Shown: in pieces, positions 1-52,854 of the stretch
Numbering within the stretch: position 1 is the stretch's first letter
Layout: the number at the start of each line of letters is the position of its first letter
NCBI GenBank assembly: GCA_021159885.1
Contig: JAGHDO010000071.1
Span: 1-52,854, forward strand
DNA length: 52,854 nucleotides
Reading direction: 5' to 3'
DNA from: Synergistota bacterium
GTDB lineage: Bacteria; Synergistota; GBS-1
Translations under genes and position numbers: made by a program
The notes under the pieces: generated by a model
Database searches by the model: none
What the model was told of the DNA's origin: nothing
Seen by the model: only the letters and a program-made list of their open reading frames with translations

Positions 1-3
1 CTC

Positions 4-231
4 CTATCCTGACCCCCAAAGCTTAGAAAGCACCACCTTACCGGTGAGCGTGTTATATCCTAACCATATAAGCATAGCGAGCATAAAACCAAAAAGAACC
101 CGCAGATATATCACAAAAGCAGGAGCCATTCCAGTCTCTATTAGCCTTCTTATCATGCGGGCTATCCCCCACGTTAGGAAAAGAAGCCCTAAGCATATCA
201 ATGCCTGCAAATTAAGAGGTTTCAACGCCAA
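4..231 (-). CDS. small hydrophobic membrane protein, 75 aa, unknown function
   Basis: The 75-residue product has two strongly hydrophobic segments (about residues 8-25 and 38-58) separated by a basic stretch containing RMIRRLIETG, so it is probably a two-helix inner-membrane protein. The start is TTG. It is preceded by GGAGGGAAAG, a very good ribosome binding site, and lies inside the last codons of the 52-aa gene upstream, so the two are probably translationally coupled. The reading frame closes with TAG just inside the window. I do not recognise a family. It sits at the distal end of the tig-to-oxidoreductase run, and the operon may continue beyond the window edge. Confidence 0.55.
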   Translation of the reverse strand: MALKPLNLQALICLGLLFLTWGIARMIRRLIETGMAPAFVIYLRVLFGFMLAMLIWLGYNTLTGKVVLSKLWGSG

Positions 232-380
232 CTTTCCCTCCAGAGCTGCTTTTTAACCATGAGATTTATTATGAATCTAAATCTATCTCCAACGCTCGGA
301 TTATAAAACTCTATAAGCAGATACATAAAGAGAACAAAGGCTATAACGAAGATAATGAATATAAATGTATTTTTACTCAT
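222..380 (-). CDS. single-pass membrane microprotein, 52 aa
   Basis: This short frame begins MSKNTFIFIIFVIAFVLFMY and has one clear transmembrane helix (about residues 5-24). A short tail rich in Arg, Lys and Trp follows and ends KKQLWRESWR. Its ATG overlaps the stop codon of the upstream FAD oxidoreductase as ATGA, the usual arrangement for translational coupling. Its 3' end overlaps the start of the 75-aa membrane gene. No family is recognised. Support comes from the ATGA overlap, the hydrophobic composition and the tandem with a second membrane gene. It could be a chance frame, but filling exactly the gap between two coupled genes argues against that. Confidence 0.5.
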   Translation of the reverse strand: MSKNTFIFIIFVIAFVLFMYLLIEFYNPSVGDRFRFIINLMVKKQLWRESWR

Positions 381-1777
381 CGGGAGTTAAGCTTCGCCTC
401 CCTTCTTAAGATCTCTCTGCCTATTATTACACCAGATATAGAAGCCTGAATCAACCCCCTCGTTATACCAGCGCCGTCTCCTCCCGCGAAAAGGTTTCTC
501 ACCTCTGTCTCTAATACCGGTGAAAGTCTAAGTTTTGATGAGTAGAACTTGACCTCTACACCGTAAAGAAGGGTAAATGGGGAAAAAACTCCCGGTGCAA
601 TTCTATCCATAGCTTCAAGCATTTCCCTTATATCTAGTAGATATCTATACGGCAGAACGAAGCTTAAATCTCCCGGTATTGCTTCCTTGAGCGAGGGTTC
701 AACAGGTCCTCTGTTAATTCGATCAAAGGTAGAACGTCTTCCACTTAAGAGATCTCCCAATCTCTGTACTATAACTCCCCCGCTTAAAAGGTTAGCGAGC
801 CTCGCTACATGACTGCCATAAAGGTTAGGCTCATGAAAGGGGTCAGTGAAAGATGTGCTCACAAGAATAGCAAAATTAGTCTTATCGGTTTTTCTACTGC
901 CATAACTATGACCGTTTACGGATAATACCTTTTCCTCCTCATTCCACTCAACCACCACTTCACCGTACGGGCACATACAGAAAGTTCGAACTCTGTCATC
1001 AAAGGACTTCGAATAGTAAATAAGCTTAGCCTCGTAAAATACGCTTGTTAAATCTTCCATAATAGCAGCTGGCGTTTCAACTCTAACTCCTATATCAACG
1101 GGGTTTTGCTCGAGAGAGAGGCCTAATCTTCTCGCTTGTTCCTCAAGCCAAGGAGATCCAGATCTTCCAGGAGCTATAACTACGTATTTTCCCTCTATTT
1201 CTTCTCCAGTCCTTAGCCTAACTCCCTTTACTCTTCCAGAAATGCTATCAACTAATATCTCATCAACCTTGGTCAACGTTCTTATTTCAGTTTTCTGCCT
1301 TAAAAGCCTTTCCATGTTTTTTAAGACATCATAGCAATTTTCCGTCCCAAGGTGTCTTATTTTCATAGGTACCAATTTTAGGCCAGCTTTCTGCGCTAAT
1401 GAAGTATATTTCGCTACCTCATCGGGCGAAGGATCAAAGACTTTATTCTCCCCTCCAAAGCGAGTGTACACCTCATCCACATAATTCAAAAGCTCGAGCA
1501 TAATCTCAGACGGTAATAACTCCCGTAGCCTTCCCCCTGCATCTAAGCTAAGAGTAAGCTTTCCATCGCTGAAAGCTCCCGCTCCTCCCCATCCAGAAAG
1601 AAGGGCACAAAAAGGGCACTTTCGACATTCACCGCCCTTTTCTCTCATAGGACAGATTCTTTTATCTATAGAGGGACCTCTTTCCAATATAAGGACGCTT
1701 AAGTTTGAGCGCTCCACTATCTCAAGAGCGCTAAATATCCCAGTAGGACCCGCGCCAACTATAATAACGTCATACAT
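377..1777 (-). CDS. FAD-dependent dehydrogenase (COG2509-like)
   Basis: The 466-aa protein opens with a Rossmann dinucleotide fold, YDVIIVGAGPTGIFSALEI (GxGxxG for FAD), followed by ERG at the end of the second strand. A cysteine-rich stretch (CPMREKGGECRKCPFC, about residues 42-57) precedes SGWGGAGAFSDGKL. This combination is typical of the uncharacterised FAD-dependent dehydrogenases that resemble geranylgeranyl-reductase-type flavoproteins. A second FAD contact, NLFAGGDGAG, lies near the C-terminus. The four clustered cysteines might bind a metal or an Fe-S cluster; that is inference. The substrate is unknown. It overlaps the Gfo/Idh gene by 8 nt and is ATGA-coupled to the 52-aa membrane protein. 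Confidence 0.8.
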   Translation of the reverse strand: MYDVIIVGAGPTGIFSALEIVERSNLSVLILERGPSIDKRICPMREKGGECRKCPFCALLSGWGGAGAFSDGKLTLSLDAGGRLRELLPSEIMLELLNYVDEVYTRFGGENKVFDPSPDEVAKYTSLAQKAGLKLVPMKIRHLGTENCYDVLKNMERLLRQKTEIRTLTKVDEILVDSISGRVKGVRLRTGEEIEGKYVVIAPGRSGSPWLEEQARRLGLSLEQNPVDIGVRVETPAAIMEDLTSVFYEAKLIYYSKSFDDRVRTFCMCPYGEVVVEWNEEEKVLSVNGHSYGSRKTDKTNFAILVSTSFTDPFHEPNLYGSHVARLANLLSGGVIVQRLGDLLSGRRSTFDRINRGPVEPSLKEAIPGDLSFVLPYRYLLDIREMLEAMDRIAPGVFSPFTLLYGVEVKFYSSKLRLSPVLETEVRNLFAGGDGAGITRGLIQASISGVIIGREILRREAKLNSR

Positions 1778-2699
1778 ATCCGTTTTCTCTCATAGAATCA
1801 AGTATTTCTAAAGCTATTTGAAGGGAGGTTCTCCCATCCCCCCTTGGATTCCTGCGGGAGATTACATTATTTATAAACGAAGAGAGCTCCCTCTTTAAGG
1901 GTTCTTCCACTGAAACGAGCTTTAAGTGCTCAATAGAAGAGAAACCATTAAGACCATATACAAATATTTCTTTGCTTCTATAGTCCAAAACGATCTTTCG
2001 ATCTCTTTCCACAATTTCAAGTTTTCTTGAGCTCATAGGGCTTACTCTGCTCACTATAAAGTGAGCTACACAGCCCCCTTTGAAGCGCACGTAGGCCGAG
2101 GCTATATCTTCATGGGGGGAAACAATAGAGGCTCCAGCCCCACTAATCTCTTCAATTTCAGCAGAATCTCCTAATAGAGAGAGAACTATATCTATATCAT
2201 GAACCATTAAATCAAGAACGACACCTACATCAAGATTCCTATTCGCAAAAGGGCATAACCTCTTGGCCAAGATGAGCAATGGTGAGGAAACATACCGAGG
2301 AAGAAACGAAACTATAGGATTAAATCTTTCCACGTAGCCAACCTGAAACACGACTCCTCTCTCTTCAGATATTTTGAAAAGCTCATCTGCCTGCCACAGA
2401 CTTGTCGCTATAGGCTTTTCAACGAGAACGTTTATCCCTCTACTCAGGCAATCTCTCGCAATCTGGTAATGAGATGTAGTAGGAACAGCCACACTAACTG
2501 CGTCTATTTCTTCTTTCTCAAGCATATCACGATAGTCTTTATAGGCAGAACAGCTATACCTCCGAGCGATCTCTTCAGCTCTTTTTCCTATTATATCCAC
2601 AACAGCCACAAGCTCCGAGGCTTCGAGCTCACTATATATTCTTGCGTGATGCTTTCCTAAATAGCCAACTCCTATGACGGCAGTTCGTACCCTTTTCAT
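1770..2699 (-). CDS. Gfo/Idh/MocA family NAD(P)-dependent oxidoreductase
   Basis: The N-terminal Rossmann fold is visible as RTAVIGVGYLGKHHARIY, followed by VAVVD at the end of strand 2. The family motif VLVEKPIATS, with the EKP lysine, lies near residue 95. The C-terminal alpha/beta domain contains the conserved DLMVHDIDIVLSLLG (His-Asp). Family members oxidise or reduce sugar hydroxyls; relatives act on UDP-sugars in lipid A or O-antigen synthesis, but the substrate cannot be told here. I chose the ATG at 2699 because it overlaps the stop of the cca-type gene as TAATG; a GTG four codons upstream is possible but lies too close to a purine-rich stretch. It belongs to the housekeeping operon. 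Confidence 0.85.
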   Translation of the reverse strand: MKRVRTAVIGVGYLGKHHARIYSELEASELVAVVDIIGKRAEEIARRYSCSAYKDYRDMLEKEEIDAVSVAVPTTSHYQIARDCLSRGINVLVEKPIATSLWQADELFKISEERGVVFQVGYVERFNPIVSFLPRYVSSPLLILAKRLCPFANRNLDVGVVLDLMVHDIDIVLSLLGDSAEIEEISGAGASIVSPHEDIASAYVRFKGGCVAHFIVSRVSPMSSRKLEIVERDRKIVLDYRSKEIFVYGLNGFSSIEHLKLVSVEEPLKRELSSFINNVISRRNPRGDGRTSLQIALEILDSMRENGYV

Positions 2700-4117
2700 T
2701 ATCTCTGACACCCTTTTATATTATCCCTTAAAATTAATCCTAAGGCATCACCTTTATTCTTTATCTTTCCCACTTTCTGCAGATAAAGCAATCTGCTTTT
2801 TATAGTTCCTACCAGCGGTCCTGGCTTTAAACCGCTTATACGCATTATCTCTCTCCCACTTAAAATTGGCTTTACTTTCATAACATGTTCAAGGTGATGG
2901 GCAGAAATTTCTGCTATCTCAGCTAAGGAAACCCTCTCCTCGTCCGATACCTTTTCTCCACGCGTCGCTCTAAGATCCGCAATAGAAAGGAGGAAGATCC
3001 CCTTAGCATCTCTTTCCACTCTAAGAAGCCAATTTATGAGAGATCTTTCCCACGGTTTTCCCACATTACGCCTTTTCAAGAAAAGCAACGGCATCATGTG
3101 GTTGTAAACGAGCCTCCATATGAACTTGATTTCCTTTCTGTTAAAAAGCAGGGATCTGGCTATACCCGTCGCTATGCGTGCCCCTATAAATTGATGCCCT
3201 TTAAATGTTATCTCTCCGTTGACTCTCCTAAAGCAAAAAGGTTTCCCTATGTCATGAAATAAAGCTGAAAGCTTAATAAGATGCTTGATTCTATGTCTCC
3301 CAATATTGAGATCTAAATAGCCCTTATCAGCCCAACTGGGAGGATTTAAGAGGATATCTTCGACCGCTTCCACGGTTAGCAACGTATGTCCTAAGACGTC
3401 AAGATGATGATGAGAGCTTTGAGGCATTCCTTCCATATATCTAAAAGGAAAAAAGAGCGACCCAAGATATCCTACCTCAGCCATGTCCTTTATCGCCTTG
3501 GAAAAAGAACCACCACATAGGAGCTTTTTCCACTCTTCAGCTATCCTTTCCTTAGCGGAAAACCTCCAAGGCGAAAATCTCCCAATGGATTTTATCAACG
3601 TTTTGGTAAAGCCATCTATCTTAAACCCAAGCTCCGATCTAAACCTGAACGCCCTTAAGATCCTTATTCTATCCTCAAGCAGTGAGCTTAAGCTATTTGC
3701 TTTTATCAAACGAGAAGCTATATCACTCAAACCATTTAAGGGATCGAAAAACTCCTCCGTTCTTATATTTAAAGCCATAGAGTTAAGAGAAAAGTCCCTT
3801 CTCTCCAAATCAATTATTATTCCATCTCCTTTTAGTGGCGTGAAATCGAAGACAAACGGATGCTTAATCACTCTGTAGGAGATTAATCCCTTTCCAAATA
3901 CAACAAGTTTGCCCCCTATTTCAGATGCAAATCTTAGGGGTATATTAGAAGACCTTGGAGAAAACGCTATGTCTATGTCCTTTGTTGGTCTTCCCAGAAA
4001 GAAATCTCTTAATGCCCCTCCCGTGAGAAAGAGATTCTCATGCGCAGTTGATATTCCGGCTAATCCAAGATACCAGTAGTTTTTTCTAAAGAAGCTTCTT
4101 AAATCCTCAATTCTCAC
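2699..4117 (-). CDS. cca: tRNA nucleotidyltransferase/poly(A) polymerase family with HD domain
   Basis: The head domain shows the class II nucleotidyltransferase signature FLTGGALRDFFLGRP followed by KDIDIAF (catalytic carboxylates). RRDFSLNSMALNI and RILRAFRFRSELGF follow. From about residue 235 an HD-type metal site appears (HHHLDVLGHTLLTVEAVE, LFHDIGKP, KGHQFIGARIA). The 472-aa length fits bacterial CCA-adding enzymes with an HD domain. The enzyme adds or repairs the 3' CCA of tRNA in the cytoplasm. All six tRNA genes in this window already encode CCA, so repair may be the main role. The family alone does not exclude an A-adding or poly(A) enzyme. The start is GTG behind GAGGGAAAAG, and the gene overlaps folC by 11 nt. 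Confidence 0.85.
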   Translation of the reverse strand: MRIEDLRSFFRKNYWYLGLAGISTAHENLFLTGGALRDFFLGRPTKDIDIAFSPRSSNIPLRFASEIGGKLVVFGKGLISYRVIKHPFVFDFTPLKGDGIIIDLERRDFSLNSMALNIRTEEFFDPLNGLSDIASRLIKANSLSSLLEDRIRILRAFRFRSELGFKIDGFTKTLIKSIGRFSPWRFSAKERIAEEWKKLLCGGSFSKAIKDMAEVGYLGSLFFPFRYMEGMPQSSHHHLDVLGHTLLTVEAVEDILLNPPSWADKGYLDLNIGRHRIKHLIKLSALFHDIGKPFCFRRVNGEITFKGHQFIGARIATGIARSLLFNRKEIKFIWRLVYNHMMPLLFLKRRNVGKPWERSLINWLLRVERDAKGIFLLSIADLRATRGEKVSDEERVSLAEIAEISAHHLEHVMKVKPILSGREIMRISGLKPGPLVGTIKSRLLYLQKVGKIKNKGDALGLILRDNIKGCQR

Positions 4118-5429
4118 CTTTTCCCTCTATCACTTCGAGTATTTTTCCAACCAGATAGAGTGATCCACACACGCAGACAATTTTCTCAGGATATGAAAGA
4201 GCTCTCTCCAAAGCATCCAAGGGATCTTCGCTTCCTTCAAGAGCTATTTTCTCGCTCTTGAAGGTAAGTCCTCCCACCTTTAAGAGATCGCAAACCGGTA
4301 AAGCCCTTTCAGTTCCAACGCTGGTGAATATGAACCTCCCTGCTACTCTCGAAAGAGACTCCAGCATTCTTTCATATCTTTTATCTCGCATGACACCAAA
4401 AACAAATGATACTTTCTCTTCAGGAAAAAGAGAGCTTAGCGATGAAACGAGAGCCTTAGATCCATGTGGATTATGAGCTCCATCAAAAACCACGATTTTC
4501 CCTCTCAGCCGCCTTATATCAAAACGCCCTTTCCATCTGACACTCTTTATGCCTCTTCTTATACTGCTCTTGCTTATCCTCACTCCCTCTTTATCCAGAA
4601 TCAACGCTGATTCAACGACAAGAGAAGCGTTTAAAAACTGATACATTCCTCTTAAGCCTATTTCTATGTTCCTTAAAATGGTATCTCCTGCCAGAAAATC
4701 CATGATCGGACTTTCATCTACTACACTTCCAACTTTTACGACCTTGAAATCGAAGTCTGTCCCTACCTTATAAAGACATGCTTCACGCTTGGCGCAGATA
4801 TCATTTATAACTTCAACAACTTCCTCCTTCCTCTCCCCGAGAACAACAGTAGCCCCCCTTTTTATTATACCGGCTTTCTCTTTTGCTATCTCCGCAAGGG
4901 TATTCCCTAAATAGCTTTCATGATCATAATCAACCGTGGTTATAATACAATGAATAGGATTAACCACATTAACCGCGTCAAGTCTTCCTCCTAAACCGAT
5001 TTCAAGAACTGCGATATCCACTCTCTTTTCCCTGAAATAATCAAAGGCTATAGCGGTCATGACCTCATAAAAGCTCGGTGAATCGCTCATGCTTTCGGCC
5101 AAGTTTAAAATCCTTTCTCCTATTCTTAAAAGCGAGCCCTTATCTATCCAACAGCTATCGACAGATATCCTTTCTCTTATGTCATAAAGATGAGGAGAGA
5201 TATAAGAACCAACTTTATAACCGGCATTTTTAAGCACGTTGGATAACATGGCAACGACCGAGCCTTTCCCATTAGTACCGGATATAACAATACTTTTGAA
5301 CGAGCTCTGAGGATCACCCAGCTTTTTAAGAAGCTTTTCTATCCTGTTAAGGCCTAAGCGTATACCTGCGGTTGTCCTTATGGAGTTTAGCCTTTTAAGA
5401 AAAGATTCGTATTCAGCTGAGAAGCTCAA
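4107..5429 (-). CDS. folC: folylpolyglutamate synthase / dihydrofolate synthase
   Basis: The Mur-ligase-type ATP loop SGTNGKGSVVAMLSNVL lies near residue 50 and is followed by SPHLYDIRERI, the FolC signature. Further family motifs are VLEIGLGGRLDAVN and FDGAHNPHGSKAL. At 440 aa it matches the bifunctional bacterial enzyme, which joins glutamate to dihydropteroate or extends polyglutamate tails on folates in the cytoplasm. The start is TTG and overlaps the valS 3' end by 17 nt, so the two are probably coupled; this valS-folC adjacency is common in bacteria. Whether it has one or both activities cannot be read from the sequence. Confidence 0.92.
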   Translation of the reverse strand: MSFSAEYESFLKRLNSIRTTAGIRLGLNRIEKLLKKLGDPQSSFKSIVISGTNGKGSVVAMLSNVLKNAGYKVGSYISPHLYDIRERISVDSCWIDKGSLLRIGERILNLAESMSDSPSFYEVMTAIAFDYFREKRVDIAVLEIGLGGRLDAVNVVNPIHCIITTVDYDHESYLGNTLAEIAKEKAGIIKRGATVVLGERKEEVVEVINDICAKREACLYKVGTDFDFKVVKVGSVVDESPIMDFLAGDTILRNIEIGLRGMYQFLNASLVVESALILDKEGVRISKSSIRRGIKSVRWKGRFDIRRLRGKIVVFDGAHNPHGSKALVSSLSSLFPEEKVSFVFGVMRDKRYERMLESLSRVAGRFIFTSVGTERALPVCDLLKVGGLTFKSEKIALEGSEDPLDALERALSYPEKIVCVCGSLYLVGKILEVIEGKGEN

Positions 5430-8067
5430 GGTGTCTTTCTATTCTCTCCTTTCTATCTTCTAAGCCTTTTAATTTTTTCCTCTCCTTTTCAACTACTTCT
5501 CTTGGCGCTCTCTCAAGAAATGCCTTATTAGACAGCTTAGTTTTTACTTTTTGAATATCCTCTTCTATATCAGATATTTCTCGCTTAAGTCTGCTTATTT
5601 CCTTCTCTAAATCCATAAATTCACCGAGAGGCATAAAAATCTCCGCCTTGTTCATAACCCCCACAGCGCACCCCTTAGGCCTCTCATAATCAGGATCTAT
5701 CGAGAGCTCAGATAGGGAAGCAAGCGATGTAAAGTAACCTTCCAGGGAGCGGATAAGGCTTGCAAACTCCTGATCATGAGGTTTTACAACTATCTTTACC
5801 TTCTGGCCTGGCTGAATCCCCATTTCTGCCCTCATGTTTCTTATTAACCTTATTGATTCCATTACATCTCTCATCTTGCGCTCTGCATCTTCATCCACAA
5901 GCTCTTCCTGATACGAAGGCCAGGGTGCAACTACTATGCTTCCCTCAACAGCTGGAAGACGATGCCAGAGCTCCTCCGTTACAAACGGCATATATGGATG
6001 AAGAAGTCTCAGAATAACGCTTGATACCTTCCAAAGAACATATCTAACACTCTCTTTCCTTAGACTATCCGCAGAAGAATCATAAAGTGTCTTTTTGGAA
6101 ATCTCTATATACCAATCGCAGAACTCTCCCCATATAAACTCGTAAAGAGCTTTTGCTGATTCCCCTATATAGTATCCTTTCAAAAGCTCAGAAACTTCCT
6201 TTATGATCCTCTGAGTTCGGCTTAATATCCATCTATCAGCTAAGTCGAGCGAGAGAGCATCTTCGGAAATGGATGTCGGATCAAAGCCCCTCAGGTTCAT
6301 CAGAATAAACCTAAGAGCATTCCAGATCTTGTTGGCAAAGTTCTTGGAGGACTCTATCTTCCCCTCCGAAAGCTTTATATCTCTTCCCTGAAGAGCCAAT
6401 GAAGCCAAGGTGAACCTTAATGCATCAGCTCCATACTTTTCTATCATGTCGAGAGGGTCGATCACATTCCCAAACGATTTAGACATCTTTTTCCCTTCCT
6501 CATCTCTAACAAGGGCATGAATGTAAACATCATAGAAGGGAACATCCCCCATAAACTTCAACCCCATCATTATCATCCTCGCTACCCAGAAGAAGATTAT
6601 GTCAAATCCCGTAACGAGGAGATCCGTCGGATAATAGTACTCAAGATCCGGTGTTTTCTCTGGCCATCCTAAGGTCGAAAACGGCCAGAGAGCGGAACTA
6701 AACCAAGTATCTAAGACATCTGGATCCTGAAAGAGATCCTGAGAACCGCACTTTTCGCATTTCTCAGGAGGATCTACAAAAGCGTTCATATGACCGCAGT
6801 TTCGACAATACCATACCGGTATCCTATGTCCCCACCACAACTGACGGGATATACACCAATCCCTTATGTTTTCCATCCACTCATAGTAGACCTTTTCCCA
6901 GGTCTTTGGCACAAGCTTTATCCTTCCCTCTCTGACTGCCTTAATCGCAGGCTCAGCTAAAGGTTTCATCTTAACGAACCACTGCTCTGAAAGATAAGGC
7001 TCTATAACCGTTTTGCATCTATAGCAATGTCCAACAGCATGAACGTAATCTTCAACCCTCTCAAGCAAACCTTCCTTTTCAAGATCTTCAACGATTCTTT
7101 CCCTACACTCGAATCTATCAAGTCCCTTATATCTTTCCCCTGCATCCTCATTCATCGTAGCATCTGGATTCATCACTTTAACGAGTGGCAAATTATGCCT
7201 CTGTGCAACTAAAAAGTCATTAGGATCATGTGCAGGGGTAATCTTAACCGCTCCCGTGCCAAAGGACGGATCAACCATGTTATCTGAAATTATCGGACCT
7301 ATTCTATCAGTAAGAGGAATTCTCACTCTCTTTCCAACCAGCTCTTTATATCTCTTATCATCAGGATGAACAGCCACTGCAACATCTCCAAGTATGGTTT
7401 CAGGACGCGTGGTTGCAACGACTATATAGTTCCCTTCTTCTCCAACTATAGGATATCTTACATACCAAAGCTTTCCGTTAACCTCCTGATGTTCAACCTC
7501 TATGTCAGAAAGAGCCGTTCCACAGCGTGGGCACCAGTTTATGATATAGTTCCCCCTATATATAAGGCCTTCCCTAAAGAGCCTCACAAAAACTTCCCTA
7601 ACAGCCCTCGACAATCCCTCATCTAAGGTAAATCTCTCCCTATCCCAATCACATGAAGCCCCAAGTCTCTTGAGCTGTAAGATAATTCTTCCACCATATT
7701 TCTCCTTCCACTCCCACACTTTCTTAAGAAATTTCTCCCTCCCGAGCTCCTCTTTTGTTAAACCTTCCTGAGCAAGCGCCTTCTCAACAACGTTTTGCGT
7801 CGCTATTCCCGCATGATCAGTTCCAGGAAGCCACATTGTGTTATATCCCTGCATTCTCCTCCAACGAACGAAGATATCCTGAATGGTATTATTTAGCGCA
7901 TGTCCCATGTGAAGCGATCCAGTAACATTAGGAGGAGGAATAACTACAGAAAACTTTTCGCGAGACGGGTCCACCTCACTATGGAAATAGCCCTTCTTAA
8001 GCCAGTAGCTATACCACTTTTCCTCCACCTGAGAGGGATCATATGATCTTGGAAGATCAGGCTCCAT
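5413..8067 (-). CDS. valS: valyl-tRNA synthetase
   Basis: This 884-aa class I aminoacyl-tRNA synthetase carries the HIGH-type motif PPPNVTGSLHMGHALN near residue 45 and KMSKSFGNVIDP near residue 530. The editing (CP1) domain contains TTRPETILGD and TPAHDPNDF. Zinc-knuckle-like cysteine pairs are seen in NWCPRCGTALSD and CRNCGH...CEKCGSQ. The C-terminal 65 residues form the coiled-coil arm typical of ValRS (EKEISRLKREISDIEEDIQ). The length and all signature motifs are complete. A good Shine-Dalgarno sequence (GGGAGGAG) precedes the ATG. The gene overlaps engB upstream by 11 nt and folC downstream by 17 nt. Confidence 0.97.
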   Translation of the reverse strand: MEPDLPRSYDPSQVEEKWYSYWLKKGYFHSEVDPSREKFSVVIPPPNVTGSLHMGHALNNTIQDIFVRWRRMQGYNTMWLPGTDHAGIATQNVVEKALAQEGLTKEELGREKFLKKVWEWKEKYGGRIILQLKRLGASCDWDRERFTLDEGLSRAVREVFVRLFREGLIYRGNYIINWCPRCGTALSDIEVEHQEVNGKLWYVRYPIVGEEGNYIVVATTRPETILGDVAVAVHPDDKRYKELVGKRVRIPLTDRIGPIISDNMVDPSFGTGAVKITPAHDPNDFLVAQRHNLPLVKVMNPDATMNEDAGERYKGLDRFECRERIVEDLEKEGLLERVEDYVHAVGHCYRCKTVIEPYLSEQWFVKMKPLAEPAIKAVREGRIKLVPKTWEKVYYEWMENIRDWCISRQLWWGHRIPVWYCRNCGHMNAFVDPPEKCEKCGSQDLFQDPDVLDTWFSSALWPFSTLGWPEKTPDLEYYYPTDLLVTGFDIIFFWVARMIMMGLKFMGDVPFYDVYIHALVRDEEGKKMSKSFGNVIDPLDMIEKYGADALRFTLASLALQGRDIKLSEGKIESSKNFANKIWNALRFILMNLRGFDPTSISEDALSLDLADRWILSRTQRIIKEVSELLKGYYIGESAKALYEFIWGEFCDWYIEISKKTLYDSSADSLRKESVRYVLWKVSSVILRLLHPYMPFVTEELWHRLPAVEGSIVVAPWPSYQEELVDEDAERKMRDVMESIRLIRNMRAEMGIQPGQKVKIVVKPHDQEFASLIRSLEGYFTSLASLSELSIDPDYERPKGCAVGVMNKAEIFMPLGEFMDLEKEISRLKREISDIEEDIQKVKTKLSNKAFLERAPREVVEKERKKLKGLEDRKERIERHLELLS

Positions 8068-8665
8068 AAGGGTACTCTCCTCCCTTCTTGTGGATCAGGT
8101 TTTCTATTAAATTCCAAGCTTCCTTTTTACCCTCACCGGTTAAGGCAGAAAAAAGGACATACCCCCACTTTTCAAGCGGGTAGTATCTCTTTGCTTTTTC
8201 CACCTGAACTTTTATGGAAGATCTACTTAGCTTATCTATTTTTGTAAAAATAAACCCCACTGGAAGCTCGAGAGAGCTCAACCATTCAAAGAGCCTAAGA
8301 TCATTATCCATGGGAATGTGCCTTATATCTATGATCTGCAAAAAACCTAAAATCACACCCCGCTTCCGCACATAGGCTTCCACTAAGCGAGCCCATCTTT
8401 CTCTCTCGCTCAAGGAAACCTTAGCATATCCATAACCTGGAAGATCTACAAGTATAAATTTCCTATCTATAAGATAAAAGTTAAGAGACCGCGTTTTGCC
8501 AGGTGTTGAGCTCGTTCTTGCCAATTTCTCTCCAAGTAAAACATTTATAAATGAGGATTTCCCAACGTTTGATCTTCCTGCAACTGCTATTTCAGGAAGA
8601 CCCCATGGAAGAGGTATCCTCTCAGGCAGATATACGCTCGCTATTAACTTTCTTTCCCTTTTCAT
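8057..8665 (-). CDS. engB: ribosome-biogenesis GTPase EngB/YsxC/YihA
   Basis: This compact 202-aa TRAFAC GTPase has G1 [12 protein letters not shown] (about residues 31-42), G3 [10 protein letters not shown]4 TKIDK and G5 SALTGEG. This set, with [10 protein letters not shown] in the switch region, is diagnostic for EngB/YsxC, which helps assemble the large ribosomal subunit. The gene begins inside the end of lon with a 44-nt overlap and runs into valS. A lon-engB pairing is common in bacteria and supports the call. Confidence 0.93.
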
Positions 8666-11000
8666 TCGACATCAGAGCGATCTCGAGAACCTCATTCATT
8701 CTCTCCACAAAGCGAAAATCTATCTTTCTTCTTATAGAAGAAGAAATTTCAAGCGTATCTTTTTCGTTCTCTTTGGGAAGAATTACCGTATTTATTCCCG
8801 CCCTATGCGCGGCTAAAACCTTCTCCTTTATTCCTCCAACAGGTAGAACCTTGCCTCTTAAAGTTATCTCACCGGTCATAGCTACATCTCTTCTTACCGG
8901 ACGCTTAGTTAAAACTGAAGTTAAAGCTGTTAGCATGGCAACCCCAGCTGAGGGCCCATCCTTAGGGATAGCTCCCTCGGGAACGTGAATATGTATATCC
9001 AAGTTCTTATAGAAATCCCCCTTTATGCCAAGCTCTCTTGAATGGCTTCTTATATAGCTTACAGCAGCTTGAGCAGACTCCTGCATAACTTCACCGAGAT
9101 TTCCCGTCAGGGTAAGTTTACCTTTCCCCTTCATGGTTACCGCTTCAACGAGAAGAATTTCCCCTCCTACCTCAGTCCACGCCAAGCCAGTAGCAACACC
9201 GATTTCGTCCTTCTCCTCTGCAACCCCATACCTATACTTTGGAGGCCCGAGATAAAGATGAATATTTTGAGCGGTAACCTTAAACTCTTTTTCGTCACCT
9301 TTGCTTTCCACAACCTTACGAGCTATTTTCCTACAAATTGAAGCTATTTCTCTCTCCAAATTTCTGACACCGGACTCTTTGGTATACTCCCTAATGATCT
9401 TTTGAAGAGCTTGTTCAGTAATCTTTACCTTTTTCTTTTTTAAGCCATGGCGCTCAAGCTGTTTGGGAATCAAATGCTTCAAGGCTATCATTATTTTCTC
9501 CTCTTCAGTATAACCCGGTATATGTATTACCTCCATCCTATCAAGGAGAGCCCTCGGAATAGTGTAAGTAACATTAGCCGTCGTAATAAACATCACTTCA
9601 GAGAGGTCAAAGGGAACCTCAAGAAAGTGATCACTAAACGAGTGATTTTGCTCGGGATCCAAGACCTCAAGAAGAGCTGCAGCAGGATCACCTCTGAAAT
9701 CCATACCTATCTTATCGACCTCATCGAGCAAAAAGACAGGGTTCTTAGTTCCCGCTTGTCTTATTTTCTGAATTATCCTGCCAGGAAGAGCACCTACATA
9801 GGTCCTTCTGTGTCCTCTTATTTCGGCCTCGTCTCTCACCCCACCCAAGGATATTCTGACAAACTTCCTATTAAGTGCTCTTGCTATGGACCGCGCTAAA
9901 GAGGTTTTCCCAACACCAGGAGGTCCCACAAAACAGAGTATCTGACCACGCATTTTCTTAGAAAGCTTTCTAACGGCGAGATATTCCAAAATCCTCTCCT
10001 TAACTTTATTCAAACCATGATGATCTTCATCAAGTATTCTTGCAGCCCTCGTGATGTCGAGCTTATCTCTCGTCCTCTTTGACCATGGAAGAGAAACGAG
10101 CCAATCAAGATAGGTTCGAACAACCGTAGCCTCTGCAGCCATAGGAGGCATCTTTTCAAGCCTCTTTAGCTCATGAAGCGCTTTTTCCTCAACTTGTGGA
10201 GGCATTTTTGCCTCTTTTATCTTCTTAGCATACTCCTCAATCTCTTCTGACGCCTCTCCAGTCTTCCCAAGCTCTTTCTGAATGGCTTTTAGCTGCTCCT
10301 TAAGATAATACTCCTTTTGCGTTTGCTCCATTTGCTTCCTTACTTCCTCATGAATTTTCTTTTCAAGCTCAAGTATCTCAACCTCACGGACAAGGAAGGA
10401 AAGAAGCTTTTTAAGTCTTTCTTCCGGCAAAACAGCCTCAAGTATCTGCTGTTTTTCCTGGAGCTTTATATGCATGTTAGCTGCGATTATATCAGCAACT
10501 CTACCAGGCTCACCGAGACTCATAACGGTTATCATTATCTCTGGAGGAACCTTGGGATGAAGTTTAACGTATTTTTCGAACTCACTAATAACATTTCTCA
10601 AGAGCGCCTCAACGTGAGGTGAAGTAGGTACCTCAAGTGAAATCGGGGTTATCCTTACCTCAAAGAACTCATCTACTCTTAGAAAAGTATCTATCCGAAC
10701 CCTTGACTTTCCCTCAACGAGCACCTTAACGGTATTATCCGGAAGCTTAACCATTTGATGTATATGACAAAGCGTTCCAATAGAATAGATGTCCTGCGGT
10801 TTCGGATCCTCAACCTTTGGGTCCTTCTGAGCGGCTATAACTATTAGTCTGTTGCCGAGCATAGCCATTTCGAGCGCTTTTAGCGATTTAGGACGTCCAA
10901 CGAAAAGCGGAGCCACTATATGAGGAAAAACTATAACGTCTCTTACTGCAAGCAAGGGTAATACCTCTTGCATCTTCGTTTGAGGCAGAAGTCCTTCCAT
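8622..11000 (-). CDS. lon: ATP-dependent protease Lon (LonA type)
   Basis: The 792-aa protein has the full LonA architecture: an N-terminal substrate-binding domain ([14 protein letters not shown]), a coiled-coil middle, an AAA+ module with Walker [18 protein letters not shown] and Walker [11 protein letters not shown], and a C-terminal Ser-Lys protease. The catalytic serine lies in [11 protein letters not shown] and the lysine in [14 protein letters not shown]. It degrades damaged and regulatory proteins in the cytoplasm. The ATG is preceded by AGGAGGGATAGG. It follows clpX with a 15-nt gap, so two ATP-dependent protease systems (ClpXP and Lon) and the trigger factor chaperone share one transcription unit. 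Confidence 0.97.
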
Positions 11001-11015
11001 CTACACCTATCCCTC

Positions 11016-12305
11016 CTACGCTAACCTTCTATAAGTATCAACCATTTTAGACATACCTCTCTCTGGTGCTCCCTCCAATACGATAGGAGGAGCCTTTCTC
11101 TCAACCGTTTCCCTGGTAATGACACACTTCTTTACCCTCCCAGAAGAAGGTATATCAAACATTATATCAAGAAGAATATCCTCAATTATAGCCCTTAAAC
11201 CGCGAGCTCCGGTTTTTAATTCAAGCGCCTTTTTAGCTATAGCTTTTAAAGCTTCCTCTTCAAACTCTAAATCTACTCCGTCAAGCTCAAACATTCTTTG
11301 ATATTGTTTCACAATGGAGTTTTTGGGCTCTTTCAGAATCCTAACAAGCGCTTTTTCATCCAATGGATGAAGTGTAGCTATAACTGGCAATCTTCCAACA
11401 AACTCCGGTATCAAGCCATACTCCAAGAGATCCTCTGGTAAAATTTTCTCAAGTATCTTGCTGATCTCCATTTCGTCTTCCTTCACTATATCCCTGCCAA
11501 ATCCCAAGCTTCTTTTTCCTATTCTTCTACCAATTATATCCGCAAGCCCATCGAAAGCTCCTCCACAAATAAAGAGTATATTTGTGGTATTCACAGGAAT
11601 AAATTCCTGGTAAGGATGCTTTCTTCCTCCGCGTGGAGGAACATGGGCGATCGTTCCCTCAAGTATCTTAAGCAGTGCCTGTTGTACTCCCTCACCAGAA
11701 ACATCCCTCGTTATAGAGGGACTATCGCTTTTCCGAGCAAGCTTATCTATTTCATCAATATACACGATGCCACGCTCTGCCCTTTTGACATCAAAATCGG
11801 CAGCTTGAAGAAGTCTTAGGAGAATATCCTCAACGTCCTCCCCAACATATCCCGCCTCGGTTAATGTAGTTGCATCAGCTATTGCGAACGGTACGTTAAG
11901 CATCCTTGCAAGCGTCTGTGCAAGAAGGGTTTTGCCGCAACCAGTAGGCCCTATGAGAAGAATATTGCTCTTCTCAATCTCAGCACTATCATCATTGTAA
12001 AAAACACGCTTATAATGATTGTAAACAGCAACCGCGAGGATCTTCTTTGCCCTTTCTTGACCAACGACATAATCATCGAGAAATCTCTTTATATCAGTGG
12101 GTTTCGGTAATGCCGTTCTTATAGTCTGAGGTCTATCATCTTCCATCTCCGCATCGAGAACCTGCTTGCAGAACTCCACACACTCATTACATATACAAAC
12201 ATTAGGCCCAGCAATCATCCTCTTAACCTCATCTTGGCTCCTACCACAGAAAGAACAGTAAAGCTTTTGCCTATTTCTCTCACTATTTCCTCTATAAGTT
12301 ATCAT
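11016..12305 (-). CDS. clpX: ATP-dependent Clp protease ATP-binding subunit ClpX
   Basis: The N-terminal C4 zinc-binding domain is seen as [12 protein letters not shown] plus CNECVEFC. The AAA+ module has Walker [19 protein letters not shown], Walker [13 protein letters not shown] and the pore region [11 protein letters not shown]. The arginine-finger and sensor region is present ([20 protein letters not shown]). At 429 aa it is the standard length. It unfolds tagged proteins and feeds them to ClpP, whose gene lies immediately upstream with a 7-nt gap. The start ATG is preceded by AAGGAAGTG. Confidence 0.97.
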
Positions 12306-12312
12306 TGACGTT

Positions 12313-12894
12313 TCACTTCCTTCTACTTATTACTTCATCCACAATGCCGTACCCCTTAGCGTCTTCCGCCGTCATGTAGAAATCTCTGTCCGTGTCCTTT
12401 TCTATCCTCTCTAAGCTTTGACCTGTATGCTTAACAAGAATATCGTTGATTAAACTCCTTAATCTCATTATCTCCTTCGCTTGAATATTTATATCGGTAG
12501 CCTGCCCTTGAGCCCCTCCGAGAGGCTGATGAAGCATAATTCTTGCATGGGGTAAAGCATAACGTTTTCCCTTCGTACCCGCTGCCAAAAGAACTGCCGC
12601 CATACTTGCTGCCTGCCCTATGCATATAGTGCAGACATCGGCTTTTATATATTGCATAGTATCATAAATAGCAAGTCCAGCAGTAACAAGCCCCCCTGGA
12701 CTGTTTATGTATATGTAGATATCCTTTTTAGGATCCTCAGCTTCAAGAAAGAGCAACTGAGCAACAACAATATTAGCAACATTATCATCTATAAGCTCGC
12801 CTATAAATATTATTCTATCCTTAAGCAAACGTGAATAAATATCATACGCCCTTTCTCCTCTATGTGTTTGCTCAACTACTACCGGAATCAGCAT
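12313..12894 (-). CDS. clpP: ATP-dependent Clp protease proteolytic subunit ClpP
   Basis: The catalytic serine lies in [16 protein letters not shown] and the histidine in [11 protein letters not shown]; the aspartate is in the usual C-terminal region ([13 protein letters not shown]). The protein forms the tetradecameric peptidase chamber for ClpX. I start it at the ATG giving [20 protein letters not shown] (193 aa, standard length). That ATG follows GAGGAGAAGGAAA at good spacing, whereas a GTG five codons upstream lies within the Shine-Dalgarno itself. The start overlaps the 3' end of tig by 23 nt, so translation is probably coupled to the chaperone gene. Confidence 0.95.
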
Positions 12895-14122
12895 TTTCCT
12901 TCTCCTCACCTCTCCCCGAAACGTATTCTACAATCCTATCTATAGCTTTCCTCTTTATTATATCATCTTTAAGGACCTTTGCTCTTTCACCCTTCCCCCA
13001 AACTGCCTTCACCTTCTCATACGGAATTCTATTTTCCTCAGCTATCTTTTTAAGCTCCTCATCAAATTCCTGTTCTGAAAGAGAAATGTCTTCTTTTTTG
13101 GCTAAAGCATCCAACACGAACTCGGTCTTAAGCCGTCTTTCAGCTCGCCTCCTATAATACTCCTCTATCTTATTCCCCTCAAGCCCCATCCTGCTTAAGA
13201 AATCTTCAAGGCTTAACCCATACTCTTTGGCTTTCCTCGCATCGCTCTCTTTTAAATACTCTATCTCCTCAGCAATGGCTTCCTCAGGAATCTCAACCTC
13301 GGATAACTCAAGAAGCTTTTCAATCACCTTTTCCCTAAAGATCCTTTCCGCTCTCTTACTGAGCTCCTCTTCAAGTGCATTCCTTATTGCATTTTTCCAC
13401 TCTTCCAATGAGCTATAGCCAAAAGTCGCAGCAAAGTTATCATCTATAGAAGGAAGCTTCTTCTCCTTTATATCCAGAACCCTAATCCTAAATTTTTCTC
13501 CCTTAAATTCCGCTTCTCTTTCATCTCCTGCTTTTGCTCCTCTAAGCGTCTCCTCGAACTCATCCTTCATAACTACCTGCATCTTTCTCCACTCCTCACT
13601 TCTCTCATCCTTTATCTCTATTAATAGGAGATCCCCCTCTTTAGCGCCCCTGTCTTTAACATCTTCAAAGGTTGCGCTTTTTTCCTGATACTCCTTAAGA
13701 ACCTCATTTACCATATCATCGTTAACCTCTATCTCTTCTTTAACGACATCTATGTCTTTGTAATTTCCAAGTTTCACCTCCGGTTTTAGGACAAGATCAA
13801 CGTTAAAAACGAGTGGTTTACCATCCTCTACCTGAGAAAAAGATATCCGAGGACGCACGATGGGCTCTAATCTTAAATCCCGTAAAGCATCTTCATAAGC
13901 TGGAGGCGCTACCTCCTGAATCGCCTCATCATATAGTGTCTTCTTACCATAAATAGCTTCAAAAACGCTTCTTGGAACTCTTCCCTTCCTAAAACCCGGC
14001 ACCTGAGCATTTTTAACAAGCTTTCTAAAAGCTCTATCGACAGCTTCTGCAAAGACATCAGCCGGGATCTCAATTTTTACCCGCACGCGACACCCCTTTC
14101 TTTCCACAATCTCAGCTTTCAT
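12872..14122 (-). CDS. tig: trigger factor, ribosome-associated chaperone and prolyl isomerase
   Basis: The N-terminal ribosome-binding domain contains the signature [19 protein letters not shown] (the GFRxGxxP motif). A central FKBP-like peptidyl-prolyl isomerase domain (about residues 155-225; [23 protein letters not shown]) and a long, charged, helical C-terminal chaperone domain follow. The 416-aa length is normal. The ATG follows GGGGAGGG. It is the first gene of the protease run. Only about 27 nt separate its start from the 14150-14179 palindrome, so its transcript must begin upstream of that hairpin. Confidence 0.95.
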
Positions 14123-14149
14123 TATTTTCCCTCCCCGATCAAATATTAA

Positions 14150-14179
14150 AAGGATGCTTCTTAATTAAGAAGCATCCTT
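14150..14179 (-). terminator. 30-bp perfect palindrome; tRNA-operon terminator or tig leader hairpin
   Basis: The half-site AAGGATGCTTCTTAA is followed directly by its exact reverse complement. In minus-strand RNA it would fold into a 13-bp stem with an AAUU loop, followed by UUAAUAUUU. That makes it a fair intrinsic terminator for the upstream tRNA operon. There is no room for a promoter between it and the tig start, so tig transcription must cross it. It may act as a read-through attenuator or a 5'-leader stabiliser. Which role applies is not decided by sequence. Confidence 0.6.
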
Positions 14180-14199
14180 CCTACACAGAAATCAAAAAC

Positions 14200-14228
14200 A
14201 TTTTACCGATAGCTAAATAATAAAGCAA
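14200..14228 (-). promoter_or_regulatory. candidate tig promoter (TTGCTT, 17 bp, TAAAAT)
   Basis: On the minus strand TTGCTT is followed after 17 bp by TAAAAT, placing a start site near 14193, between tRNA-Leu and the 30-bp palindrome. The -10 is good and the -35 matches three of six consensus positions. If used, the tig mRNA would begin with the palindromic hairpin in its leader. Read-through from the tRNA promoter is the alternative. Confidence 0.4.
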
Positions 14229-14236
14229 AAAATCAC

Positions 14237-14323
14237 TGGTGCGAGAGGTGGGATTTGAACCCACACGGCATTATGCCACCAGATCCTAAGTCTGGCGCGT
14301 CTACCAAGTTCCGCCACTCTCGC
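14237..14323 (-). tRNA. tRNA-Leu (anticodon UAG)
   Basis: The acceptor arms GCGAGAG and CTCTCGC pair perfectly, and the 3' end has an encoded CCA. The anticodon loop is CUUAGGA between CAGA and UCUG, giving UAG for CUA/CUN leucine codons. A long variable arm (GGTGGCATAATGCC) marks it as a type II tRNA, as expected for leucine. The T arm is GTGGG-TTCAAAT-CCCAC. It is the last gene of the six-tRNA array before the palindromic hairpin. Confidence 0.95.
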
Positions 14324-14355
14324 AACCACCAGAACTTAATCTCATTCAAAAAAAA

Positions 14356-14433
14356 TGGTGGGTCGTGCAGGATTCGAACCTGCAACCCCCTGATTAAGAG
14401 TCAGGTGCTCTAACCAGTTAGAGCTAACGACCC
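14356..14433 (-). tRNA. tRNA-Lys (anticodon CUU)
   Basis: The acceptor stem is GGGTCGT/ACGACCC with an encoded CCA. The anticodon loop CUCUUAA between CCTGA and TCAGG gives CUU, reading AAG. The D arm and T arm (GCAGG-TTCGAAT-CCTGC) are standard. The UUU isoacceptor, which reads AAA, is not in this window and must be elsewhere. Confidence 0.95.
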
Positions 14434-14448
14434 ACCTCTCTATCCTCT

Positions 14449-14526
14449 TGGGGTGAACGAGGGGACTCGAACCCCCAACCCCCAGGTCCACAGCCTGGTG
14501 CTCTAACCACTTGAGCTACGTTCACC
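14449..14526 (-). tRNA. tRNA-His (anticodon GUG)
   Basis: The acceptor stem GTGAACG/CGTTCAC is extended by an encoded G at position -1 opposite C73, the identity element of histidine tRNA. An encoded CCA follows. The anticodon loop CUGUGGA between CCAGG and CCTGG gives GUG. The given span includes the G-1 residue. Confidence 0.95.
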
Positions 14527-14545
14527 ATATAAAAAATTTATTAGA

Positions 14546-14622
<77 letters not shown>

Positions 14623-14636
14623 ACCCTCCTACTTTC

Positions 14637-14713
14637 TGGAGCGGGAAACGGGATTCGAACCCGCGACCCTCGGCTTGGAAGGCCGATGCTCTAGCCACCT
14701 GAGCTATTCCCGC
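14637..14713 (-). tRNA. tRNA-Gly (anticodon UCC)
   Basis: The acceptor stem is GCGGGAA/TTCCCGC with an encoded CCA. The anticodon loop CUUCCAA between TCGGC and GCCGA gives UCC, for GGA and GGG codons. The T arm GCGGG-TTCGAAT-CCCGT is normal. Confidence 0.95.
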
Positions 14714-14728
14714 TCTTTTTCAAAGAAC

Positions 14729-14806
14729 TGGTCGGGGCGAAAGGATTCGAACCTTCGGCCCCCTGCTCCCAAAGCAGGTGCGCTAACCAAGCTGCGCCAC
14801 GCCCCG
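14729..14806 (-). tRNA. tRNA-Pro (anticodon UGG)
   Basis: The acceptor stem is CGGGGCG/CGCCCCG with an encoded CCA. The anticodon loop UUUGGGA between CCTGC and GCAGG gives UGG, reading CCN. It is the first gene of the array, with its 5' end about 10 bp downstream of a near-consensus -10 element. Confidence 0.95.
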
Positions 14807-14815
14807 CCGCCCTAT

Positions 14816-14844
14816 ATTCTATCACGCCTTTTTTCTTCAGTCAA
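14816..14844 (-). promoter_or_regulatory. promoter of the six-tRNA operon (TTGACT, 17 bp, TAGAAT)
   Basis: On the minus strand TTGACT (14839-14844) and TAGAAT (14816-14821) are separated by exactly 17 bp, a near-consensus housekeeping-sigma promoter. The predicted start lies only a few bases before the mature 5' end of tRNA-Pro. It sits between the stop of the chemoreceptor gene and the tRNA array. Confidence 0.85.
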
Positions 14845-14855
14845 GAGAGATAGAA

Positions 14856-15692
14856 TTAAATCTCCAGGTCTTTCAGCTTCTTTTGAGCTCTCACAATAGC
14901 AGAAATGGTCTGCATGAGAACATCGAACTTTTCAACGCTTTCATTCATTAATTTCACCGCATCTCCAAGCTCTGAGGATCTTCCCCTTATCTGAGTCTGA
15001 GCCTCGCTCAAAACGCTGGAGATTCTCCTCAGAAATTCCTGATTATATTCCATAAAATTCATTATCTGCTTTAGAGAGTTTTCAAAAGCCTCAAACACCT
15101 TTTCTATTATCCTAAGGCTATTTAAGGCCGAGGTCACCGAAACAGAGATATGTTTTATCCTCTCATTTATCTCAGAGGAAACGTGATTAGCTTCACCAGC
15201 AAGCTTTTGAACCTCAGACGCAACCACCGCAAAACCTTTGCCACGCTCCCCAGCTCGAGCTGCTTCTATAGAAGCATTCAATGCGAGTAAATTCGTCTGC
15301 TTCGCTATCTTGGATATAGACCTTATAAGGTCGGCTATCTCCGAAAACTTCTCAAGCGCGGAGGAAGCCTCACCAAGAGCTCTTCTTATATCCTCGTTTA
15401 CCTTTGCAAGATCGGTTCCCGATTCCTCAAGCTCCTTAACAAGCCTGCTCCTTATCTCTTCCATCTCTCCCGCGGTCTCATCTATCTCCTGAAAGCTCTT
15501 ATCAAAACGCTCAACCAATCCCTTAAACTCATCAGACATCTCTATAAAATCGCGAGAAAGATCGCCCATCTCCTTCTGAATACTCCCTATTCTCCTTAAC
15601 AAGACTTCATCGAGTTGTTCCATAAAAGATGTCATTACATTTTCCGCAAAGAAGGCAGAGGACATCTTCTTAAGTACTTTCCTATTCATCAT
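14856..15692 (-). CDS. soluble methyl-accepting chemotaxis protein
   Basis: This 278-aa receptor has no transmembrane segment and no recognisable sensor domain of its own. A helical N-terminal region leads to the conserved MCP signalling tip, containing KQTNLLALNASIEAARAGER and GKGFAVVASEVQKLA (about residues 128-165). The tip is flanked by coiled-coil heptads. The tip is the part that contacts CheA and CheW. It is probably a cytoplasmic chemoreceptor whose input comes from a partner. The gene lies 3 nt downstream of the ODP-type di-iron protein gene, exactly the pairing known for the Treponema denticola ODP sensor and its cytoplasmic MCP. It starts at MMNRK after GGAAGGTG; either ATG is possible. 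Confidence 0.88.
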   Translation of the reverse strand: MMNRKVLKKMSSAFFAENVMTSFMEQLDEVLLRRIGSIQKEMGDLSRDFIEMSDEFKGLVERFDKSFQEIDETAGEMEEIRSRLVKELEESGTDLAKVNEDIRRALGEASSALEKFSEIADLIRSISKIAKQTNLLALNASIEAARAGERGKGFAVVASEVQKLAGEANHVSSEINERIKHISVSVTSALNSLRIIEKVFEAFENSLKQIMNFMEYNQEFLRRISSVLSEAQTQIRGRSSELGDAVKLMNESVEKFDVLMQTISAIVRAQKKLKDLEI

Positions 15693-15695
15693 CTA

Positions 15696-16463
15696 TCACC
15701 TTCCGTATATTTCATCGATGAGCTCCACACCACAGGTCAAGTTAGAAAACCACCTCAAGAATTCCTTCACAGATTCCCCTTTCATAACCGCTCCGTGCTG
15801 AGGAGCTATCATATCTATCTTTCTCTGAGAAACTATATCCACCCATTTCTTACAAGCTTTTCCAGAAACCATATATCTTCTGTGAAATCCCTCCATCAGC
15901 TTAAGATGCTTTTGAAAATCCTCAACGATCGGATAACGCCCTCCTTTTGGAAATATGGCAGCACCTATGTCCCCTGAAAAGAGGATTTTAGAAGTAGGAT
16001 CATAAAGACTAAAGTTGGCAAGAGAGTGTAGAAAGTGAGCTGGCAAGCACTCAAGCTCACGACCACTTCCAAACTTTATCTTCATCCCACGATCCGGTAT
16101 CCCCTTAACCCTCTTTTGATCATATATCCCAAAGTGAGGGAGAAACCTCAACCACAGCTCTGAGATATAAATGTTCGCTCTCTCTGCTATGGATAACCAT
16201 AGCATCACTCCAGAGGAAACATCTGGATCTTGATGAGAGAAAAATATATGCTTAATTTGATCAAGGCTAACGTGCTCTGCCACATTAGCCAAAACTCTTG
16301 GAAAAACGTGGGCCCCACCTGGATCAAGAAGAACAGCTTCATTCCTGTCCAATATAAGATATTGGTTTGTCTGAACTATTCCCTCCTCCTCTTCCTCCTC
16401 CCATCCCAGAAGTATGAACTTATGCTCTTCATCCTCATAAAGCGTTATGCTTGTTGTGCTCAA
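15696..16463 (-). CDS. ODP-type di-iron metallo-beta-lactamase-fold protein (oxygen/iron sensor)
   Basis: The 255-aa protein has the beta-lactamase fold of flavodiiron proteins but no flavodoxin domain. Ligand positions match the flavodiiron series: H77, D79 and D81 in SHQDPD, H146 in AHFLHSLANF, D165 in LFSGDIGAA and H223 in APQHGAVM. The usual Glu of the first motif is Asp here, and the following His is Val. Family knowledge: in Treponema denticola such an ODP binds iron and oxygen and signals through a neighbouring soluble MCP. The same two-gene arrangement is present here. The start is TTG behind AAGGAGGG; no in-frame ATG fits. A role as an oxygen reductase enzyme is the alternative. Confidence 0.85.
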   Translation of the reverse strand: MSTTSITLYEDEEHKFILLGWEEEEEEGIVQTNQYLILDRNEAVLLDPGGAHVFPRVLANVAEHVSLDQIKHIFFSHQDPDVSSGVMLWLSIAERANIYISELWLRFLPHFGIYDQKRVKGIPDRGMKIKFGSGRELECLPAHFLHSLANFSLYDPTSKILFSGDIGAAIFPKGGRYPIVEDFQKHLKLMEGFHRRYMVSGKACKKWVDIVSQRKIDMIAPQHGAVMKGESVKEFLRWFSNLTCGVELIDEIYGR

Positions 16464-16501
16464 AGCGCTTCCCTCCTTTCCTATACGCTCTATCTTAATT
16501 T

Positions 16502-16515
16502 ATAACATATGTTAT
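16502..16515. promoter_or_regulatory. 14-bp perfect palindrome in the ODP/cheR divergent promoter region
   Basis: ATAACATATGTTAT reads identically on both strands. It lies between the divergently transcribed ODP-MCP and cheR genes and ends at the candidate -35 of cheR. It is a plausible dimeric operator that could control both directions. The bound regulator is unknown. Confidence 0.4.
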
Positions 16516-16543
16516 GGACTTCCGTAAGAGCACCTGTTATAAT
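16515..16543 (+). promoter_or_regulatory. candidate cheR promoter (TGGACT, 17 bp, TATAAT)
   Basis: TGGACT (16515-16520) and a perfect TATAAT (16538-16543) are 17 bp apart, about 47 bp ahead of the cheR start codon. The -35 matches four of six consensus positions. The palindrome at 16502-16515 touches the -35, which would suit repression or activation. Confidence 0.6.
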
Positions 16544-16589
16544 TTAGGAAAAAACAAAATATAAGTTCAAAGCGGGAGGAAATGAAAAG

Positions 16590-17393
16590 ATGATAAACAG
16601 AGATGACTATACTTCTTTTCCAAAGGAATACGAAAACTTTAAAAAGAAGTTTTTTGAGCTTTCTGGAATTAACTTAAACTCTTACAAGCATCAAATACAC
16701 AGAAGGGTCCATATGTTAATGAAGAAATGGAATATAGATGACTATGATGAGCTTTTTAAGCTCATAAGCACCGACAAGGGGAGATACATGGACTTCTTAA
16801 ACTACCTTACGATAAATGTTTCCGAATTCTTTAGAAATCCAGAACGCTTCGACATCCTTGAGAAAGAAATTATTCCCATGATTATGCGCCCTGACAAGTC
16901 AATCAAAGCATGGAGTGCAGGGTGCGCTACTGGTGAGGAGCCATACTCACTTGCTATAGTATTTGAAGACCTAAGAATAAAGAAAACGCCCCGTATTTTA
17001 GCAACAGATATAGATCGCGATGCTATAGAAAAAGCCAAAAGAGGAATATATGAAGCAAAACAGCTTTACAATGTAAGGCCAGACAGACTTAAAAAATATT
17101 TCCTTAAAAAGAGCGACAACCTATATGAAGTCTCCCAAGTTATAAAAGACAGGATTAACTTTAAACGCCACGATCTCGTTTTAGATCCCTTCGACAAGGA
17201 CTTTGACCTTATCCTTTGTAGAAATGTAGTGATATACCTCGAAAGAGAAGTTAAGGAAAAACTATACCGAAAATTTAAGGACGCCCTTCGTATTGGAGGA
17301 GTCCTTATGGTGGGCAACACCGAACAGATCTTTGGATACAAGGAGATGGGCTTCCGCTCGATAAAGCCCTTTTTCTATCAACGAGTCAAATAG
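16590..17393 (+). CDS. cheR: chemotaxis protein methyltransferase CheR
   Basis: The 267-aa protein has the CheR N-terminal helical domain (residues 1-80) ending in TINVSEFFRNPERFD. The SAM-binding fold follows, with AWSAGCATGEEPYSLAIV as motif I, and then LATDIDRDAIEKAKRG and LILCRNVVIYLE. It transfers methyl groups from SAM to receptor glutamates for adaptation. GGGAGG lies 10 nt before the ATG; an earlier ATG closes after three codons. It is one of only three plus-strand genes here. Its 3' end overlaps the convergent gamma-carbonic-anhydrase-like gene by 16 nt, and no terminator is visible. Confidence 0.95.
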   Translation: MINRDDYTSFPKEYENFKKKFFELSGINLNSYKHQIHRRVHMLMKKWNIDDYDELFKLISTDKGRYMDFLNYLTINVSEFFRNPERFDILEKEIIPMIMRPDKSIKAWSAGCATGEEPYSLAIVFEDLRIKKTPRILATDIDRDAIEKAKRGIYEAKQLYNVRPDRLKKYFLKKSDNLYEVSQVIKDRINFKRHDLVLDPFDKDFDLILCRNVVIYLEREVKEKLYRKFKDALRIGGVLMVGNTEQIFGYKEMGFRSIKPFFYQRVK

Positions 17394-17854
17394 GACTCGG
17401 CAAGCTTCCAATAGTTAAGAGAATGTTCCTCAAGCCCTCTTCTTTCTTCATCGGTTAGCTCTCTCATTACCTTTCCTGGAACCCCCATGACGAGAACGCA
17501 TGGGGGTATTTCTTTACCCGGAGGAATAACCGTTCCCGCAGCTACTATAGTATGGTCTCCTATTACTACCTTATCGAGCACTATTGCTCCCATACCTATA
17601 AGAGAAAAATCCCCTATCTTGCAAGCATGAATTACAGCAGAATGACCTATAGTAACTCCTTTACCTATCACTGTTGGAATGTCTTTATCAACGTGAATTA
17701 CAGTGTTATCCTGAACATTACTCAGATCTCCAACTATTATAGGAGCGAGATCTGCCCTTAATACCGCCCCAAACCATATGCTAACTCTCTCCCCCAATCT
17801 AACATCACCGATTAATTTCGCACTTTCAGCTATAAATATTTCCTTACGTTTCAT
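17378..17854 (-). CDS. gamma-carbonic-anhydrase-like left-handed beta-helix protein (YrdA/PaaY family)
   Basis: The 158-aa protein is built of hexapeptide repeats (IGDVRL, VSIWFG, IIVGDL, TVIGKG, TIGHSA and so on), which form a left-handed beta-helix. Histidines in NTVIHVDK and TIGHSAVIHACK sit at the positions that bind metal between subunits in gamma-class carbonic anhydrases. Family members form trimers; many are uncharacterised and some hydrate CO2. It is the last gene of the run that carries the V-ATPase, 19 nt after subunit D. True carbonic anhydrase activity is possible but cannot be asserted. Confidence 0.85.
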   Translation of the reverse strand: MKRKEIFIAESAKLIGDVRLGERVSIWFGAVLRADLAPIIVGDLSNVQDNTVIHVDKDIPTVIGKGVTIGHSAVIHACKIGDFSLIGMGAIVLDKVVIGDHTIVAAGTVIPPGKEIPPCVLVMGVPGKVMRELTDEERRGLEEHSLNYWKLAESYLTR

Positions 17855-17873
17855 AGAAACACGCCCCTTTTTG

Positions 17874-18494
17874 TTAGTGTGCTCGTACTATATCTTTAAT
17901 CTTCATAAGCCTGGTTAAGGTTGCCCTCTCCATCTCATCAAGCTTCATGGTTATATATGAGATGGTTTCCTCCAACTGAGGAATCATAACGTACTCTAAA
18001 GCGTTAACCCTTCTTCTGGTTCTTTCAATCTCATCCGCAAGGAGAACCACTGCTTTTTCTATCTCAGCAAGCTTTATGAGCTTAGGAAGCAAATCAATGA
18101 AGTTATATAGAGCCACATCAAGTTCCCCCGACGTTTGCCAAAAACCATAATTAACCGGATTTCCCTCTTGATTGAAGTCAAATTTAGGAACGAATACGCT
18201 CATCATGTTGACCCTACTTACCTTAAGGTAGGTTTTCACACCTGGAAGGAGCAGAGCTTCTTCCAGGCTTCTACTGCTCATCACCGCACGTGCTCCAAGA
18301 AAGTTAACATAGGCTTTTTGAAGCTCCTCTTCGAGCTCCTCTCTGAGCTTTTTATTCTCGCGAACCAGCGATATAAATTGTTTTATCAAGGCATCTTGCT
18401 TATCCTTAAGCAGCTTATGACCTCTTTTAGCTATAGCAAGCCTCCGCCTTAGGCGGAGGAGCTCCATTCTATTGGGATTAACCCTCAGTTTCAT
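17874..18494 (-). CDS. atpD: V-type ATP synthase subunit D (central stalk)
   Basis: The 206-aa helical protein opens with the conserved [22 protein letters not shown] and [13 protein letters not shown], the N-terminal helix of the rotor shaft. The C-terminal helix has the matching [20 protein letters not shown]. Subunit D forms the rotating axle inside the A3B3 head together with subunit F. The length fits. The gene overlaps the 3' end of subunit B by 17 nt and is the last ATPase gene in the order H-I-K-E-C-F-A-B-D. Confidence 0.95.
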
Positions 18495-19890
18495 TGCTCT
18501 TCTTCTCCCTTAACCTCGGCTTGAGATACCTCTCCTTAAACTCATCTCTAACTCTCTTAAGCTCCTTCATCGGTAGCATGGTCAGAAGCTCCCACCCGAG
18601 ATCAAGCGTCTGTTCTATAGTCCTATCCTCATACTCTCCCTGTCTCACATATTTATCCTCAAACTCATCAGCGAATTTCGCAAACGCCCTATCCTCTTCA
18701 GTCAATGCACCTTCTCCAAGTATAACGGCGAGCTCCTTTGCCTCTTTACCTCTGGCATATGCGGCAAAGAGCTGATTCAGTAAGTCCGCATGGTCCTCTC
18801 TCGTCTTCCCTTTACCTATACCCTTATCCTTTAACCTTGACAAGGAGGGAAGAACATCAACGGGTGGATAAATTCCCTTTCTATGAAGTTCCCTGCTTAA
18901 TATTATCTGTCCTTCTGTTATATAACCGGTTAAGTCAGGAATAGGATGAGTCTTATCATCCTCTGGCATGGTCAGTATAGGTATCTGAGTTATGGATCCC
19001 TTTTTACCCTTTATTCTTCCCGCTCTCTCATACATCGTCGCAAGGTCTGTATAAAGATAACCAGGATATCCCCTTCTCCCAGGAACCTCCTTTCTGGCAG
19101 CTGAGATCTCCCTTAAAGCCTCACAATAGTTCGTCATATCAGTAAGGATAACCAAAACATGCATATCAAGATCAAAAGCAAGATACTCTGCCGCTGTTAA
19201 AGCCAAGCGAGGTGTAGCTATACGCTCTATAGCCGGATCATCAGCAAGATTTATGAACATAACTGCTCTTCTAATCGCTCCCGTCCTGTTAAAATCTTCT
19301 ATGAAGAAGTTTGCCTCTTCAAAAGTTATACCCATAGCGGCAAAAACAACGGCAAACTTCTCTTCAGAGGAAAGCACCCGTGCCTGTCTGGCTATCTGAG
19401 CCGCCATACGAGCGTGAGGAAGCCCACTTCCCGAGAATATGGGCAGCTTTTGACCCCTGACAAGGGTATTCATGCCATCTATCGTGGAAATTCCCGTCTG
19501 AATGAACTCAGAAGGGTAATCACGCGAATAAGGATTTATCGGATTACCATTTATATCAAGCCTTTTTTCAGGTATTATCTCCGGACCGCCATCTATGGGC
19601 CTACCGGAACCATCAAAGATCCTTCCAAGCATGTCCCTACTCACGGGTAGCTCCAAAGCTTTGCCCAAAAATCTTACCTTAGCATTCTCTATATCAAGCC
19701 CTGTGGTTCCTTCAAATACCTGCACCAGAGCCTTATCAGTCGTTATCTCAAGGACTCTTCCTCTTCGAAGCTCTCCGTTTCCAAGCTGAATCTCAACAAG
19801 CTCGTCATATTTAACATCCGTGACCTTTTCAACTACTATAAGAGGTCCAGATATGCCACTTATGGTTTTATACTCTTTGATCAAGGTCAC
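18478..19890 (-). CDS. atpB: V-type ATP synthase subunit B (regulatory head subunit)
   Basis: The 470-aa protein matches non-catalytic B subunits: an N-terminal beta-barrel ([17 protein letters not shown]), then [20 protein letters not shown] in place of a Walker A loop, and [20 protein letters not shown]. It alternates with subunit A in the A3B3 hexamer and is cytoplasmic. The start is GTG and overlaps the stop of subunit A as GTGA behind GGAGGTGA. A TTG two codons later is an alternative. Confidence 0.97.
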
Positions 19891-21656
19891 TCACCTCCGC
19901 TGGGAATGAGAGCATATATTTGCTTTCTGAGCTTCTCCTCGATCTTATCGAACTCATCAAGCCTATTCTCAGGTATATACTTCATTCTCGCTATATCTTC
20001 AAGGACTTCCATCTTTTCTATATCTCGGAGCGGGGCCCCCTTCTTAAGAGCATCCTGAGCGAGCCTATAAAGCTCCATAATTATTCTCAGCATCCTGTAT
20101 TGCTTCGCAAAAGAAGTATAAGTGTCTATCTCATGGAAAGCATTCTGATGGAGAAAATCCTCTCTTATAGACTTGGCAACATCAAGCTTTAATCTATCTT
20201 CCTTGGAAAGAGCATCTATACCAACTAATCTGACAATCTCCTTAAGCTCTGCCTCTTCCTCGAGCAGTTTCATAGCCTCCTTTCTGATCTCAACCCACTC
20301 CTCTCCAACCTCTCGTCTCCAATAATCTTCAAGAGCATCCATATAAAGCGAATAGCTATTTAACCAGTTTATGGCAGGAAAATGCCTCTGATATGCAAGC
20401 TCAGCGTCTAAACCCCAGAACACTTTGACAACTCTTAAGGTATTCTGAGTAACAGGTTCCGAGAGGTCTCCCCCAGGTGGGGAAACCGCACCTATAACGC
20501 TTATAGACCCTATGCGATTATCTTTCCCAAGACATATAACTTTGCCAGCTCTCTCATAAAAAGAAGCCAGTCTCGTGCCAAGATAAGCCGGATACCCTTC
20601 TTCACCAGGCATTTCTTCAAGCCTACCTGATATCTCCCTTAGAGCTTCCGCCCATCTTGAAGTGGAATCAGCCATAAGGGCAACGTCATAACCCATGTCT
20701 CTATAATACTCAGCCATGGTTATCCCCGTGTAGATAGATGCCTCTCGCGCAGCAACCGGCATATTAGATGTATTAGCAACGAGAATGGTTCTCTTCATAA
20801 GAGGCTCACCAGACTTGGGATCAGTTAGATGAGGAAACTCTATTAAAACATCGGTCATTTCGTTCCCGCGCTCTCCACAGCCTATGTATACAACTATATC
20901 AGCACTTGCCCATTTAGCGAGCTGATGCTGTATAACAGTCTTCCCACTCCCGAAAGGTCCAGGGACGCAAGCAGTTCCTCCCTTTGCCAGCGTGAAAAAG
21001 GTATCTATTACTCTTTGACCGGTTGTGAGTGGTTCATCCGGGGAAAGCTGCTTTTTAAAGGGTCTTCTTTGCCTAACAGGCCATTTCTGCATCATAGTAA
21101 TTTCTATTTCTTTTCCATCATCATCCAGAACCGCTATCACATCCTCAACCGTGTAGTCTCCCTCCTCAGCAATCTTCTTAACTTTTCCCCTTTTACCGGG
21201 TGGAACCATTATCTTATGATCAACGAGGACCGTCTCTTTCACAACTCCCAAGACGTCCCCTTCCTCCACCACTTCTCCTTCTTTAACGCTCGGAACGAAA
21301 TGCCATTTTTTGTTCCTATCAAGGGCATTGATTTTTAAGCCGCGTGCTATAAAGCTGCTTTTAGTTATCTCTTCTATAATGTTTAGGGGTCTTTGAGTCC
21401 CATCAAATATCGATTCTATAAGTCCCGGGCCCAGTTCAACGCTTAACGGCATTCCCGTAGAAACTACGGGCTCTCCTGGACCTATTCCTGATGTCTCTTC
21501 ATACACCTGAATATAAGCCTGATCCCCTTTTAGTTCTATTATCTCGCCAACGAGACCATGCTTACCGACATAGACGACATCATACATTCTTGAACCGAGC
21601 ATATTATCAGCCACTACAAGAGGTCCAGAAACCTTTACAATCCGTCCTTCTTTCAT
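19887..21656 (-). CDS. atpA: V-type ATP synthase catalytic subunit A
   Basis: The catalytic nucleotide-binding loop is [18 protein letters not shown] (about residues 233-250 of the 589-aa product). It is followed by [15 protein letters not shown] with the catalytic Glu, and by [20 protein letters not shown]. The non-homologous insert characteristic of V/A-type A subunits, rather than F-type beta, is present (about residues 115-190; [12 protein letters not shown]). I start it at the ATG at 21656, which sits 6 nt after AGAGG, rather than the TTG two codons upstream. It couples ATP hydrolysis or synthesis to rotation. Confidence 0.97.
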
Positions 21657-21681
21657 GCCCAACCTCTCCTTTTACATTGGG

Positions 21682-22005
21682 TTATGATGATTTAAATATA
21701 TCTATACCCACTGCCCTCTCCACGTTTTTTCTTATTTTATCCCTGGCAAATCCAGTAGAGCCCTTTACGCTCGGAATTACCAGCACCGAGCAACTTGTCT
21801 CCCTGTTAACGCTATCCACAACGGGCTCTATTAAGGATGCTATCTCTTCGGTTATAAAAACAATCCCATACCCCTTCCTAACAAGATCATTTAGAACGCT
21901 TCTTGCTTCTCTCAAATCCTTAACCACAAAGGTATCTATCCCAACTGCCTTAAAACCTATAGCTGAGTCGTAGTCTCCTATCATTCCAACTCTAAACGTA
22001 CGCAT
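21682..22005 (-). CDS. atpF: V-type ATP synthase subunit F
   Basis: This 107-aa Rossmann-like subunit begins FRVGMIGDYDSAIGFKAVGI and contains YGIVFITEEIA and VLVIPSVKGSTGF, the signature of V/A-ATPase subunit F. F binds the D shaft and can modulate activity. The gene overlaps the 3' end of subunit C by 14 nt and precedes subunit A, the normal operon position. The length is standard. Confidence 0.93.
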   Translation of the reverse strand: MRTFRVGMIGDYDSAIGFKAVGIDTFVVKDLREARSVLNDLVRKGYGIVFITEEIASLIEPVVDSVNRETSCSVLVIPSVKGSTGFARDKIRKNVERAVGIDIFKSS

Positions 22006-23005
22006 CTCTCAACCTCTCCCTTAAAATGTTCCCCGGTACTCCAGCATGCTTACCGGTTATAACAATCCTCAGATTCTTGACTTCCATCTCCTTGGCTATC
22101 ATAAAACCAACTATCGGCTGAATCCCAAACATAATGAACTTACACCTTTTAGCATAATCTATAAGGTAGTTATCGACCAATCTTTCAAGTAGTGCAAGGT
22201 TTTTGCTTTCCTCGTAAACATTCGCCATCTCCTCAATTAATTTACCATAGGGAGAATAAGCCGTATTTTTTACAAGGACATCTGAGCTATCTTGATAGCT
22301 TTCAACAAGTTTGTCCTCATCCAGCATGCCATCCGGGATCAAGACATCAGCGAGGAAGCTCTTTGGTTGCTCTGCAAGCTTTACCCTGAAGAACGTCATT
22401 ATATTAGTCAAATCTATGAGCGTTTTCATATATTCCTTCAAGAAAGGCTCTTCGAGCTCTCTCGCTTCCTCAAGCATAAAGTGAAAGTATAACTTGTCCA
22501 ATGTTATATCTATAAATCTTGTATCAAGCTCGGCCTTTTCCATGCTTTCTAAGAGCTCTGAAAGTATATATACCCCATCCCTTCTGTAAAACGGAAGATA
22601 AACATATTGTTCATTTTCTATTATAGATATGAGCCTGTCTAAAGGAACAGTTCCCATATCTACAAGAACATCCCAGTTTTTCCTGCCACCTCGCTTTGCC
22701 AAAACCCTATTTTTAAACAAAACCTTAAGATTGAATAAATCGTATGAATAAAGGAAAAACTTCTTTAACCTATTACCAGGAAGCACCTCCCGTAGAATGC
22801 TTGATACTCTTCGAAGTTCATCCTCCCAAAGAATATCAAAATCCTCCGCTTCTCTTAAGCCATAAACCGTTTCTCCCAATAGCTTCCTTATATCTTTTAT
22901 CGTTTCAGCATCTATAAGTCTATGAAAGAAAGAAATCGGTAAAAGCTCGTTTTCTAGGTATCTAACGCGCGCTGCAGCATAGACATACTTAAAGTTCCTT
23001 TCCAC
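21992..23005 (-). CDS. atpC: V-type ATP synthase subunit C
   Basis: The 337-aa, mostly helical protein begins FKYVYAAARVRYLENELLP, the conserved opening of the V/A-ATPase C (d-type) subunit that joins the membrane ring to the central stalk. Further family features are KVLFKNRV and the C-terminal MFGIQPIVGFMIAKEMEVKN with LRIVITGK. The start is GTG after AGAGAGGAAA and overlaps the end of subunit E by 17 nt. Confidence 0.93.
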   Translation of the reverse strand: MERNFKYVYAAARVRYLENELLPISFFHRLIDAETIKDIRKLLGETVYGLREAEDFDILWEDELRRVSSILREVLPGNRLKKFFLYSYDLFNLKVLFKNRVLAKRGGRKNWDVLVDMGTVPLDRLISIIENEQYVYLPFYRRDGVYILSELLESMEKAELDTRFIDITLDKLYFHFMLEEARELEEPFLKEYMKTLIDLTNIMTFFRVKLAEQPKSFLADVLIPDGMLDEDKLVESYQDSSDVLVKNTAYSPYGKLIEEMANVYEESKNLALLERLVDNYLIDYAKRCKFIMFGIQPIVGFMIAKEMEVKNLRIVITGKHAGVPGNILRERLRDAYV

Positions 23006-23600
23006 TTTCCTCTCTAACCTCCTCAGGAAAGAGCTTTTCTACGACCCTATCTTCCCACTTCTCTCGTATATCCCTAAAGATAGCCTCAAGCGAAAGATTA
23101 ACATCCACATCTCCTCTGCTTAGTATCAATCCCCTCTTAAAGTCCCCTCTTCCCCTGGAGAGACGCAGATTCCAGCCCTTTTTCTTATTCAAACTCTCGA
23201 TAAATTTTGCATCTATTAGCTTCTCCTCTTTTCCGAGTATGACTTTCTCGCTTTTAGCCTCAACTGCACGATCCAAAAGTTTCTCGAAAAACCCGAGATA
23301 ATCCCTACGCGAAAGATTTTCTATCTGTTTTCGCGCTTCCTCAAAAACCTCGTCAAGGAGCCTTCTCTTAGCAGCGAGCATCTGCTTCTTGTTTTCAAGC
23401 TCAGCTACCACGCGCCTTCTTTCGATCTCCCGTCTTTTTAGCTCTTCCGTTTCAGATTTGGCTTCCTCAATAAGTTTATCAATCTCATCCCTGGCTTTTT
23501 TCAGAATCTTCTCTCGCCTTTCCTCCGCTTCCTTAAGTATCCTCTCAGCCTCTTTTCTGGCGTCTCCGATAATCTTTGACTTTATATCTTCCAGAGACAT
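22989..23600 (-). CDS. atpE: V-type ATP synthase subunit E (peripheral stalk)
   Basis: The 203-aa protein has a long charged N-terminal coiled coil (residues 1-110, rich in Glu, Lys and Arg) followed by a compact alpha/beta C-terminal domain. The conserved EKVILGKEE and GLILSRGDVDVNLSLEAIF lie there, the latter resembling the GGV...V-N-(T/S) core of E subunits. E pairs with the H/G subunit as the stator rod. AAGGAGG precedes the ATG. Position and composition make the call firm, although the coiled-coil region alone would not. Confidence 0.9.
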   Translation of the reverse strand: MSLEDIKSKIIGDARKEAERILKEAEERREKILKKARDEIDKLIEEAKSETEELKRREIERRRVVAELENKKQMLAAKRRLLDEVFEEARKQIENLSRRDYLGFFEKLLDRAVEAKSEKVILGKEEKLIDAKFIESLNKKKGWNLRLSRGRGDFKRGLILSRGDVDVNLSLEAIFRDIREKWEDRVVEKLFPEEVREESGKEL

Positions 23601-23613
23601 GCTATATGCCTCC

Positions 23614-24087
23614 TTATAACTTTATACCGTTTAAAAGGAGCACAGTCATGAGAAGCCCAAGTACCGCGTATGTCTCAACCATAGCGGGGAGAATAACCGC
23701 CTTACCTGCCTCTTCCGGTCTCTTCGCTATTAGTTGAATACACGCAGCGGATGTTTTCCCCTGCGCTATTCCAGATATAAGCCCAACGATTGCTACTGGC
23801 AAAGCGGCAAAAGCTATAGCAAGCCCTTGCTCAATGGTAAGGCTAACAAGGTGTCCTCCAAGGAGACCAATTTTGTTCATTATAAGGAAGCCGGCGAGAA
23901 GACCATATATACCCTGCGTGCCCGGCAACGCCTGGAGCAGCAAAACCAGTCCAAACTTCTTTGGATCCTCTGTGAGAACTCCGGCACCCGCCTCACCTGC
24001 TATGCCGACACCTACCGCCGATCCTGATCCAGCCAAGCCCGCAGCCAAGGCAGCTCCACTTATAGCTATAGCAGTACTTAATTCCAT
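23614..24087 (-). CDS. atpK: V-type ATP synthase subunit K (rotor-ring proteolipid), probably Na+-binding
   Basis: The 157-aa protein has four hydrophobic helices arranged as two c-type hairpins. The first hairpin has LPGTQGIYG (L54, T57, Q58) with no acidic residue; the second has GIAQGK (Q109) and AMVETYA (E138). These five positions correspond to the Na+ ligands known in Enterococcus hirae NtpK, so sodium coupling is predicted. One carboxylate per four helices gives a V-type ion-to-ATP ratio. The motif is read directly; the ion specificity is inference from that family. AGGAGG precedes the ATG. Confidence 0.93.
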   Translation of the reverse strand: MELSTAIAISGAALAAGLAGSGSAVGVGIAGEAGAGVLTEDPKKFGLVLLLQALPGTQGIYGLLAGFLIMNKIGLLGGHLVSLTIEQGLAIAFAALPVAIVGLISGIAQGKTSAACIQLIAKRPEEAGKAVILPAMVETYAVLGLLMTVLLLNGIKL

Positions 24088-24102
24088 ACCCCATACCTCC
24101 TT

Positions 24103-26112
24103 TTAATCTGCTATCCTGGTAAATTTCGTGTTTATAGAGAACGGCTCAAACGCCTTACCTCCACCAGTATAAAACTTACTGAAAAACTCCACGTATTGTA
24201 AACGCGTTGAGTGAACAAAAGCACCCAAGGAATTCACCAATATGCTTAAGATATGACCTATTATCAAAATTACCACGGCTATTATGACCCCCACAAATGG
24301 GACGTTAATCACCATCATAGCAAGCATATTAACTATCATAGCAATAACGGCAGTTCCTAACCCCAGAGCCAACAATCTACTATATGAGAGTACATCGCTT
24401 AAATAACCCATCACATCATATAGACTAAATACCCCTTTTAAAATGCGCTTTATGATATTTTTCTCCTCCCTCCCTTGGGTAGCCACGAGAAGAAGCGCAC
24501 TACCTCCTACCATCGCGTACACGAAGTTTCCCCAAGACTGTGGGACCTTACCCACTTTAAAGGCTCCCAATAGCAGCAGGGATGATAAGAACCACAACCA
24601 GCCGAACTGATCAAAGATAGCATCTCTCAGATTCCCCTGCCTTATGTTAACGTAAGCTTTAAGTATAAGACCAACAAAAATGTGAACTATCCCAAGCGCC
24701 AGCGATATTCCCAAAACCAGCATAGGATTCTCCATGGGATCAAGGAGCTTAGCCTTGCTTAATAGCTTCCCCAAGCTATTAAGCCACGATATCTTATGAA
24801 AGAGATCACCGAACCACGCGGCTTCCATTCCACCAAAGATAATTGTGGAGATGCCTCCCAAGAGAAGAAGAAGGAAGAACTTCTTCGCACCCAGGGGAAT
24901 CCTATCCCGATATCGAGCTAAAACCATGCTCACTAATATGGCTATAACAAGCCCATATCCTGCATCTGTGAGACAGAGACCAAAGAAAACGAAGAAAAAC
25001 GGTGCGAAAAATGGAGTGGGATCTATATCTTTTCCGTAAATCGGAAGCCCATAAAGGGCAGTCAGGACCTCAAAAGGTCTAATAATAGGATGATTTTCAA
25101 CTACCACCGGGACGTTATCCTCAGGAGACGGCTCCTCAAAGCTGTAAGCGACCACGCCTTTGTATTCCCCAAGAAGCTTCCTCACTCTTTCTTCATCGCT
25201 CTTCCTAAGCCAGCCTTCAAACATAAAAACCTTAGAGGTAACTAAGAAGTTTGAATCCGCCTTCTGCTTAGTTAAAGCTATCGAAAGGTAGTCATAAACG
25301 AGCTTTAACTCGTCGAGATACAATAGATACCCCTTAAGTTTATTTAGGTTTTCTTTCTCTTCCGAATCGAGCTTTTCCAGCTCTTTCTCTATATCCGCTA
25401 TAGCTTCTCTCGGAGTTCCCTTCCGCTTCGGAACGGTAAAAGCGTTAAAATTATAGTTTCTAAGAATCTCCTGGAGGATTTCACTCTCCTCCCGGAGATA
25501 GATCAGCGCAAAAGCTTTTTCCTCAGGAGGAGATGGCAAAAAAATTATCTCCCACAATGAAAGTTTCTCCTTTATATCTCTGCTAAAGCTTTGAAACTCC
25601 TCATTCTTGAGAGAACCAATTATACCCAGCGTTCTTAGCGTTCCCACCTCAAAGAACTCCAGCGGAACGCCCAGGGACTCCCAAGATCTAAGGAGTTCCC
25701 TCTCGGAAACAAGCTGCGCTCTTTTATTCCTTATTTCGATGGACCTTCTCTCTCTTTTCCTTATATCCTCAACGATTTCTCTGTAATTTAGCTTTTTTAC
25801 CCTGCTTTCAAGCTCCTCCCGTGAAAGATGGAACTTGCCAGCAAACAATGAGTCCATCAAACCCTTTTTGCTTTCATTTATACTCTCAAGATATTCTATA
25901 GCAAGCCTGAGATCGTTTAAGAATGATTCCATTTCTGCGTAAGCTCTCCCCTCTGCTCCAACGGAAAGTCCAAGCTTTTGAATCTTATCTCCAAGCGCAG
26001 ATGGTAGATCTATAAATTCTACAACCCCTAACCTTTGCAAGGATTCGATAAGTTCATCTTTAACGGACTTATGCGATATAACCCGAAGCTTTAGCATTTC
26101 ACTAACCGGCAT
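24103..26112 (-). CDS. atpI: V-type ATP synthase subunit I (membrane stator, a-subunit)
   Basis: The 669-aa protein has a soluble N-terminal half (about residues 1-345) with coiled-coil segments, and a C-terminal half with about seven or eight transmembrane helices. Family landmarks include GLPIYGKDIDPTPFFAPFFFV, LCLTDAGYGL and the helix VNSLGAFVHSTRLQYVEFF. That helix holds the conserved Arg that faces the ring carboxylate, and the protein ends GGKAFEPF. It forms the ion half-channels with subunit K. It overlaps the H/G subunit gene by 11 nt. Confidence 0.95.
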   Translation of the reverse strand: MPVSEMLKLRVISHKSVKDELIESLQRLGVVEFIDLPSALGDKIQKLGLSVGAEGRAYAEMESFLNDLRLAIEYLESINESKKGLMDSLFAGKFHLSREELESRVKKLNYREIVEDIRKRERRSIEIRNKRAQLVSERELLRSWESLGVPLEFFEVGTLRTLGIIGSLKNEEFQSFSRDIKEKLSLWEIIFLPSPPEEKAFALIYLREESEILQEILRNYNFNAFTVPKRKGTPREAIADIEKELEKLDSEEKENLNKLKGYLLYLDELKLVYDYLSIALTKQKADSNFLVTSKVFMFEGWLRKSDEERVRKLLGEYKGVVAYSFEEPSPEDNVPVVVENHPIIRPFEVLTALYGLPIYGKDIDPTPFFAPFFFVFFGLCLTDAGYGLVIAILVSMVLARYRDRIPLGAKKFFLLLLLGGISTIIFGGMEAAWFGDLFHKISWLNSLGKLLSKAKLLDPMENPMLVLGISLALGIVHIFVGLILKAYVNIRQGNLRDAIFDQFGWLWFLSSLLLLGAFKVGKVPQSWGNFVYAMVGGSALLLVATQGREEKNIIKRILKGVFSLYDVMGYLSDVLSYSRLLALGLGTAVIAMIVNMLAMMVINVPFVGVIIAVVILIIGHILSILVNSLGAFVHSTRLQYVEFFSKFYTGGGKAFEPFSINTKFTRIAD

Positions 26113-26425
26113 ATTCTTTAAGCACCTCTTCTACCAAAATTTTAGAAATCTCTTCTACCTTCGCTCTCTGCTCCTCTTCAAACTCCTTAGCTTGTCTTTC
26201 ACCCTCGGAAACTATCTGCGCAAAGAGCTTTTCTCCTTCCTCCCTGCCCTCCTGAATGGCTCTTCTTCTTATCCTTATGGCCTCCTTTCTCCCCTCAGAA
26301 AATATCCTCGCTGCTTCCGTATTCGCTCCCTCAATAAGAGCTCGTGCCTTCATCTTAGCTTCCTTTATTATCTCCTCCGCCTCTGCTTCGACTTTCTTTA
26401 TTTCCTCAACGATGTTCTCCTCCAC
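26102..26425 (-). CDS. atpH: V-type ATP synthase subunit H/G (peripheral stalk coiled coil)
   Basis: The product is an almost continuous charged helix (IVEEIKKVEAEAEEIIKEAK and so on) with heptad and right-handed coiled-coil character. It matches the subunit that pairs with E in the peripheral stalk. I start it at the GTG giving VEENIVEEIKK (107 aa), because GGGGGTGAT lies just upstream. A longer frame reaching 26476 adds a hydrophobic, atypical N-terminus and is less likely. It is the first ATPase gene of the run, directly after the 209-aa unknown gene. Confidence 0.82.
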   Translation of the reverse strand: MEENIVEEIKKVEAEAEEIIKEAKMKARALIEGANTEAARIFSEGRKEAIRIRRRAIQEGREEGEKLFAQIVSEGERQAKEFEEEQRAKVEEISKILVEEVLKEYAG

Positions 26426-26479
26426 GATAATCACCCCCACTTTCCGTATTCTAACCACTGAAAAAAACCATGTCAATCC

Positions 26480-27109
26480 TCAATATAGTTCCATTTTCTC
26501 TATGAGAAAAGTCAAAAACCTTTTTAGCTCCCCAACCATCGGCTTAAGATGAAGATAAACCCTGTTAGTCGAGGGAACCAACGCTAAATGCTTTATTATC
26601 TTGATATTTCCCTTATATCTCTTAAACAACTTTAGGATATCCTCCACTGCCTTCTCGTCCTCATATAGTATTCTAAAGTTAACTCCGCAAATTGATGCCC
26701 TTTTCTCAAAAAGTTCCTTTTTCCTTCTAATCTTGGGCTTAAAGAGAAAAGCTTCATCTCTTATGAGATGAAGCTCTCTTGAAATTCTCTTGCCTCTTGG
26801 CGTTAGAAGAAAGAATGCCCTATCACCACGAAACAAAAGCAAAGATAGCGGCAAATAAATTAAGCTCTGGCGAGGAGCAAGAATAAGGGAGACCTCAAAA
26901 AAAGAAAAAAGCGGGTTTTGAATCTTATAACCCGCTTTAAAACCAACATATCCTCCTATCCACGTGTACTCCTTATCTCTGATCTTGAGAGGAGCCTCTA
27001 TCTCGCCAAGATAGTTTTTCATCAAAAGAAGATTTATCTTTCTCCCCTTAAAAAACTGCAAAGTCATTATAGCGGAGAGGATAAAGATTAAAAAGACTAT
27101 CTTAGACAA
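26480..27109 (-). CDS. membrane-anchored protein of unknown function, 209 aa
   Basis: A single N-terminal hydrophobic helix (about residues 3-18; KIVFLIFILSAIMTLQFF) precedes a basic domain with predicted beta strands. A second hydrophobic patch lies near residues 80-93 (IYLPLSLLLF), and the C-terminus is Lys- and Arg-rich. No family is recognised. The TTG start follows GGAGG at 10 nt and lies inside the end of the ArsA-type gene. It sits between arsA and the first V-ATPase gene, with almost no gap on either side. The frame is long, coupled at its 5' end and in the middle of an operon, so it is very probably real. Confidence 0.65.
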   Translation of the reverse strand: MSKIVFLIFILSAIMTLQFFKGRKINLLLMKNYLGEIEAPLKIRDKEYTWIGGYVGFKAGYKIQNPLFSFFEVSLILAPRQSLIYLPLSLLLFRGDRAFFLLTPRGKRISRELHLIRDEAFLFKPKIRRKKELFEKRASICGVNFRILYEDEKAVEDILKLFKRYKGNIKIIKHLALVPSTNRVYLHLKPMVGELKRFLTFLIEKMELY

Positions 27110-28002
27110 GAAGCGTATACCTCCCTAAGAGCATTTATTCCTCTCGGGCTCCGATCCATATAAGGTATGACCTTAATCTCATGATCAGCAAATCTTTCTT
27201 TAATAAACTCCATAACTTCAGACTGCTTGGGCAACCTTTCCGGCATATATTTATTAACTACTATTCTTTCCACCTTCATATTAAAGTTTCTCAAAAACGC
27301 TATTAATCTTTCAGTTTCAAGCAAAGGAACTTCCTCTGCATTCAACACCGTTATATATCCCGTTTCCTCACCTTTTAATTTATTCCTTAGAGCCTCGTAC
27401 TCCTCCTTCATCTTCCCAAGCTCCTTCATCACGTCATCTTCTTCCGCTGATGCAGGAAGACCTTTATCAATTTCTCCTCTTACCCTTCTTATCATCCCCC
27501 TCCTATCAAGTATCGCGCTTCTTAGCTTCATAAGCTCATCTATCCAGAGTAGCGAGACAGAGGGTAAGCTCAAAACCCTTAGCGTATGGCCTGTAGGAGC
27601 GGTATCAAAGAGAACGAAATCATAATCATGGGAAAATATATGCCTTTTTATGGCCTCAAGCGTTGCCTGCTCTTCCATACCAGGAGAATATCTAAGAACC
27701 TTGAAATATCCTTCCATGTTCAAGACGGAGAGGTATTTATACGTCATCCGCAGGCTTTGGGCTATTCTATCCAAATAGCGAGAGATTTCTCTCTCTATAT
27801 CAACCTCTCTTGCATAAAGATTCTCGCTTACACGGACAACTTTATCTGAAAGTTTTATGTTTAGTATGTCTCCAAGATTATGAGCAGGATCAAGAGAAAC
27901 GATAAGAGTTCTATACCCTTGAGAGGATAAAAAGGCACCGTATGAAGCTGCAACGCTTGTTTTTCCCACTCCTCCCTTTCCAACGAAAAACTTAATTCTC
28001 AT
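27097..28002 (-). CDS. ArsA/Get3-type P-loop ATPase
   Basis: The deviant Walker A loop is FFVGKGGVGKTSVAASYG (about residues 5-22). It is followed by LIVSLDPAHNLGDIL (A-type switch I), FDTAPTGHTLRVLSLP (switch II) and VVNKYMPERLP (nucleotide specificity). This order is diagnostic for the ArsA/TRC40 family: arsenite-pump ATPases and tail-anchored-protein targeting factors. The arsenite-binding cysteines of ArsA are absent and no arsB or arsR lies nearby, so arsenic export is unlikely. It overlaps a 90-aa gene upstream by 4 nt and the 209-aa gene downstream by 13 nt. A role in membrane-protein handling is possible. Confidence 0.88.
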   Translation of the reverse strand: MRIKFFVGKGGVGKTSVAASYGAFLSSQGYRTLIVSLDPAHNLGDILNIKLSDKVVRVSENLYAREVDIEREISRYLDRIAQSLRMTYKYLSVLNMEGYFKVLRYSPGMEEQATLEAIKRHIFSHDYDFVLFDTAPTGHTLRVLSLPSVSLLWIDELMKLRSAILDRRGMIRRVRGEIDKGLPASAEEDDVMKELGKMKEEYEALRNKLKGEETGYITVLNAEEVPLLETERLIAFLRNFNMKVERIVVNKYMPERLPKQSEVMEFIKERFADHEIKVIPYMDRSPRGINALREVYASCLR

Positions 28003-28271
28003 ACCTCAAAATACCCTGCTATTCTGCCAAATGCATCATCAAGTTTTAATGTACCAGATGTCATCATCTCTATCTCTCTATCAAGAAGCGGTAGAAGTCT
28101 TAAAGTCAAGCTTGTGGGGGGACTTGGAATACCCACAAGTCCCCCCACTATTAAGAGAGCAAAGACATTCTCATATTCTGCACACTCAAGCTCTATAAGC
28201 CCTATTGCATTTTCCTTAAACCCCTCAGAGAATCCCTTGAATATACCCCTTAGCTTCGATAGAATGTTCAT
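27999..28271 (-). CDS. small protein of unknown function next to ArsA-type ATPase, 90 aa
   Basis: The product contains an amphipathic, basic N-terminal helix (LSKLRGIFKGFSEGFKENA). A hydrophobic stretch follows (NVFALLIVGGLVGIPSPPTS, about residues 35-54), then a short C-terminal helix. It overlaps both neighbours: four bases with the end of cstA and four with the start of the ArsA-type gene. It is therefore almost certainly translated together with them. I do not recognise a named family; it may be a partner or substrate of the ATPase. Confidence 0.65.
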   Translation of the reverse strand: MNILSKLRGIFKGFSEGFKENAIGLIELECAEYENVFALLIVGGLVGIPSPPTSLTLRLLPLLDREIEMMTSGTLKLDDAFGRIAGYFEV

Positions 28272-30025
28272 GCAGTTGGCTCCATAAGCTCAGGCCCTTT
28301 CTTCAAAGCCTTGAAGAAATCGTAGATCAGGATGAAATTAAGTATAAGCATCACAACTGTCATTCCGCCAATAGAGTATTTAAGTACACCAGCTTTCGAA
28401 GGCACTACCACAAATAGGAACCAGAATAAGCCTGAAGTTACGGTAATCCAGAGAAAGATAGCGGGAATCAAAACCGCCATCTTATAGCCAGAACTTACTC
28501 TCTGAACGTTAACCGCCCAAACACCAGCAGTCATCAAAGCTATAGATGCAAGGAGCTGGTTGGCTCCCGAAAAAGCGGGCCACAAAAGGGTAAGGGCTCC
28601 ACCCCAAGCAAGCCACATTCCCAAACTAGCTGCTATAAGCGAGCCAACCCATCTATTGGCTATAACGCTGTAAAAGCCAGGTGATTTTTCACGCAGAGGC
28701 TCAAATATCTCAGTCCATGCAAAACGCGCCAGACGGTTTGATGTATCAAGAGTAGTCAAAATAAACGCAGAAACCCAGAGCCCCGCAAACGTTTTTCCAA
28801 CGGAGAATGGTATGCCAAAAGCATCTTGCAGCCCTTTTGCATACCCGCCAACGAAAGGCCCTAACTTTCCACCTATGGCGTTAGTAGCCTTCAAATAGTT
28901 TTGAGCAAAGTAAGTTCCGCCTGCTTTCAGCATATCGAGATTTACTCCCATCTTAGCAAGCTTCTGAGAAGCTCCATCGAGAAGAGAAAACGCATAAACC
29001 GCTATCGCAGTAACAACTATGGTTGAGAGGAACCCCTCGGTAAACATGGAACCATATCCAACCATGAGACCACTAAGCTCATTATCAAGTTGTTTAGATG
29101 TGGTCCCCGAACCAACTATGGAGTGAAAACCAGATAAAGCACCACATGCTATAACCAGAGGAACCACTGGCCAGAAGGGAGATGGCTTTCCGCCAACTAT
29201 GTTAGCCGTAAAGGCTGAAAATGCAGGCAAAGTAAATCCCTTAGCAACTATTATAAACGCCAATCCTCCTAAAGCCAACCCCGCCCAAAGTATATAGGCA
29301 TTTAAATAATCACGGGGTTGAAGAAGAATCCAAACTGGAAGCGAAGCTGCGATCACTATATAGAGAAATTCAAGAATATACCAAGTATGGGGAGATAACT
29401 TTATAGGAAGCTTAAATCCAATCCAGAGTGAAATTAAAACGAGAAGTAGCCCGACTATAGTTCCAACTTTCATCCCGAGATTAGTCCTATAAATTATAAA
29501 CCCGGTAATCAGGGCTGCTACTATAAAGCCTATGGAAGCAGTTGCAACCGAAGGAGTACTCACAAAAATTCCCGTTAAAACAGCCATGAAAGCAGCTATA
29601 ACAAGGAGAAGGGCAAAGTAAATGAATAGCTCAAACGAATAAGAGGTTCTCTTACTCATAACCTTACCTGACACATATTGTATCGATTTTCCTTCATATC
29701 TTACAGACGCCATTAAAGCTAAGTAGTCGTGAACACTTGCAATAAAGATGTTTCCAAACCAAATCCATAAGAGAGATGGAAGCCATCCCCATGCCATGGC
29801 AAGCGCAGGACCCACTATAGGACCAGCACCGGCTATTGATGCAAAGTGATGGCCGTAGAGCACAAATGGATGAGCGGGAAAGTAATCAACGCCATCTTGC
29901 ATCGCCAAAGCGGGCGTTTTCCTATTAGGATCAGCCTTAACAACGTTCCTCTCAAGTCCTTTACCATAAGTGAAGAACGCCACAATGTATATGGCAGCTG
30001 CAGTAAGAATCATGAGAGTTGACAC
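28268..30025 (-). CDS. cstA: CstA family carbon-starvation/peptide or pyruvate transporter
   Basis: The 585-aa integral membrane protein has about 16 hydrophobic segments and the CstA landmarks: PAHPFVLYGHHFASIAGAGP followed by IVGPALAMAWGW, and GFHSIVGSGTTSKQLDNE. Family members import peptides or pyruvate. The GTG start is preceded by AGGAGGTGA. An extended -10 promoter lies about 50 bp upstream. It heads the run that continues through the ArsA-type ATPase into the V-ATPase genes. If that promoter drives the whole run, transporter and ATPase would be co-regulated; substrate and regulation are inference. Confidence 0.93.
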   Translation of the reverse strand: MSTLMILTAAAIYIVAFFTYGKGLERNVVKADPNRKTPALAMQDGVDYFPAHPFVLYGHHFASIAGAGPIVGPALAMAWGWLPSLLWIWFGNIFIASVHDYLALMASVRYEGKSIQYVSGKVMSKRTSYSFELFIYFALLLVIAAFMAVLTGIFVSTPSVATASIGFIVAALITGFIIYRTNLGMKVGTIVGLLLVLISLWIGFKLPIKLSPHTWYILEFLYIVIAASLPVWILLQPRDYLNAYILWAGLALGGLAFIIVAKGFTLPAFSAFTANIVGGKPSPFWPVVPLVIACGALSGFHSIVGSGTTSKQLDNELSGLMVGYGSMFTEGFLSTIVVTAIAVYAFSLLDGASQKLAKMGVNLDMLKAGGTYFAQNYLKATNAIGGKLGPFVGGYAKGLQDAFGIPFSVGKTFAGLWVSAFILTTLDTSNRLARFAWTEIFEPLREKSPGFYSVIANRWVGSLIAASLGMWLAWGGALTLLWPAFSGANQLLASIALMTAGVWAVNVQRVSSGYKMAVLIPAIFLWITVTSGLFWFLFVVVPSKAGVLKYSIGGMTVVMLILNFILIYDFFKALKKGPELMEPTA

Positions 30026-30071
30026 CTTACTTCACCTCCTAAAACAGAAAAATTTCCCTCTTATTAGAGAT

Positions 30072-30080
30072 ATTATAGCA
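30072..30080 (-). promoter_or_regulatory. extended -10 promoter element for cstA
   Basis: On the minus strand TGCTATAAT gives a perfect extended -10 (TGnTATAAT) about 47 bp ahead of the cstA GTG. No good -35 hexamer is found at 16-18 bp, as is common for extended -10 promoters. It could drive the whole cstA to gamma-carbonic-anhydrase run. Confidence 0.55.
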
Positions 30081-30187
30081 CAAACTTCTATAATCAAACA
30101 CTGTGAGGAAAAATCTTATTCCAAAGCAAAGCTTTCTTTACATAGAATGCGGAATTGAAGCATAATATAACTATATGACTCATGCTG

Positions 30188-30216
30188 TTGACCCACTCTA
30201 CCAAAAGGGGTAAAAT
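30188..30216 (+). promoter_or_regulatory. ackA promoter (TTGACC, 17 bp, TAAAAT)
   Basis: TTGACC (30188-30193) and TAAAAT (30211-30216) are 17 bp apart, each matching five of six consensus positions. The start site would be near 30223, giving a leader of about 29 nt with GAGGAGGG as ribosome binding site. It is divergent from the cstA promoter. Confidence 0.75.
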
Positions 30217-30251
30217 CCTTATAAAAATAGGGCAAGAGGAGGGAATCTCAA

Positions 30252-31457
30252 ATGAAGGTACTCGTTATCAACTCTGGTAGCTCCTCCATTAAATACCAGC
30301 TCTTTGACATGACAACGGAGGAGGTTATAGCAAAGGGGCTCGTCGAAAGAATAGGCATAGCGAACTCTCGTCTTAATCATTATCCACAAAATAGGGAAAA
30401 GGTGGTGATAGAGCAAGATATACCAGATCATGAAGTCGGCTTAAAGCTAGTTCTGGATGCGCTGGTTCATCCCACACATGGCGTGATAAAGGACCTCAAG
30501 GAAATTAGCGCGGTTGGCCACAGAATAGTTCATGGAGGGGAGAAGTTCGCATCATCTGTATTAATAACCGATGAGGTTATAAAAGCGGTAGAAGAGTGCA
30601 TCCCTTTGGCTCCATTACACAATCCTCCAAATCTTTTGGGAATAAAAGCCATGCAAAAGCTTTTACCTAGTGTCCCACAAGTGGGCGTTTTTGACACCGC
30701 TTTTCACCAGACAATGCCTCCTCACGCCTATATTTATGGAATTCCTTATGAATATTATGAGAGATATCGAGTCAGAAGATACGGTTTTCACGGAACCTCT
30801 CATTATTATGTTGCCAATAGAGCAGCAGAGATACTCAGCAAGAGCATAGAAGAACTTAGGATAGTAACCTGCCATCTCGGCAATGGCTCAAGCATAGCCG
30901 CGGTAGACAAAGGTAGATCCATAGACACCTCCTTGGGCTTTGGAACGGTTGCCGGTGTGATAATGGGAACGAGATGTGGGGACTTAGATCCCGCTATAGT
31001 GCTTTTTCTCATGGAGAAAGACGACCTCTCAACGGCTAAAATGCAGGAAATACTTTACAAGAAGAGTGGCTTTCTCGGAGTATCGGGAATCAGCAATGAT
31101 TTAAGAGACGTTGAAGAGGCAGCTAAGAGAGGAAATCGCCGAGCGGATTTAGCGTTAGATATATTTGCCTATGGAATTAAAAAATATATTGGAGCATATG
31201 CTGCAGCCATGGGGGGATTAGATGTCGTAGTATTCACAGCTGGAATTGGAGAAAACAGCAATGTAGTGAGAGAGAGAGTATGCAGAGGATTAGAGTTTCT
31301 TGGAATAAAGTTAGATCTTGAAAAGAACAAGGTCAGGGGCAAGGAAGCCATAATATCAGCTGATGATTCCAAGGTAAAGGTGATGGTTATACCAACCAAT
31401 GAGGAGCTTGTCATAGCGAGAGATACAAAGAGAATAGTTGAAAGGGAAGGGCAATAA
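30252..31457 (+). CDS. ackA: acetate kinase
   Basis: The 401-aa protein carries both family signatures: [17 protein letters not shown] at the N-terminus and [19 protein letters not shown] near residue 177. The ATP-site motifs [11 protein letters not shown] and FTAGIGENS are also present. It converts acetyl phosphate and ADP to acetate and ATP, the usual energy step of anaerobic fermenters. The length is standard and its own promoter and ribosome binding site are clear. No pta gene is adjacent. It ends at a hairpin shared with the convergent arginine deiminase gene. Confidence 0.97.
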
Positions 31458-31462
31458 AAGGG

Positions 31463-31496
31463 TTAAGGCGGGGGGTTAAATATCCCTCCGCCTTAA
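31463..31496. terminator. terminator hairpin between convergent ackA and arcA
   Basis: The arms 31463-31475 (TTAAGGCGGGGGG) and 31484-31496 (CCCTCCGCCTTAA) pair over 13 positions with one G-U and an 8-nt loop. The right arm lies in the last codons of arcA and the stop codon falls in the loop. On the minus strand the hairpin is followed by CCCTTTTATT, a moderate U-tract; on plus there is none. It best serves the long livJ-arcA transcript and may also stop ackA. Confidence 0.65.
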
Positions 31497-32690
31497 TGGC
31501 AAGGTCATACATCTGGGACCCCCTCTTCCCCTAACGAGCTCCGCACCTTCTATCTCAAGCACTCTGATTCCTGCTTTGCGAAGCTCCTCATTTGTCTTCT
31601 CATTCCTGGCATAGGTTATAACCACACCGGGAGCTAATGCAAAGGTGTTAGTCCCATCGTTCCACTGTTCTCTACCAGCTATCACCGTGTCTCCCCCACC
31701 GGTATATATAATCTCCGATTCACCTAAGCCAAGAGCCTCCTCAATTGAAGAAATAAGATCCTCTTTCATGGTTATCGTTATATCTCCATCCTTATTCAGG
31801 GTTAGCTCGAAAACTCTCATCCTATCAAGCGTAAACGGGTAAACTACAAATACACCCCAATCTACCATAGTGAATACGGTATCCAAGTGCATAAAAGCTC
31901 TCCTCTTAGGAATCTCTATCGCTAAAACCTTTTTAAACCCTCCATACTTAAACAGCCTTCTTGAGACCCTCTCAACTGTTGCAGGAAGTGTCCTTTCGCT
32001 ACAACCTATAGCGACCGTATCGCTCGAAAGAACGAGAATATCTCCTCCTTCCACGGTATAAGGAAACACATCATCTTTATCTTTCCCGAACCAAAAGTTA
32101 ATCGGATCTCTCCTAAAAAGAGGATGATTCTCAAAAACATACTTAAGATAAAGAGGCTCTCTGCTCCTGGCAGGATGCTTCATCGAGCTTATGATAACGC
32201 CATTGCCAACAATAGCAGCAGGATCCCTCATAAAATAAAGATTTGGGAGAGGCCTTATATAAAAGTCGTTGTCAGATCTCATAAGTGCCGATAATCCAAG
32301 CTCTGAAAGCTGTACCTCTCTCTTGTAAATACCGCCGATCAGGACGTCCACAAGTCTCTCCGAAGGAAGCTCCATTAAATAGGATGCAAGATAATTAGAC
32401 GTTCTTGGATTAAAGAGCTCTAATCTTACAACATCCGTTATAAGTGATCTCCTTGTCTCTTCATCATGCAATATATCCTTAAGCAGATCCTCTATATAGT
32501 AAACCTCTACTCCTTCCTTTCTCAAAAGCTCCGCAAAACGATCATGCTCCTGTTGGGCTCTCTTAAGCCAAGGAATATCATCGAATAGAAGAATATCCAT
32601 ATTCTCAACTGTGAGTCTCTCAAGCTCCTTACCAGGCCTGTGAAGCATAACCGCTTCTAAGGTTCCTATCTCGGAAAAAACCCTCAGCAT
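31476..32690 (-). CDS. arcA: arginine deiminase
   Basis: The 404-aa guanidino-group-modifying enzyme has LHRPGKELERLTVEN at the N-terminus, FMRDPAAIVGNGVIIS, the His-Asp motif MHLDTVFTMVD and the active-site cysteine C394 in GRGGPRCMTLPL. It hydrolyses arginine to citrulline and ammonia, the first step of the deiminase ATP-generating route. No ornithine carbamoyltransferase or carbamate kinase gene is in the window. The ATG overlaps the stop of the PP2C/HATPase/STAS fusion by 7 nt, so the enzyme is translated as the last gene of a signalling run, an unusual position for arcA. Confidence 0.93.
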   Translation of the reverse strand: MLRVFSEIGTLEAVMLHRPGKELERLTVENMDILLFDDIPWLKRAQQEHDRFAELLRKEGVEVYYIEDLLKDILHDEETRRSLITDVVRLELFNPRTSNYLASYLMELPSERLVDVLIGGIYKREVQLSELGLSALMRSDNDFYIRPLPNLYFMRDPAAIVGNGVIISSMKHPARSREPLYLKYVFENHPLFRRDPINFWFGKDKDDVFPYTVEGGDILVLSSDTVAIGCSERTLPATVERVSRRLFKYGGFKKVLAIEIPKRRAFMHLDTVFTMVDWGVFVVYPFTLDRMRVFELTLNKDGDITITMKEDLISSIEEALGLGESEIIYTGGGDTVIAGREQWNDGTNTFALAPGVVITYARNEKTNEELRKAGIRVLEIEGAELVRGRGGPRCMTLPLRRRDI

Positions 32691-34669
32691 TCTTTATCAC
32701 CATCCAGTAAATCTTCCAATCCCATGGTCTTTAAAACTCTTTTAACCTCGTCCTGCCACCTCACAAATGATATTTCGATTCTCCTCCTCTCAGCTTCTCT
32801 CTTGAGCTCCATCAGTGCTTGAATTCCCTTAACATCTATAAAGTTTATTCCAGACATATCTATACGCAACCGCTTAGGTCTATACCTGTGGAGAATTTCC
32901 TCAACCTTGCATTTTATTAGAACTGCTTTTGCGTGATTTAGCTTTCCGCGTGGATGATATTCAACGAGATCTTTCTCTATGCTCACCTCCTCTTTTCGAA
33001 ATTTCTTAACGAGAACCACTTCATTACCCGGAGGAATGAAGTAAAGATCATCCATGACCGCCCTCATTATAGAGATCCCTCTGCCTCCCTCACGCAGAGA
33101 AGTTTCATCCCTTGCAATTTCCTGAAAATTGAATCCTTCGCCTTCATCCCTAACGCTAATCTCAAGCATTCCCTTATCGTAATCCCAAAGAGCTTTTATA
33201 AAAACCTTTTTATCAATCCTTCCTGAATTACCATGAAATATAGCATTTAATATAGCCTCATTAAGAGCGAGTTTTAAATCATAAATATCCTCTGCGGAAA
33301 AACCAAGTTCATCAGCCTTAGTGAGTATCGGTGCTATAGACGTCCTTATATTCTCTATACTGCTTGGAATAACAGTCTCGTAAACGTCAATATTTCTCCT
33401 TGTATCAAGCTTGCTTAAACCGACTATAAATAGCGTTATATCGTCCCGAGGAGCTTTTCCTTCCATAAATTTCTTAACCCTTTCCTTAATGATTTCAGAT
33501 ATAAAGGTAATATCGAGCTTTCCTTCCACAGAAATCAGCTCTTTAAGCAGGTTTTTTAAACGCTCCTCTCCAAAGAATTCCCCCTCGGGAGATAATGCTT
33601 CGATAAGCCCATCTGTGTAAAGGAGAACACACTCTCCATCTTCTAAAAAGACTTCTTCTTCAGGATACTCAAGTAGACTTGACAAAACTCCAAGAGGAGG
33701 TCCACCCGTCTTTACCTCGACTATTCCAGTCTTTTTCAAAAGTATGGGAGGCAAATGCCCTCCAACCGCTATCTTACCCCTGCCATCCGGAAGAAGGGCA
33801 AAGATTGCCATCGTTACGAATCTGCCAAGCTCCTCAAATAAGCACATCATCTCATTCAGCTTAGCAAGTAGCTGTCCAGGGGAAGAAACAACCCTAACGA
33901 GAGCCGATATAGCCCCTTTAAGCATCGCAGTCAGGAAAGCTGCAGGAACTCCCTTACCGGAAACATCAGCTATAACACCTATGATAGAACCATCACTCAT
34001 AGGAAAAATATCATAATAATCTCCTCCAACAATCCTCGCAGGTTCAAACCACGCACTTAACCGAAAGCGTCCCTCCTTGGGAAGCGAGGAAGGTAATATC
34101 GCTCGTTGAATATCTGAAGCAACTCTTATTTCAAGTTCCAGCTTTTCCCTCTCTCTGCGCTCCTTAAGAAGATCCTGTCCTTTTAAAACAGCACCTGTCA
34201 TGAGAGCGAGAGCATTTAGGATCCTCGCATCGTGCGCCATAAAGGGTTTGTTCTCTTTTCTTCCGAGGATTATGACACCATAGACTTTGTCCACATGATA
34301 AACAGGTATAACTATGAAATGCTTCCAAGGAACTCTCTCTTCATTACAGTCGTTGAATATAACCACATCTCTAACCTCAAGAGCCTCCTTAAGATACTCT
34401 TTAACGCTGTCCGTGAGAGTAAACTCGATATCACCTATTGTATCTCTTAACACTATATCCCCGTTTTCAGAACAACAGGAGAAAACGTAATCCACATCAG
34501 GGTAGAGAGAAAAAAAGAGATTTCTAAGCTCATAACAAGCTTCCTCCCTTGAGGAAGTAAAGAGGTGAGGAAGCTTTTGAGCGAAGTCGTAAAAGAGATT
34601 AACCTCCTCATAAAGATTTGCCAGTTCATCAAGCGCAAGGTAAAGCTCTTCCTCACTCTCCCCCCGCAT
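32684..34669 (-). CDS. GAF - PP2C phosphatase - HATPase - STAS fusion, single-chain partner-switch protein
   Basis: The 661-aa protein combines four modules: a GAF-like domain (about 20-165), a RsbU/SpoIIE-type PP2C phosphatase (about 183-418), a RsbW-type histidine-kinase-like ATPase (about 430-560) and a C-terminal STAS domain (about 570-655). Phosphatase motifs are GGDYYD (D217, D221), ADVSGKG (D235), YTDGL (D353) and RDDIT. The ATPase has the N-box LALNEAILNAIFHG and RDEGEGFNF. In the STAS domain the phospho-Ser position of SpoIIAA-like proteins is K614 (FIDVKGIQAL), so it probably cannot be phosphorylated there. It overlaps the receiver gene by 17 nt. The target may be a sigma factor or another partner. 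Confidence 0.9.
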   Translation of the reverse strand: MRGESEEELYLALDELANLYEEVNLFYDFAQKLPHLFTSSREEACYELRNLFFSLYPDVDYVFSCCSENGDIVLRDTIGDIEFTLTDSVKEYLKEALEVRDVVIFNDCNEERVPWKHFIVIPVYHVDKVYGVIILGRKENKPFMAHDARILNALALMTGAVLKGQDLLKERREREKLELEIRVASDIQRAILPSSLPKEGRFRLSAWFEPARIVGGDYYDIFPMSDGSIIGVIADVSGKGVPAAFLTAMLKGAISALVRVVSSPGQLLAKLNEMMCLFEELGRFVTMAIFALLPDGRGKIAVGGHLPPILLKKTGIVEVKTGGPPLGVLSSLLEYPEEEVFLEDGECVLLYTDGLIEALSPEGEFFGEERLKNLLKELISVEGKLDITFISEIIKERVKKFMEGKAPRDDITLFIVGLSKLDTRRNIDVYETVIPSSIENIRTSIAPILTKADELGFSAEDIYDLKLALNEAILNAIFHGNSGRIDKKVFIKALWDYDKGMLEISVRDEGEGFNFQEIARDETSLREGGRGISIMRAVMDDLYFIPPGNEVVLVKKFRKEEVSIEKDLVEYHPRGKLNHAKAVLIKCKVEEILHRYRPKRLRIDMSGINFIDVKGIQALMELKREAERRRIEISFVRWQDEVKRVLKTMGLEDLLDGDKEC

Positions 34670-35039
34670 CTTTCAACCCCTTAAGAAGCCTTTTAACAAT
34701 TGTTTCAAGCTTTACAGGACTAAATGGTTTGAATAGAAAATCCACGACACCCAAGCTCTTCATCTCATCGATCATTGACCTCTCCCCTACCGCTGTTAAA
34801 ACAAGAACAGGTATATTCTTATACTCATCATATCTCCTAAACTCTCTCATAAATGAGGGACCATCCATTTCAGGCATCATTATATCCAACAATATAAGAT
34901 CGGGTTTCTCCTTCTTTAATAGATAGAAAGCCTCTTTTCCATTAGAAGCCTCCAGGACCCTATATCCCCTTTTCGATAGAATATGATTTACTAATCTCCT
35001 TAAAAGCGGGGAATCGTCAACGACGAGAATCGTAGCCAT
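34653..35039 (-). CDS. stand-alone response-regulator receiver protein (CheY-like)
   Basis: The 128-aa protein is a receiver domain only: acidic pocket D8/D9 in VVDDSPLLRR, phospho-acceptor D52 in LILLDIMMPEMDG, the switch Thr in VLVLTAVGE and the conserved Lys in FLFKPFSP. No output domain is attached. It lies between a STAS protein and the GAF-PP2C-HATPase-STAS fusion, so it probably passes a histidine-kinase signal to that phosphatase, as in RssB/RsbU-type modules. The cognate kinase is not in the window. It could instead serve chemotaxis, but its location argues against that. Confidence 0.9.
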   Translation of the reverse strand: MATILVVDDSPLLRRLVNHILSKRGYRVLEASNGKEAFYLLKKEKPDLILLDIMMPEMDGPSFMREFRRYDEYKNIPVLVLTAVGERSMIDEMKSLGVVDFLFKPFSPVKLETIVKRLLKGLKDAGGE

Positions 35040-35048
35040 GGCTATAAA

Positions 35049-35387
35049 CTAAAACGAACTAAGTGCCTCTTGCTCATCATCAAAGAATTCAAATACTCTG
35101 TTTAGCCTCGTCAGTTCGAAAATCCTCTTAACCTGCGGCGAAAGAGGACCCAAGATCTTAAGATCTCCCCCCTCCTTTCCAACCTTCCTTAACCCAGATA
35201 TAAGGATTCCCAAGCCCGTTGAATCTATGTAGGTGGTCCCGCTTAGATCAACGATAATTTTCACTCTTCCTTCATTTATCTCCCTCAGCATAATATCGCG
35301 AAGGTCGCCCGCCGTTTCCACGGAAACCTCCCCATCAACCCTTATTACAGATATCACGCCTTTTCTCTCAAGGCTCACTCCCATCAT
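35049..35387 (-). CDS. STAS-domain anti-sigma-factor antagonist (RsbV/SpoIIAA-like)
   Basis: The 112-aa single STAS domain begins with a short strand (GVISVIRVDGEVSVETAGDL). It carries the signature IIVDLSGTTYIDSTGLGIL, in which S56/T57 occupy the phosphorylation position of SpoIIAA/RsbV. It is therefore a plausible substrate of the RsbW-type ATPase module and of the PP2C phosphatase encoded two genes downstream. The start lies 3 nt after the ARPP-1-type gene, and either of the two initial ATGs is possible. Confidence 0.92.
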   Translation of the reverse strand: MMGVSLERKGVISVIRVDGEVSVETAGDLRDIMLREINEGRVKIIVDLSGTTYIDSTGLGILISGLRKVGKEGGDLKILGPLSPQVKRIFELTRLNRVFEFFDDEQEALSSF

Positions 35388-35390
35388 TTC

Positions 35391-36311
35391 TCACCTCACT
35401 TTAAAAAGGGAAAGATGTACCAACTTGTCTTCAAGCAATAAGACTTTTCCCAAAAGTTTAACCCCATCGCCAAACCTCAGTTCCACCCCACACCCTATCG
35501 AGGGATAGCTCCTCACCCTCGAAAAAGTAAGCGAGGAAATAAACCTCCTTACCCTCTTGAGCGAAACGGAGGAACTCCCCCGTGTAAGGAGCCCCTCCAT
35601 GAGATAACTCTTTATTAACTTCCTTAGCATTCTCGAAAGGATCTTACTACTCCCGAAAAGATCGATAGCTATGAGAGCTGGCGTTTCTATTATAAAGCCA
35701 GAAAATTTCTCCTTCAAGCCCTCCGCCTCGCTTGCATAACGCTCTATCTCATCCTTAAGGTTATCGTACGCATCATGAAAAGAAGAAGTTCTCGATGAAA
35801 TCCGAAGGCTTGATAGGGCATCCCTTATCGAATTCCAGAGCGAGCGCTGATCAGACCTATATCCCTTGTTTTCCTGAAGCGATCTATTAACCCCACTACA
35901 TAGTAAACTACGCAATGAGGGATTGAGCATAGTTCCTCCCGGGATAAAGGAATTTCCTCCCCGCCATCTTCCTTCCTCAACGCAGGAAACCGGTAATCTA
36001 TAAGATCTGCCGGGTTCAAGCCAAACCGAGGTATTAGATACTCTATTCTGATATGCGCCTAATAGCTCCTCTCCGTCCAAGAGAAAGATAGGGGTATTAG
36101 AAAAATTCTCAAAGATAACAGTATCAACGCGAGGAGGATCAAGCTCTTTAATAGAGAATCTCCCTTCCTCAAGCGCGATAGGTAAATTTTCCTCAAGACT
36201 ATCCGGTACCTTTATGGGATAAACAACAAGGTTTCTCAGGAAGAAAGGCTCTTCAAAATCGATATCTTTCTTAAGACTCTCCAAGATACGCTTTCCGTAC
36301 TCTATCATCAT
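35391..36311 (-). CDS. ARPP-1/DUF6569-type protein
   Basis: The 306-aa protein resembles the ARPP-1 (DUF6569) family: NLVVYPI near the N-terminus, then PIFLLDGEELLGAYQNRV and LPVSCVEEGRW (residues 74-115). A serine-rich helical middle and a C-terminal strand region (GCGVELRFGDG) follow. The biochemical role of the family is not established, as far as I know. The gene starts 41 nt inside the end of livF and is followed after 3 nt by the STAS gene, so it links the amino-acid transporter to the signalling genes. Family assignment is from remembered motifs and should be checked by profile search. Confidence 0.7.
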   Translation of the reverse strand: MMIEYGKRILESLKKDIDFEEPFFLRNLVVYPIKVPDSLEENLPIALEEGRFSIKELDPPRVDTVIFENFSNTPIFLLDGEELLGAYQNRVSNTSVWLEPGRSYRLPVSCVEEGRWRGGNSFIPGGTMLNPSLRSLLCSGVNRSLQENKGYRSDQRSLWNSIRDALSSLRISSRTSSFHDAYDNLKDEIERYASEAEGLKEKFSGFIIETPALIAIDLFGSSKILSRMLRKLIKSYLMEGLLTRGSSSVSLKRVRRFISSLTFSRVRSYPSIGCGVELRFGDGVKLLGKVLLLEDKLVHLSLFKVR

Positions 36312-36975
36312 TCAGCAAATCTATACCAAGTCCCTCCATAACTATTCTTCCCGTTTCGAGAACGTATCCATAATGAGCTATCTTCAGGGCAGCACGGGCG
36401 TTTTGCTCTATAAGAAGTATGGTTCTACCTTCATCATTTATCTGTTTTATAACCTCGAAGACTTCCTTTACAAGTAGAGGAGCCAAGCCAAGCGAAGGTT
36501 CATCCATCATAAGAAGACGTGGTTTACCCATGAGAGCTCTTCCAAGAGCGAGCATTTGTTGTTCTCCCCCCGAGAGAGTTCCCGCTTTCTGCCATATCCT
36601 CTCTCTGAGTCTCGGAAAGAGCTCAAAAACCCACTGAAGGTCCCTTTCTATTCCCTCTTCATCGGTTCTGGCATACGCTCCCATTTTCAGGTTCTCCATA
36701 ACCGTAAGATTAGGAAAGACTCTTCTTCCTTCGGGAACCATTGCCACACCCATTTGGACTATCTCATGAGTAGACTTGCCAAGAATCTCTTTTCCATCAA
36801 ACTGTATAGAACCCTCAGCATCTACAAGCCCACAGATAGCCCTTAAAGTCGTCGTCTTGCCAGCACCATTTGCACCTATAAGCGTAACTATCTTCCCATG
36901 AGGAACCTCAAAGCTTATTCCTTTAAGAGCATGAATTCCCCCATAATAAACGTGCAGATTTTCAACCTTAAGCAT
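36271..36975 (-). CDS. livF: branched-chain amino-acid ABC transporter ATP-binding protein LivF
   Basis: The 234-aa ABC ATPase has Walker A LIGANGAGKTTTLRAICG, the LivF-type MGVAMVPEGRRVFPNLTV, signature TLSGGEQQMLALGRAL and Walker B LLMMDEPSLGLAP, with the switch His replaced by the LivF-typical LLIEQN. It energises the LivHM permease. The ATG overlaps the livG stop as TAATG. The 3' end is overlapped by 41 nt by the ARPP-1-type gene, so transcription continues into the signalling genes. Confidence 0.95.
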   Translation of the reverse strand: MLKVENLHVYYGGIHALKGISFEVPHGKIVTLIGANGAGKTTTLRAICGLVDAEGSIQFDGKEILGKSTHEIVQMGVAMVPEGRRVFPNLTVMENLKMGAYARTDEEGIERDLQWVFELFPRLRERIWQKAGTLSGGEQQMLALGRALMGKPRLLMMDEPSLGLAPLLVKEVFEVIKQINDEGRTILLIEQNARAALKIAHYGYVLETGRIVMEGLGIDLLNDDRVRKAYLGES

Positions 36976-37745
36976 TACTCCTCAGCCTCCCCTAAGTAAG
37001 CCTCTATTACTTTTGGGTTCTTTTGTATGGCCTCCGGGGGACCTTCCGCAATACTTATTCCATGATCTAAAACCCTGATCCTCTCACATATTCCCATGAC
37101 AACCTTCATATCGTGCTCTATGAGGAAAACGGTTAAGCCAAAATCATCACGTATCATCCTTATAAAATCCATAAGGTCCTGCGTTTCCTGAGGATTCATT
37201 CCCGCAGCGGGCTCATCCAGCAGAAGCAGCTTGGGATGAGTTGCAAGCGCTCTTGCTATCTCAAGTCTTCTCTGCTGACCGTAGGGAAGCCCACCAGCTA
37301 TAAAGTCCTCGTACTCTAAAAGTCCGAGCTTCGAGAGAAGTTCCCTTGCCTCTTCAACCATCTTTTTTTCCTCTTTCTTATAGTTGGGGCTTCTAAAAAC
37401 CGCTTTAAAAATGTTAGATTTGAGCTGATAGTGAAACGACGCCATAACGTTATCCAAAACGGTTAGCTCTTTAAAAAGCCTTATATTCTGAAAAGTTCTC
37501 GCTATGCCTCTTGTTATTATGTAATTGGTCGATTTACCAGTTATATCTTCCCCGTCAAAATATATTTTACCAACTGTGGGAACATACACTCCGGTTATCA
37601 TGTTGAAAACCGTAGTCTTACCTGCTCCATTGGGACCTATAAGACCAACAAGCTCCCCTTTTCTAATTTCTATGTTAAAATCATTTACGGCTCTTAATCC
37701 TCCAAAGTCCATCGTTACGCCCTCAAGCTTCAGTAGCGCTTCCAA
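36975..37745 (-). CDS. livG: branched-chain amino-acid ABC transporter ATP-binding protein LivG
   Basis: The 256-aa ATPase has Walker A LIGPNGAGKTTVFNMITG, the LivG motif GIARTFQNIRLFKELTVL, GLPYGQQRRLEIARALA as signature, LLLLDEPAAGMNP as Walker B and FLIEHDM as switch. It pairs with LivF. The start is TTG inside the 3' end of livM (23-nt overlap). All motifs are intact. Confidence 0.95.
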   Translation of the reverse strand: MEALLKLEGVTMDFGGLRAVNDFNIEIRKGELVGLIGPNGAGKTTVFNMITGVYVPTVGKIYFDGEDITGKSTNYIITRGIARTFQNIRLFKELTVLDNVMASFHYQLKSNIFKAVFRSPNYKKEEKKMVEEARELLSKLGLLEYEDFIAGGLPYGQQRRLEIARALATHPKLLLLDEPAAGMNPQETQDLMDFIRMIRDDFGLTVFLIEHDMKVVMGICERIRVLDHGISIAEGPPEAIQKNPKVIEAYLGEAEE

Positions 37746-38823
37746 CGTCTTTCACCCCCTTAAGAGGGTATATCTTATTGATTATAAAGTCCCATGAAAG
37801 CTCTTTCCTTCCCATTAGCCCCCTTTGCCAGTAAAGCATTATGAATATGAGCAACAGAGAAAAAACGACCATTCTCATACCCGGTATTCCAGGAATATGG
37901 ACGGGTCCTATATCCATCGGGCTTTCCACCGAGCGTAGCATCTCTGAGAGAAGAACGAAGATAAAAGCTGCAATTGCAGATCCCGTAAAGCTTCCCAATC
38001 CTCCGAGAACTATTATTATAAGAAGGTTAAATGTAAAGAAGAAAGAAAACAGCTTGGGATCTATGGTTCCGAGAAGCGAGGCAAGAAGACCCCCACCTAC
38101 TCCCAGGAAGAAACCCGCCAGGGTTAGAGCAAGAAGCTTGTGCTTCTTTATGTCTATTCCCACAGCTTCAGCTGCTATCTCATCCTCTCTTATAGCTTCA
38201 AAAGCCCTTCCATAGCTTGATGTCCTAAGCCACCTCATGAAAAAGTATGTAAAGAAAGCCCACCCCCACGTCCAATAGAGATTAACATAGCCTGGTATAT
38301 CCTTCAGCCCCAGAGCCCCATTCGTTACAGATATTAGATTGCTCGCAAGAACCACCATTATCTCTCCAAAACCTAAGGTAACTATGGCAAGATAATCTCC
38401 TCTTAGCTTAAATGAAGGAATCCCAAGAAGATAAGCAGCTACCGCTCCTATTATACCAGCCAGAATAAGCGAAGGCAAAAATGGCAGACAGATGGAATTA
38501 AGAGGCCATATCAGCGGCTGAATTATGAAAGCAAGTGCCTTTTTCTGAACCGGCATGGTAAGCAGGGCAACTGTATATGCCCCCAAAGCTATAAAAGCAT
38601 TAGGACCTAACATAAACTGCCCTAAGGTACCGTTTACAAGGTTATAAGCCATCGCCATCGTCATATAGACAGCAGAAACATTTAGAATCCTTATAAAATA
38701 TGGATCCAGAAAATCATCCGCCTTTGAGAGAAATATAAAGAAAAGGGTTAAAAAAGCAACGTTTAATATTATCCTCAACCGCTTTCTCTTTTGAAGTATG
38801 AGCTCTCTCTCCATCGCAGTCAT
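37723..38823 (-). CDS. livM: branched-chain amino-acid ABC transporter permease LivM
   Basis: The 366-aa membrane protein has about ten hydrophobic segments. It shows the LivM landmarks GDYLAIVTLGFGEI, SSYGRAFEAIREDEIAAEAVG with IDIKKHKLLAL (the EAA-type loop contacting the ATPases) and IIIVLGGLGSFTGSAIAA. It forms the translocation path with LivH. ATG at 38823 and a second ATG three codons later are both possible starts. Confidence 0.94.
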   Translation of the reverse strand: MTAMERELILQKRKRLRIILNVAFLTLFFIFLSKADDFLDPYFIRILNVSAVYMTMAMAYNLVNGTLGQFMLGPNAFIALGAYTVALLTMPVQKKALAFIIQPLIWPLNSICLPFLPSLILAGIIGAVAAYLLGIPSFKLRGDYLAIVTLGFGEIMVVLASNLISVTNGALGLKDIPGYVNLYWTWGWAFFTYFFMRWLRTSSYGRAFEAIREDEIAAEAVGIDIKKHKLLALTLAGFFLGVGGGLLASLLGTIDPKLFSFFFTFNLLIIIVLGGLGSFTGSAIAAFIFVLLSEMLRSVESPMDIGPVHIPGIPGMRMVVFSLLLIFIMLYWQRGLMGRKELSWDFIINKIYPLKGVKDVGSATEA

Positions 38824-38829
38824 CCCCCA

Positions 38830-39723
38830 TCACACCTTTTCCTTCATGGATTCTCCAAGAAGCCCGGTTGGCTTAAAAAGAAGTATGATTATTAAAAGAG
38901 AAAAGGCAATCGCGTCTCTATATCCAGCTATCTGAGGCATGAAAGCAACTATAAGAATCTCCGCCATTCCAAGTATAAAGCCTCCCAACATAGCACCGAA
39001 GACGTTTCCTATTCCCCCGAAAACCGCAGCTATAAAGGCCTTTAAACCCGGCATTATTCCCATATAAGGGTTGATTTGGGGGAATTTTACAGCCCACATT
39101 ATTCCTCCTGCAGCAGCCAGAGCAGATCCAACGGCAAAGGTAATTGATATCACTTTATCAACGTTTACGCCCATTAGGCTCGTCGTCTCGAGGTCCGTTG
39201 CGACGGCTCTCATAGCCATTCCTACCTTAGTTTTATAAATTAGATATATTAAGCCAACGAGAAGTATGCCTGCTATTATCGGAATCCATATGGTAAAGGA
39301 AACCAGATAAATGCCCCTTATGTTCATCCCTATATCAAATATGTGAGGACGTGGAAACGCCTTAGGGCGGCCTCCATATACCACAAGAGCTATACTCTCC
39401 AGGAAGAAAGAAACACCTATGGCAGTTATTAGAGCAGAAATTCTTGGAGCTCTTCTCAAGGGTCTGTACGCTCCAACGTAAGTTAGAACTCCGAGGAGAG
39501 CCGTTAGCGCAACGGCTATTATCCATGAAATCTCCCAAGGAAGATGAAACATGAGTATACCGAAGTAAGCAAAGTAGCACCCCATCATCATAATATCGCC
39601 ATGGGCAAAGTTTATTAGCCTTATAATTCCATAAACCATCGTATAACCTATTGCAACCAACGCATATAAACTACCTAAGGATATTCCATTAGCTAACTGT
39701 TGAAGAAAATCAGTTAGATCCAA
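38830..39723 (-). CDS. livH: branched-chain amino-acid ABC transporter permease LivH
   Basis: The 297-aa permease begins DFLQQLANGISLGSLYALVA with GYTMVYGIIRLINFAHGDI, the clear LivH opening. It contains GMAMRAVATDLETTSLMGVN (ATPase-contact loop) and IAAVFGGIGNVFGAMLGG. It has eight or nine transmembrane helices. The start is TTG preceded by AAGGAGG. It follows the livJ hairpin and overlaps nothing, with 6 nt to livM. Confidence 0.95.
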   Translation of the reverse strand: MDLTDFLQQLANGISLGSLYALVAIGYTMVYGIIRLINFAHGDIMMMGCYFAYFGILMFHLPWEISWIIAVALTALLGVLTYVGAYRPLRRAPRISALITAIGVSFFLESIALVVYGGRPKAFPRPHIFDIGMNIRGIYLVSFTIWIPIIAGILLVGLIYLIYKTKVGMAMRAVATDLETTSLMGVNVDKVISITFAVGSALAAAGGIMWAVKFPQINPYMGIMPGLKAFIAAVFGGIGNVFGAMLGGFILGMAEILIVAFMPQIAGYRDAIAFSLLIIILLFKPTGLLGESMKEKV

Positions 39724-39759
39724 CTTTAATCCGCCTCCTTCGGCAGAAAGTCAATAATT

Positions 39760-39795
39760 TTCCGGTGGCTTCTCCTGCAAGAGAAGCCACCGGAA
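39760..39795 (-). promoter_or_regulatory. 15-bp stem-loop between livJ and livH
   Basis: TTCCGGTGGCTTCTC (39760-39774) and its exact complement (39781-39795) flank a 6-nt loop. On the minus-strand transcript it follows livJ and is trailed by AATTATTG, a poor U-tract. Such hairpins often protect the 3' end of binding-protein mRNA and cause partial termination, so that LivJ is made in excess of the permease. That role is inferred. Confidence 0.6.
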
Positions 39796-39854
39796 GAAGA
39801 TTAACAATAGCCAATTCTATGCAACCATCCCACCTCTAAGTCTCCCTCTTCTCC

Positions 39855-40976
39855 TTAAGGATTAACAGTAGTCACATATACAAACTTACCATTCTTCACA
39901 GTCTGAATAACCGCTGCCTTAATGGCATTGTGATTCTTATCGAACTTAAACACGCCGGTAACTCCCGCAAAGCTCTTTATACTTTCAAGAGCATCCCTTA
40001 TCTTCTCAGGATCCGTGCTCTTAGCCTTCTTAATAGCGTGAATTACAACGAAATAGGCATCTGCTGCGAGAGCTCCAAGAGAGTCAGTATTCTTATTGAA
40101 CTTCTTATGATAAGCCTTAACGAATTCCTTACCGAGCTTGGTGGAAACACCGCCCTCATCGTAATGATTCGTGAAGTAGATGCCTTCCACAGCCTTACCA
40201 CCTATCTTAATAAGCTCCGGAGCATAAGCACCGTCTCCTGAGAGGATATAAGATTTAACGCCAAGCTCACGAGCCTGCTTAGAGAAGAGGGCAATTTCAG
40301 GATAATACCCAGGAATGTAAATGACATCTGGTTTTTTAGCCTTAACAGCGGTAACCTGTGCGGTAAAGTCCTGATCACCGGTCCTGTACATAACCTTAGC
40401 AACTATCTTCCCACCAAGCTTCTTAAACGACTCTTCGAAGAACTTGGCCAAACCAACGCAGTAGTCCTGCTGAACATCCATGACTATTGCAGCCTTACGC
40501 GCCTTAAGATTGTTGTAAGCGAACTTAGCCGCTATCTTACCCTGGAATGGATCGATAAAGCAAACACGGAAGACATACTTCTTACCCTGTGTCACAAGCG
40601 GATTCGTCGAAGCAGGAGACACCATGGGAACGCGATACTTCTCAGCAACAGGTCCTCCTGCTAATGAAACGGAGCTACAAACGGCACCTATAATAGCACA
40701 GACCTTATTATACTTAATAAGCCTCTCAACAGCGTTCGCTCCCTCTACCTTATCTCCCTTATTATCAACGAGGAAGAGCTTGACCTGCTTGCCCAAGACG
40801 GTGGGATACATTTCATGAGCTACCTGGAGACCATTCCAGCTCATCTGACCAAAGGCAGCTACCGGACCGGTCATCGGAAGATATACACCAATTCTGACCT
40901 CATCAGCTGCCCACGCTGCAGAAAAAAGACCGAGGATTAAGGCAACCCCCGTTAAAACTACCAGCAGACGCTTCAT
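39855..40976 (-). CDS. livJ: branched-chain amino-acid ABC transporter substrate-binding protein LivJ/LivK
   Basis: The 373-aa exported protein starts MKRLLVVLTGVALILGLFSA, ending in a cleavable site near AWAAD. A Leu/Ile/Val-binding-protein fold follows: VRIGVYLPMTGPVAAFGQM, AIIGAVCSSVSLAGGPVAEK, PMVSPASTNPLVT and YEVIIIPGYY-type lobes. It would capture a branched-chain or other hydrophobic amino acid outside the inner membrane. I chose the second ATG (40976), which sits 7 nt after GGAGG; the ATG two codons upstream abuts the ribosome binding site. It is the first gene of the long run ending at arcA. Confidence 0.95.
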   Translation of the reverse strand: MKRLLVVLTGVALILGLFSAAWAADEVRIGVYLPMTGPVAAFGQMSWNGLQVAHEMYPTVLGKQVKLFLVDNKGDKVEGANAVERLIKYNKVCAIIGAVCSSVSLAGGPVAEKYRVPMVSPASTNPLVTQGKKYVFRVCFIDPFQGKIAAKFAYNNLKARKAAIVMDVQQDYCVGLAKFFEESFKKLGGKIVAKVMYRTGDQDFTAQVTAVKAKKPDVIYIPGYYPEIALFSKQARELGVKSYILSGDGAYAPELIKIGGKAVEGIYFTNHYDEGGVSTKLGKEFVKAYHKKFNKNTDSLGALAADAYFVVIHAIKKAKSTDPEKIRDALESIKSFAGVTGVFKFDKNHNAIKAAVIQTVKNGKFVYVTTVNP

Positions 40977-41023
40977 AAACATCCCTCCTTTAATTGAAGA
41001 ATTTTAAAGGTTCTACAAGCCGT

Positions 41024-41052
41024 ATTTTATATTTAAATCTAATTCAAGTCAA
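41024..41052 (-). promoter_or_regulatory. promoter of the livJ-to-arcA operon (TTGACT, 17 bp, TAAAAT)
   Basis: On the minus strand TTGACT (41047-41052) and TAAAAT (41024-41029) are separated by 17 bp. The predicted start is near 41017, about 40 bp ahead of the livJ ATG. It lies just downstream of the terminator that ends the respiratory-complex operon. No second convincing promoter is seen between livJ and arcA. Confidence 0.8.
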
Positions 41053-41073
41053 GCTAAACACCAAAAATGGAAG

Positions 41074-41112
41074 AAAAATAAAAGCTCTCCCCTCCCTTAA
41101 GGGGGGAGAGCC
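41074..41112 (-). terminator. intrinsic terminator after the B-C-D-I respiratory genes
   Basis: On the minus strand GGCTCTCCCCCC, a TTAA loop and GGGAGGGGAGAGC form a GC-rich stem (with a small bulge), directly followed by TTTTATTTTT. It is a strong rho-independent terminator. It separates the respiratory-complex transcript from the liv promoter. Confidence 0.85.
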
Positions 41113-41141
41113 ATACTCGCCAGCCCAAGCACTTAGAAGAG

Positions 41142-41531
41142 TTAAAAAGGAGGATACTTAACCGTATCAGACTTATCAAAGGTTGAAAGGAAGAAGCTTT
41201 TGGTCAGTTTTAGAGCACCGGTTGGACATATATCCTGACAAAGAGCACAAAAACAACACTTTCCTACATCAATCTTCACGTATTTCTTGGGATACCATTC
41301 CTTCTCATCTTCCGGTGCTTCAACCATTTCTATAGCCCTGTTAGGACATACCTTGGCGCAGAGCCCACATGATGTACATTTCTCTATATTGTAAATATGC
41401 TCTCCTCTGTATCCATCAGGTATAGGAATGGACTCGGTGGGGAACCTCACGGTCATGGGCTTTGAAAACAGGTTAGTAATAAGCTTATATATGACCCCAA
41501 GTCCCAACCCCAAACTCTTTTGCTCGCGCAT
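41142..41531 (-). CDS. NuoI/MbxN-like ferredoxin subunit, two [4Fe-4S] clusters
   Basis: The 129-aa protein contains two cluster motifs, CTSCGLCAKVCPNRAIEM (about residues 53-70) and CCFCALCQDICPTGALKL (about residues 92-109). Each gives CxxCxxCxxxCP for a [4Fe-4S] centre. It resembles the electron-wire subunit of complex I and of membrane-bound hydrogenase or sulfane-reductase complexes. It would pass electrons between ferredoxin and the B-type subunit. It is the last gene of the B-C-D-I set, 10 nt after the D-like gene. Confidence 0.88.
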   Translation of the reverse strand: MREQKSLGLGLGVIYKLITNLFSKPMTVRFPTESIPIPDGYRGEHIYNIEKCTSCGLCAKVCPNRAIEMVEAPEDEKEWYPKKYVKIDVGKCCFCALCQDICPTGALKLTKSFFLSTFDKSDTVKYPPF

Positions 41532-41541
41532 AAGAGTTCAC

Positions 41542-42666
41542 CTACCTATCCATATCCGCTGGACATATATTTAGGCTCCAATATATGGCGGGAACGTCAG
41601 CTATCTGAGCTCCTTTAAGAAGGTATTCCAGAACCGGTATCATGTGTAGAAAGCTTGGCCCTCTCACTTTAACCCTATAGGGGTAAAGTTTACCATCTCC
41701 TACCATATAAATTGCTGCCTCGCCTCTTGCTATCTCATTGCGAACATAAACCTCACCCTCTGGTACCCTAAGGTTAAGCTTCGGCCTTTTAAACTGCAGC
41801 GCTATATATTCACCTGAGGGCATCTTCTCAAGAGCCTGCCTTACGATCTTCAAAGACTCCTTTATCTCATCTATTCCGATCATAATTCTCGCGTAAGCAT
41901 CTCCCTCCGTACGGACTGGGATATCGAACTCAAGCTCGCTATAAACCTCGTATGGATCATCCTTTCTGACATCCGTTTTTATGCCTGAAGCTCTTAATAT
42001 GGGACCCGTTGCCCCAAGTCTTAGGGCATCATCAAGCCTTAAAATCCCCACTTCCTTTGACCTACTTAAGAGGGTTGGATTTTCAGCTTCCTCAAAATCA
42101 ACCATCTCACATGCTATTTCCTCGATGACCTTCCATATCTTATCCTGAGATTCACTCGACAGATCTCTCCTTACTCCTCCTGGACATATATAACCTGCTG
42201 GATAAACCCTCCCTCCTGTAACCATCTCGAAAATATCGAGGATATAGTCTCTATAAGCCATAGCTATCTTAAAACCGGTATCAAAACCAGTGGCTAATGA
42301 AAAAGCACCAAACCAAATGAAATGTGATTGTATTCTGGAAAGCTCGGCCATTATAACTCTGATATACCGGGCTCGCTTAGGAACCTCGATTCCCATCAGC
42401 TCTTCAACTGCCTCCGCATGAACCAAGTTCCAGGCCAATGGCTCAAATACACATATCCTATCGCTCAGCACAGCGTTTTGTAATGGCAATCTATACTCCA
42501 TCAGCTTTTCAAAACCTCTGTGTAGATATCCAGGATCAGATCGAGCTTTAAGGACCTGCTCTCCCTCGACCCTAAGCTTTACACCGAAGTTCCCCGAGCC
42601 TGAATGTGCCGGCCCGAAGTAAAGATCATACTCGCTTTCGTAAACGTTCTCAAACTGATCAATCAT
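41542..42666 (-). CDS. NuoD/MbxL-like large subunit with two of four hydrogenase cysteines
   Basis: The 374-aa protein aligns with [NiFe]-hydrogenase or complex I 49-kDa large subunits: FGPAHSGSGNFGVKL, DPGYLHRGFEKLMEYR, AELSRIQSHFIWFG and YPAGYICPGGV. The nickel-binding CxxC pairs are only half kept: SDRICVFEP has C72 and E75, and the C-terminal LNICPADMDR has C368 and D371. Hydrogenases have four Cys there and complex I has none. This intermediate pattern, from what I know of the family, points to an MBX/MBS-type sulfane-reductase relative rather than a hydrogenase. The exact electron acceptor is not established. Confidence 0.85.
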   Translation of the reverse strand: MIDQFENVYESEYDLYFGPAHSGSGNFGVKLRVEGEQVLKARSDPGYLHRGFEKLMEYRLPLQNAVLSDRICVFEPLAWNLVHAEAVEELMGIEVPKRARYIRVIMAELSRIQSHFIWFGAFSLATGFDTGFKIAMAYRDYILDIFEMVTGGRVYPAGYICPGGVRRDLSSESQDKIWKVIEEIACEMVDFEEAENPTLLSRSKEVGILRLDDALRLGATGPILRASGIKTDVRKDDPYEVYSELEFDIPVRTEGDAYARIMIGIDEIKESLKIVRQALEKMPSGEYIALQFKRPKLNLRVPEGEVYVRNEIARGEAAIYMVGDGKLYPYRVKVRGPSFLHMIPVLEYLLKGAQIADVPAIYWSLNICPADMDR

Positions 42667-43159
42667 AGTAAACCACTTCCCTCTCGTTCTCCCTACTGTA
42701 GAATCTCTCCCTTACATAGTCTCTCCAGTCGAAGTCCTTCCTGAACGGAGGAGGGCCACTCCACCCCTCAAGAAAAAGCGGAGAAAGATCTGGGTTGCCC
42801 ACAAACTTAACTCCAAAAAGTTCAGCACTCTCTCTTTCATGGATCTGAGCACTCTCACCCCATATAGAGCACACTGAGTCAATCTCAGGGAAATCCCTAT
42901 CTATTCTGACTTTAATGGTTAAAAGAAGTTTTATTTTGTAAGACCAAAGATGATAGGCCACTTCATAGGTGCCTTCTTTAACCCAATCGGTTGTGGAAAT
43001 AGCCGAGAGATGAAAGAAGCTTATTTCTCGCAGAAACTTACACAGGTTCAATAAGTTCCTTTTCTCCTTTAAGAAGATCCATACTCTCCTTTTCCTCTGG
43101 ATATACCCCTCAACGCTAAACTTAGCTTTAAGCCTTTCGATTACTTCTTCCTCCGTCAT
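42659..43159 (-). CDS. NuoC/MbxK-like 30-kDa-type subunit
   Basis: The 166-aa protein shows the complex I 30-kDa-type signature IHERESAELFGVKFVGNPDL followed by FLEGWSGPPPFRKDFDW. It is a structural subunit bridging the B- and D-type subunits. It overlaps the B-like gene by four bases (ATGA) and the D-like gene by eight. The length fits stand-alone NuoC and membrane-bound-hydrogenase K-type proteins. Confidence 0.88.
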   Translation of the reverse strand: MTEEEVIERLKAKFSVEGYIQRKRRVWIFLKEKRNLLNLCKFLREISFFHLSAISTTDWVKEGTYEVAYHLWSYKIKLLLTIKVRIDRDFPEIDSVCSIWGESAQIHERESAELFGVKFVGNPDLSPLFLEGWSGPPPFRKDFDWRDYVRERFYSRENEREVVYYD

Positions 43160-43587
43160 TTTAATCCCTCCACATGCTTAAAAATTTTTCCTATAGCCTC
43201 AAAAATAGCCTCAGGTCTTGGAGGACATCCAGGAACATACATCATCACGGGAAGATAGTCATCCAATCTCTTTATCGTGTTATATGAATCCCAATACATG
43301 CCACCTGTCATAGTGCATGAACCAAGAGCAAGAACTACCTTGGGATCGGGCATTTGCCTATAGATCATTTGAGCTCGTCTTATCGATTTGAAGGTTTGAT
43401 ACCCCGCAATAATAAGAACATCCGCATGTCTTGGCGTACTGACCGCTATTAATCCAAATCTCTCCATATCCCATCTCGAACCAACCACGGGAAGAAGCTC
43501 AGTAAAGCCACAAGAATTAAACCAATTAAATACCCATATAGCCTTTATAATCCGCTTCATTACCTTTTTATCCTCACTTTCCTCCAT
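43156..43587 (-). CDS. NuoB/MbxJ-like [4Fe-4S] small subunit with one missing cysteine
   Basis: The 143-aa protein matches the complex I PSST (B) subunit: WVFNWFNSCGFTELLPVVGS, RWDMERFGLIAVSTPRHADV, ALGSCTMTGG and VPGCPPRPEAI. Only three cysteines remain (C26, C91, C121), whereas the family usually has four for its cluster. The position normally filled by the other member of the first pair is Ser25, Gly27 or another residue. The ATG at 43587 follows GGAGG at 8 nt. A much longer frame to 43869 is rejected because it runs antisense through the plus-strand gene's promoter. It is the first gene of the B-C-D-I operon; membrane subunits are not encoded nearby. Confidence 0.87.
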   Translation of the reverse strand: MEESEDKKVMKRIIKAIWVFNWFNSCGFTELLPVVGSRWDMERFGLIAVSTPRHADVLIIAGYQTFKSIRRAQMIYRQMPDPKVVLALGSCTMTGGMYWDSYNTIKRLDDYLPVMMYVPGCPPRPEAIFEAIGKIFKHVEGLK

Positions 43588-43635
43588 TACCTTGGCCTCC
43601 TTTCCCAAGCCTGAGTTCTTAACATCTACTAATTG

Positions 43636-43665
43636 AGTATAACTCTCAATAAGAGGATAGGTCAA
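43636..43665 (-). promoter_or_regulatory. candidate promoter of the B-C-D-I operon (TTGACC, 18 bp, TATACT)
   Basis: On the minus strand TTGACC (43660-43665) and TATACT (43636-43641) are 18 bp apart, about 49 bp ahead of the B-like start. A short inverted repeat (ATTGAG...CTCAAT, 43632-43650) spans the -10 and could be an operator, though it is only 6 bp per arm. Confidence 0.6.
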
Positions 43666-43684
43666 GCGAGTTCTATTGATACTG

Positions 43685-43693
43685 TGATATAAT
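43685..43693 (+). promoter_or_regulatory. extended -10 promoter of the exported coiled-coil protein gene
   Basis: TGATATAAT gives a perfect extended -10 element about 30 bp ahead of the start codon. No good -35 is seen at the usual distance. It is divergent from the B-C-D-I promoter. Confidence 0.55.
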
Positions 43694-43723
43694 ATATAAA
43701 GCTTTGTATAAGGAGGGATGAAC

Positions 43724-44509
43724 ATGAAAAGATGGGTAGCAGTTTTTCTCTCACTTGCAATAATCGCATCCTTACCCCTTGTTCCTCTCGCCAAGGAAAA
43801 AAGTCCGGCTGAAAAGGCATATAAGAGGGCGCTGGCCAGATGGCAGAAAACCATTATAGATCCTACCAAGAAGGTTAAAATAACCGTTACATACTACTCC
43901 ATAGAATTAGTGAGAGCTATCGTTAACTATGAAGCAGAAAAGAACTTGTGGACGAGGGATGAGATAGAGAACTTTAAATATAGATTTCTTAAAAATCTTA
44001 GGTTCGCAGACTGTTTACCATTCAAAATAAAGATTGTAAATTATGGACCCGCAATGCACATGGGCCCGTTTGGCAAGAAATTAAAGCTTATAGTAGGAGG
44101 TAAAGAATATAGTCCAGTAGATTACGATAAGATATTCAATTTTAAGCTCCTTGGAGAAAGGGACGGAATGGTATTTTTCCCAAGAAGAGATAAAAAAACG
44201 GGGAGAGAGATTATAACCCCGGGAGCCAAGATGCTAACGCTTATAATATCGCGCGATATAAGCCCAGTAACAGCTGAGAAAGCTTTCGATTTCTGCTTCA
44301 GGTGGAGTAACCCATATGAAAAGATATCCATAGAAGAATATACGGCAGGCGAAGCTCGCGTAGAACTTGAAAGGCTTAATAGAAGGATTGAATTATTGCT
44401 TGAGAAGAAAAAGGATCTATTGGAGAAAATAAAGAAAATAGAGGAAGAACTAAGAAGAATTAGAGCGAGAATAGCGGAGCTTGAGAAGATAATCTATGGA
44501 AAGCAGTAA
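43724..44509 (+). CDS. exported protein with C-terminal coiled coil, unknown function
   Basis: The 261-aa product begins with a signal peptide (MKRWVAVFLSLAIIASLPLV, cleavage near PLAKE). A basic globular region follows with strand-rich segments (VKITVTYYSIELVR, FKIKIVNYGPAMHMGPFG). The last 50 residues (ARVELERLNRRIELLLEKKK onward) form a strong leucine/charged coiled coil. No family is recognised. The second ATG (43724) is best placed, 7 nt after GGAGG. Its 3' end overlaps the convergent Lnt-like gene by 60 nt. Two cysteines (in FADCLPF and FDFCFRW) lie in the exported part. It is probably periplasmic. Confidence 0.75.
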   Translation: MKRWVAVFLSLAIIASLPLVPLAKEKSPAEKAYKRALARWQKTIIDPTKKVKITVTYYSIELVRAIVNYEAEKNLWTRDEIENFKYRFLKNLRFADCLPFKIKIVNYGPAMHMGPFGKKLKLIVGGKEYSPVDYDKIFNFKLLGERDGMVFFPRRDKKTGREIITPGAKMLTLIISRDISPVTAEKAFDFCFRWSNPYEKISIEEYTAGEARVELERLNRRIELLLEKKKDLLEKIKKIEEELRRIRARIAELEKIIYGKQ

Positions 44510-45832
44510 CAACATTAAAAATATCCAGTAAGGACCTATAAGTAAAAATAGTGTTCCTTTAGATGAGGAAGAGATCCCACCGAATAGCATAGAAGACACG
44601 CCCGGTGGGATCTCCCTTTTTCCTCCATTTGGAGAAATCAGAGATGAAGGCCCAAAATTATCCGAAAAGACAAAATAAGAACCAGTTTCAATAGCTCTTA
44701 AAGTAGCATTTGCCAGAAGAATTTCAACAGAGGGATCATCGGATATAACGAGTATAAAGCCAGCTCCATCTTTAAGAAGGTTCCTTGAGAGATTTGCATG
44801 CCCCACCTCGGTTCCCAGCAAAGCTCCAAAGCTAAACCTTTCCGCTTTCATTATCCTTGATCTCTCCCCAAAAGTATGAGACATTCCCCTCTTGTGAGGA
44901 AACCACTCCATAAATGGTAGAAGGTATTCCTTATGGAACTCCCCCAAGATATCTCCATTTAGAGAATAAAACACCATCTTCCTGTTAATGGTATTAACTC
45001 CTACTGCAAGATAACAGTGATATTCTCTCGCAAAGGTAGACATGTACCTGGCTATCGAATCTGGTGGAAAGGTTTCTCCCTCGGTATACGAAACGGGCCA
45101 TACTATTAGATCAAGATTTTTCTGAAAAAATAGCAAGGCAGATAGCCTTATGTTGCGTGATACACCCGCAGTGGGTAATTTTCTTGATTCACCGCTCACG
45201 CATGGTTGAATGAGACCAACCTTGATATCCGAAGCTTTTTGATAGACAGCCTTAGGAAAAAAACTCGAAGAAAGGAGCAGAGAAAGAAGAAGAGAAAAAA
45301 GAACTATCTTTTTCAAGCGAAAGAAACGATAAAGCAGACCGCCTGTAAATAAGATTAAAAAGGATAAACCCCAGACGCCTAAAAGAGAAGCAATAAAGGA
45401 TACAGGATGGTAACTAAGGGCAATACCAAGAGAAAGCCATGGAGCAGAAAAAAACTTAAAGCCATGAAATGATATTCCCATAAAGCCATTGTCCTCTGCA
45501 AGCTCCAAGGCGGTCCAGAGCGTAGGAAGCAGGAGAATAAAGGGGGGAGATATTCCACCTTTAGAAAGCTTATCCAACAGTAGACCGAGAAGCAAAAACT
45601 GAATGATAGAAGCTACTAAAAGGGATATAAAGGTATTCTTTGGGAAAAAGTGAAGTTCATAGCCAAAAAAGATACACCCCCATCCTAAGAGGGCTAAAGT
45701 TATAGATCTACCTTTGTCCCAAAGATAATAAAAGGGGATCGGGAAAAACCATATTAGATAATTGTAATTGAAGGGAGGGAAGGATAAAACCGTTAATATC
45801 CCTCCCCCTGCTCCAAGAAGGAAACTAAGCAT
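44450..45832 (-). CDS. apolipoprotein N-acyltransferase homologue lacking catalytic Glu and Cys
   Basis: The 460-aa protein has about six N-terminal transmembrane helices (opening LGAGGGILTVLSFPPFNY), a nitrilase-like extracytoplasmic domain (about 203-420) and a last helix: the Lnt layout. In Lnt the catalytic triad is Glu-Lys-Cys. Here the Glu of WPE is V247 (LIVWPVSYTE), the Lys is present as K301 (FHKEYLLPFMEW), and the Cys of ICYE is G340 (FGALLGTEVG). It is therefore predicted to be inactive as an acyltransferase. Whether a second, active lnt exists elsewhere is not known. It overlaps the phosphohexomutase gene upstream by 8 nt. Confidence 0.85.
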   Translation of the reverse strand: MLSFLLGAGGGILTVLSFPPFNYNYLIWFFPIPFYYLWDKGRSITLALLGWGCIFFGYELHFFPKNTFISLLVASIIQFLLLGLLLDKLSKGGISPPFILLLPTLWTALELAEDNGFMGISFHGFKFFSAPWLSLGIALSYHPVSFIASLLGVWGLSFLILFTGGLLYRFFRLKKIVLFSLLLSLLLSSSFFPKAVYQKASDIKVGLIQPCVSGESRKLPTAGVSRNIRLSALLFFQKNLDLIVWPVSYTEGETFPPDSIARYMSTFAREYHCYLAVGVNTINRKMVFYSLNGDILGEFHKEYLLPFMEWFPHKRGMSHTFGERSRIMKAERFSFGALLGTEVGHANLSRNLLKDGAGFILVISDDPSVEILLANATLRAIETGSYFVFSDNFGPSSLISPNGGKREIPPGVSSMLFGGISSSSKGTLFLLIGPYWIFLMLLLLSIDYLLKLRYSRSNSS

Positions 45833-47261
45833 TTAACGCTACTTCCTTAGCCTTGCTCAATAGGCTTTCTAACCTATCCTGCGAAGGTGCCTGTGAATAA
45901 AGTCTTAGCAAAGGCTCAGTACCAGAAGGCCTAACAAGAAGCCAACTTTCATCGAAAAAGTGAAGCTTAACGCCATCTATTCTATCAATTTTCATCGGCT
46001 TTTCTCCTAAAGCAGAGGTTATCCTCTCAACGAGCTTTTCGAGTTCCTCTGGAGAAAGCTTTTTCTCAAGTTTTAAGTCAATCCTTCTATAATAATAGGG
46101 TCCAAAATCCTCGTAAAGCTCATTTAATAACTCCCTAACTCCCTTTTGTCTTTTCGCCATCATCTCAAGTAGTAGAAGAGCGGACATAGAGCCGTCTCTC
46201 TCTGGAAGGTGCTCTACAAAACCGAATCCCCCACTTTCCTCGCCTCCTAAGAGGACACCATCTTGAAGTATATATTCACATATATGTTTGAATCCAACGG
46301 GCGTTATATGATGCTCTATCTTATACTTTTGCGCCAGCTTTTCCGGTTCCCTTCCCAAAGAGCAAGTCCAGACCACTGAACCTCGCTTACCTCTATCCTC
46401 TATCAAATGTTTCATCAGAAGGGCAAAAACCTGATGAGGATTCACGAAATTTCCTTCCTCATCAACGATGCCTATCCTATCCGCATCTCCATCGAGGACT
46501 ATCCCGATATTTTCCCCTGCCTCCCTTACCCTCTGAGAGAGCTCATTCGTATATGGAGGAATGGGCTCAGGATGTATACCGCCAAAATAGGGATTCAGCT
46601 CTGTATGAATCTCCTCCACATCCAATCCCAACGATTTTAAAATCCCGGATAACACGCCTGTCCCCGAACCATACATGGGATCAATCATAACCTTAATATG
46701 AAGCCTTTTTAGCAACTCGAGGGAAACGCCTCTTTTGAGAGATTCAACATAGTCCCCTTTCATGTCAATAATTTCAACGGAAGCAGGAAAGGAAATCTTT
46801 ACATCGGTATCAAGTAAGCTCTCGACGAGCGAGGTAACTTCAGGCAAAGCTGGTCCTCCATACTCTGGCTTGAGCTTTATACCATTATATTCCGGAGGAT
46901 TGTGGCTTGCAGTTATCATAATTCCAAGAGCGGCTTCCCTTCTTAGGACTCCATAAGAAACGGCGGGCGTGGGAACCGGCTCCTTAGAGAGAAAAACCGG
47001 AACACCGCATTTTGAAACCTCATCGGCAAACGCTTTCGCAAACTTGTCGGACATAAATCTTCTATCATATCCCACAACTACACCCTTTTCTGGGCCTCGA
47101 AGAGGAGCCTTCCACTCACTATACATTTTAAGCCTTTCCCTTTTATCCGACTTAAGATAGGCAACCACAGCCTTGGCAACTTTACGAACGTTCTCAAAAG
47201 TAAAATCTAATGCTATAACCCCCCTCCATCCGTCCGTTCCAAACTTTATATCACCGCTCAT
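45825..47261 (-). CDS. phosphoglucomutase/phosphomannomutase family protein
   Basis: The 478-aa alpha-D-phosphohexomutase opens IKFGTDGWRGVIALDFT. It carries the phosphoserine loop ITASHNPPEYNGIKLK, the metal-binding VLDGDADRIGIVDEEG, the sugar-binding GGEESGGFG and the phosphate-binding LVRPSGTEPLLRLYS. All four active-site elements are intact. It interconverts hexose 1- and 6-phosphates for cell-envelope or storage sugars. The exact substrate (glucose, mannose or glucosamine) cannot be read. It is co-directional with prmC upstream, with a 19-nt gap. Confidence 0.94.
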   Translation of the reverse strand: MSGDIKFGTDGWRGVIALDFTFENVRKVAKAVVAYLKSDKRERLKMYSEWKAPLRGPEKGVVVGYDRRFMSDKFAKAFADEVSKCGVPVFLSKEPVPTPAVSYGVLRREAALGIMITASHNPPEYNGIKLKPEYGGPALPEVTSLVESLLDTDVKISFPASVEIIDMKGDYVESLKRGVSLELLKRLHIKVMIDPMYGSGTGVLSGILKSLGLDVEEIHTELNPYFGGIHPEPIPPYTNELSQRVREAGENIGIVLDGDADRIGIVDEEGNFVNPHQVFALLMKHLIEDRGKRGSVVWTCSLGREPEKLAQKYKIEHHITPVGFKHICEYILQDGVLLGGEESGGFGFVEHLPERDGSMSALLLLEMMAKRQKGVRELLNELYEDFGPYYYRRIDLKLEKKLSPEELEKLVERITSALGEKPMKIDRIDGVKLHFFDESWLLVRPSGTEPLLRLYSQAPSQDRLESLLSKAKEVALNA

Positions 47262-47280
47262 AGCGCATCACCCCTCGTCT

Positions 47281-48114
47281 TTATCTCTTTTGGAGAACGA
47301 TGATCCTTTCCCTACCAGAATAATCCTTTCTCACTGAAAGGAGCTTAAAATCAGAAGCTCCTAAGAAAAAGTCCACCATCATCTTCCCATCTATTTCAAG
47401 AATCATTTTGCCTCCCTCTTTGAGAAGATCTCTTGCAACCTCGAGCGTCTTTCGATAGAAAAGCAACCCATCTTCTCCCCCGAGTAAAGCTTCTAATGGC
47501 TCATAGAGAATTACCTCTGGATCAAGGGCTCCAAGATCCACTTGAGGAATATAGGGGGGGTTGGAAACGATAACATCAAAGGTAAACCACTCTCTAAGAC
47601 CTTTACCCCAGTCGCTTTCAATAAAGAGAACTCGTTCTTTTAAATTGAGTAGCTCAGCATTCACGGAAGCAATTCGAAGGGCTTTTTTAGAGAGATCAAC
47701 TCCTATTCCCCGCGTTTCCCTAAAAGGGGTGGTTGCAAGCAAGGATAATATAATGTTTCCGCAACCAGTTCCTAAATCAAGAACCATTCCTCCCTTTACA
47801 AATCTCAGTGCTTCTTCAACCAAAAGTTCCGTTTCAGGACGGGGAATAAAAATCCCTTTCTCTATTTTAAACGAGAAACCATAAAACTCCGCACGCTCGA
47901 CTATATACTGTAGAGGTTCTCTACATGAGCGCCGTGCAACCCACTTTTTAAAACCACGCTCATCAGGCACTTCCTTGTCCAGTTTTAGCAGTATTTCCGA
48001 TAAATCGCTTCCTAAGAAGGAAGCGATTAAAAGCTCACTTTCCCTCTTAAAGTTTGGAACGCCCGCCCTTTCAAGTCTTTCACACGCCCACCTTAGGGCT
48101 TCTGAAACCGTCAT
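47281..48114 (-). CDS. prmC: release factor glutamine methyltransferase
   Basis: The 277-aa protein has a helical N-terminal domain with [20 protein letters not shown] and [15 protein letters not shown], then a SAM fold with [16 protein letters not shown] and the catalytic VSNPPYIPQ (NPPY). It methylates the glutamine of the GGQ motif in release factors, and prfA lies directly upstream (4-nt ATGA overlap). This is a classic functional pair. Confidence 0.96.
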
Positions 48115-49178
48115 GCTACTGCAAGCTTCGAGAGCTTCTCGGATCTATCAGCAACGATAAGCGCATCTATAATTTCATCAAGATCACCATCGAGTATCTC
48201 CTCAAGCTTATAAAGCGTCAAGCCTATCCTATGATCCGTCACCCTATTCTGTGGGAAATTATACGTTCTTATCTTCTCGCTTCTTTCGCCAGTTCCAACT
48301 TGACTCTTACGCATGGAGGCTATTTCGCTTTCCTTTTTTCGTCTTTCCATCTCATAGAGCTTGGCTCTAAGGACACTTAAAGCCCTCTGCTTATTTTTGT
48401 ATTGTGAGCGCTCGTCCTGGCAAGAAACAACTATACCCGTGGGGATATGAGTTATTCTGACAGCGGAATCAGTTTTGTTAACATACTGTCCACCCCGGCC
48501 ACTGGCTCTGAAGGTCTCTATCTTCAGATCCTCCTCTTTTACTTCTACCTCAACATCTTCAACCTCTGGAAGCACCGCTACTGTAGCTGTAGATGTGTGA
48601 ATTCTTCCTCCCGATTCGGTCACCGGAATTCTTTGAACCCTATGTACTCCACTCTCAAACTTCAATCTACTATAGGCTCCAGAACCTACTATTCTAAAGA
48701 TAATCTCCTTATATCCCCCTATGCCAGTTTCATTCCTGTCAAGAACCTCTACCTTCCATCCTCTCCGCTCAGCATATCGTGCATACATTCTAAATAAATC
48801 AGCAGCAAAAAGAGCAGCTTCCTCTCCTCCAGCCCCCGCTCTTATCTCCATAATGATATTCCTCTCATCCATGGGATCCTTAGGAATAAGAGCAAGTTTC
48901 AGGTCTTCCTCAAGAGCTTCAAGCTTCTCCTCAAGAATTTTGATTTCCTCCTTCGCAAGCTCCCGAAGCTCAGAATCCTCCTCCGCCAGGATTTTATTCT
49001 CCTCAAGCTCACTCTGAAGCCTCTTATACTCTCTGTACCTCAAAACTATCCCCTCAAGCTCAGAGTGAGCCTTAGCAACCTTTTGAAGCTCCTTAGGATC
49101 AGAAGCTAATGCAGGATCGGTGAGTTTTCTCGATAGAATCTCATACTCTTCCTCGATTTTCTTCAGTCTCTCCCACAT
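48111..49178 (-). CDS. prfA: peptide chain release factor 1
   Basis: The 355-aa class I release factor has the GGQ motif in [19 protein letters not shown] and [20 protein letters not shown] in the codon-recognition region. A coiled-coil N-terminal domain is also present. No frameshift is needed and length favours RF1 (UAG/UAA). GGAGGCTTTGGGAG precedes the ATG. It overlaps the end of the DUF1385 gene by 38 nt. Confidence 0.96.
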
Positions 49179-50061
49179 CTCCCAAAGCCTCCTTTAAAGC
49201 AGCTATGCCTACCTCAATCTGATCCAAGGTAGGCTCCCTTGTCGTCAGATATTGAAGCCATATTCCAGGTTTAGCTAAAAGACGTCCTATTGCTGAGGAA
49301 GAGGTCATTTTCAAAATCTCATAAGAAATGCCCGCTATAAGAGGTATCAAGCTAACTCTAACGAGAAATCTTCTAATAAGAGTTTCCTGCTCAAACATTG
49401 CAAAGCAAACTATACTTATAACCAGAACGAAAAGTATAAATGAGGTGCCGCACCTATAGTGGAAACGGCTATAAGAACGCACATTTTCTGGATTAACGGT
49501 TGAGCGAAGGCTCTCATAAGCGTTAATGACCTTGTGTTCCGCTCCGTGATATGAGAATATTCTTCTTATCTCCTTAAACAGACCAATAAACAAAAGATAA
49601 AGAAGAAAAGTTAAAACTCTGAAAATTCCCTCTACTATATTTAAAGAGATTCTTCCCAGACCTTCTTTCACCTCAACGATATGCGCTATAGAAGCCGGTA
49701 ATATAACGAAAAGCCCTATCGCCAGTCCAAGAGCCAGTGCTACGCTTCCCACAACCTCAAGCAAGGAGAGCTTTTCTTTCCCCCCAAGCGCCTCATCCGC
49801 AGAATAACACAACGTCTTTATACCCCAGACAAGCGCATCGTACAAAGCCATAACGCCCCGTATAATCGGAAACCCCAAAATAGGATTAATCTCACGATAA
49901 GGCTTAACGCTCCAGCTTTTCACCCCTATCGAGCCGTCTGCTCTTCTAACGGCGAGTGCTACCTTACTTCTACTTCTTATGACAACACCTTCTATTACAG
50001 CCTGTCCTCCGAGAAAAAATTCCTCAGATGCTCGGAGGAGTATCGCAAGGCTCTTCCTCAA
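49141..50061 (-). CDS. DUF1385 family membrane protein
   Basis: The family signature is [21 protein letters not shown] near the N-terminus, followed by [19 protein letters not shown]. Several transmembrane helices and [16 protein letters not shown] with [14 protein letters not shown] follow. The function is unknown, but the family habitually sits next to prfA, prmC and rpmE, as here. I start it at the TTG at 50061 ([20 protein letters not shown], 306 aa), which lies 8 nt after GGAGGG and shortens the overlap with thyX to 38 nt. The frame is open to 50151. Confidence 0.88.
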
Positions 50062-50689
50062 AACACCTACCCTCCGTGATGCAAGGAGGCCCTGCTTTTT
50101 CAAATATAATCGGTGCCACTTTTCTAACCTCCAAAAGAGCCATCCTCGCAAGCTCTCTTATTTCCCATTGGGCTCTCGAGCAAAGTCTTAATCTAAAAAA
50201 GTGATGTAGCTCTCTCGCATTCATAGTAAATACCATCCTCGTTGAAACACCATGAGGCATTATAAACCGAGCATCTTCCTTGGGTATCCCAAGAGCAAGA
50301 AGCTTTTTATAAGCCTCCCTGCTTTTTAAAACTATATCATTGAAAATCCTTACCGCCTCGGGAAGAGCTTTAACGCTCGGAGGAACTATAACATCTATTT
50401 TCTCAGCGCTAACCCAACGAAGACTCTGCTGAGAATAGCTCGCTATCCTATGCCTAACAAGCTGATGAGATGTAACTCTCGATATTCCCTCAACAGCAAA
50501 CGTAAAAGAAGCATGCTCTAACACAGAATGATGACCTGATGCTATGACCCTTCGAATAAGAGCCCTTACTTTCTCAGGAGAAGCTTCTTCCTCAAGTTCA
50601 TCAATGCCAACCTTAGCGTAGCAAACTCTCGCTGCTAAGTAAACAACCAGATCCGGATTGGGAGTAAAGCTAAGAAGCTTTACTTTCAT
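50024..50689 (-). CDS. thyX: flavin-dependent thymidylate synthase
   Basis: The ThyX motif is complete in [20 protein letters not shown] (RHRxxSxxxxSxR). [19 protein letters not shown] and [20 protein letters not shown] also match. The enzyme methylates dUMP using methylene-tetrahydrofolate and FAD. No thyA-type gene is seen here. I choose the ATG giving [12 protein letters not shown] (221 aa), which overlaps the end of rpmE by 20 nt. Longer starts (an ATG five codons up, a TTG twelve codons up) are possible, since no start has an ideal ribosome binding site. The C-terminus [11 protein letters not shown] is unusually Cys-containing. Confidence 0.95.
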
Positions 50690-50891
50690 CCTTGAGTTTT
50701 CCATACTTCTTAAGGAACTTCTCAACCTTACCAGTAGCAGCTACTACTCTCTGTTTACCAGTATAAAAGGGATGACATTGAGAACAAACTTCCACCCTTA
50801 TAAGCTTTTTTGTGGAACGCGTCTTCCAAGTATTACCGCAAGCGCAAATCACCGTACACTCACCATATGGTGGATGTATTCCCTTTTTCAT
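50670..50891 (-). CDS. rpmE: ribosomal protein L31 (zinc-binding type)
   Basis: The 73-aa product [20 protein letters not shown] has the L31 pattern: [12 protein letters not shown], then [17 protein letters not shown]. The cysteine pairs match the zinc-binding (C+) form. It is a component of the large subunit. The ATG at 50891 follows GGAGG; the upstream GTG lies within that site. The tail [13 protein letters not shown] is slightly longer than usual. Confidence 0.96.
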
Positions 50892-50919
50892 ACTATTGAG
50901 CACCTCCCATGTACTCGAA

Positions 50920-52026
50920 TTAATGGCTTAAGGGACAAAATCTATCTAATCCCAAAATAAGGGATGGAGCAGCTATCGTAACCCCGTAAAACAAAACAGG
51001 TTTAGAGCACTCGAGAAACCTCGATATGGTCCCATTAACTATGGTACTGCCCGTTACAAGAAGGACATCAGCCCATTCCACTACTTCCTTACAACATTCA
51101 TCCCCGTCCTCAACCTCTACGCCATATCTCTCCTTTCTTACAAGATTAGGGTTAAGATCCAAAACCCTAACCCTGAAATTACGAGCACAAGCTTCAAGAA
51201 AAGCAGGTTGATAGCCAATAAGCCCCACCTTCGGATTACCCCATCTATCTCTCACAAAGGAAACGAGCCTTTCAGCGCATATTTCCGGTTCCTCATTTTT
51301 ACAATGTACCGTACCCTCAACTTCACCAACATATCTATAAAAAGCGTTTATAGAAGCTATAAAAAGCGCTCTTTCTCTATTTGACTCTAATCTTAGGTTA
51401 ATTATATCTCCTATCTTACCTCTGAAATTGGAAGGTTCATCCGTAAAGGCCTGTCCCTTAACTCCCATGAAATTAGCCTCTATCAAATGTTCCTTCCCCC
51501 TAACAAGCGGAAAATCCTTCCGCTCTGGAGTACCTATCGCCTCTTTTGAAGAAAGCACCCTTGCCTCTATGGAAATTTCCTCTTCTGAGAGACCAAGCTC
51601 CTTAATCTTTTTCCTCATCTGATCTTTTAAGGTTCTGTATACTCCATCCATGCTATTTAGAAACCTCCTTCCTATAACCACAGCTGCGAAATCGTCTATA
51701 GGCCTTTCAGGTACTCTCAGACCCCTGGGGAGAAGCCTCTTTAACCCTCGCGGTGGAAACTCAGAAAAGTAAAGCTCCCTTGCCTTAAGTGTCGTTTCGG
51801 TCTCGCTGATCGTTAAGATATCAATGTCCTTAAGAAAGCTCAGCGACCTTAAAGCGCCCTTTCTGCTACCGATAACAATAAAATCAGGCTTTACAAGAAG
51901 CTTAAGGCTAAGAATCGCCTTCTCAAGCTCCTCAGCCCTGATTATTCCCTTATCCATGACTTTATTCCCATCAAATACGGCATAACCCCACTTCCGGCTC
52001 CCCGAATCAAGAGCCAGAAACTTCAA
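50920..52026 (-). CDS. YqgF/RuvC-like RNase H-fold domain fused to DUF4213/DUF364 Rossmann domain
   Basis: Residues 1-125 resemble YqgF/RuvC-type RNase H folds: [18 protein letters not shown] with D7, [15 protein letters not shown] with E75/E77 (like the YqgF DERLTT motif), and [16 protein letters not shown] with D111/D112. Residues of about 150-240 match DUF4213 ([33 protein letters not shown]), and about 265-365 match DUF364 ([41 protein letters not shown]). I do not know this fusion as a described family. The function is unknown; DUF364 proteins have been suggested to handle metals or small ligands. It sits 28 nt upstream of rpmE. Confidence 0.72.
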
Positions 52027-52043
52027 TTTATTATATCCCCCTC

Positions 52044-52854
52044 TTAACGAGGAATCAAGCTATCTTTTTGGGGAAAAGCGCCAGATCTGAATGAAAACGA
52101 AGCCGATGAAACGTATAGCCTGATCCAAAGGGTATCATCGTTCTCCTCGCGAAGATCATCATGGAACTCAACCTTAAGGCTCATACACCCACAGGGGCAT
52201 AAATAATAAGTAATATCATAATTTATTTCCCTCCACCTATCCTCATCAAGATAATACCAAGGTTCTACGCTCATATAAAATCGGGGTCCCAAGCTAAAAG
52301 AAATTTTTCCCCTCAAATCTCTCCAAGAATCCCTAAGATCATCGTATGAGAAAATCATCTCTATATTCGTCTCTCCCAATCTTTTCTTAAAGCCAATCAA
52401 ATATCTTCTCAGTGGTTCATACTCATCGAAATAAAAGGGAGTACTTCCATATACCTTCCTTTCATGATATCCCCCCATGAGTGTAAATTTATTTCCCAAC
52501 TTCCAGCTAAGCATGGCTTTATCATAGAGTATCTCTCTTTCCCAATCGCTTTCATAATAATCCTTTAGATACACAGATTCGAGTGAGAAAGAAAGTGTTT
52601 TAGATAACCCCCTTTCCCAGCTTAGGTAAGCTCCAAGCGTGAGCTTTCCCTCTCTTACATCGTCCTCTCTGTAATCTCCCCACCTCATAAAAAGAAGCAA
52701 AGGACTAACTTCATACTTGAGACTGACCTCCGGAAAAGCAGAATAAACGGTTTTTATATCCTCATCGTCCCTCAAGACCCATAGTTTTTTATCCATAAGA
52801 TAAGACACCCTAAGATTAAAATTACCGTACATCGAAAGAAGAGAAATGTCAGTC
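52044..52854 (-). CDS. outer-membrane beta-barrel protein, 3' part (5' end outside window)
   Basis: The visible part of about 270 residues is a run of amphipathic strands with alternating hydrophobic and polar residues and many aromatics (GNFNLRVSYLMD, LTLGAYLSWERGL, SFSLESVYLKD, KFTLMGGYHERKVYG). This is the pattern of an outer-membrane barrel. The frame stays open through the window edge (TDISLLS before the first internal Met), so the gene is cut. The C-terminal barrel of an LptD/OstA-like protein is one possibility, not proven. It implies an outer membrane. The gene ends 17 nt before the YqgF-DUF364 fusion. Confidence 0.6.
   Translation of the reverse strand, partial: TDISLLSMYGNFNLRVSYLMDKKLWVLRDDEDIKTVYSAFPEVSLKYEVSPLLLFMRWGDYREDDVREGKLTLGAYLSWERGLSKTLSFSLESVYLKDYYESDWEREILYDKAMLSWKLGNKFTLMGGYHERKVYGSTPFYFDEYEPLRRYLIGFKKRLGETNIEMIFSYDDLRDSWRDLRGKISFSLGPRFYMSVEPWYYLDEDRWREINYDITYYLCPCGCMSLKVEFHDDLREENDDTLWIRLYVSSASFSFRSGAFPQKDSLIPR

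Follow-up and report, generated by a model that had tools for sequence, protein, structure and literature searches.

Does a short cluster of chemotaxis genes on a Synergistota contig encode a sensory unit for oxygen and iron, and which of its genes belong to that unit? In the window, as the whole analysed stretch of 52,854 nucleotides is called here, a gene for an ODP-type protein lies next to a gene for a soluble chemoreceptor (MCP), and cheR is located on the opposite side of odp (Table 1). A sequence-only reading of this DNA had taken all three genes for one oxygen/iron taxis unit with a possibly unusual iron site. The pair of odp and receptor gene is a two-gene module already known in Thermotoga maritima and Treponema denticola; in the present case it occurs in a deep-branching member of the Synergistota. 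Very probably, it is a cytoplasmic O2/iron-sensing chemotaxis module: ODP would respond to O2/Fe(II), dock onto the receptor and modulate CheA.

Table 1. Position and properties of the odp locus features in the window.
Feature	Position	Strand	Description
Soluble chemoreceptor (MCP)	14856–15692	minus	278 aa, intact; Pfam MCPsignal 1.6e-30
Receptor N-terminal segment	15573–15650	minus	about residues 15–40, FFAENVMTSFMEQLDEVLLRRI; conserved in ODP-linked receptors of Synergistota and Thermotogota
ODP stop / receptor ribosome-binding site overlap	15693–15704	minus	GGAAGGTGATAG before receptor ATG
odp	15696–16463	minus	TTG start, 255 aa, intact; Pfam ODP 7e-79
odp/cheR divergent intergenic region	16464–16589		126 bp
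cheR	16590–17393	plus	267 aa, intact; Pfam CheR 1.5e-56; divergent from odp across 126 bp

The window ODP has the metallo-beta-lactamase fold and its gene is intact. All six expected ligand positions are present (H77, D79, D81, H146, D165 and H223), as had been claimed from the sequence, and they are invariant in the alignments. The protein shares 72% identity with the ODP of T. maritima (6qrq, 6qwo), which is among the closest solved proteins, and 56% with ODP TDE2498 of T. denticola (6qnm, 6r9n). The PDB titles of these entries name a chemotaxis sensor ODP, with 6r9n representing a peroxy diiron species. The predicted structure of the window ODP (pLDDT 91.6) matched 6qwo and 6qrq with a TM-score of 0.94–0.95 and an rmsd of 1.2–1.4. 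Placement with the flavodiiron reductases, the outcome which the sequence-only reading had named as contrary to a sensor, was not found by sequence: identity with flavodiiron proteins is about 20–27%. The TM-score to them is about 0.7–0.77, a value that reflects the core fold in common. Both hallmarks of flavodiiron proteins, the C-terminal flavodoxin domain and the HxExDH motif, are absent. Judged by sequence and predicted fold, the window ODP is a chemotaxis-sensor-type ODP and not a flavodiiron reductase. A search for viral relatives of ODP yielded none.

The first ligand motif, HQDPD, had earlier been interpreted as a sign of a differently tuned iron site. This did not hold, as HQDPDV was present in 114 of 114 ODPs read, including both crystallised chemotaxis ODPs (T. 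maritima and T. denticola). Named genomes were scanned with patterns containing HQD, but the Synergistota search, performed with the whole protein, returned the same motif. A locally tuned site is ruled out by this family-wide occurrence, and the flavodiiron protein of the same genome carries HAEQDH. To read HQDPD as an unusual iron site is a possible error that the present comparison corrects.

Since the metallo-beta-lactamase-type diiron core is common to the window ODP and the flavodiiron proteins (TM0755 of T. maritima and G000 C30 of this genome), ODP could also be seen as chiefly an O2- or peroxide-scavenging enzyme, with the adjoining receptor sensing something else. The shared fold and the presumably anaerobic nature of the organism agree with such a role. 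Flavodiiron proteins, however, are about 400 aa long with an HxExDH motif, whereas the window ODP, at 255 aa and with HQDPDV, has no flavodoxin domain for electron delivery; moreover, the genome possesses a separate flavodiiron protein of 411 aa beside a flavin reductase-rubredoxin-like gene, and scavenging leaves the near-invariant coupling of ODP to a sensorless receptor unexplained. We consider a scavenging enzyme most improbable and regard ODP as a sensor in what follows.

The coupling was assessed in 185 Synergistota genomes, of which 41 contained an ODP (E below 1e-25). At all 34 Synergistota loci with enough flanking sequence, the window included, a soluble receptor gene was found directly downstream of odp. 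The same arrangement was present in 79 of the 80 best named ODP loci, distributed over nine phyla (Synergistota, Thermotogota, Spirochaetota, Aquificota, Campylobacterota, Nitrospirota, Thermodesulfobacteriota, Calescibacteriota and Methylomirabilota). The one exception, in a Nitrospirae MAG (L095, 3950–7134), has the gene order cheW-MCP-MCP-ODP-cheR-cheD-cheB and no soluble receptor. At five control loci, with flavodiiron or weak/other ODP-domain genes, no MCP was found beside the gene. Because the pair is kept in 34/34 Synergistota and 79/80 named loci, a chance adjacency of ODP and MCP is excluded. In T. denticola, ODP has been described as an oxygen sensor whose gene is coupled to that of a receptor (TDE2496) which has no membrane or sensing modules and yet modulates CheA (PMC7666581). 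The pairing reported earlier for the window thus has its counterpart in T. denticola, with a receptor that is likewise sensorless, and the supposition of another phylum was correct, the genome being from the Synergistota. In the literature searched, no description of the module in Synergistota was found.

The genome encodes CheA and flagellins, and at least 14 of its proteins, the window receptor among them, exceed the Pfam cut-off for receptors. Within the Synergistota, ODP was found in 39 of 128 CheA-bearing genomes versus two of 57 CheA-less genomes (p = 1.4e-5, uncorrected for shared ancestry). The two CheA-less genomes with an ODP are 87% and 89% complete.

A comparison of ODP homologues with their neighbouring MCPs, proposed in the sequence-only reading as a check, gave two gene trees that agree. 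Tree distances of ODP and receptor correlated with r = 0.78, a value reached in 0 of 2000 permutations and partly reflecting the species tree. On the ODP tree, almost all phyla form single clades, with 8 changes, the minimum number, which indicates that inheritance was largely vertical. The window ODP joins the Synergistota (96/81). The ODPs of two relatives from its own family (L059 and L061) fall inside the Thermotogota, beside two Thermotogota MAG loci on short contigs. A family clade of the window ODP with these two was rejected at p = 1e-4, or at p = 0.02 when the two Thermotogota loci are counted as mis-binned. This split within the family suggests, from the sequences, either exchange or mis-binning.

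The receptor gene follows odp on the same strand after a gap of 3 nt. The likely ribosome site of the receptor gene, GGAAGGTGA, overlaps the ODP stop codon, and as both lie in the same stretch the two genes are probably translationally coupled. No membrane helix was found in the receptor (highest 19-residue Kyte-Doolittle mean 1.0) and no sensor or ligand-binding domain; the MCP signalling tip is present. Pfam, hydropathy and the short gap consequently bear out the earlier description of a soluble, sensorless MCP 3 nt from ODP. The receptor model consists of one long antiparallel helical hairpin that is interrupted at residues 91–94. Its best solved relative is 3g67, the soluble receptor Tm14 of T. 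maritima (also 3g6b); the similarity is only moderate and the protein is from another phylum.

Among ODP-linked receptors, the tip is the most conserved part, with pairwise identities up to 0.98. Invariant residues were also found in the N-terminal helix (F15, S22, F23 and D28) and near the C-terminus (A269, Q270 and L273). In a receptor hairpin, these conserved ends come together far from the kinase tip, and for this reason they are the strongest candidate for an ODP dock. From conservation, the N-terminal segment and the C-terminal AQKKLKDL are put forward as this candidate dock. The solved Tm14 construct does not contain the conserved N-terminal segment. The Spirochaetota receptors differ from that of the window, as they form a divergent branch with another N-terminal segment and most have one relaxed methylation-like site.

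The proposed sensing module would operate as follows. ODP may represent a flavodiiron-type core after loss of the flavodoxin domain. By analogy with the T. maritima and T. denticola proteins, it would bind two Fe(II) and subsequently O2 as a stable diiron-peroxo species, without reducing the O2. Its iron/oxygen state would reach the co-transcribed soluble receptor through direct contact, most likely among the conserved N- and C-terminal residues at the hairpin end distant from the kinase tip. The receptor tip would couple this state to CheA/CheW and hence to flagellar reversal, an effect on CheA expected from the analogous systems, and the response would probably be oxygen avoidance in an anaerobe. 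From this analysis, the model draws on gene identity, motif, fold, conserved pairing, co-evolution and the presence of CheA and flagellins; for iron and oxygen binding and the CheA effect of the window ODP, it follows the work on T. maritima and T. denticola. Oxygen sensing for chemotaxis by a non-haem diiron centre is also performed by DcrH of Desulfovibrio vulgaris (reviewed in PMC13401364). DcrH, however, is a fusion of a hemerythrin fold with a transmembrane receptor, whereas in the window ODP is a separate protein.

By cryo-ET of T. denticola, ODP was observed to have no fixed position in the array (PMC7666581), so the contact between ODP and receptor may be transient or indirect. In the same organism, deletion of ODP alters CheA ordering, while the position of ODP is not visible (PMC7666581). 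These observations would fit an ODP that acts via general array organisation or expression and does not signal by touching the paired receptor directly. Such a mode of action appears unlikely in view of the tight pairing and the parallel evolution with one particular receptor, and a sensing contact between ODP and this receptor is preferred.

The place of cheR in the unit was weighed separately. As described earlier, the gene is divergent from odp, and no other CheR was found in the genome. Together with the short distance of 126 bp, and with a Nitrospirae locus where cheR directly follows ODP, this could point to one adaptation-competent unit of three genes, with CheR methylating the ODP-linked receptor. 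However, not one of the other 33 Synergistota loci, among them loci from the same family, has cheR next to ODP. A full consensus methylation site was absent from all 34 Synergistota and all 14 Thermotogota ODP-linked receptors in a consensus scan, in which unusual sites may escape notice; the window receptor has one relaxed match (AGEMEEIRS). Of the seven long receptors that were read from this genome, by contrast, six carry two to four consensus sites. The three-gene unit is therefore highly unlikely, and the inclusion of cheR in the sequence-only reading was not upheld. As a conserved member of the unit, cheR is ruled out by the lack of adjacency and of consensus methylation sites. It most likely serves the methylatable receptors of the genome and is a neighbour of the ODP pair only, its position most likely being a local accident or the result of a shared chemotaxis neighbourhood.

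It is possible, and is proposed here tentatively, that in Synergistota and Thermotogota the ODP-linked receptors function without adaptation by CheR and bear a composite ODP dock made up of their N- and C-terminal ends. CheA would then receive an oxygen/iron signal that does not depend on methylation, is of ancient origin and has been passed on as a pair of genes in at least nine phyla. Two predictions can be tested: the receptor ends rich in invariant residues form the dock, and methylation by CheR is dispensable. The range of this chemotaxis sensor for oxygen and iron, which has been characterised in two organisms, is widened to nine phyla, mostly anaerobic or thermophilic lineages, with sensor and receptor travelling and evolving together.

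In the divergent region between odp and cheR, a promoter-like site facing cheR was located at 16515–16543. A perfect 14-bp palindrome, ATAACATATGTTAT, is present at 16502–16515 and is a possible operator on the basis of its sequence; when the region was shuffled 20,000 times, a palindrome this long occurred in 267 cases. A genome-wide search for a shared operator revealed no second copy of the palindrome, and with a single copy evidence for a regulon is absent.

Elsewhere in the genome, the flavodiiron gene (L002, 692–2571) and the gene upstream of it overlap; the latter can be read as a flavin reductase whose end is rubredoxin-like. In the window itself, an ARPP-1 domain protein is encoded at 35391–36311, adjoining branched-chain amino acid ABC transporter genes.

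Follow-up and report, generated by a model that had tools for sequence, protein, structure and literature searches.

The window analysed here is a 52,854-nt stretch of DNA from an uncultured Synergistota bacterium. At positions 31476-40982 it carries a run of 10 intact genes, all on the minus strand, identified from open reading frames and all with assigned Pfam domains; the gene list and strand given in the initial annotation are therefore borne out. The run begins with a complete set of liv importer genes in the usual order, one binding protein, two permeases and two ATPases. These are livJ, encoding a substrate-binding protein of the branched-chain amino-acid type (39855..40982; Peripla_BP_6, 211.6 bits; 72-75% identity in relatives), the permease genes livH (38830..39723; 81-83%) and livM (37723..38823; 77-79%), both with BPD_transp_2 domains, and the ATPase genes livG (36975..37745; ABC_tran and BCA_ABC_TP_C; 80-82%) and livF (36271..36975; ABC_tran, 280 bits with the LivF model; 83-85%). 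The set matches the known LivJHMGF importer in content and order but scores below the NCBIfam equivalog cut-offs, and the branched-chain substrate is putative. It is followed by a gene for an ARPP-1 protein (PF20208; 35391..36284), a stand-alone STAS protein (35049..35387; STAS, 69 bits) that aligns with SpoIIAA and RsbV, a stand-alone receiver (REC) of 128 aa (34653..35039; Response_reg, 108.6 bits), a multidomain protein of 661 aa (32684..34669) that resembles an RsbU-RsbW-STAS fusion, with SpoIIE (PP2C), HATPase_c_2 and STAS domains by Pfam after a possible sensor region, and arcA, encoding an arginine deiminase (31476..32690; ADI, 396 bits).

The spacing of these genes is tight. Only livJ and livH are well separated (131 nt); livH-livM lie 6 nt apart, and livM-livG and livG-livF overlap by 23 and 1 nt. 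After the livF-ARPP-1 junction, ARPP-1-STAS and STAS-REC are separated by 3 and 9 nt, while REC-fusion and fusion-arcA overlap by 17 and 7 nt. Spacing of the kind seen at these last four junctions is typical of co-translated genes. The overlap between livF and ARPP-1 is 41 or 14 nt, depending on the start of ARPP-1. The larger value, from which it had been argued that the signalling genes are no chance neighbours, rests on a start codon that the relatives lack: ATG 36311 falls within the Asn-Asp-Asp codons of livF, and the equivalent frame in G001, one of three family relatives (G001 to G003) compared with the window's own genome (G000), is broken by a stop. A TTG or GTG start giving an overlap of 11-14 nt is kept in all four family genomes, which makes TTG 36284 (14-nt overlap) the likely start in the window, with ATG 36311 also possible. 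The overlap alone is insufficient for the argument, but the link of ARPP-1 and REC to the importer is kept in all three relatives.

A sigma-70-type promoter (TTGACT-17-TAAAAT, 10/12 matches in the scan) precedes livJ at 41024..41052 on the minus strand, where the initial annotation had placed one, and a similar TTGACT-17-box can be read before livJ in G001 and G002. Just before this promoter, a strong terminator-like hairpin (41083-41112) follows the upstream hydrogenase genes and is predicted to isolate the liv promoter. Promoter-like sites in the region as a whole are not enriched (21, against 18.5 in shuffled sequences). At the other end of the run, the hairpin reported after arcA is present on the minus strand near the convergent acetate kinase gene ackA (31463..31496; 12 pairs, about -19.6 kcal/mol, z -3.7) but has a weak T tail, and it was not among the sites listed by a terminator scan of the region. 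The initial annotation overlooked a much stronger hairpin between livJ and livH (CCGGTGGC...GCCACCGG; 39760..39795, minus strand; -30.4 kcal/mol, z -6.2). This hairpin is kept in all four family genomes with an invariant CCGGTGG/GCCACCGG core, and in three of the four a T-rich stretch comes after it, a feature much weaker in the window. These properties point to a leaky terminator or an element that stabilises mRNA, which would give unequal mRNA levels, and they make one uniform transcript of the run doubtful. From ARPP-1 to arcA, no terminator-like element stands out.

Comparison with the three other genomes of the family (98%, 99% and 77% complete for G001, G002 and G003) divides the run into two parts. 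The order livJHMGF-ARPP-1-REC is found in all four genomes, with livJ of G003 cut by a contig end, and constitutes the conserved core of the family. In G001-G003, the livH-M-G-F products are 77-85% identical to those of the window, and ARPP-1, at the same place, is 50-54% identical. The receiver is 51-64% identical to that of the window; in a pairwise comparison its identities to the window copy (52-64%) are as high as those among the relatives themselves (50-59%). In every relative, the copy beside ARPP-1 gives the best match to the window receiver. As this sub-order recurs in three of three relatives, the tie of ARPP-1 and REC to the importer is not due to chance. Across the four genomes, ARPP-1 and REC (50-64% identity) have diverged far faster than the liv proteins (77-89%).

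The second part, consisting of the STAS, fusion and arcA genes, appears from these comparisons to be lineage-specific. In the relatives REC directly follows ARPP-1 with nothing between, and downstream of REC lie a tRNA gene and rpoB (G001) or cstA (G002, G003). Genome-wide, none of the three has an ADI-family match or a homologue of the multidomain fusion. The SpoIIE and STAS models gave zero matches in G001 and G003, although with a single family model for STAS, weak STAS domains could escape; absence from G003 is also weaker evidence, given its lower completeness. Among 188 genomes of the phylum, including the window's own, no full-length relative of the fusion reached E 1e-35, and the matches extend over PP2C or PP2C plus kinase only (27-38% identity). 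This absence from the phylum sample leans towards a gain of the extra genes here rather than a loss elsewhere. The initial annotation had named gene order in close relatives as one point on which its proposal would stand or fall: none of the three has the complete order, while livJHMGF-ARPP-1-REC is present in each of them. The whole layout is accordingly lineage-specific and not an established system. G002 does possess a different partner-switch set on another contig (C6, 19387-21572), with two STAS ORFs, an RsbT/W-like kinase and a HATPase-PP2C protein, which resembles a stressosome set.

The added part is known from a single assembly of 93 contigs, the one available genome of its genus. An assembly chimera was considered and rejected, as was a foreign origin by composition. 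The flanks on the cstA and arsA side match G002, and in G+C content and codon use arcA and the genes for the fusion, STAS and REC fall within or near the range of their neighbours; an assembly join is therefore unlikely.

ARPP-1 is assigned with confidence, scoring 211 bits against a curated Pfam cut-off of 27, and its structure model is confident as well (pLDDT 92.7). A fold search gave no PDB or viral match below E 0.001, and by sequence there was likewise no solved relative. The literature treats the family as predicted enzymes with a conserved Cys and Gln and a predicted action on ribose-containing molecules (PMC9503650). These absolutely conserved residues are present in the window protein, where Q88, C110 and E112 are among the residues invariant in 24 ARPP-1 sequences. 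The suggestion that ARPP-1 is the target or ligand sensor is thus unsupported, the protein being instead a member of a known family of predicted enzymes. The accessible part of PMC9503650 gives genes for ADP-ribosylglycohydrolase, HIRAN, WYL and deacetylase proteins as neighbours, and the named ARPP-1 loci reproduced the ADP-ribosylglycohydrolase and HIRAN neighbours in our analysis. The window copy differs in standing between liv and a receiver gene, a position that is not among the contexts given there. A defence system was also considered and rejected: PADLOC gave no match for ARPP-1, STAS, fusion or arcA, and only weak receiver-type matches for REC. In another family of the phylum (loci L039, L040 and L041), ARPP-1 lies apart from liv and REC, and its neighbours at L039 resemble exonuclease, MoxR-type and DUF58-type genes. 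ARPP-1 has so far mainly been discussed in ADP-ribose and defence settings; here its setting is housekeeping-like, each family genome examined having it directly behind the amino-acid importer and ahead of a receiver, and this steadiness makes a metabolic role of ARPP-1 testable.

The STAS and fusion proteins have the features of a partner switch. The fusion shares the PP2C, HATPase and STAS order, after an N-terminal region, with Rv1364c of M. tuberculosis (PAS-PP2C-kinase-STAS), which is also its best PDB match (3ke6, E 9e-16). Its kinase boxes N, G1 and G2 are intact (NEAILN 470, DEGEGF 508, GGRGIS 528), and its PP2C metal-binding aspartates (D217, D235, D353 and D409/D410) are invariant in 15 aligned proteins. 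Of the domains proposed initially, PP2C, HATPase and STAS are confirmed, but the GAF domain is tentative, scoring 25.0 bits against a Pfam cut-off of 28.6; residues 1-168 of the structure model mostly have a pLDDT below 50 and no GAF fold was recovered, the core domains being modelled with moderate confidence. The fused STAS of Rv1364c is phosphorylated on Ser600 (PMC9138534). The corresponding position of the fusion, within FIDVKG, is Val613 and not a serine. Two genes upstream of it lies the gene for the separate STAS, which has Ser56 in a D55-S56-T57-G58 motif that aligns with the DSSG of SpoIIAA. By these motifs, the free STAS is likely to be the substrate of the fusion. The two are also probably a cognate pair: they contain the only two STAS matches of the genome, the fusion has its sole SpoIIE domain, and the four other HATPase_c_2 matches belong to histidine kinases or a CBS-HATPase protein, so that the pair appears self-contained. 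What makes this added part of interest is that nature here pairs a single-chain kinase/phosphatase, unphosphorylatable at the usual site of its own STAS, with a free STAS that is phosphorylatable.

In the HsbR-HsbA system of Pseudomonas and the CrsR-CrsA system of Shewanella, a STAS protein acts together with a phosphatase/kinase and a receiver function and takes one partner or another according to its phosphorylation state, as HsbR-HsbA shows (PMC6482189). In those systems the response regulator is itself the partner-switch protein, whereas the receiver of the window is a separate 128-aa protein, not fused to the PP2C-kinase, and is kept in the family without the switch; there is also no linked sigma gene. 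In the receiver, D8, D9, D52, T82 and K104 are present. Its earlier grouping with the phosphatase/kinase genes does not hold in that form, as REC stays with ARPP-1 where that set is absent, and it must have another role. The window has no sigma gene, and the six sigma region-2 matches of the genome are all on other contigs. We also found no sigma-F link for the fusion, which together with the tentative type of its N-terminal sensor sets it apart from Rv1364c. A sigma factor specific to this genome was rejected as the target: the candidates, a pair of small sigma factors 91% identical to each other (contigs C85 and C60, loci L103 and L106), have orthologues in the switch-less G001 and G002, one in each (79%). 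This pair may reflect a recent duplication or a strain mixture. Stressosomes consist of an RsbR and RsbS scaffold plus the RsbT kinase; such a complex was rejected for this genome, whose two STAS matches are just the short RsbV-like protein and the domain within the fusion.

ArcA matches solved arginine deiminases down to E 2.5e-103 and retains the catalytic residues D156, E214, D217, H268, D270 and C394 by motif; it lies just below the cut-off of TIGR01078 (464 against 489) and above that of PRK01388. For the arginine deiminase pathway (arcA, arcB, arcC), the genome has arcA, a full OTC, which is found in all four family genomes, and a carbamate kinase, which is above cut-off in this genome only. 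Since carbamate kinase, like arcA, is confined to it, the pathway appears lineage-specific. Unlike in arginine deiminase pathway clusters, arcA here is apart from arcB, arcC and arcD, and the carbamate kinase gene lies elsewhere, beside an amidohydrolase-type gene. Contig C46 (locus L127, 1-16000) is a perfect inverted duplication with arms of at least 4.86 kb and no mismatch, most likely an assembly fold-back artefact; it carries the carbamate kinase gene, which for this reason shows up twice.

With this in mind, we tentatively favour, at somewhat less than an even chance, a liv (HAAT)-type import operon extended at its downstream end in two steps, with a switch acting on the free STAS and with import and arginine breakdown co-expressed. 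In a first step, shared by the family, ARPP-1 and a single-domain receiver would have been placed after livF, translationally coupled to the importer; in a second, confined to this lineage, STAS would have entered between ARPP-1 and REC, and the PP2C-kinase-STAS fusion and arcA after REC. The livJ promoter would transcribe the operon when there are amino acids to be imported, and because of the livJ/livH hairpin there would be more livJ message than message of the other genes. The HATPase of the fusion would phosphorylate Ser56 of the free STAS and its PP2C would remove the phosphate, while the fused STAS, carrying Val at the phosphosite, would serve for docking or autoregulation. In its unphosphorylated form, the free STAS would then bind an unlinked partner, possibly an enzyme or else a sigma or anti-sigma factor, and REC may bias the switch in trans. 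Import would thereby be co-expressed with the breakdown of arginine to ATP and ammonia. Gene content, order, conservation and motifs are observed, and transcription, substrate, partner choice and output are deduced.

The same data can be read in other ways. The switch pair and arcA may simply have settled downstream of the older genes, with their own expression signals and a role unrelated to transport. Their absence at this place in the relatives, the variation of the genes after REC within the family (tRNA and rpoB, or cstA) and promoter-like sites inside the run that are no rarer than chance would all fit such accretion; with the short overlaps and gaps typical of co-translation, and no prominent terminator-like element from ARPP-1 to arcA, we consider it rather unlikely. 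It is less probable still that STAS and fusion came with arcA as a local switch of energy metabolism, regulating arginine deiminase or its ATP-yielding pathway, with REC and ARPP-1 as mere neighbours. Here arcA, fusion and carbamate kinase all occur in this genome and in none of the family relatives, fusion and arcA overlap by 7 nt, and acetate kinase is convergent next door. Against this, the carbamate kinase gene lies beside an amidohydrolase-type gene elsewhere, and the arcA loci examined in other genomes of the phylum (roughly 4 kb each) have none of the signalling or liv genes of the window nearby.

The circuit of the initial annotation, in which import, nutrient sensing and arginine breakdown are under one partner switch with ARPP-1 as sensor or target, draws on gene proximity and on the conservation of ARPP-1 and REC with liv, but it is improbable: ARPP-1 and REC persist without the switch, no evidence ties STAS to ARPP-1, and ARPP-1 is, according to PMC9503650, a predicted enzyme, with Cys110, Gln88 and Glu112 invariant. 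Of the joint control envisaged there, the link of ARPP-1 and REC to the importer holds, while the switch and arcA are lineage-specific and give no sign of acting on the importer or ARPP-1. One may also speculate, at very long odds, that the free STAS, by way of serine phosphorylation, switches ARPP-1 or the importer and that the fused, non-phosphorylatable STAS is a competitor built into the system; if true, ADP-ribose or another sugar-linked metabolite handled by ARPP-1 would be tied to amino-acid uptake.

The novelty of the locus is a conserved liv-ARPP-1-REC core plus a lineage-specific extension of partner switch and arcA, and a single control circuit is only partly supported. Our literature search found no paper joining arginine deiminase, an anti-sigma antagonist and branched-chain amino acid. 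Elsewhere in the window, six tRNA genes lie in a row on the minus strand (14240-14806).

Follow-up and report, generated by a model that had tools for sequence, protein, structure and literature searches.

A phosphatase, a kinase and a STAS domain in a single chain are already known from Rv1364c of M. tuberculosis, a one-chain protein whose STAS residue Ser600 is autophosphorylated and autodephosphorylated (PMC7693655, PMC10950880). Opposing activities in one chain that act on a free STAS protein are likewise already known from HsbR, CrsR and SypE. In the HsbR/HsbA system of Pseudomonas aeruginosa and the CrsR/CrsA system of Shewanella, a one-chain phosphatase and GHKL kinase controls the phosphorylation state of a free STAS protein; the phosphosite of HsbA is Ser56, and a receiver domain is involved in the HsbR and CrsR systems (PMC6482189). 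SypE of Vibrio fischeri also holds both activities in one protein, and they act on the free STAS protein SypA at Ser56 (PMC10120452). CapK, an HTH-STAS-GHKL protein, has its own STAS domain beside the kinase and phosphorylates a distinct STAS protein; in an AlphaFold 3 model of CapK, backed by a W68A mutant, single-stranded DNA lies between the STAS and GHKL domains (PMC13373217). Control of the phosphatase by a GAF-like domain and helical linker has been proposed for many proteins of this general type (PMC12143880).

Here we analyze a fusion gene and its neighbors in a 52,854-nucleotide stretch of DNA (the window) from a Synergistota bacterium. The fusion protein resembles Rv1364c (PAS-PP2C-GHKL-STAS) in having a sensor, phosphatase, kinase and STAS domain in equal order in one chain, and Rv1364c is its best solved sequence relative (PDB 3ke6). 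The two differ in the sensor, which is a PAS domain in Rv1364c and weakly GAF-like in the fusion, and in the STAS domain, where Ser600 contrasts with V613. A further difference is the free STAS protein encoded in the fusion's gene row. Since the architecture agrees and the acceptor serine does not, the fusion works partly like Rv1364c and should not be filed as one.

The remaining systems share other features with this locus. Like HsbR and CrsR, the fusion combines PP2C and GHKL modules, motif-complete here, in one chain alongside a free STAS protein with an acceptor serine, encoded here in the same row. However, the receiver is fused in HsbR and CrsR and is a separate 128-aa protein here, the N-terminus here is GAF-like, and the C-terminal STAS domain of the fusion is absent from HsbR and CrsR. 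SypE likewise has kinase and phosphatase in one protein, with a free STAS protein as target, but its order is kinase-receiver-phosphatase and it has no fused STAS domain. CapK/CapS is similar to the window in pairing a GHKL kinase chain that has its own STAS domain with a separate STAS protein; it differs in its HTH-STAS-GHKL order, in the lack of a phosphatase, and in its substrate CapS, a STAS-wHTH repressor.

Domain Architecture and Catalytic Motifs

The fusion is encoded by 661 codons without interruption:

32684..34669, minus strand: 661-aa fusion, a single uninterrupted ORF with GAF-like, SpoIIE/PP2C, GHKL and STAS parts
residues 1 to ~165: N-terminal GAF-like region
residues ~146 to 190: helical linker
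residues 226 to 416: SpoIIE/PP2C domain (Pfam, 8e-39, above cut-off)
residues 436 to 555: RsbW/SpoIIAB-type GHKL ATPase (Pfam HATPase_c_2, 1e-20, above cut-off)
residues 566 to 655: STAS domain (Pfam STAS, 1.5e-14, above cut-off)

The first-pass annotation had described phosphatase, ATPase and STAS domains behind a GAF-like domain with intact phosphatase and ATPase motifs. Pfam recovered all three of those domains; the sensor gave only a weak GAF_2 match (residues 95 to 159) below that family's own cut-off, and for this reason we call it "GAF-like". The main catalytic motifs were all located, as claimed. In the PP2C domain these are GGD217, D235-VSGKG, TDG (D353) and DD409/410, which supply the metal-site aspartates of the phosphatase, and in the GHKL domain the N-box E471/N475, DEGEG at 508 to 512 and GGRG at 528 to 531. 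The HATPase_c_2 score was 74.1 bits against a Pfam cut-off of 27.4. The NCBIfam RsbW and SpoIIAB equivalogs also match the GHKL part, but below their cut-offs. Around the position of SpoIIAB Arg20, the alignment of the GHKL part is ambiguous. Pfam detected no Sulfate_transp membrane domain, which sets the fusion apart from SulP/SLC26 transporters. When the whole chain was modeled from its single sequence, the pLDDT was 37.6, and the model was uninformative on contact between the STAS and GHKL domains.

Gene Neighborhood and Genome Context

The neighbors of the fusion lie on the same strand:

31476..32690, minus strand: arginine deiminase gene (Pfam ADI, 1.8e-118), directly downstream, 7-nt overlap with the fusion
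34653..35039, minus strand: 128-aa stand-alone receiver (response regulator; Pfam Response_reg, 2.5e-31), overlapping the fusion start by 17 nt
35049..35387, minus strand: 112-aa free STAS protein, RsbV/SpoIIAA-type (TIGR00377), phosphosite S56 at 35220-35222
35391..36311, minus strand: ARPP-1 family protein (PF20208, Pfam), 3 nt upstream of the STAS gene and overlapping livF
36271..40982, minus strand: branched-chain amino-acid ABC transporter genes livJHMGF, upstream, named by sequence reading rather than family search

Read along the minus strand, the order is livJ, livH, livM, livG, livF, ARPP-1, free STAS, receiver, fusion and arginine deiminase. From livH onward the genes overlap or are separated by gaps of at most 9 nt, and we infer that the row is co-transcribed. 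The partner-switch genes are thus flanked by branched-chain amino-acid uptake on one side and arginine deiminase on the other in one tight row (31476-40982), a placement that hints at a connection with amino-acid catabolism. No match to the arginine deiminase occurred in three genomes of the same family. Foreign origin by composition was unsupported, as GC and GC3 are like those of the neighbors.

No SpoIIE domain other than that of the fusion was found in the genome, and of the genome's two STAS domains one belongs to the fusion. The GHKL matches comprise one strong RsbW-type domain (that of the fusion), one CBS-GHKL protein on another contig, and weaker matches. This inventory offers no evident partners other than the free STAS protein and the fusion. 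The CBS-CBS-GHKL protein is of an anti-sigma-kinase-like type and is encoded near PHP-domain-like and NuoE-like genes (L034 891-1850, G000:C18). A same-family relative has a stressosome-like row of RsbR-like, RsbS-like, RsbT-like GHKL, GHKL/SpoIIE and GGDEF proteins (L129, G002:C6, 574-3930); having only two STAS domains, the genome of the window lacks such a row.

The sigma factors of this genome are an RpoD-type protein, a FliA-type protein whose gene adjoins CheC/CheD-like genes, and four short Sigma70_r2 proteins that are probably ECF factors. No cognate sigma gene was found in or near the gene row. Because the genome has FlgM as well as the FliA-type sigma factor, an output like that of HsbA and FlgM is one candidate.

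The Acceptor Position of the Fused STAS Domain

Two features locate the acceptor position:

32705..32977, minus strand: fused STAS domain (PF01740 match; predicted model with pLDDT 78; PDB fold search)
32828..32833, minus strand: V613 (GTT, 32831-32833), at the position of SpoIIAA Ser58, and K614 (AAG, 32828-32830)

The model of the fused STAS domain has a SpoIIAA-like fold; the PDB search matched it to SpoIIAA and TM1442, with Foldseek TM scores of 0.63 to 0.69 to 1vc1 and 1tid chain B. When the free STAS protein was aligned to PDB sequences, wild-type SpoIIAA read mDSsGLG and 1tid/1til read mDAsGLG. We take 1tid/1til to be the S58A mutant of SpoIIAA. Its alanine directly follows the aspartate, and the acceptor is therefore the residue right after the Asp of xDSxG. 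This placement agrees with SypA, in which Ser56 is the phosphosite and Ser57 its neighbor (PMC10120452).

In the fusion motif I611-D612-V613-K614-G615, V613 occupies the acceptor position and begins predicted helix 2 in the model, and K614 aligns with T57 in the free STAS protein. The first-pass annotation had assigned the missing phosphosite to K614, one residue off; the PDB alignments reject K614 and place the site at V613. Its broader claim, that the fused domain is not phosphorylatable at the usual site, stands with V613 in that position. A sequence scan found no Ser or Thr in residues 607 to 633, the nearest being S606 and S634. No Ser or Thr codon can be reached from the V613 codon (GTT) with fewer than two base changes, so V613 is not a single miscalled base and a sequencing error is unlikely. 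The fused domain scored 47.0 bits against TIGR00377, below the cut-off of 53.45, and lacks the acceptor Ser.

The free STAS protein scored 72.8 bits against the same cut-off of 53.45. It had been reported to lie two genes upstream and to keep its acceptor (IDSTG); the PDB alignment bears this out, with the acceptor at S56 and the receiver gene in between. It has better relatives than the fusion, at 33 to 46% identity; these keep the Ser, and some are encoded near separate GHKL and PP2C genes. Being the only other STAS protein found in the genome, with its acceptor present, the free STAS protein is the likely substrate, and its role as exchangeable partner is the most economical reading. The idea that the fused domain is a recent copy of it was unsupported (only 19 residues align). 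Since the two are only distantly similar, interchangeable binding to the GHKL module is not implied.

How Unusual Is the Loss?

We compared the acceptor position in 63 distinct STAS sequences, mainly from the phylum of the window. The sample favors high-scoring STAS domains, so its figures are descriptive and give no rate estimate. About 52 of the 63 have Ser at the acceptor position, among them every short stand-alone STAS protein as well as STAS domains joined to other non-transporter parts. The remaining 11 comprise four with Thr (two of them RsbR-like), three with Ala, two with Ile, one with Tyr, and the fusion with Val. Eight of these 11 are in transporter-type frames, five with a Sulfate_transp match; the sequence examined around the remaining three was too short for a Sulfate_transp call, and their open frames of 544 to 564 aa fit that type. 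Only the fusion combines an acceptor position that is neither Ser nor Thr with a non-transporter context in this survey. In nine of ten further clusters, the motif could be read in 19 STAS domains; every one has Ser, and some overlap with the first set. Judged from the sequences alone, loss of the phospho-acceptor in the fused domain is real, and it is unusual among the STAS domains examined.

Relatives of the Fusion

A search of 188 genomes from the phylum, three of them from the same family, found no homolog that covers all domains of the fusion in a single unbroken frame. At E ≤ 1e-30, no match in the 188 genomes exceeded 38% identity. In 61 relatives searched at E ≤ 1e-3, those matches that reached a STAS domain did so by crossing stop codons into separate neighboring genes. 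A contig search with six short fusion peptides yielded one Spirochaetales phosphatase (29%), which is weak evidence of absence. Searching plasmids with the fusion gave no match covering 80% of it, viral contigs yielded one phosphatase only, and a 237-aa GHKL-STAS query against plasmids matched mostly RsbW genes and no fusion. As no ortholog was found, loss of the acceptor could be peculiar to this copy or reflect decay.

PP2C-GHKL fusions without a C-terminal STAS domain do exist in the phylum. One to three STAS genes often lie with the phylum's PP2C/GHKL genes, and each of these STAS genes encodes the Ser; many clusters carry more than one STAS gene. In one family, tandem STAS gene pairs are common, mostly near PP2C and GHKL genes (L136-L143).

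On plasmids of D. actinosclerus, D. grandis and D. aquaticus, the same four modules occur in one gene row:

L135 5734-8403, L132 2812-5415 and L133 2653-5377: STAS1 - PP2C-GHKL - STAS2 - receiver cluster of Deinococcus plasmids

The N-terminal region encoded there aligns with that of the fusion. However, STAS1 and STAS2 are separate proteins that all have DSS, so that the second STAS keeps its Ser, the PP2C-GHKL part is only about 28% identical, and the receiver has a different position in the gene order. The cluster lies downstream of a glycosyltransferase-like gene. We found no paper describing it or its function. The comparison suggests that the fused STAS domain corresponds to the second STAS protein of a Deinococcus-like module, with descent not proven.

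Discussion

On balance, we lean toward a controller that combines two enzymes and acts on the free STAS protein, with the phospho-dead fused STAS as a regulatory or docking domain that is not exchanged. The PP2C phosphatase would be regulated by the GAF-like domain and the helical linker, perhaps together with the receiver encoded just upstream. The GHKL kinase would run the opposite reaction; S56 in the free STAS protein would be the site for both enzymes, and its phosphorylation state would decide which target that protein binds. The fused domain would be the module's second STAS, which became part of the chain by gene fusion and has lost its acceptor (V613). Because of that loss the kinase should be unable to switch it; the domain may instead serve the GHKL module as a fixed docking or regulatory element, where its most plausible role is to compete with the free STAS protein or to control that protein's access. 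We infer all three of the following: that the free STAS protein is the substrate, that the fused domain contacts the GHKL module, and the direction of its effect.

The earlier idea of a clamp or pseudo-substrate is possible. In a specific form of it, the phospho-dead domain would occupy the kinase site of its own GHKL module or that of a dimer partner, and the free STAS protein would have to outcompete it, giving an auto-inhibited switch with a threshold; we advance this tentatively, at somewhat short of an even chance. The domain might instead be an allosteric or ligand-sensing module, with a small molecule or protein that binds the STAS domain or the STAS-GHKL groove tuning the kinase. CapK provides a precedent, with its own STAS domain beside the kinase, a separate STAS substrate and single-stranded DNA modeled between the domains (PMC13373217), and SulP/SLC26 STAS domains, in which the acceptor here is often A, I or T, are among the fold and sequence matches. 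However, no ligand-binding signature was identified in the fused domain, and its C-terminal position is unlike the order in CapK; we consider a sensing role rather unlikely, although it is the main rival to our preferred reading of the domain as a tethered, non-switchable partner of the GHKL module.

Decay, or a merely structural role in dimerization or stability with no regulation, would suit a single known copy that has lost its acceptor and has low similarity to the free STAS protein. Decay would be expected to affect the fold too, but the domain is intact in length and predicted fold, in a clean reading frame, which makes this explanation improbable. Least probable is a self-contained switch in which a different residue of the fused domain gains and loses the phosphate in cis, leaving the free STAS protein only an accessory role. 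The shared domain order with Rv1364c, the best solved relative, whose Ser600 is autophosphorylated (PMC10950880), speaks for it; against it are the Val at the acceptor position, the Ser/Thr-free stretch from 607 to 633, and the location of S606 and S634 away from the kinase-facing start of helix 2.

As a sequence-level observation the absence of the acceptor is solid, and its functional meaning is not. The Deinococcus clusters, with their modules kept separate, are a natural comparison for the fusion. If the fused STAS domain is a permanent pseudo-partner, fusing a dead exchange partner to the enzyme would give a reversible switch a fixed threshold.
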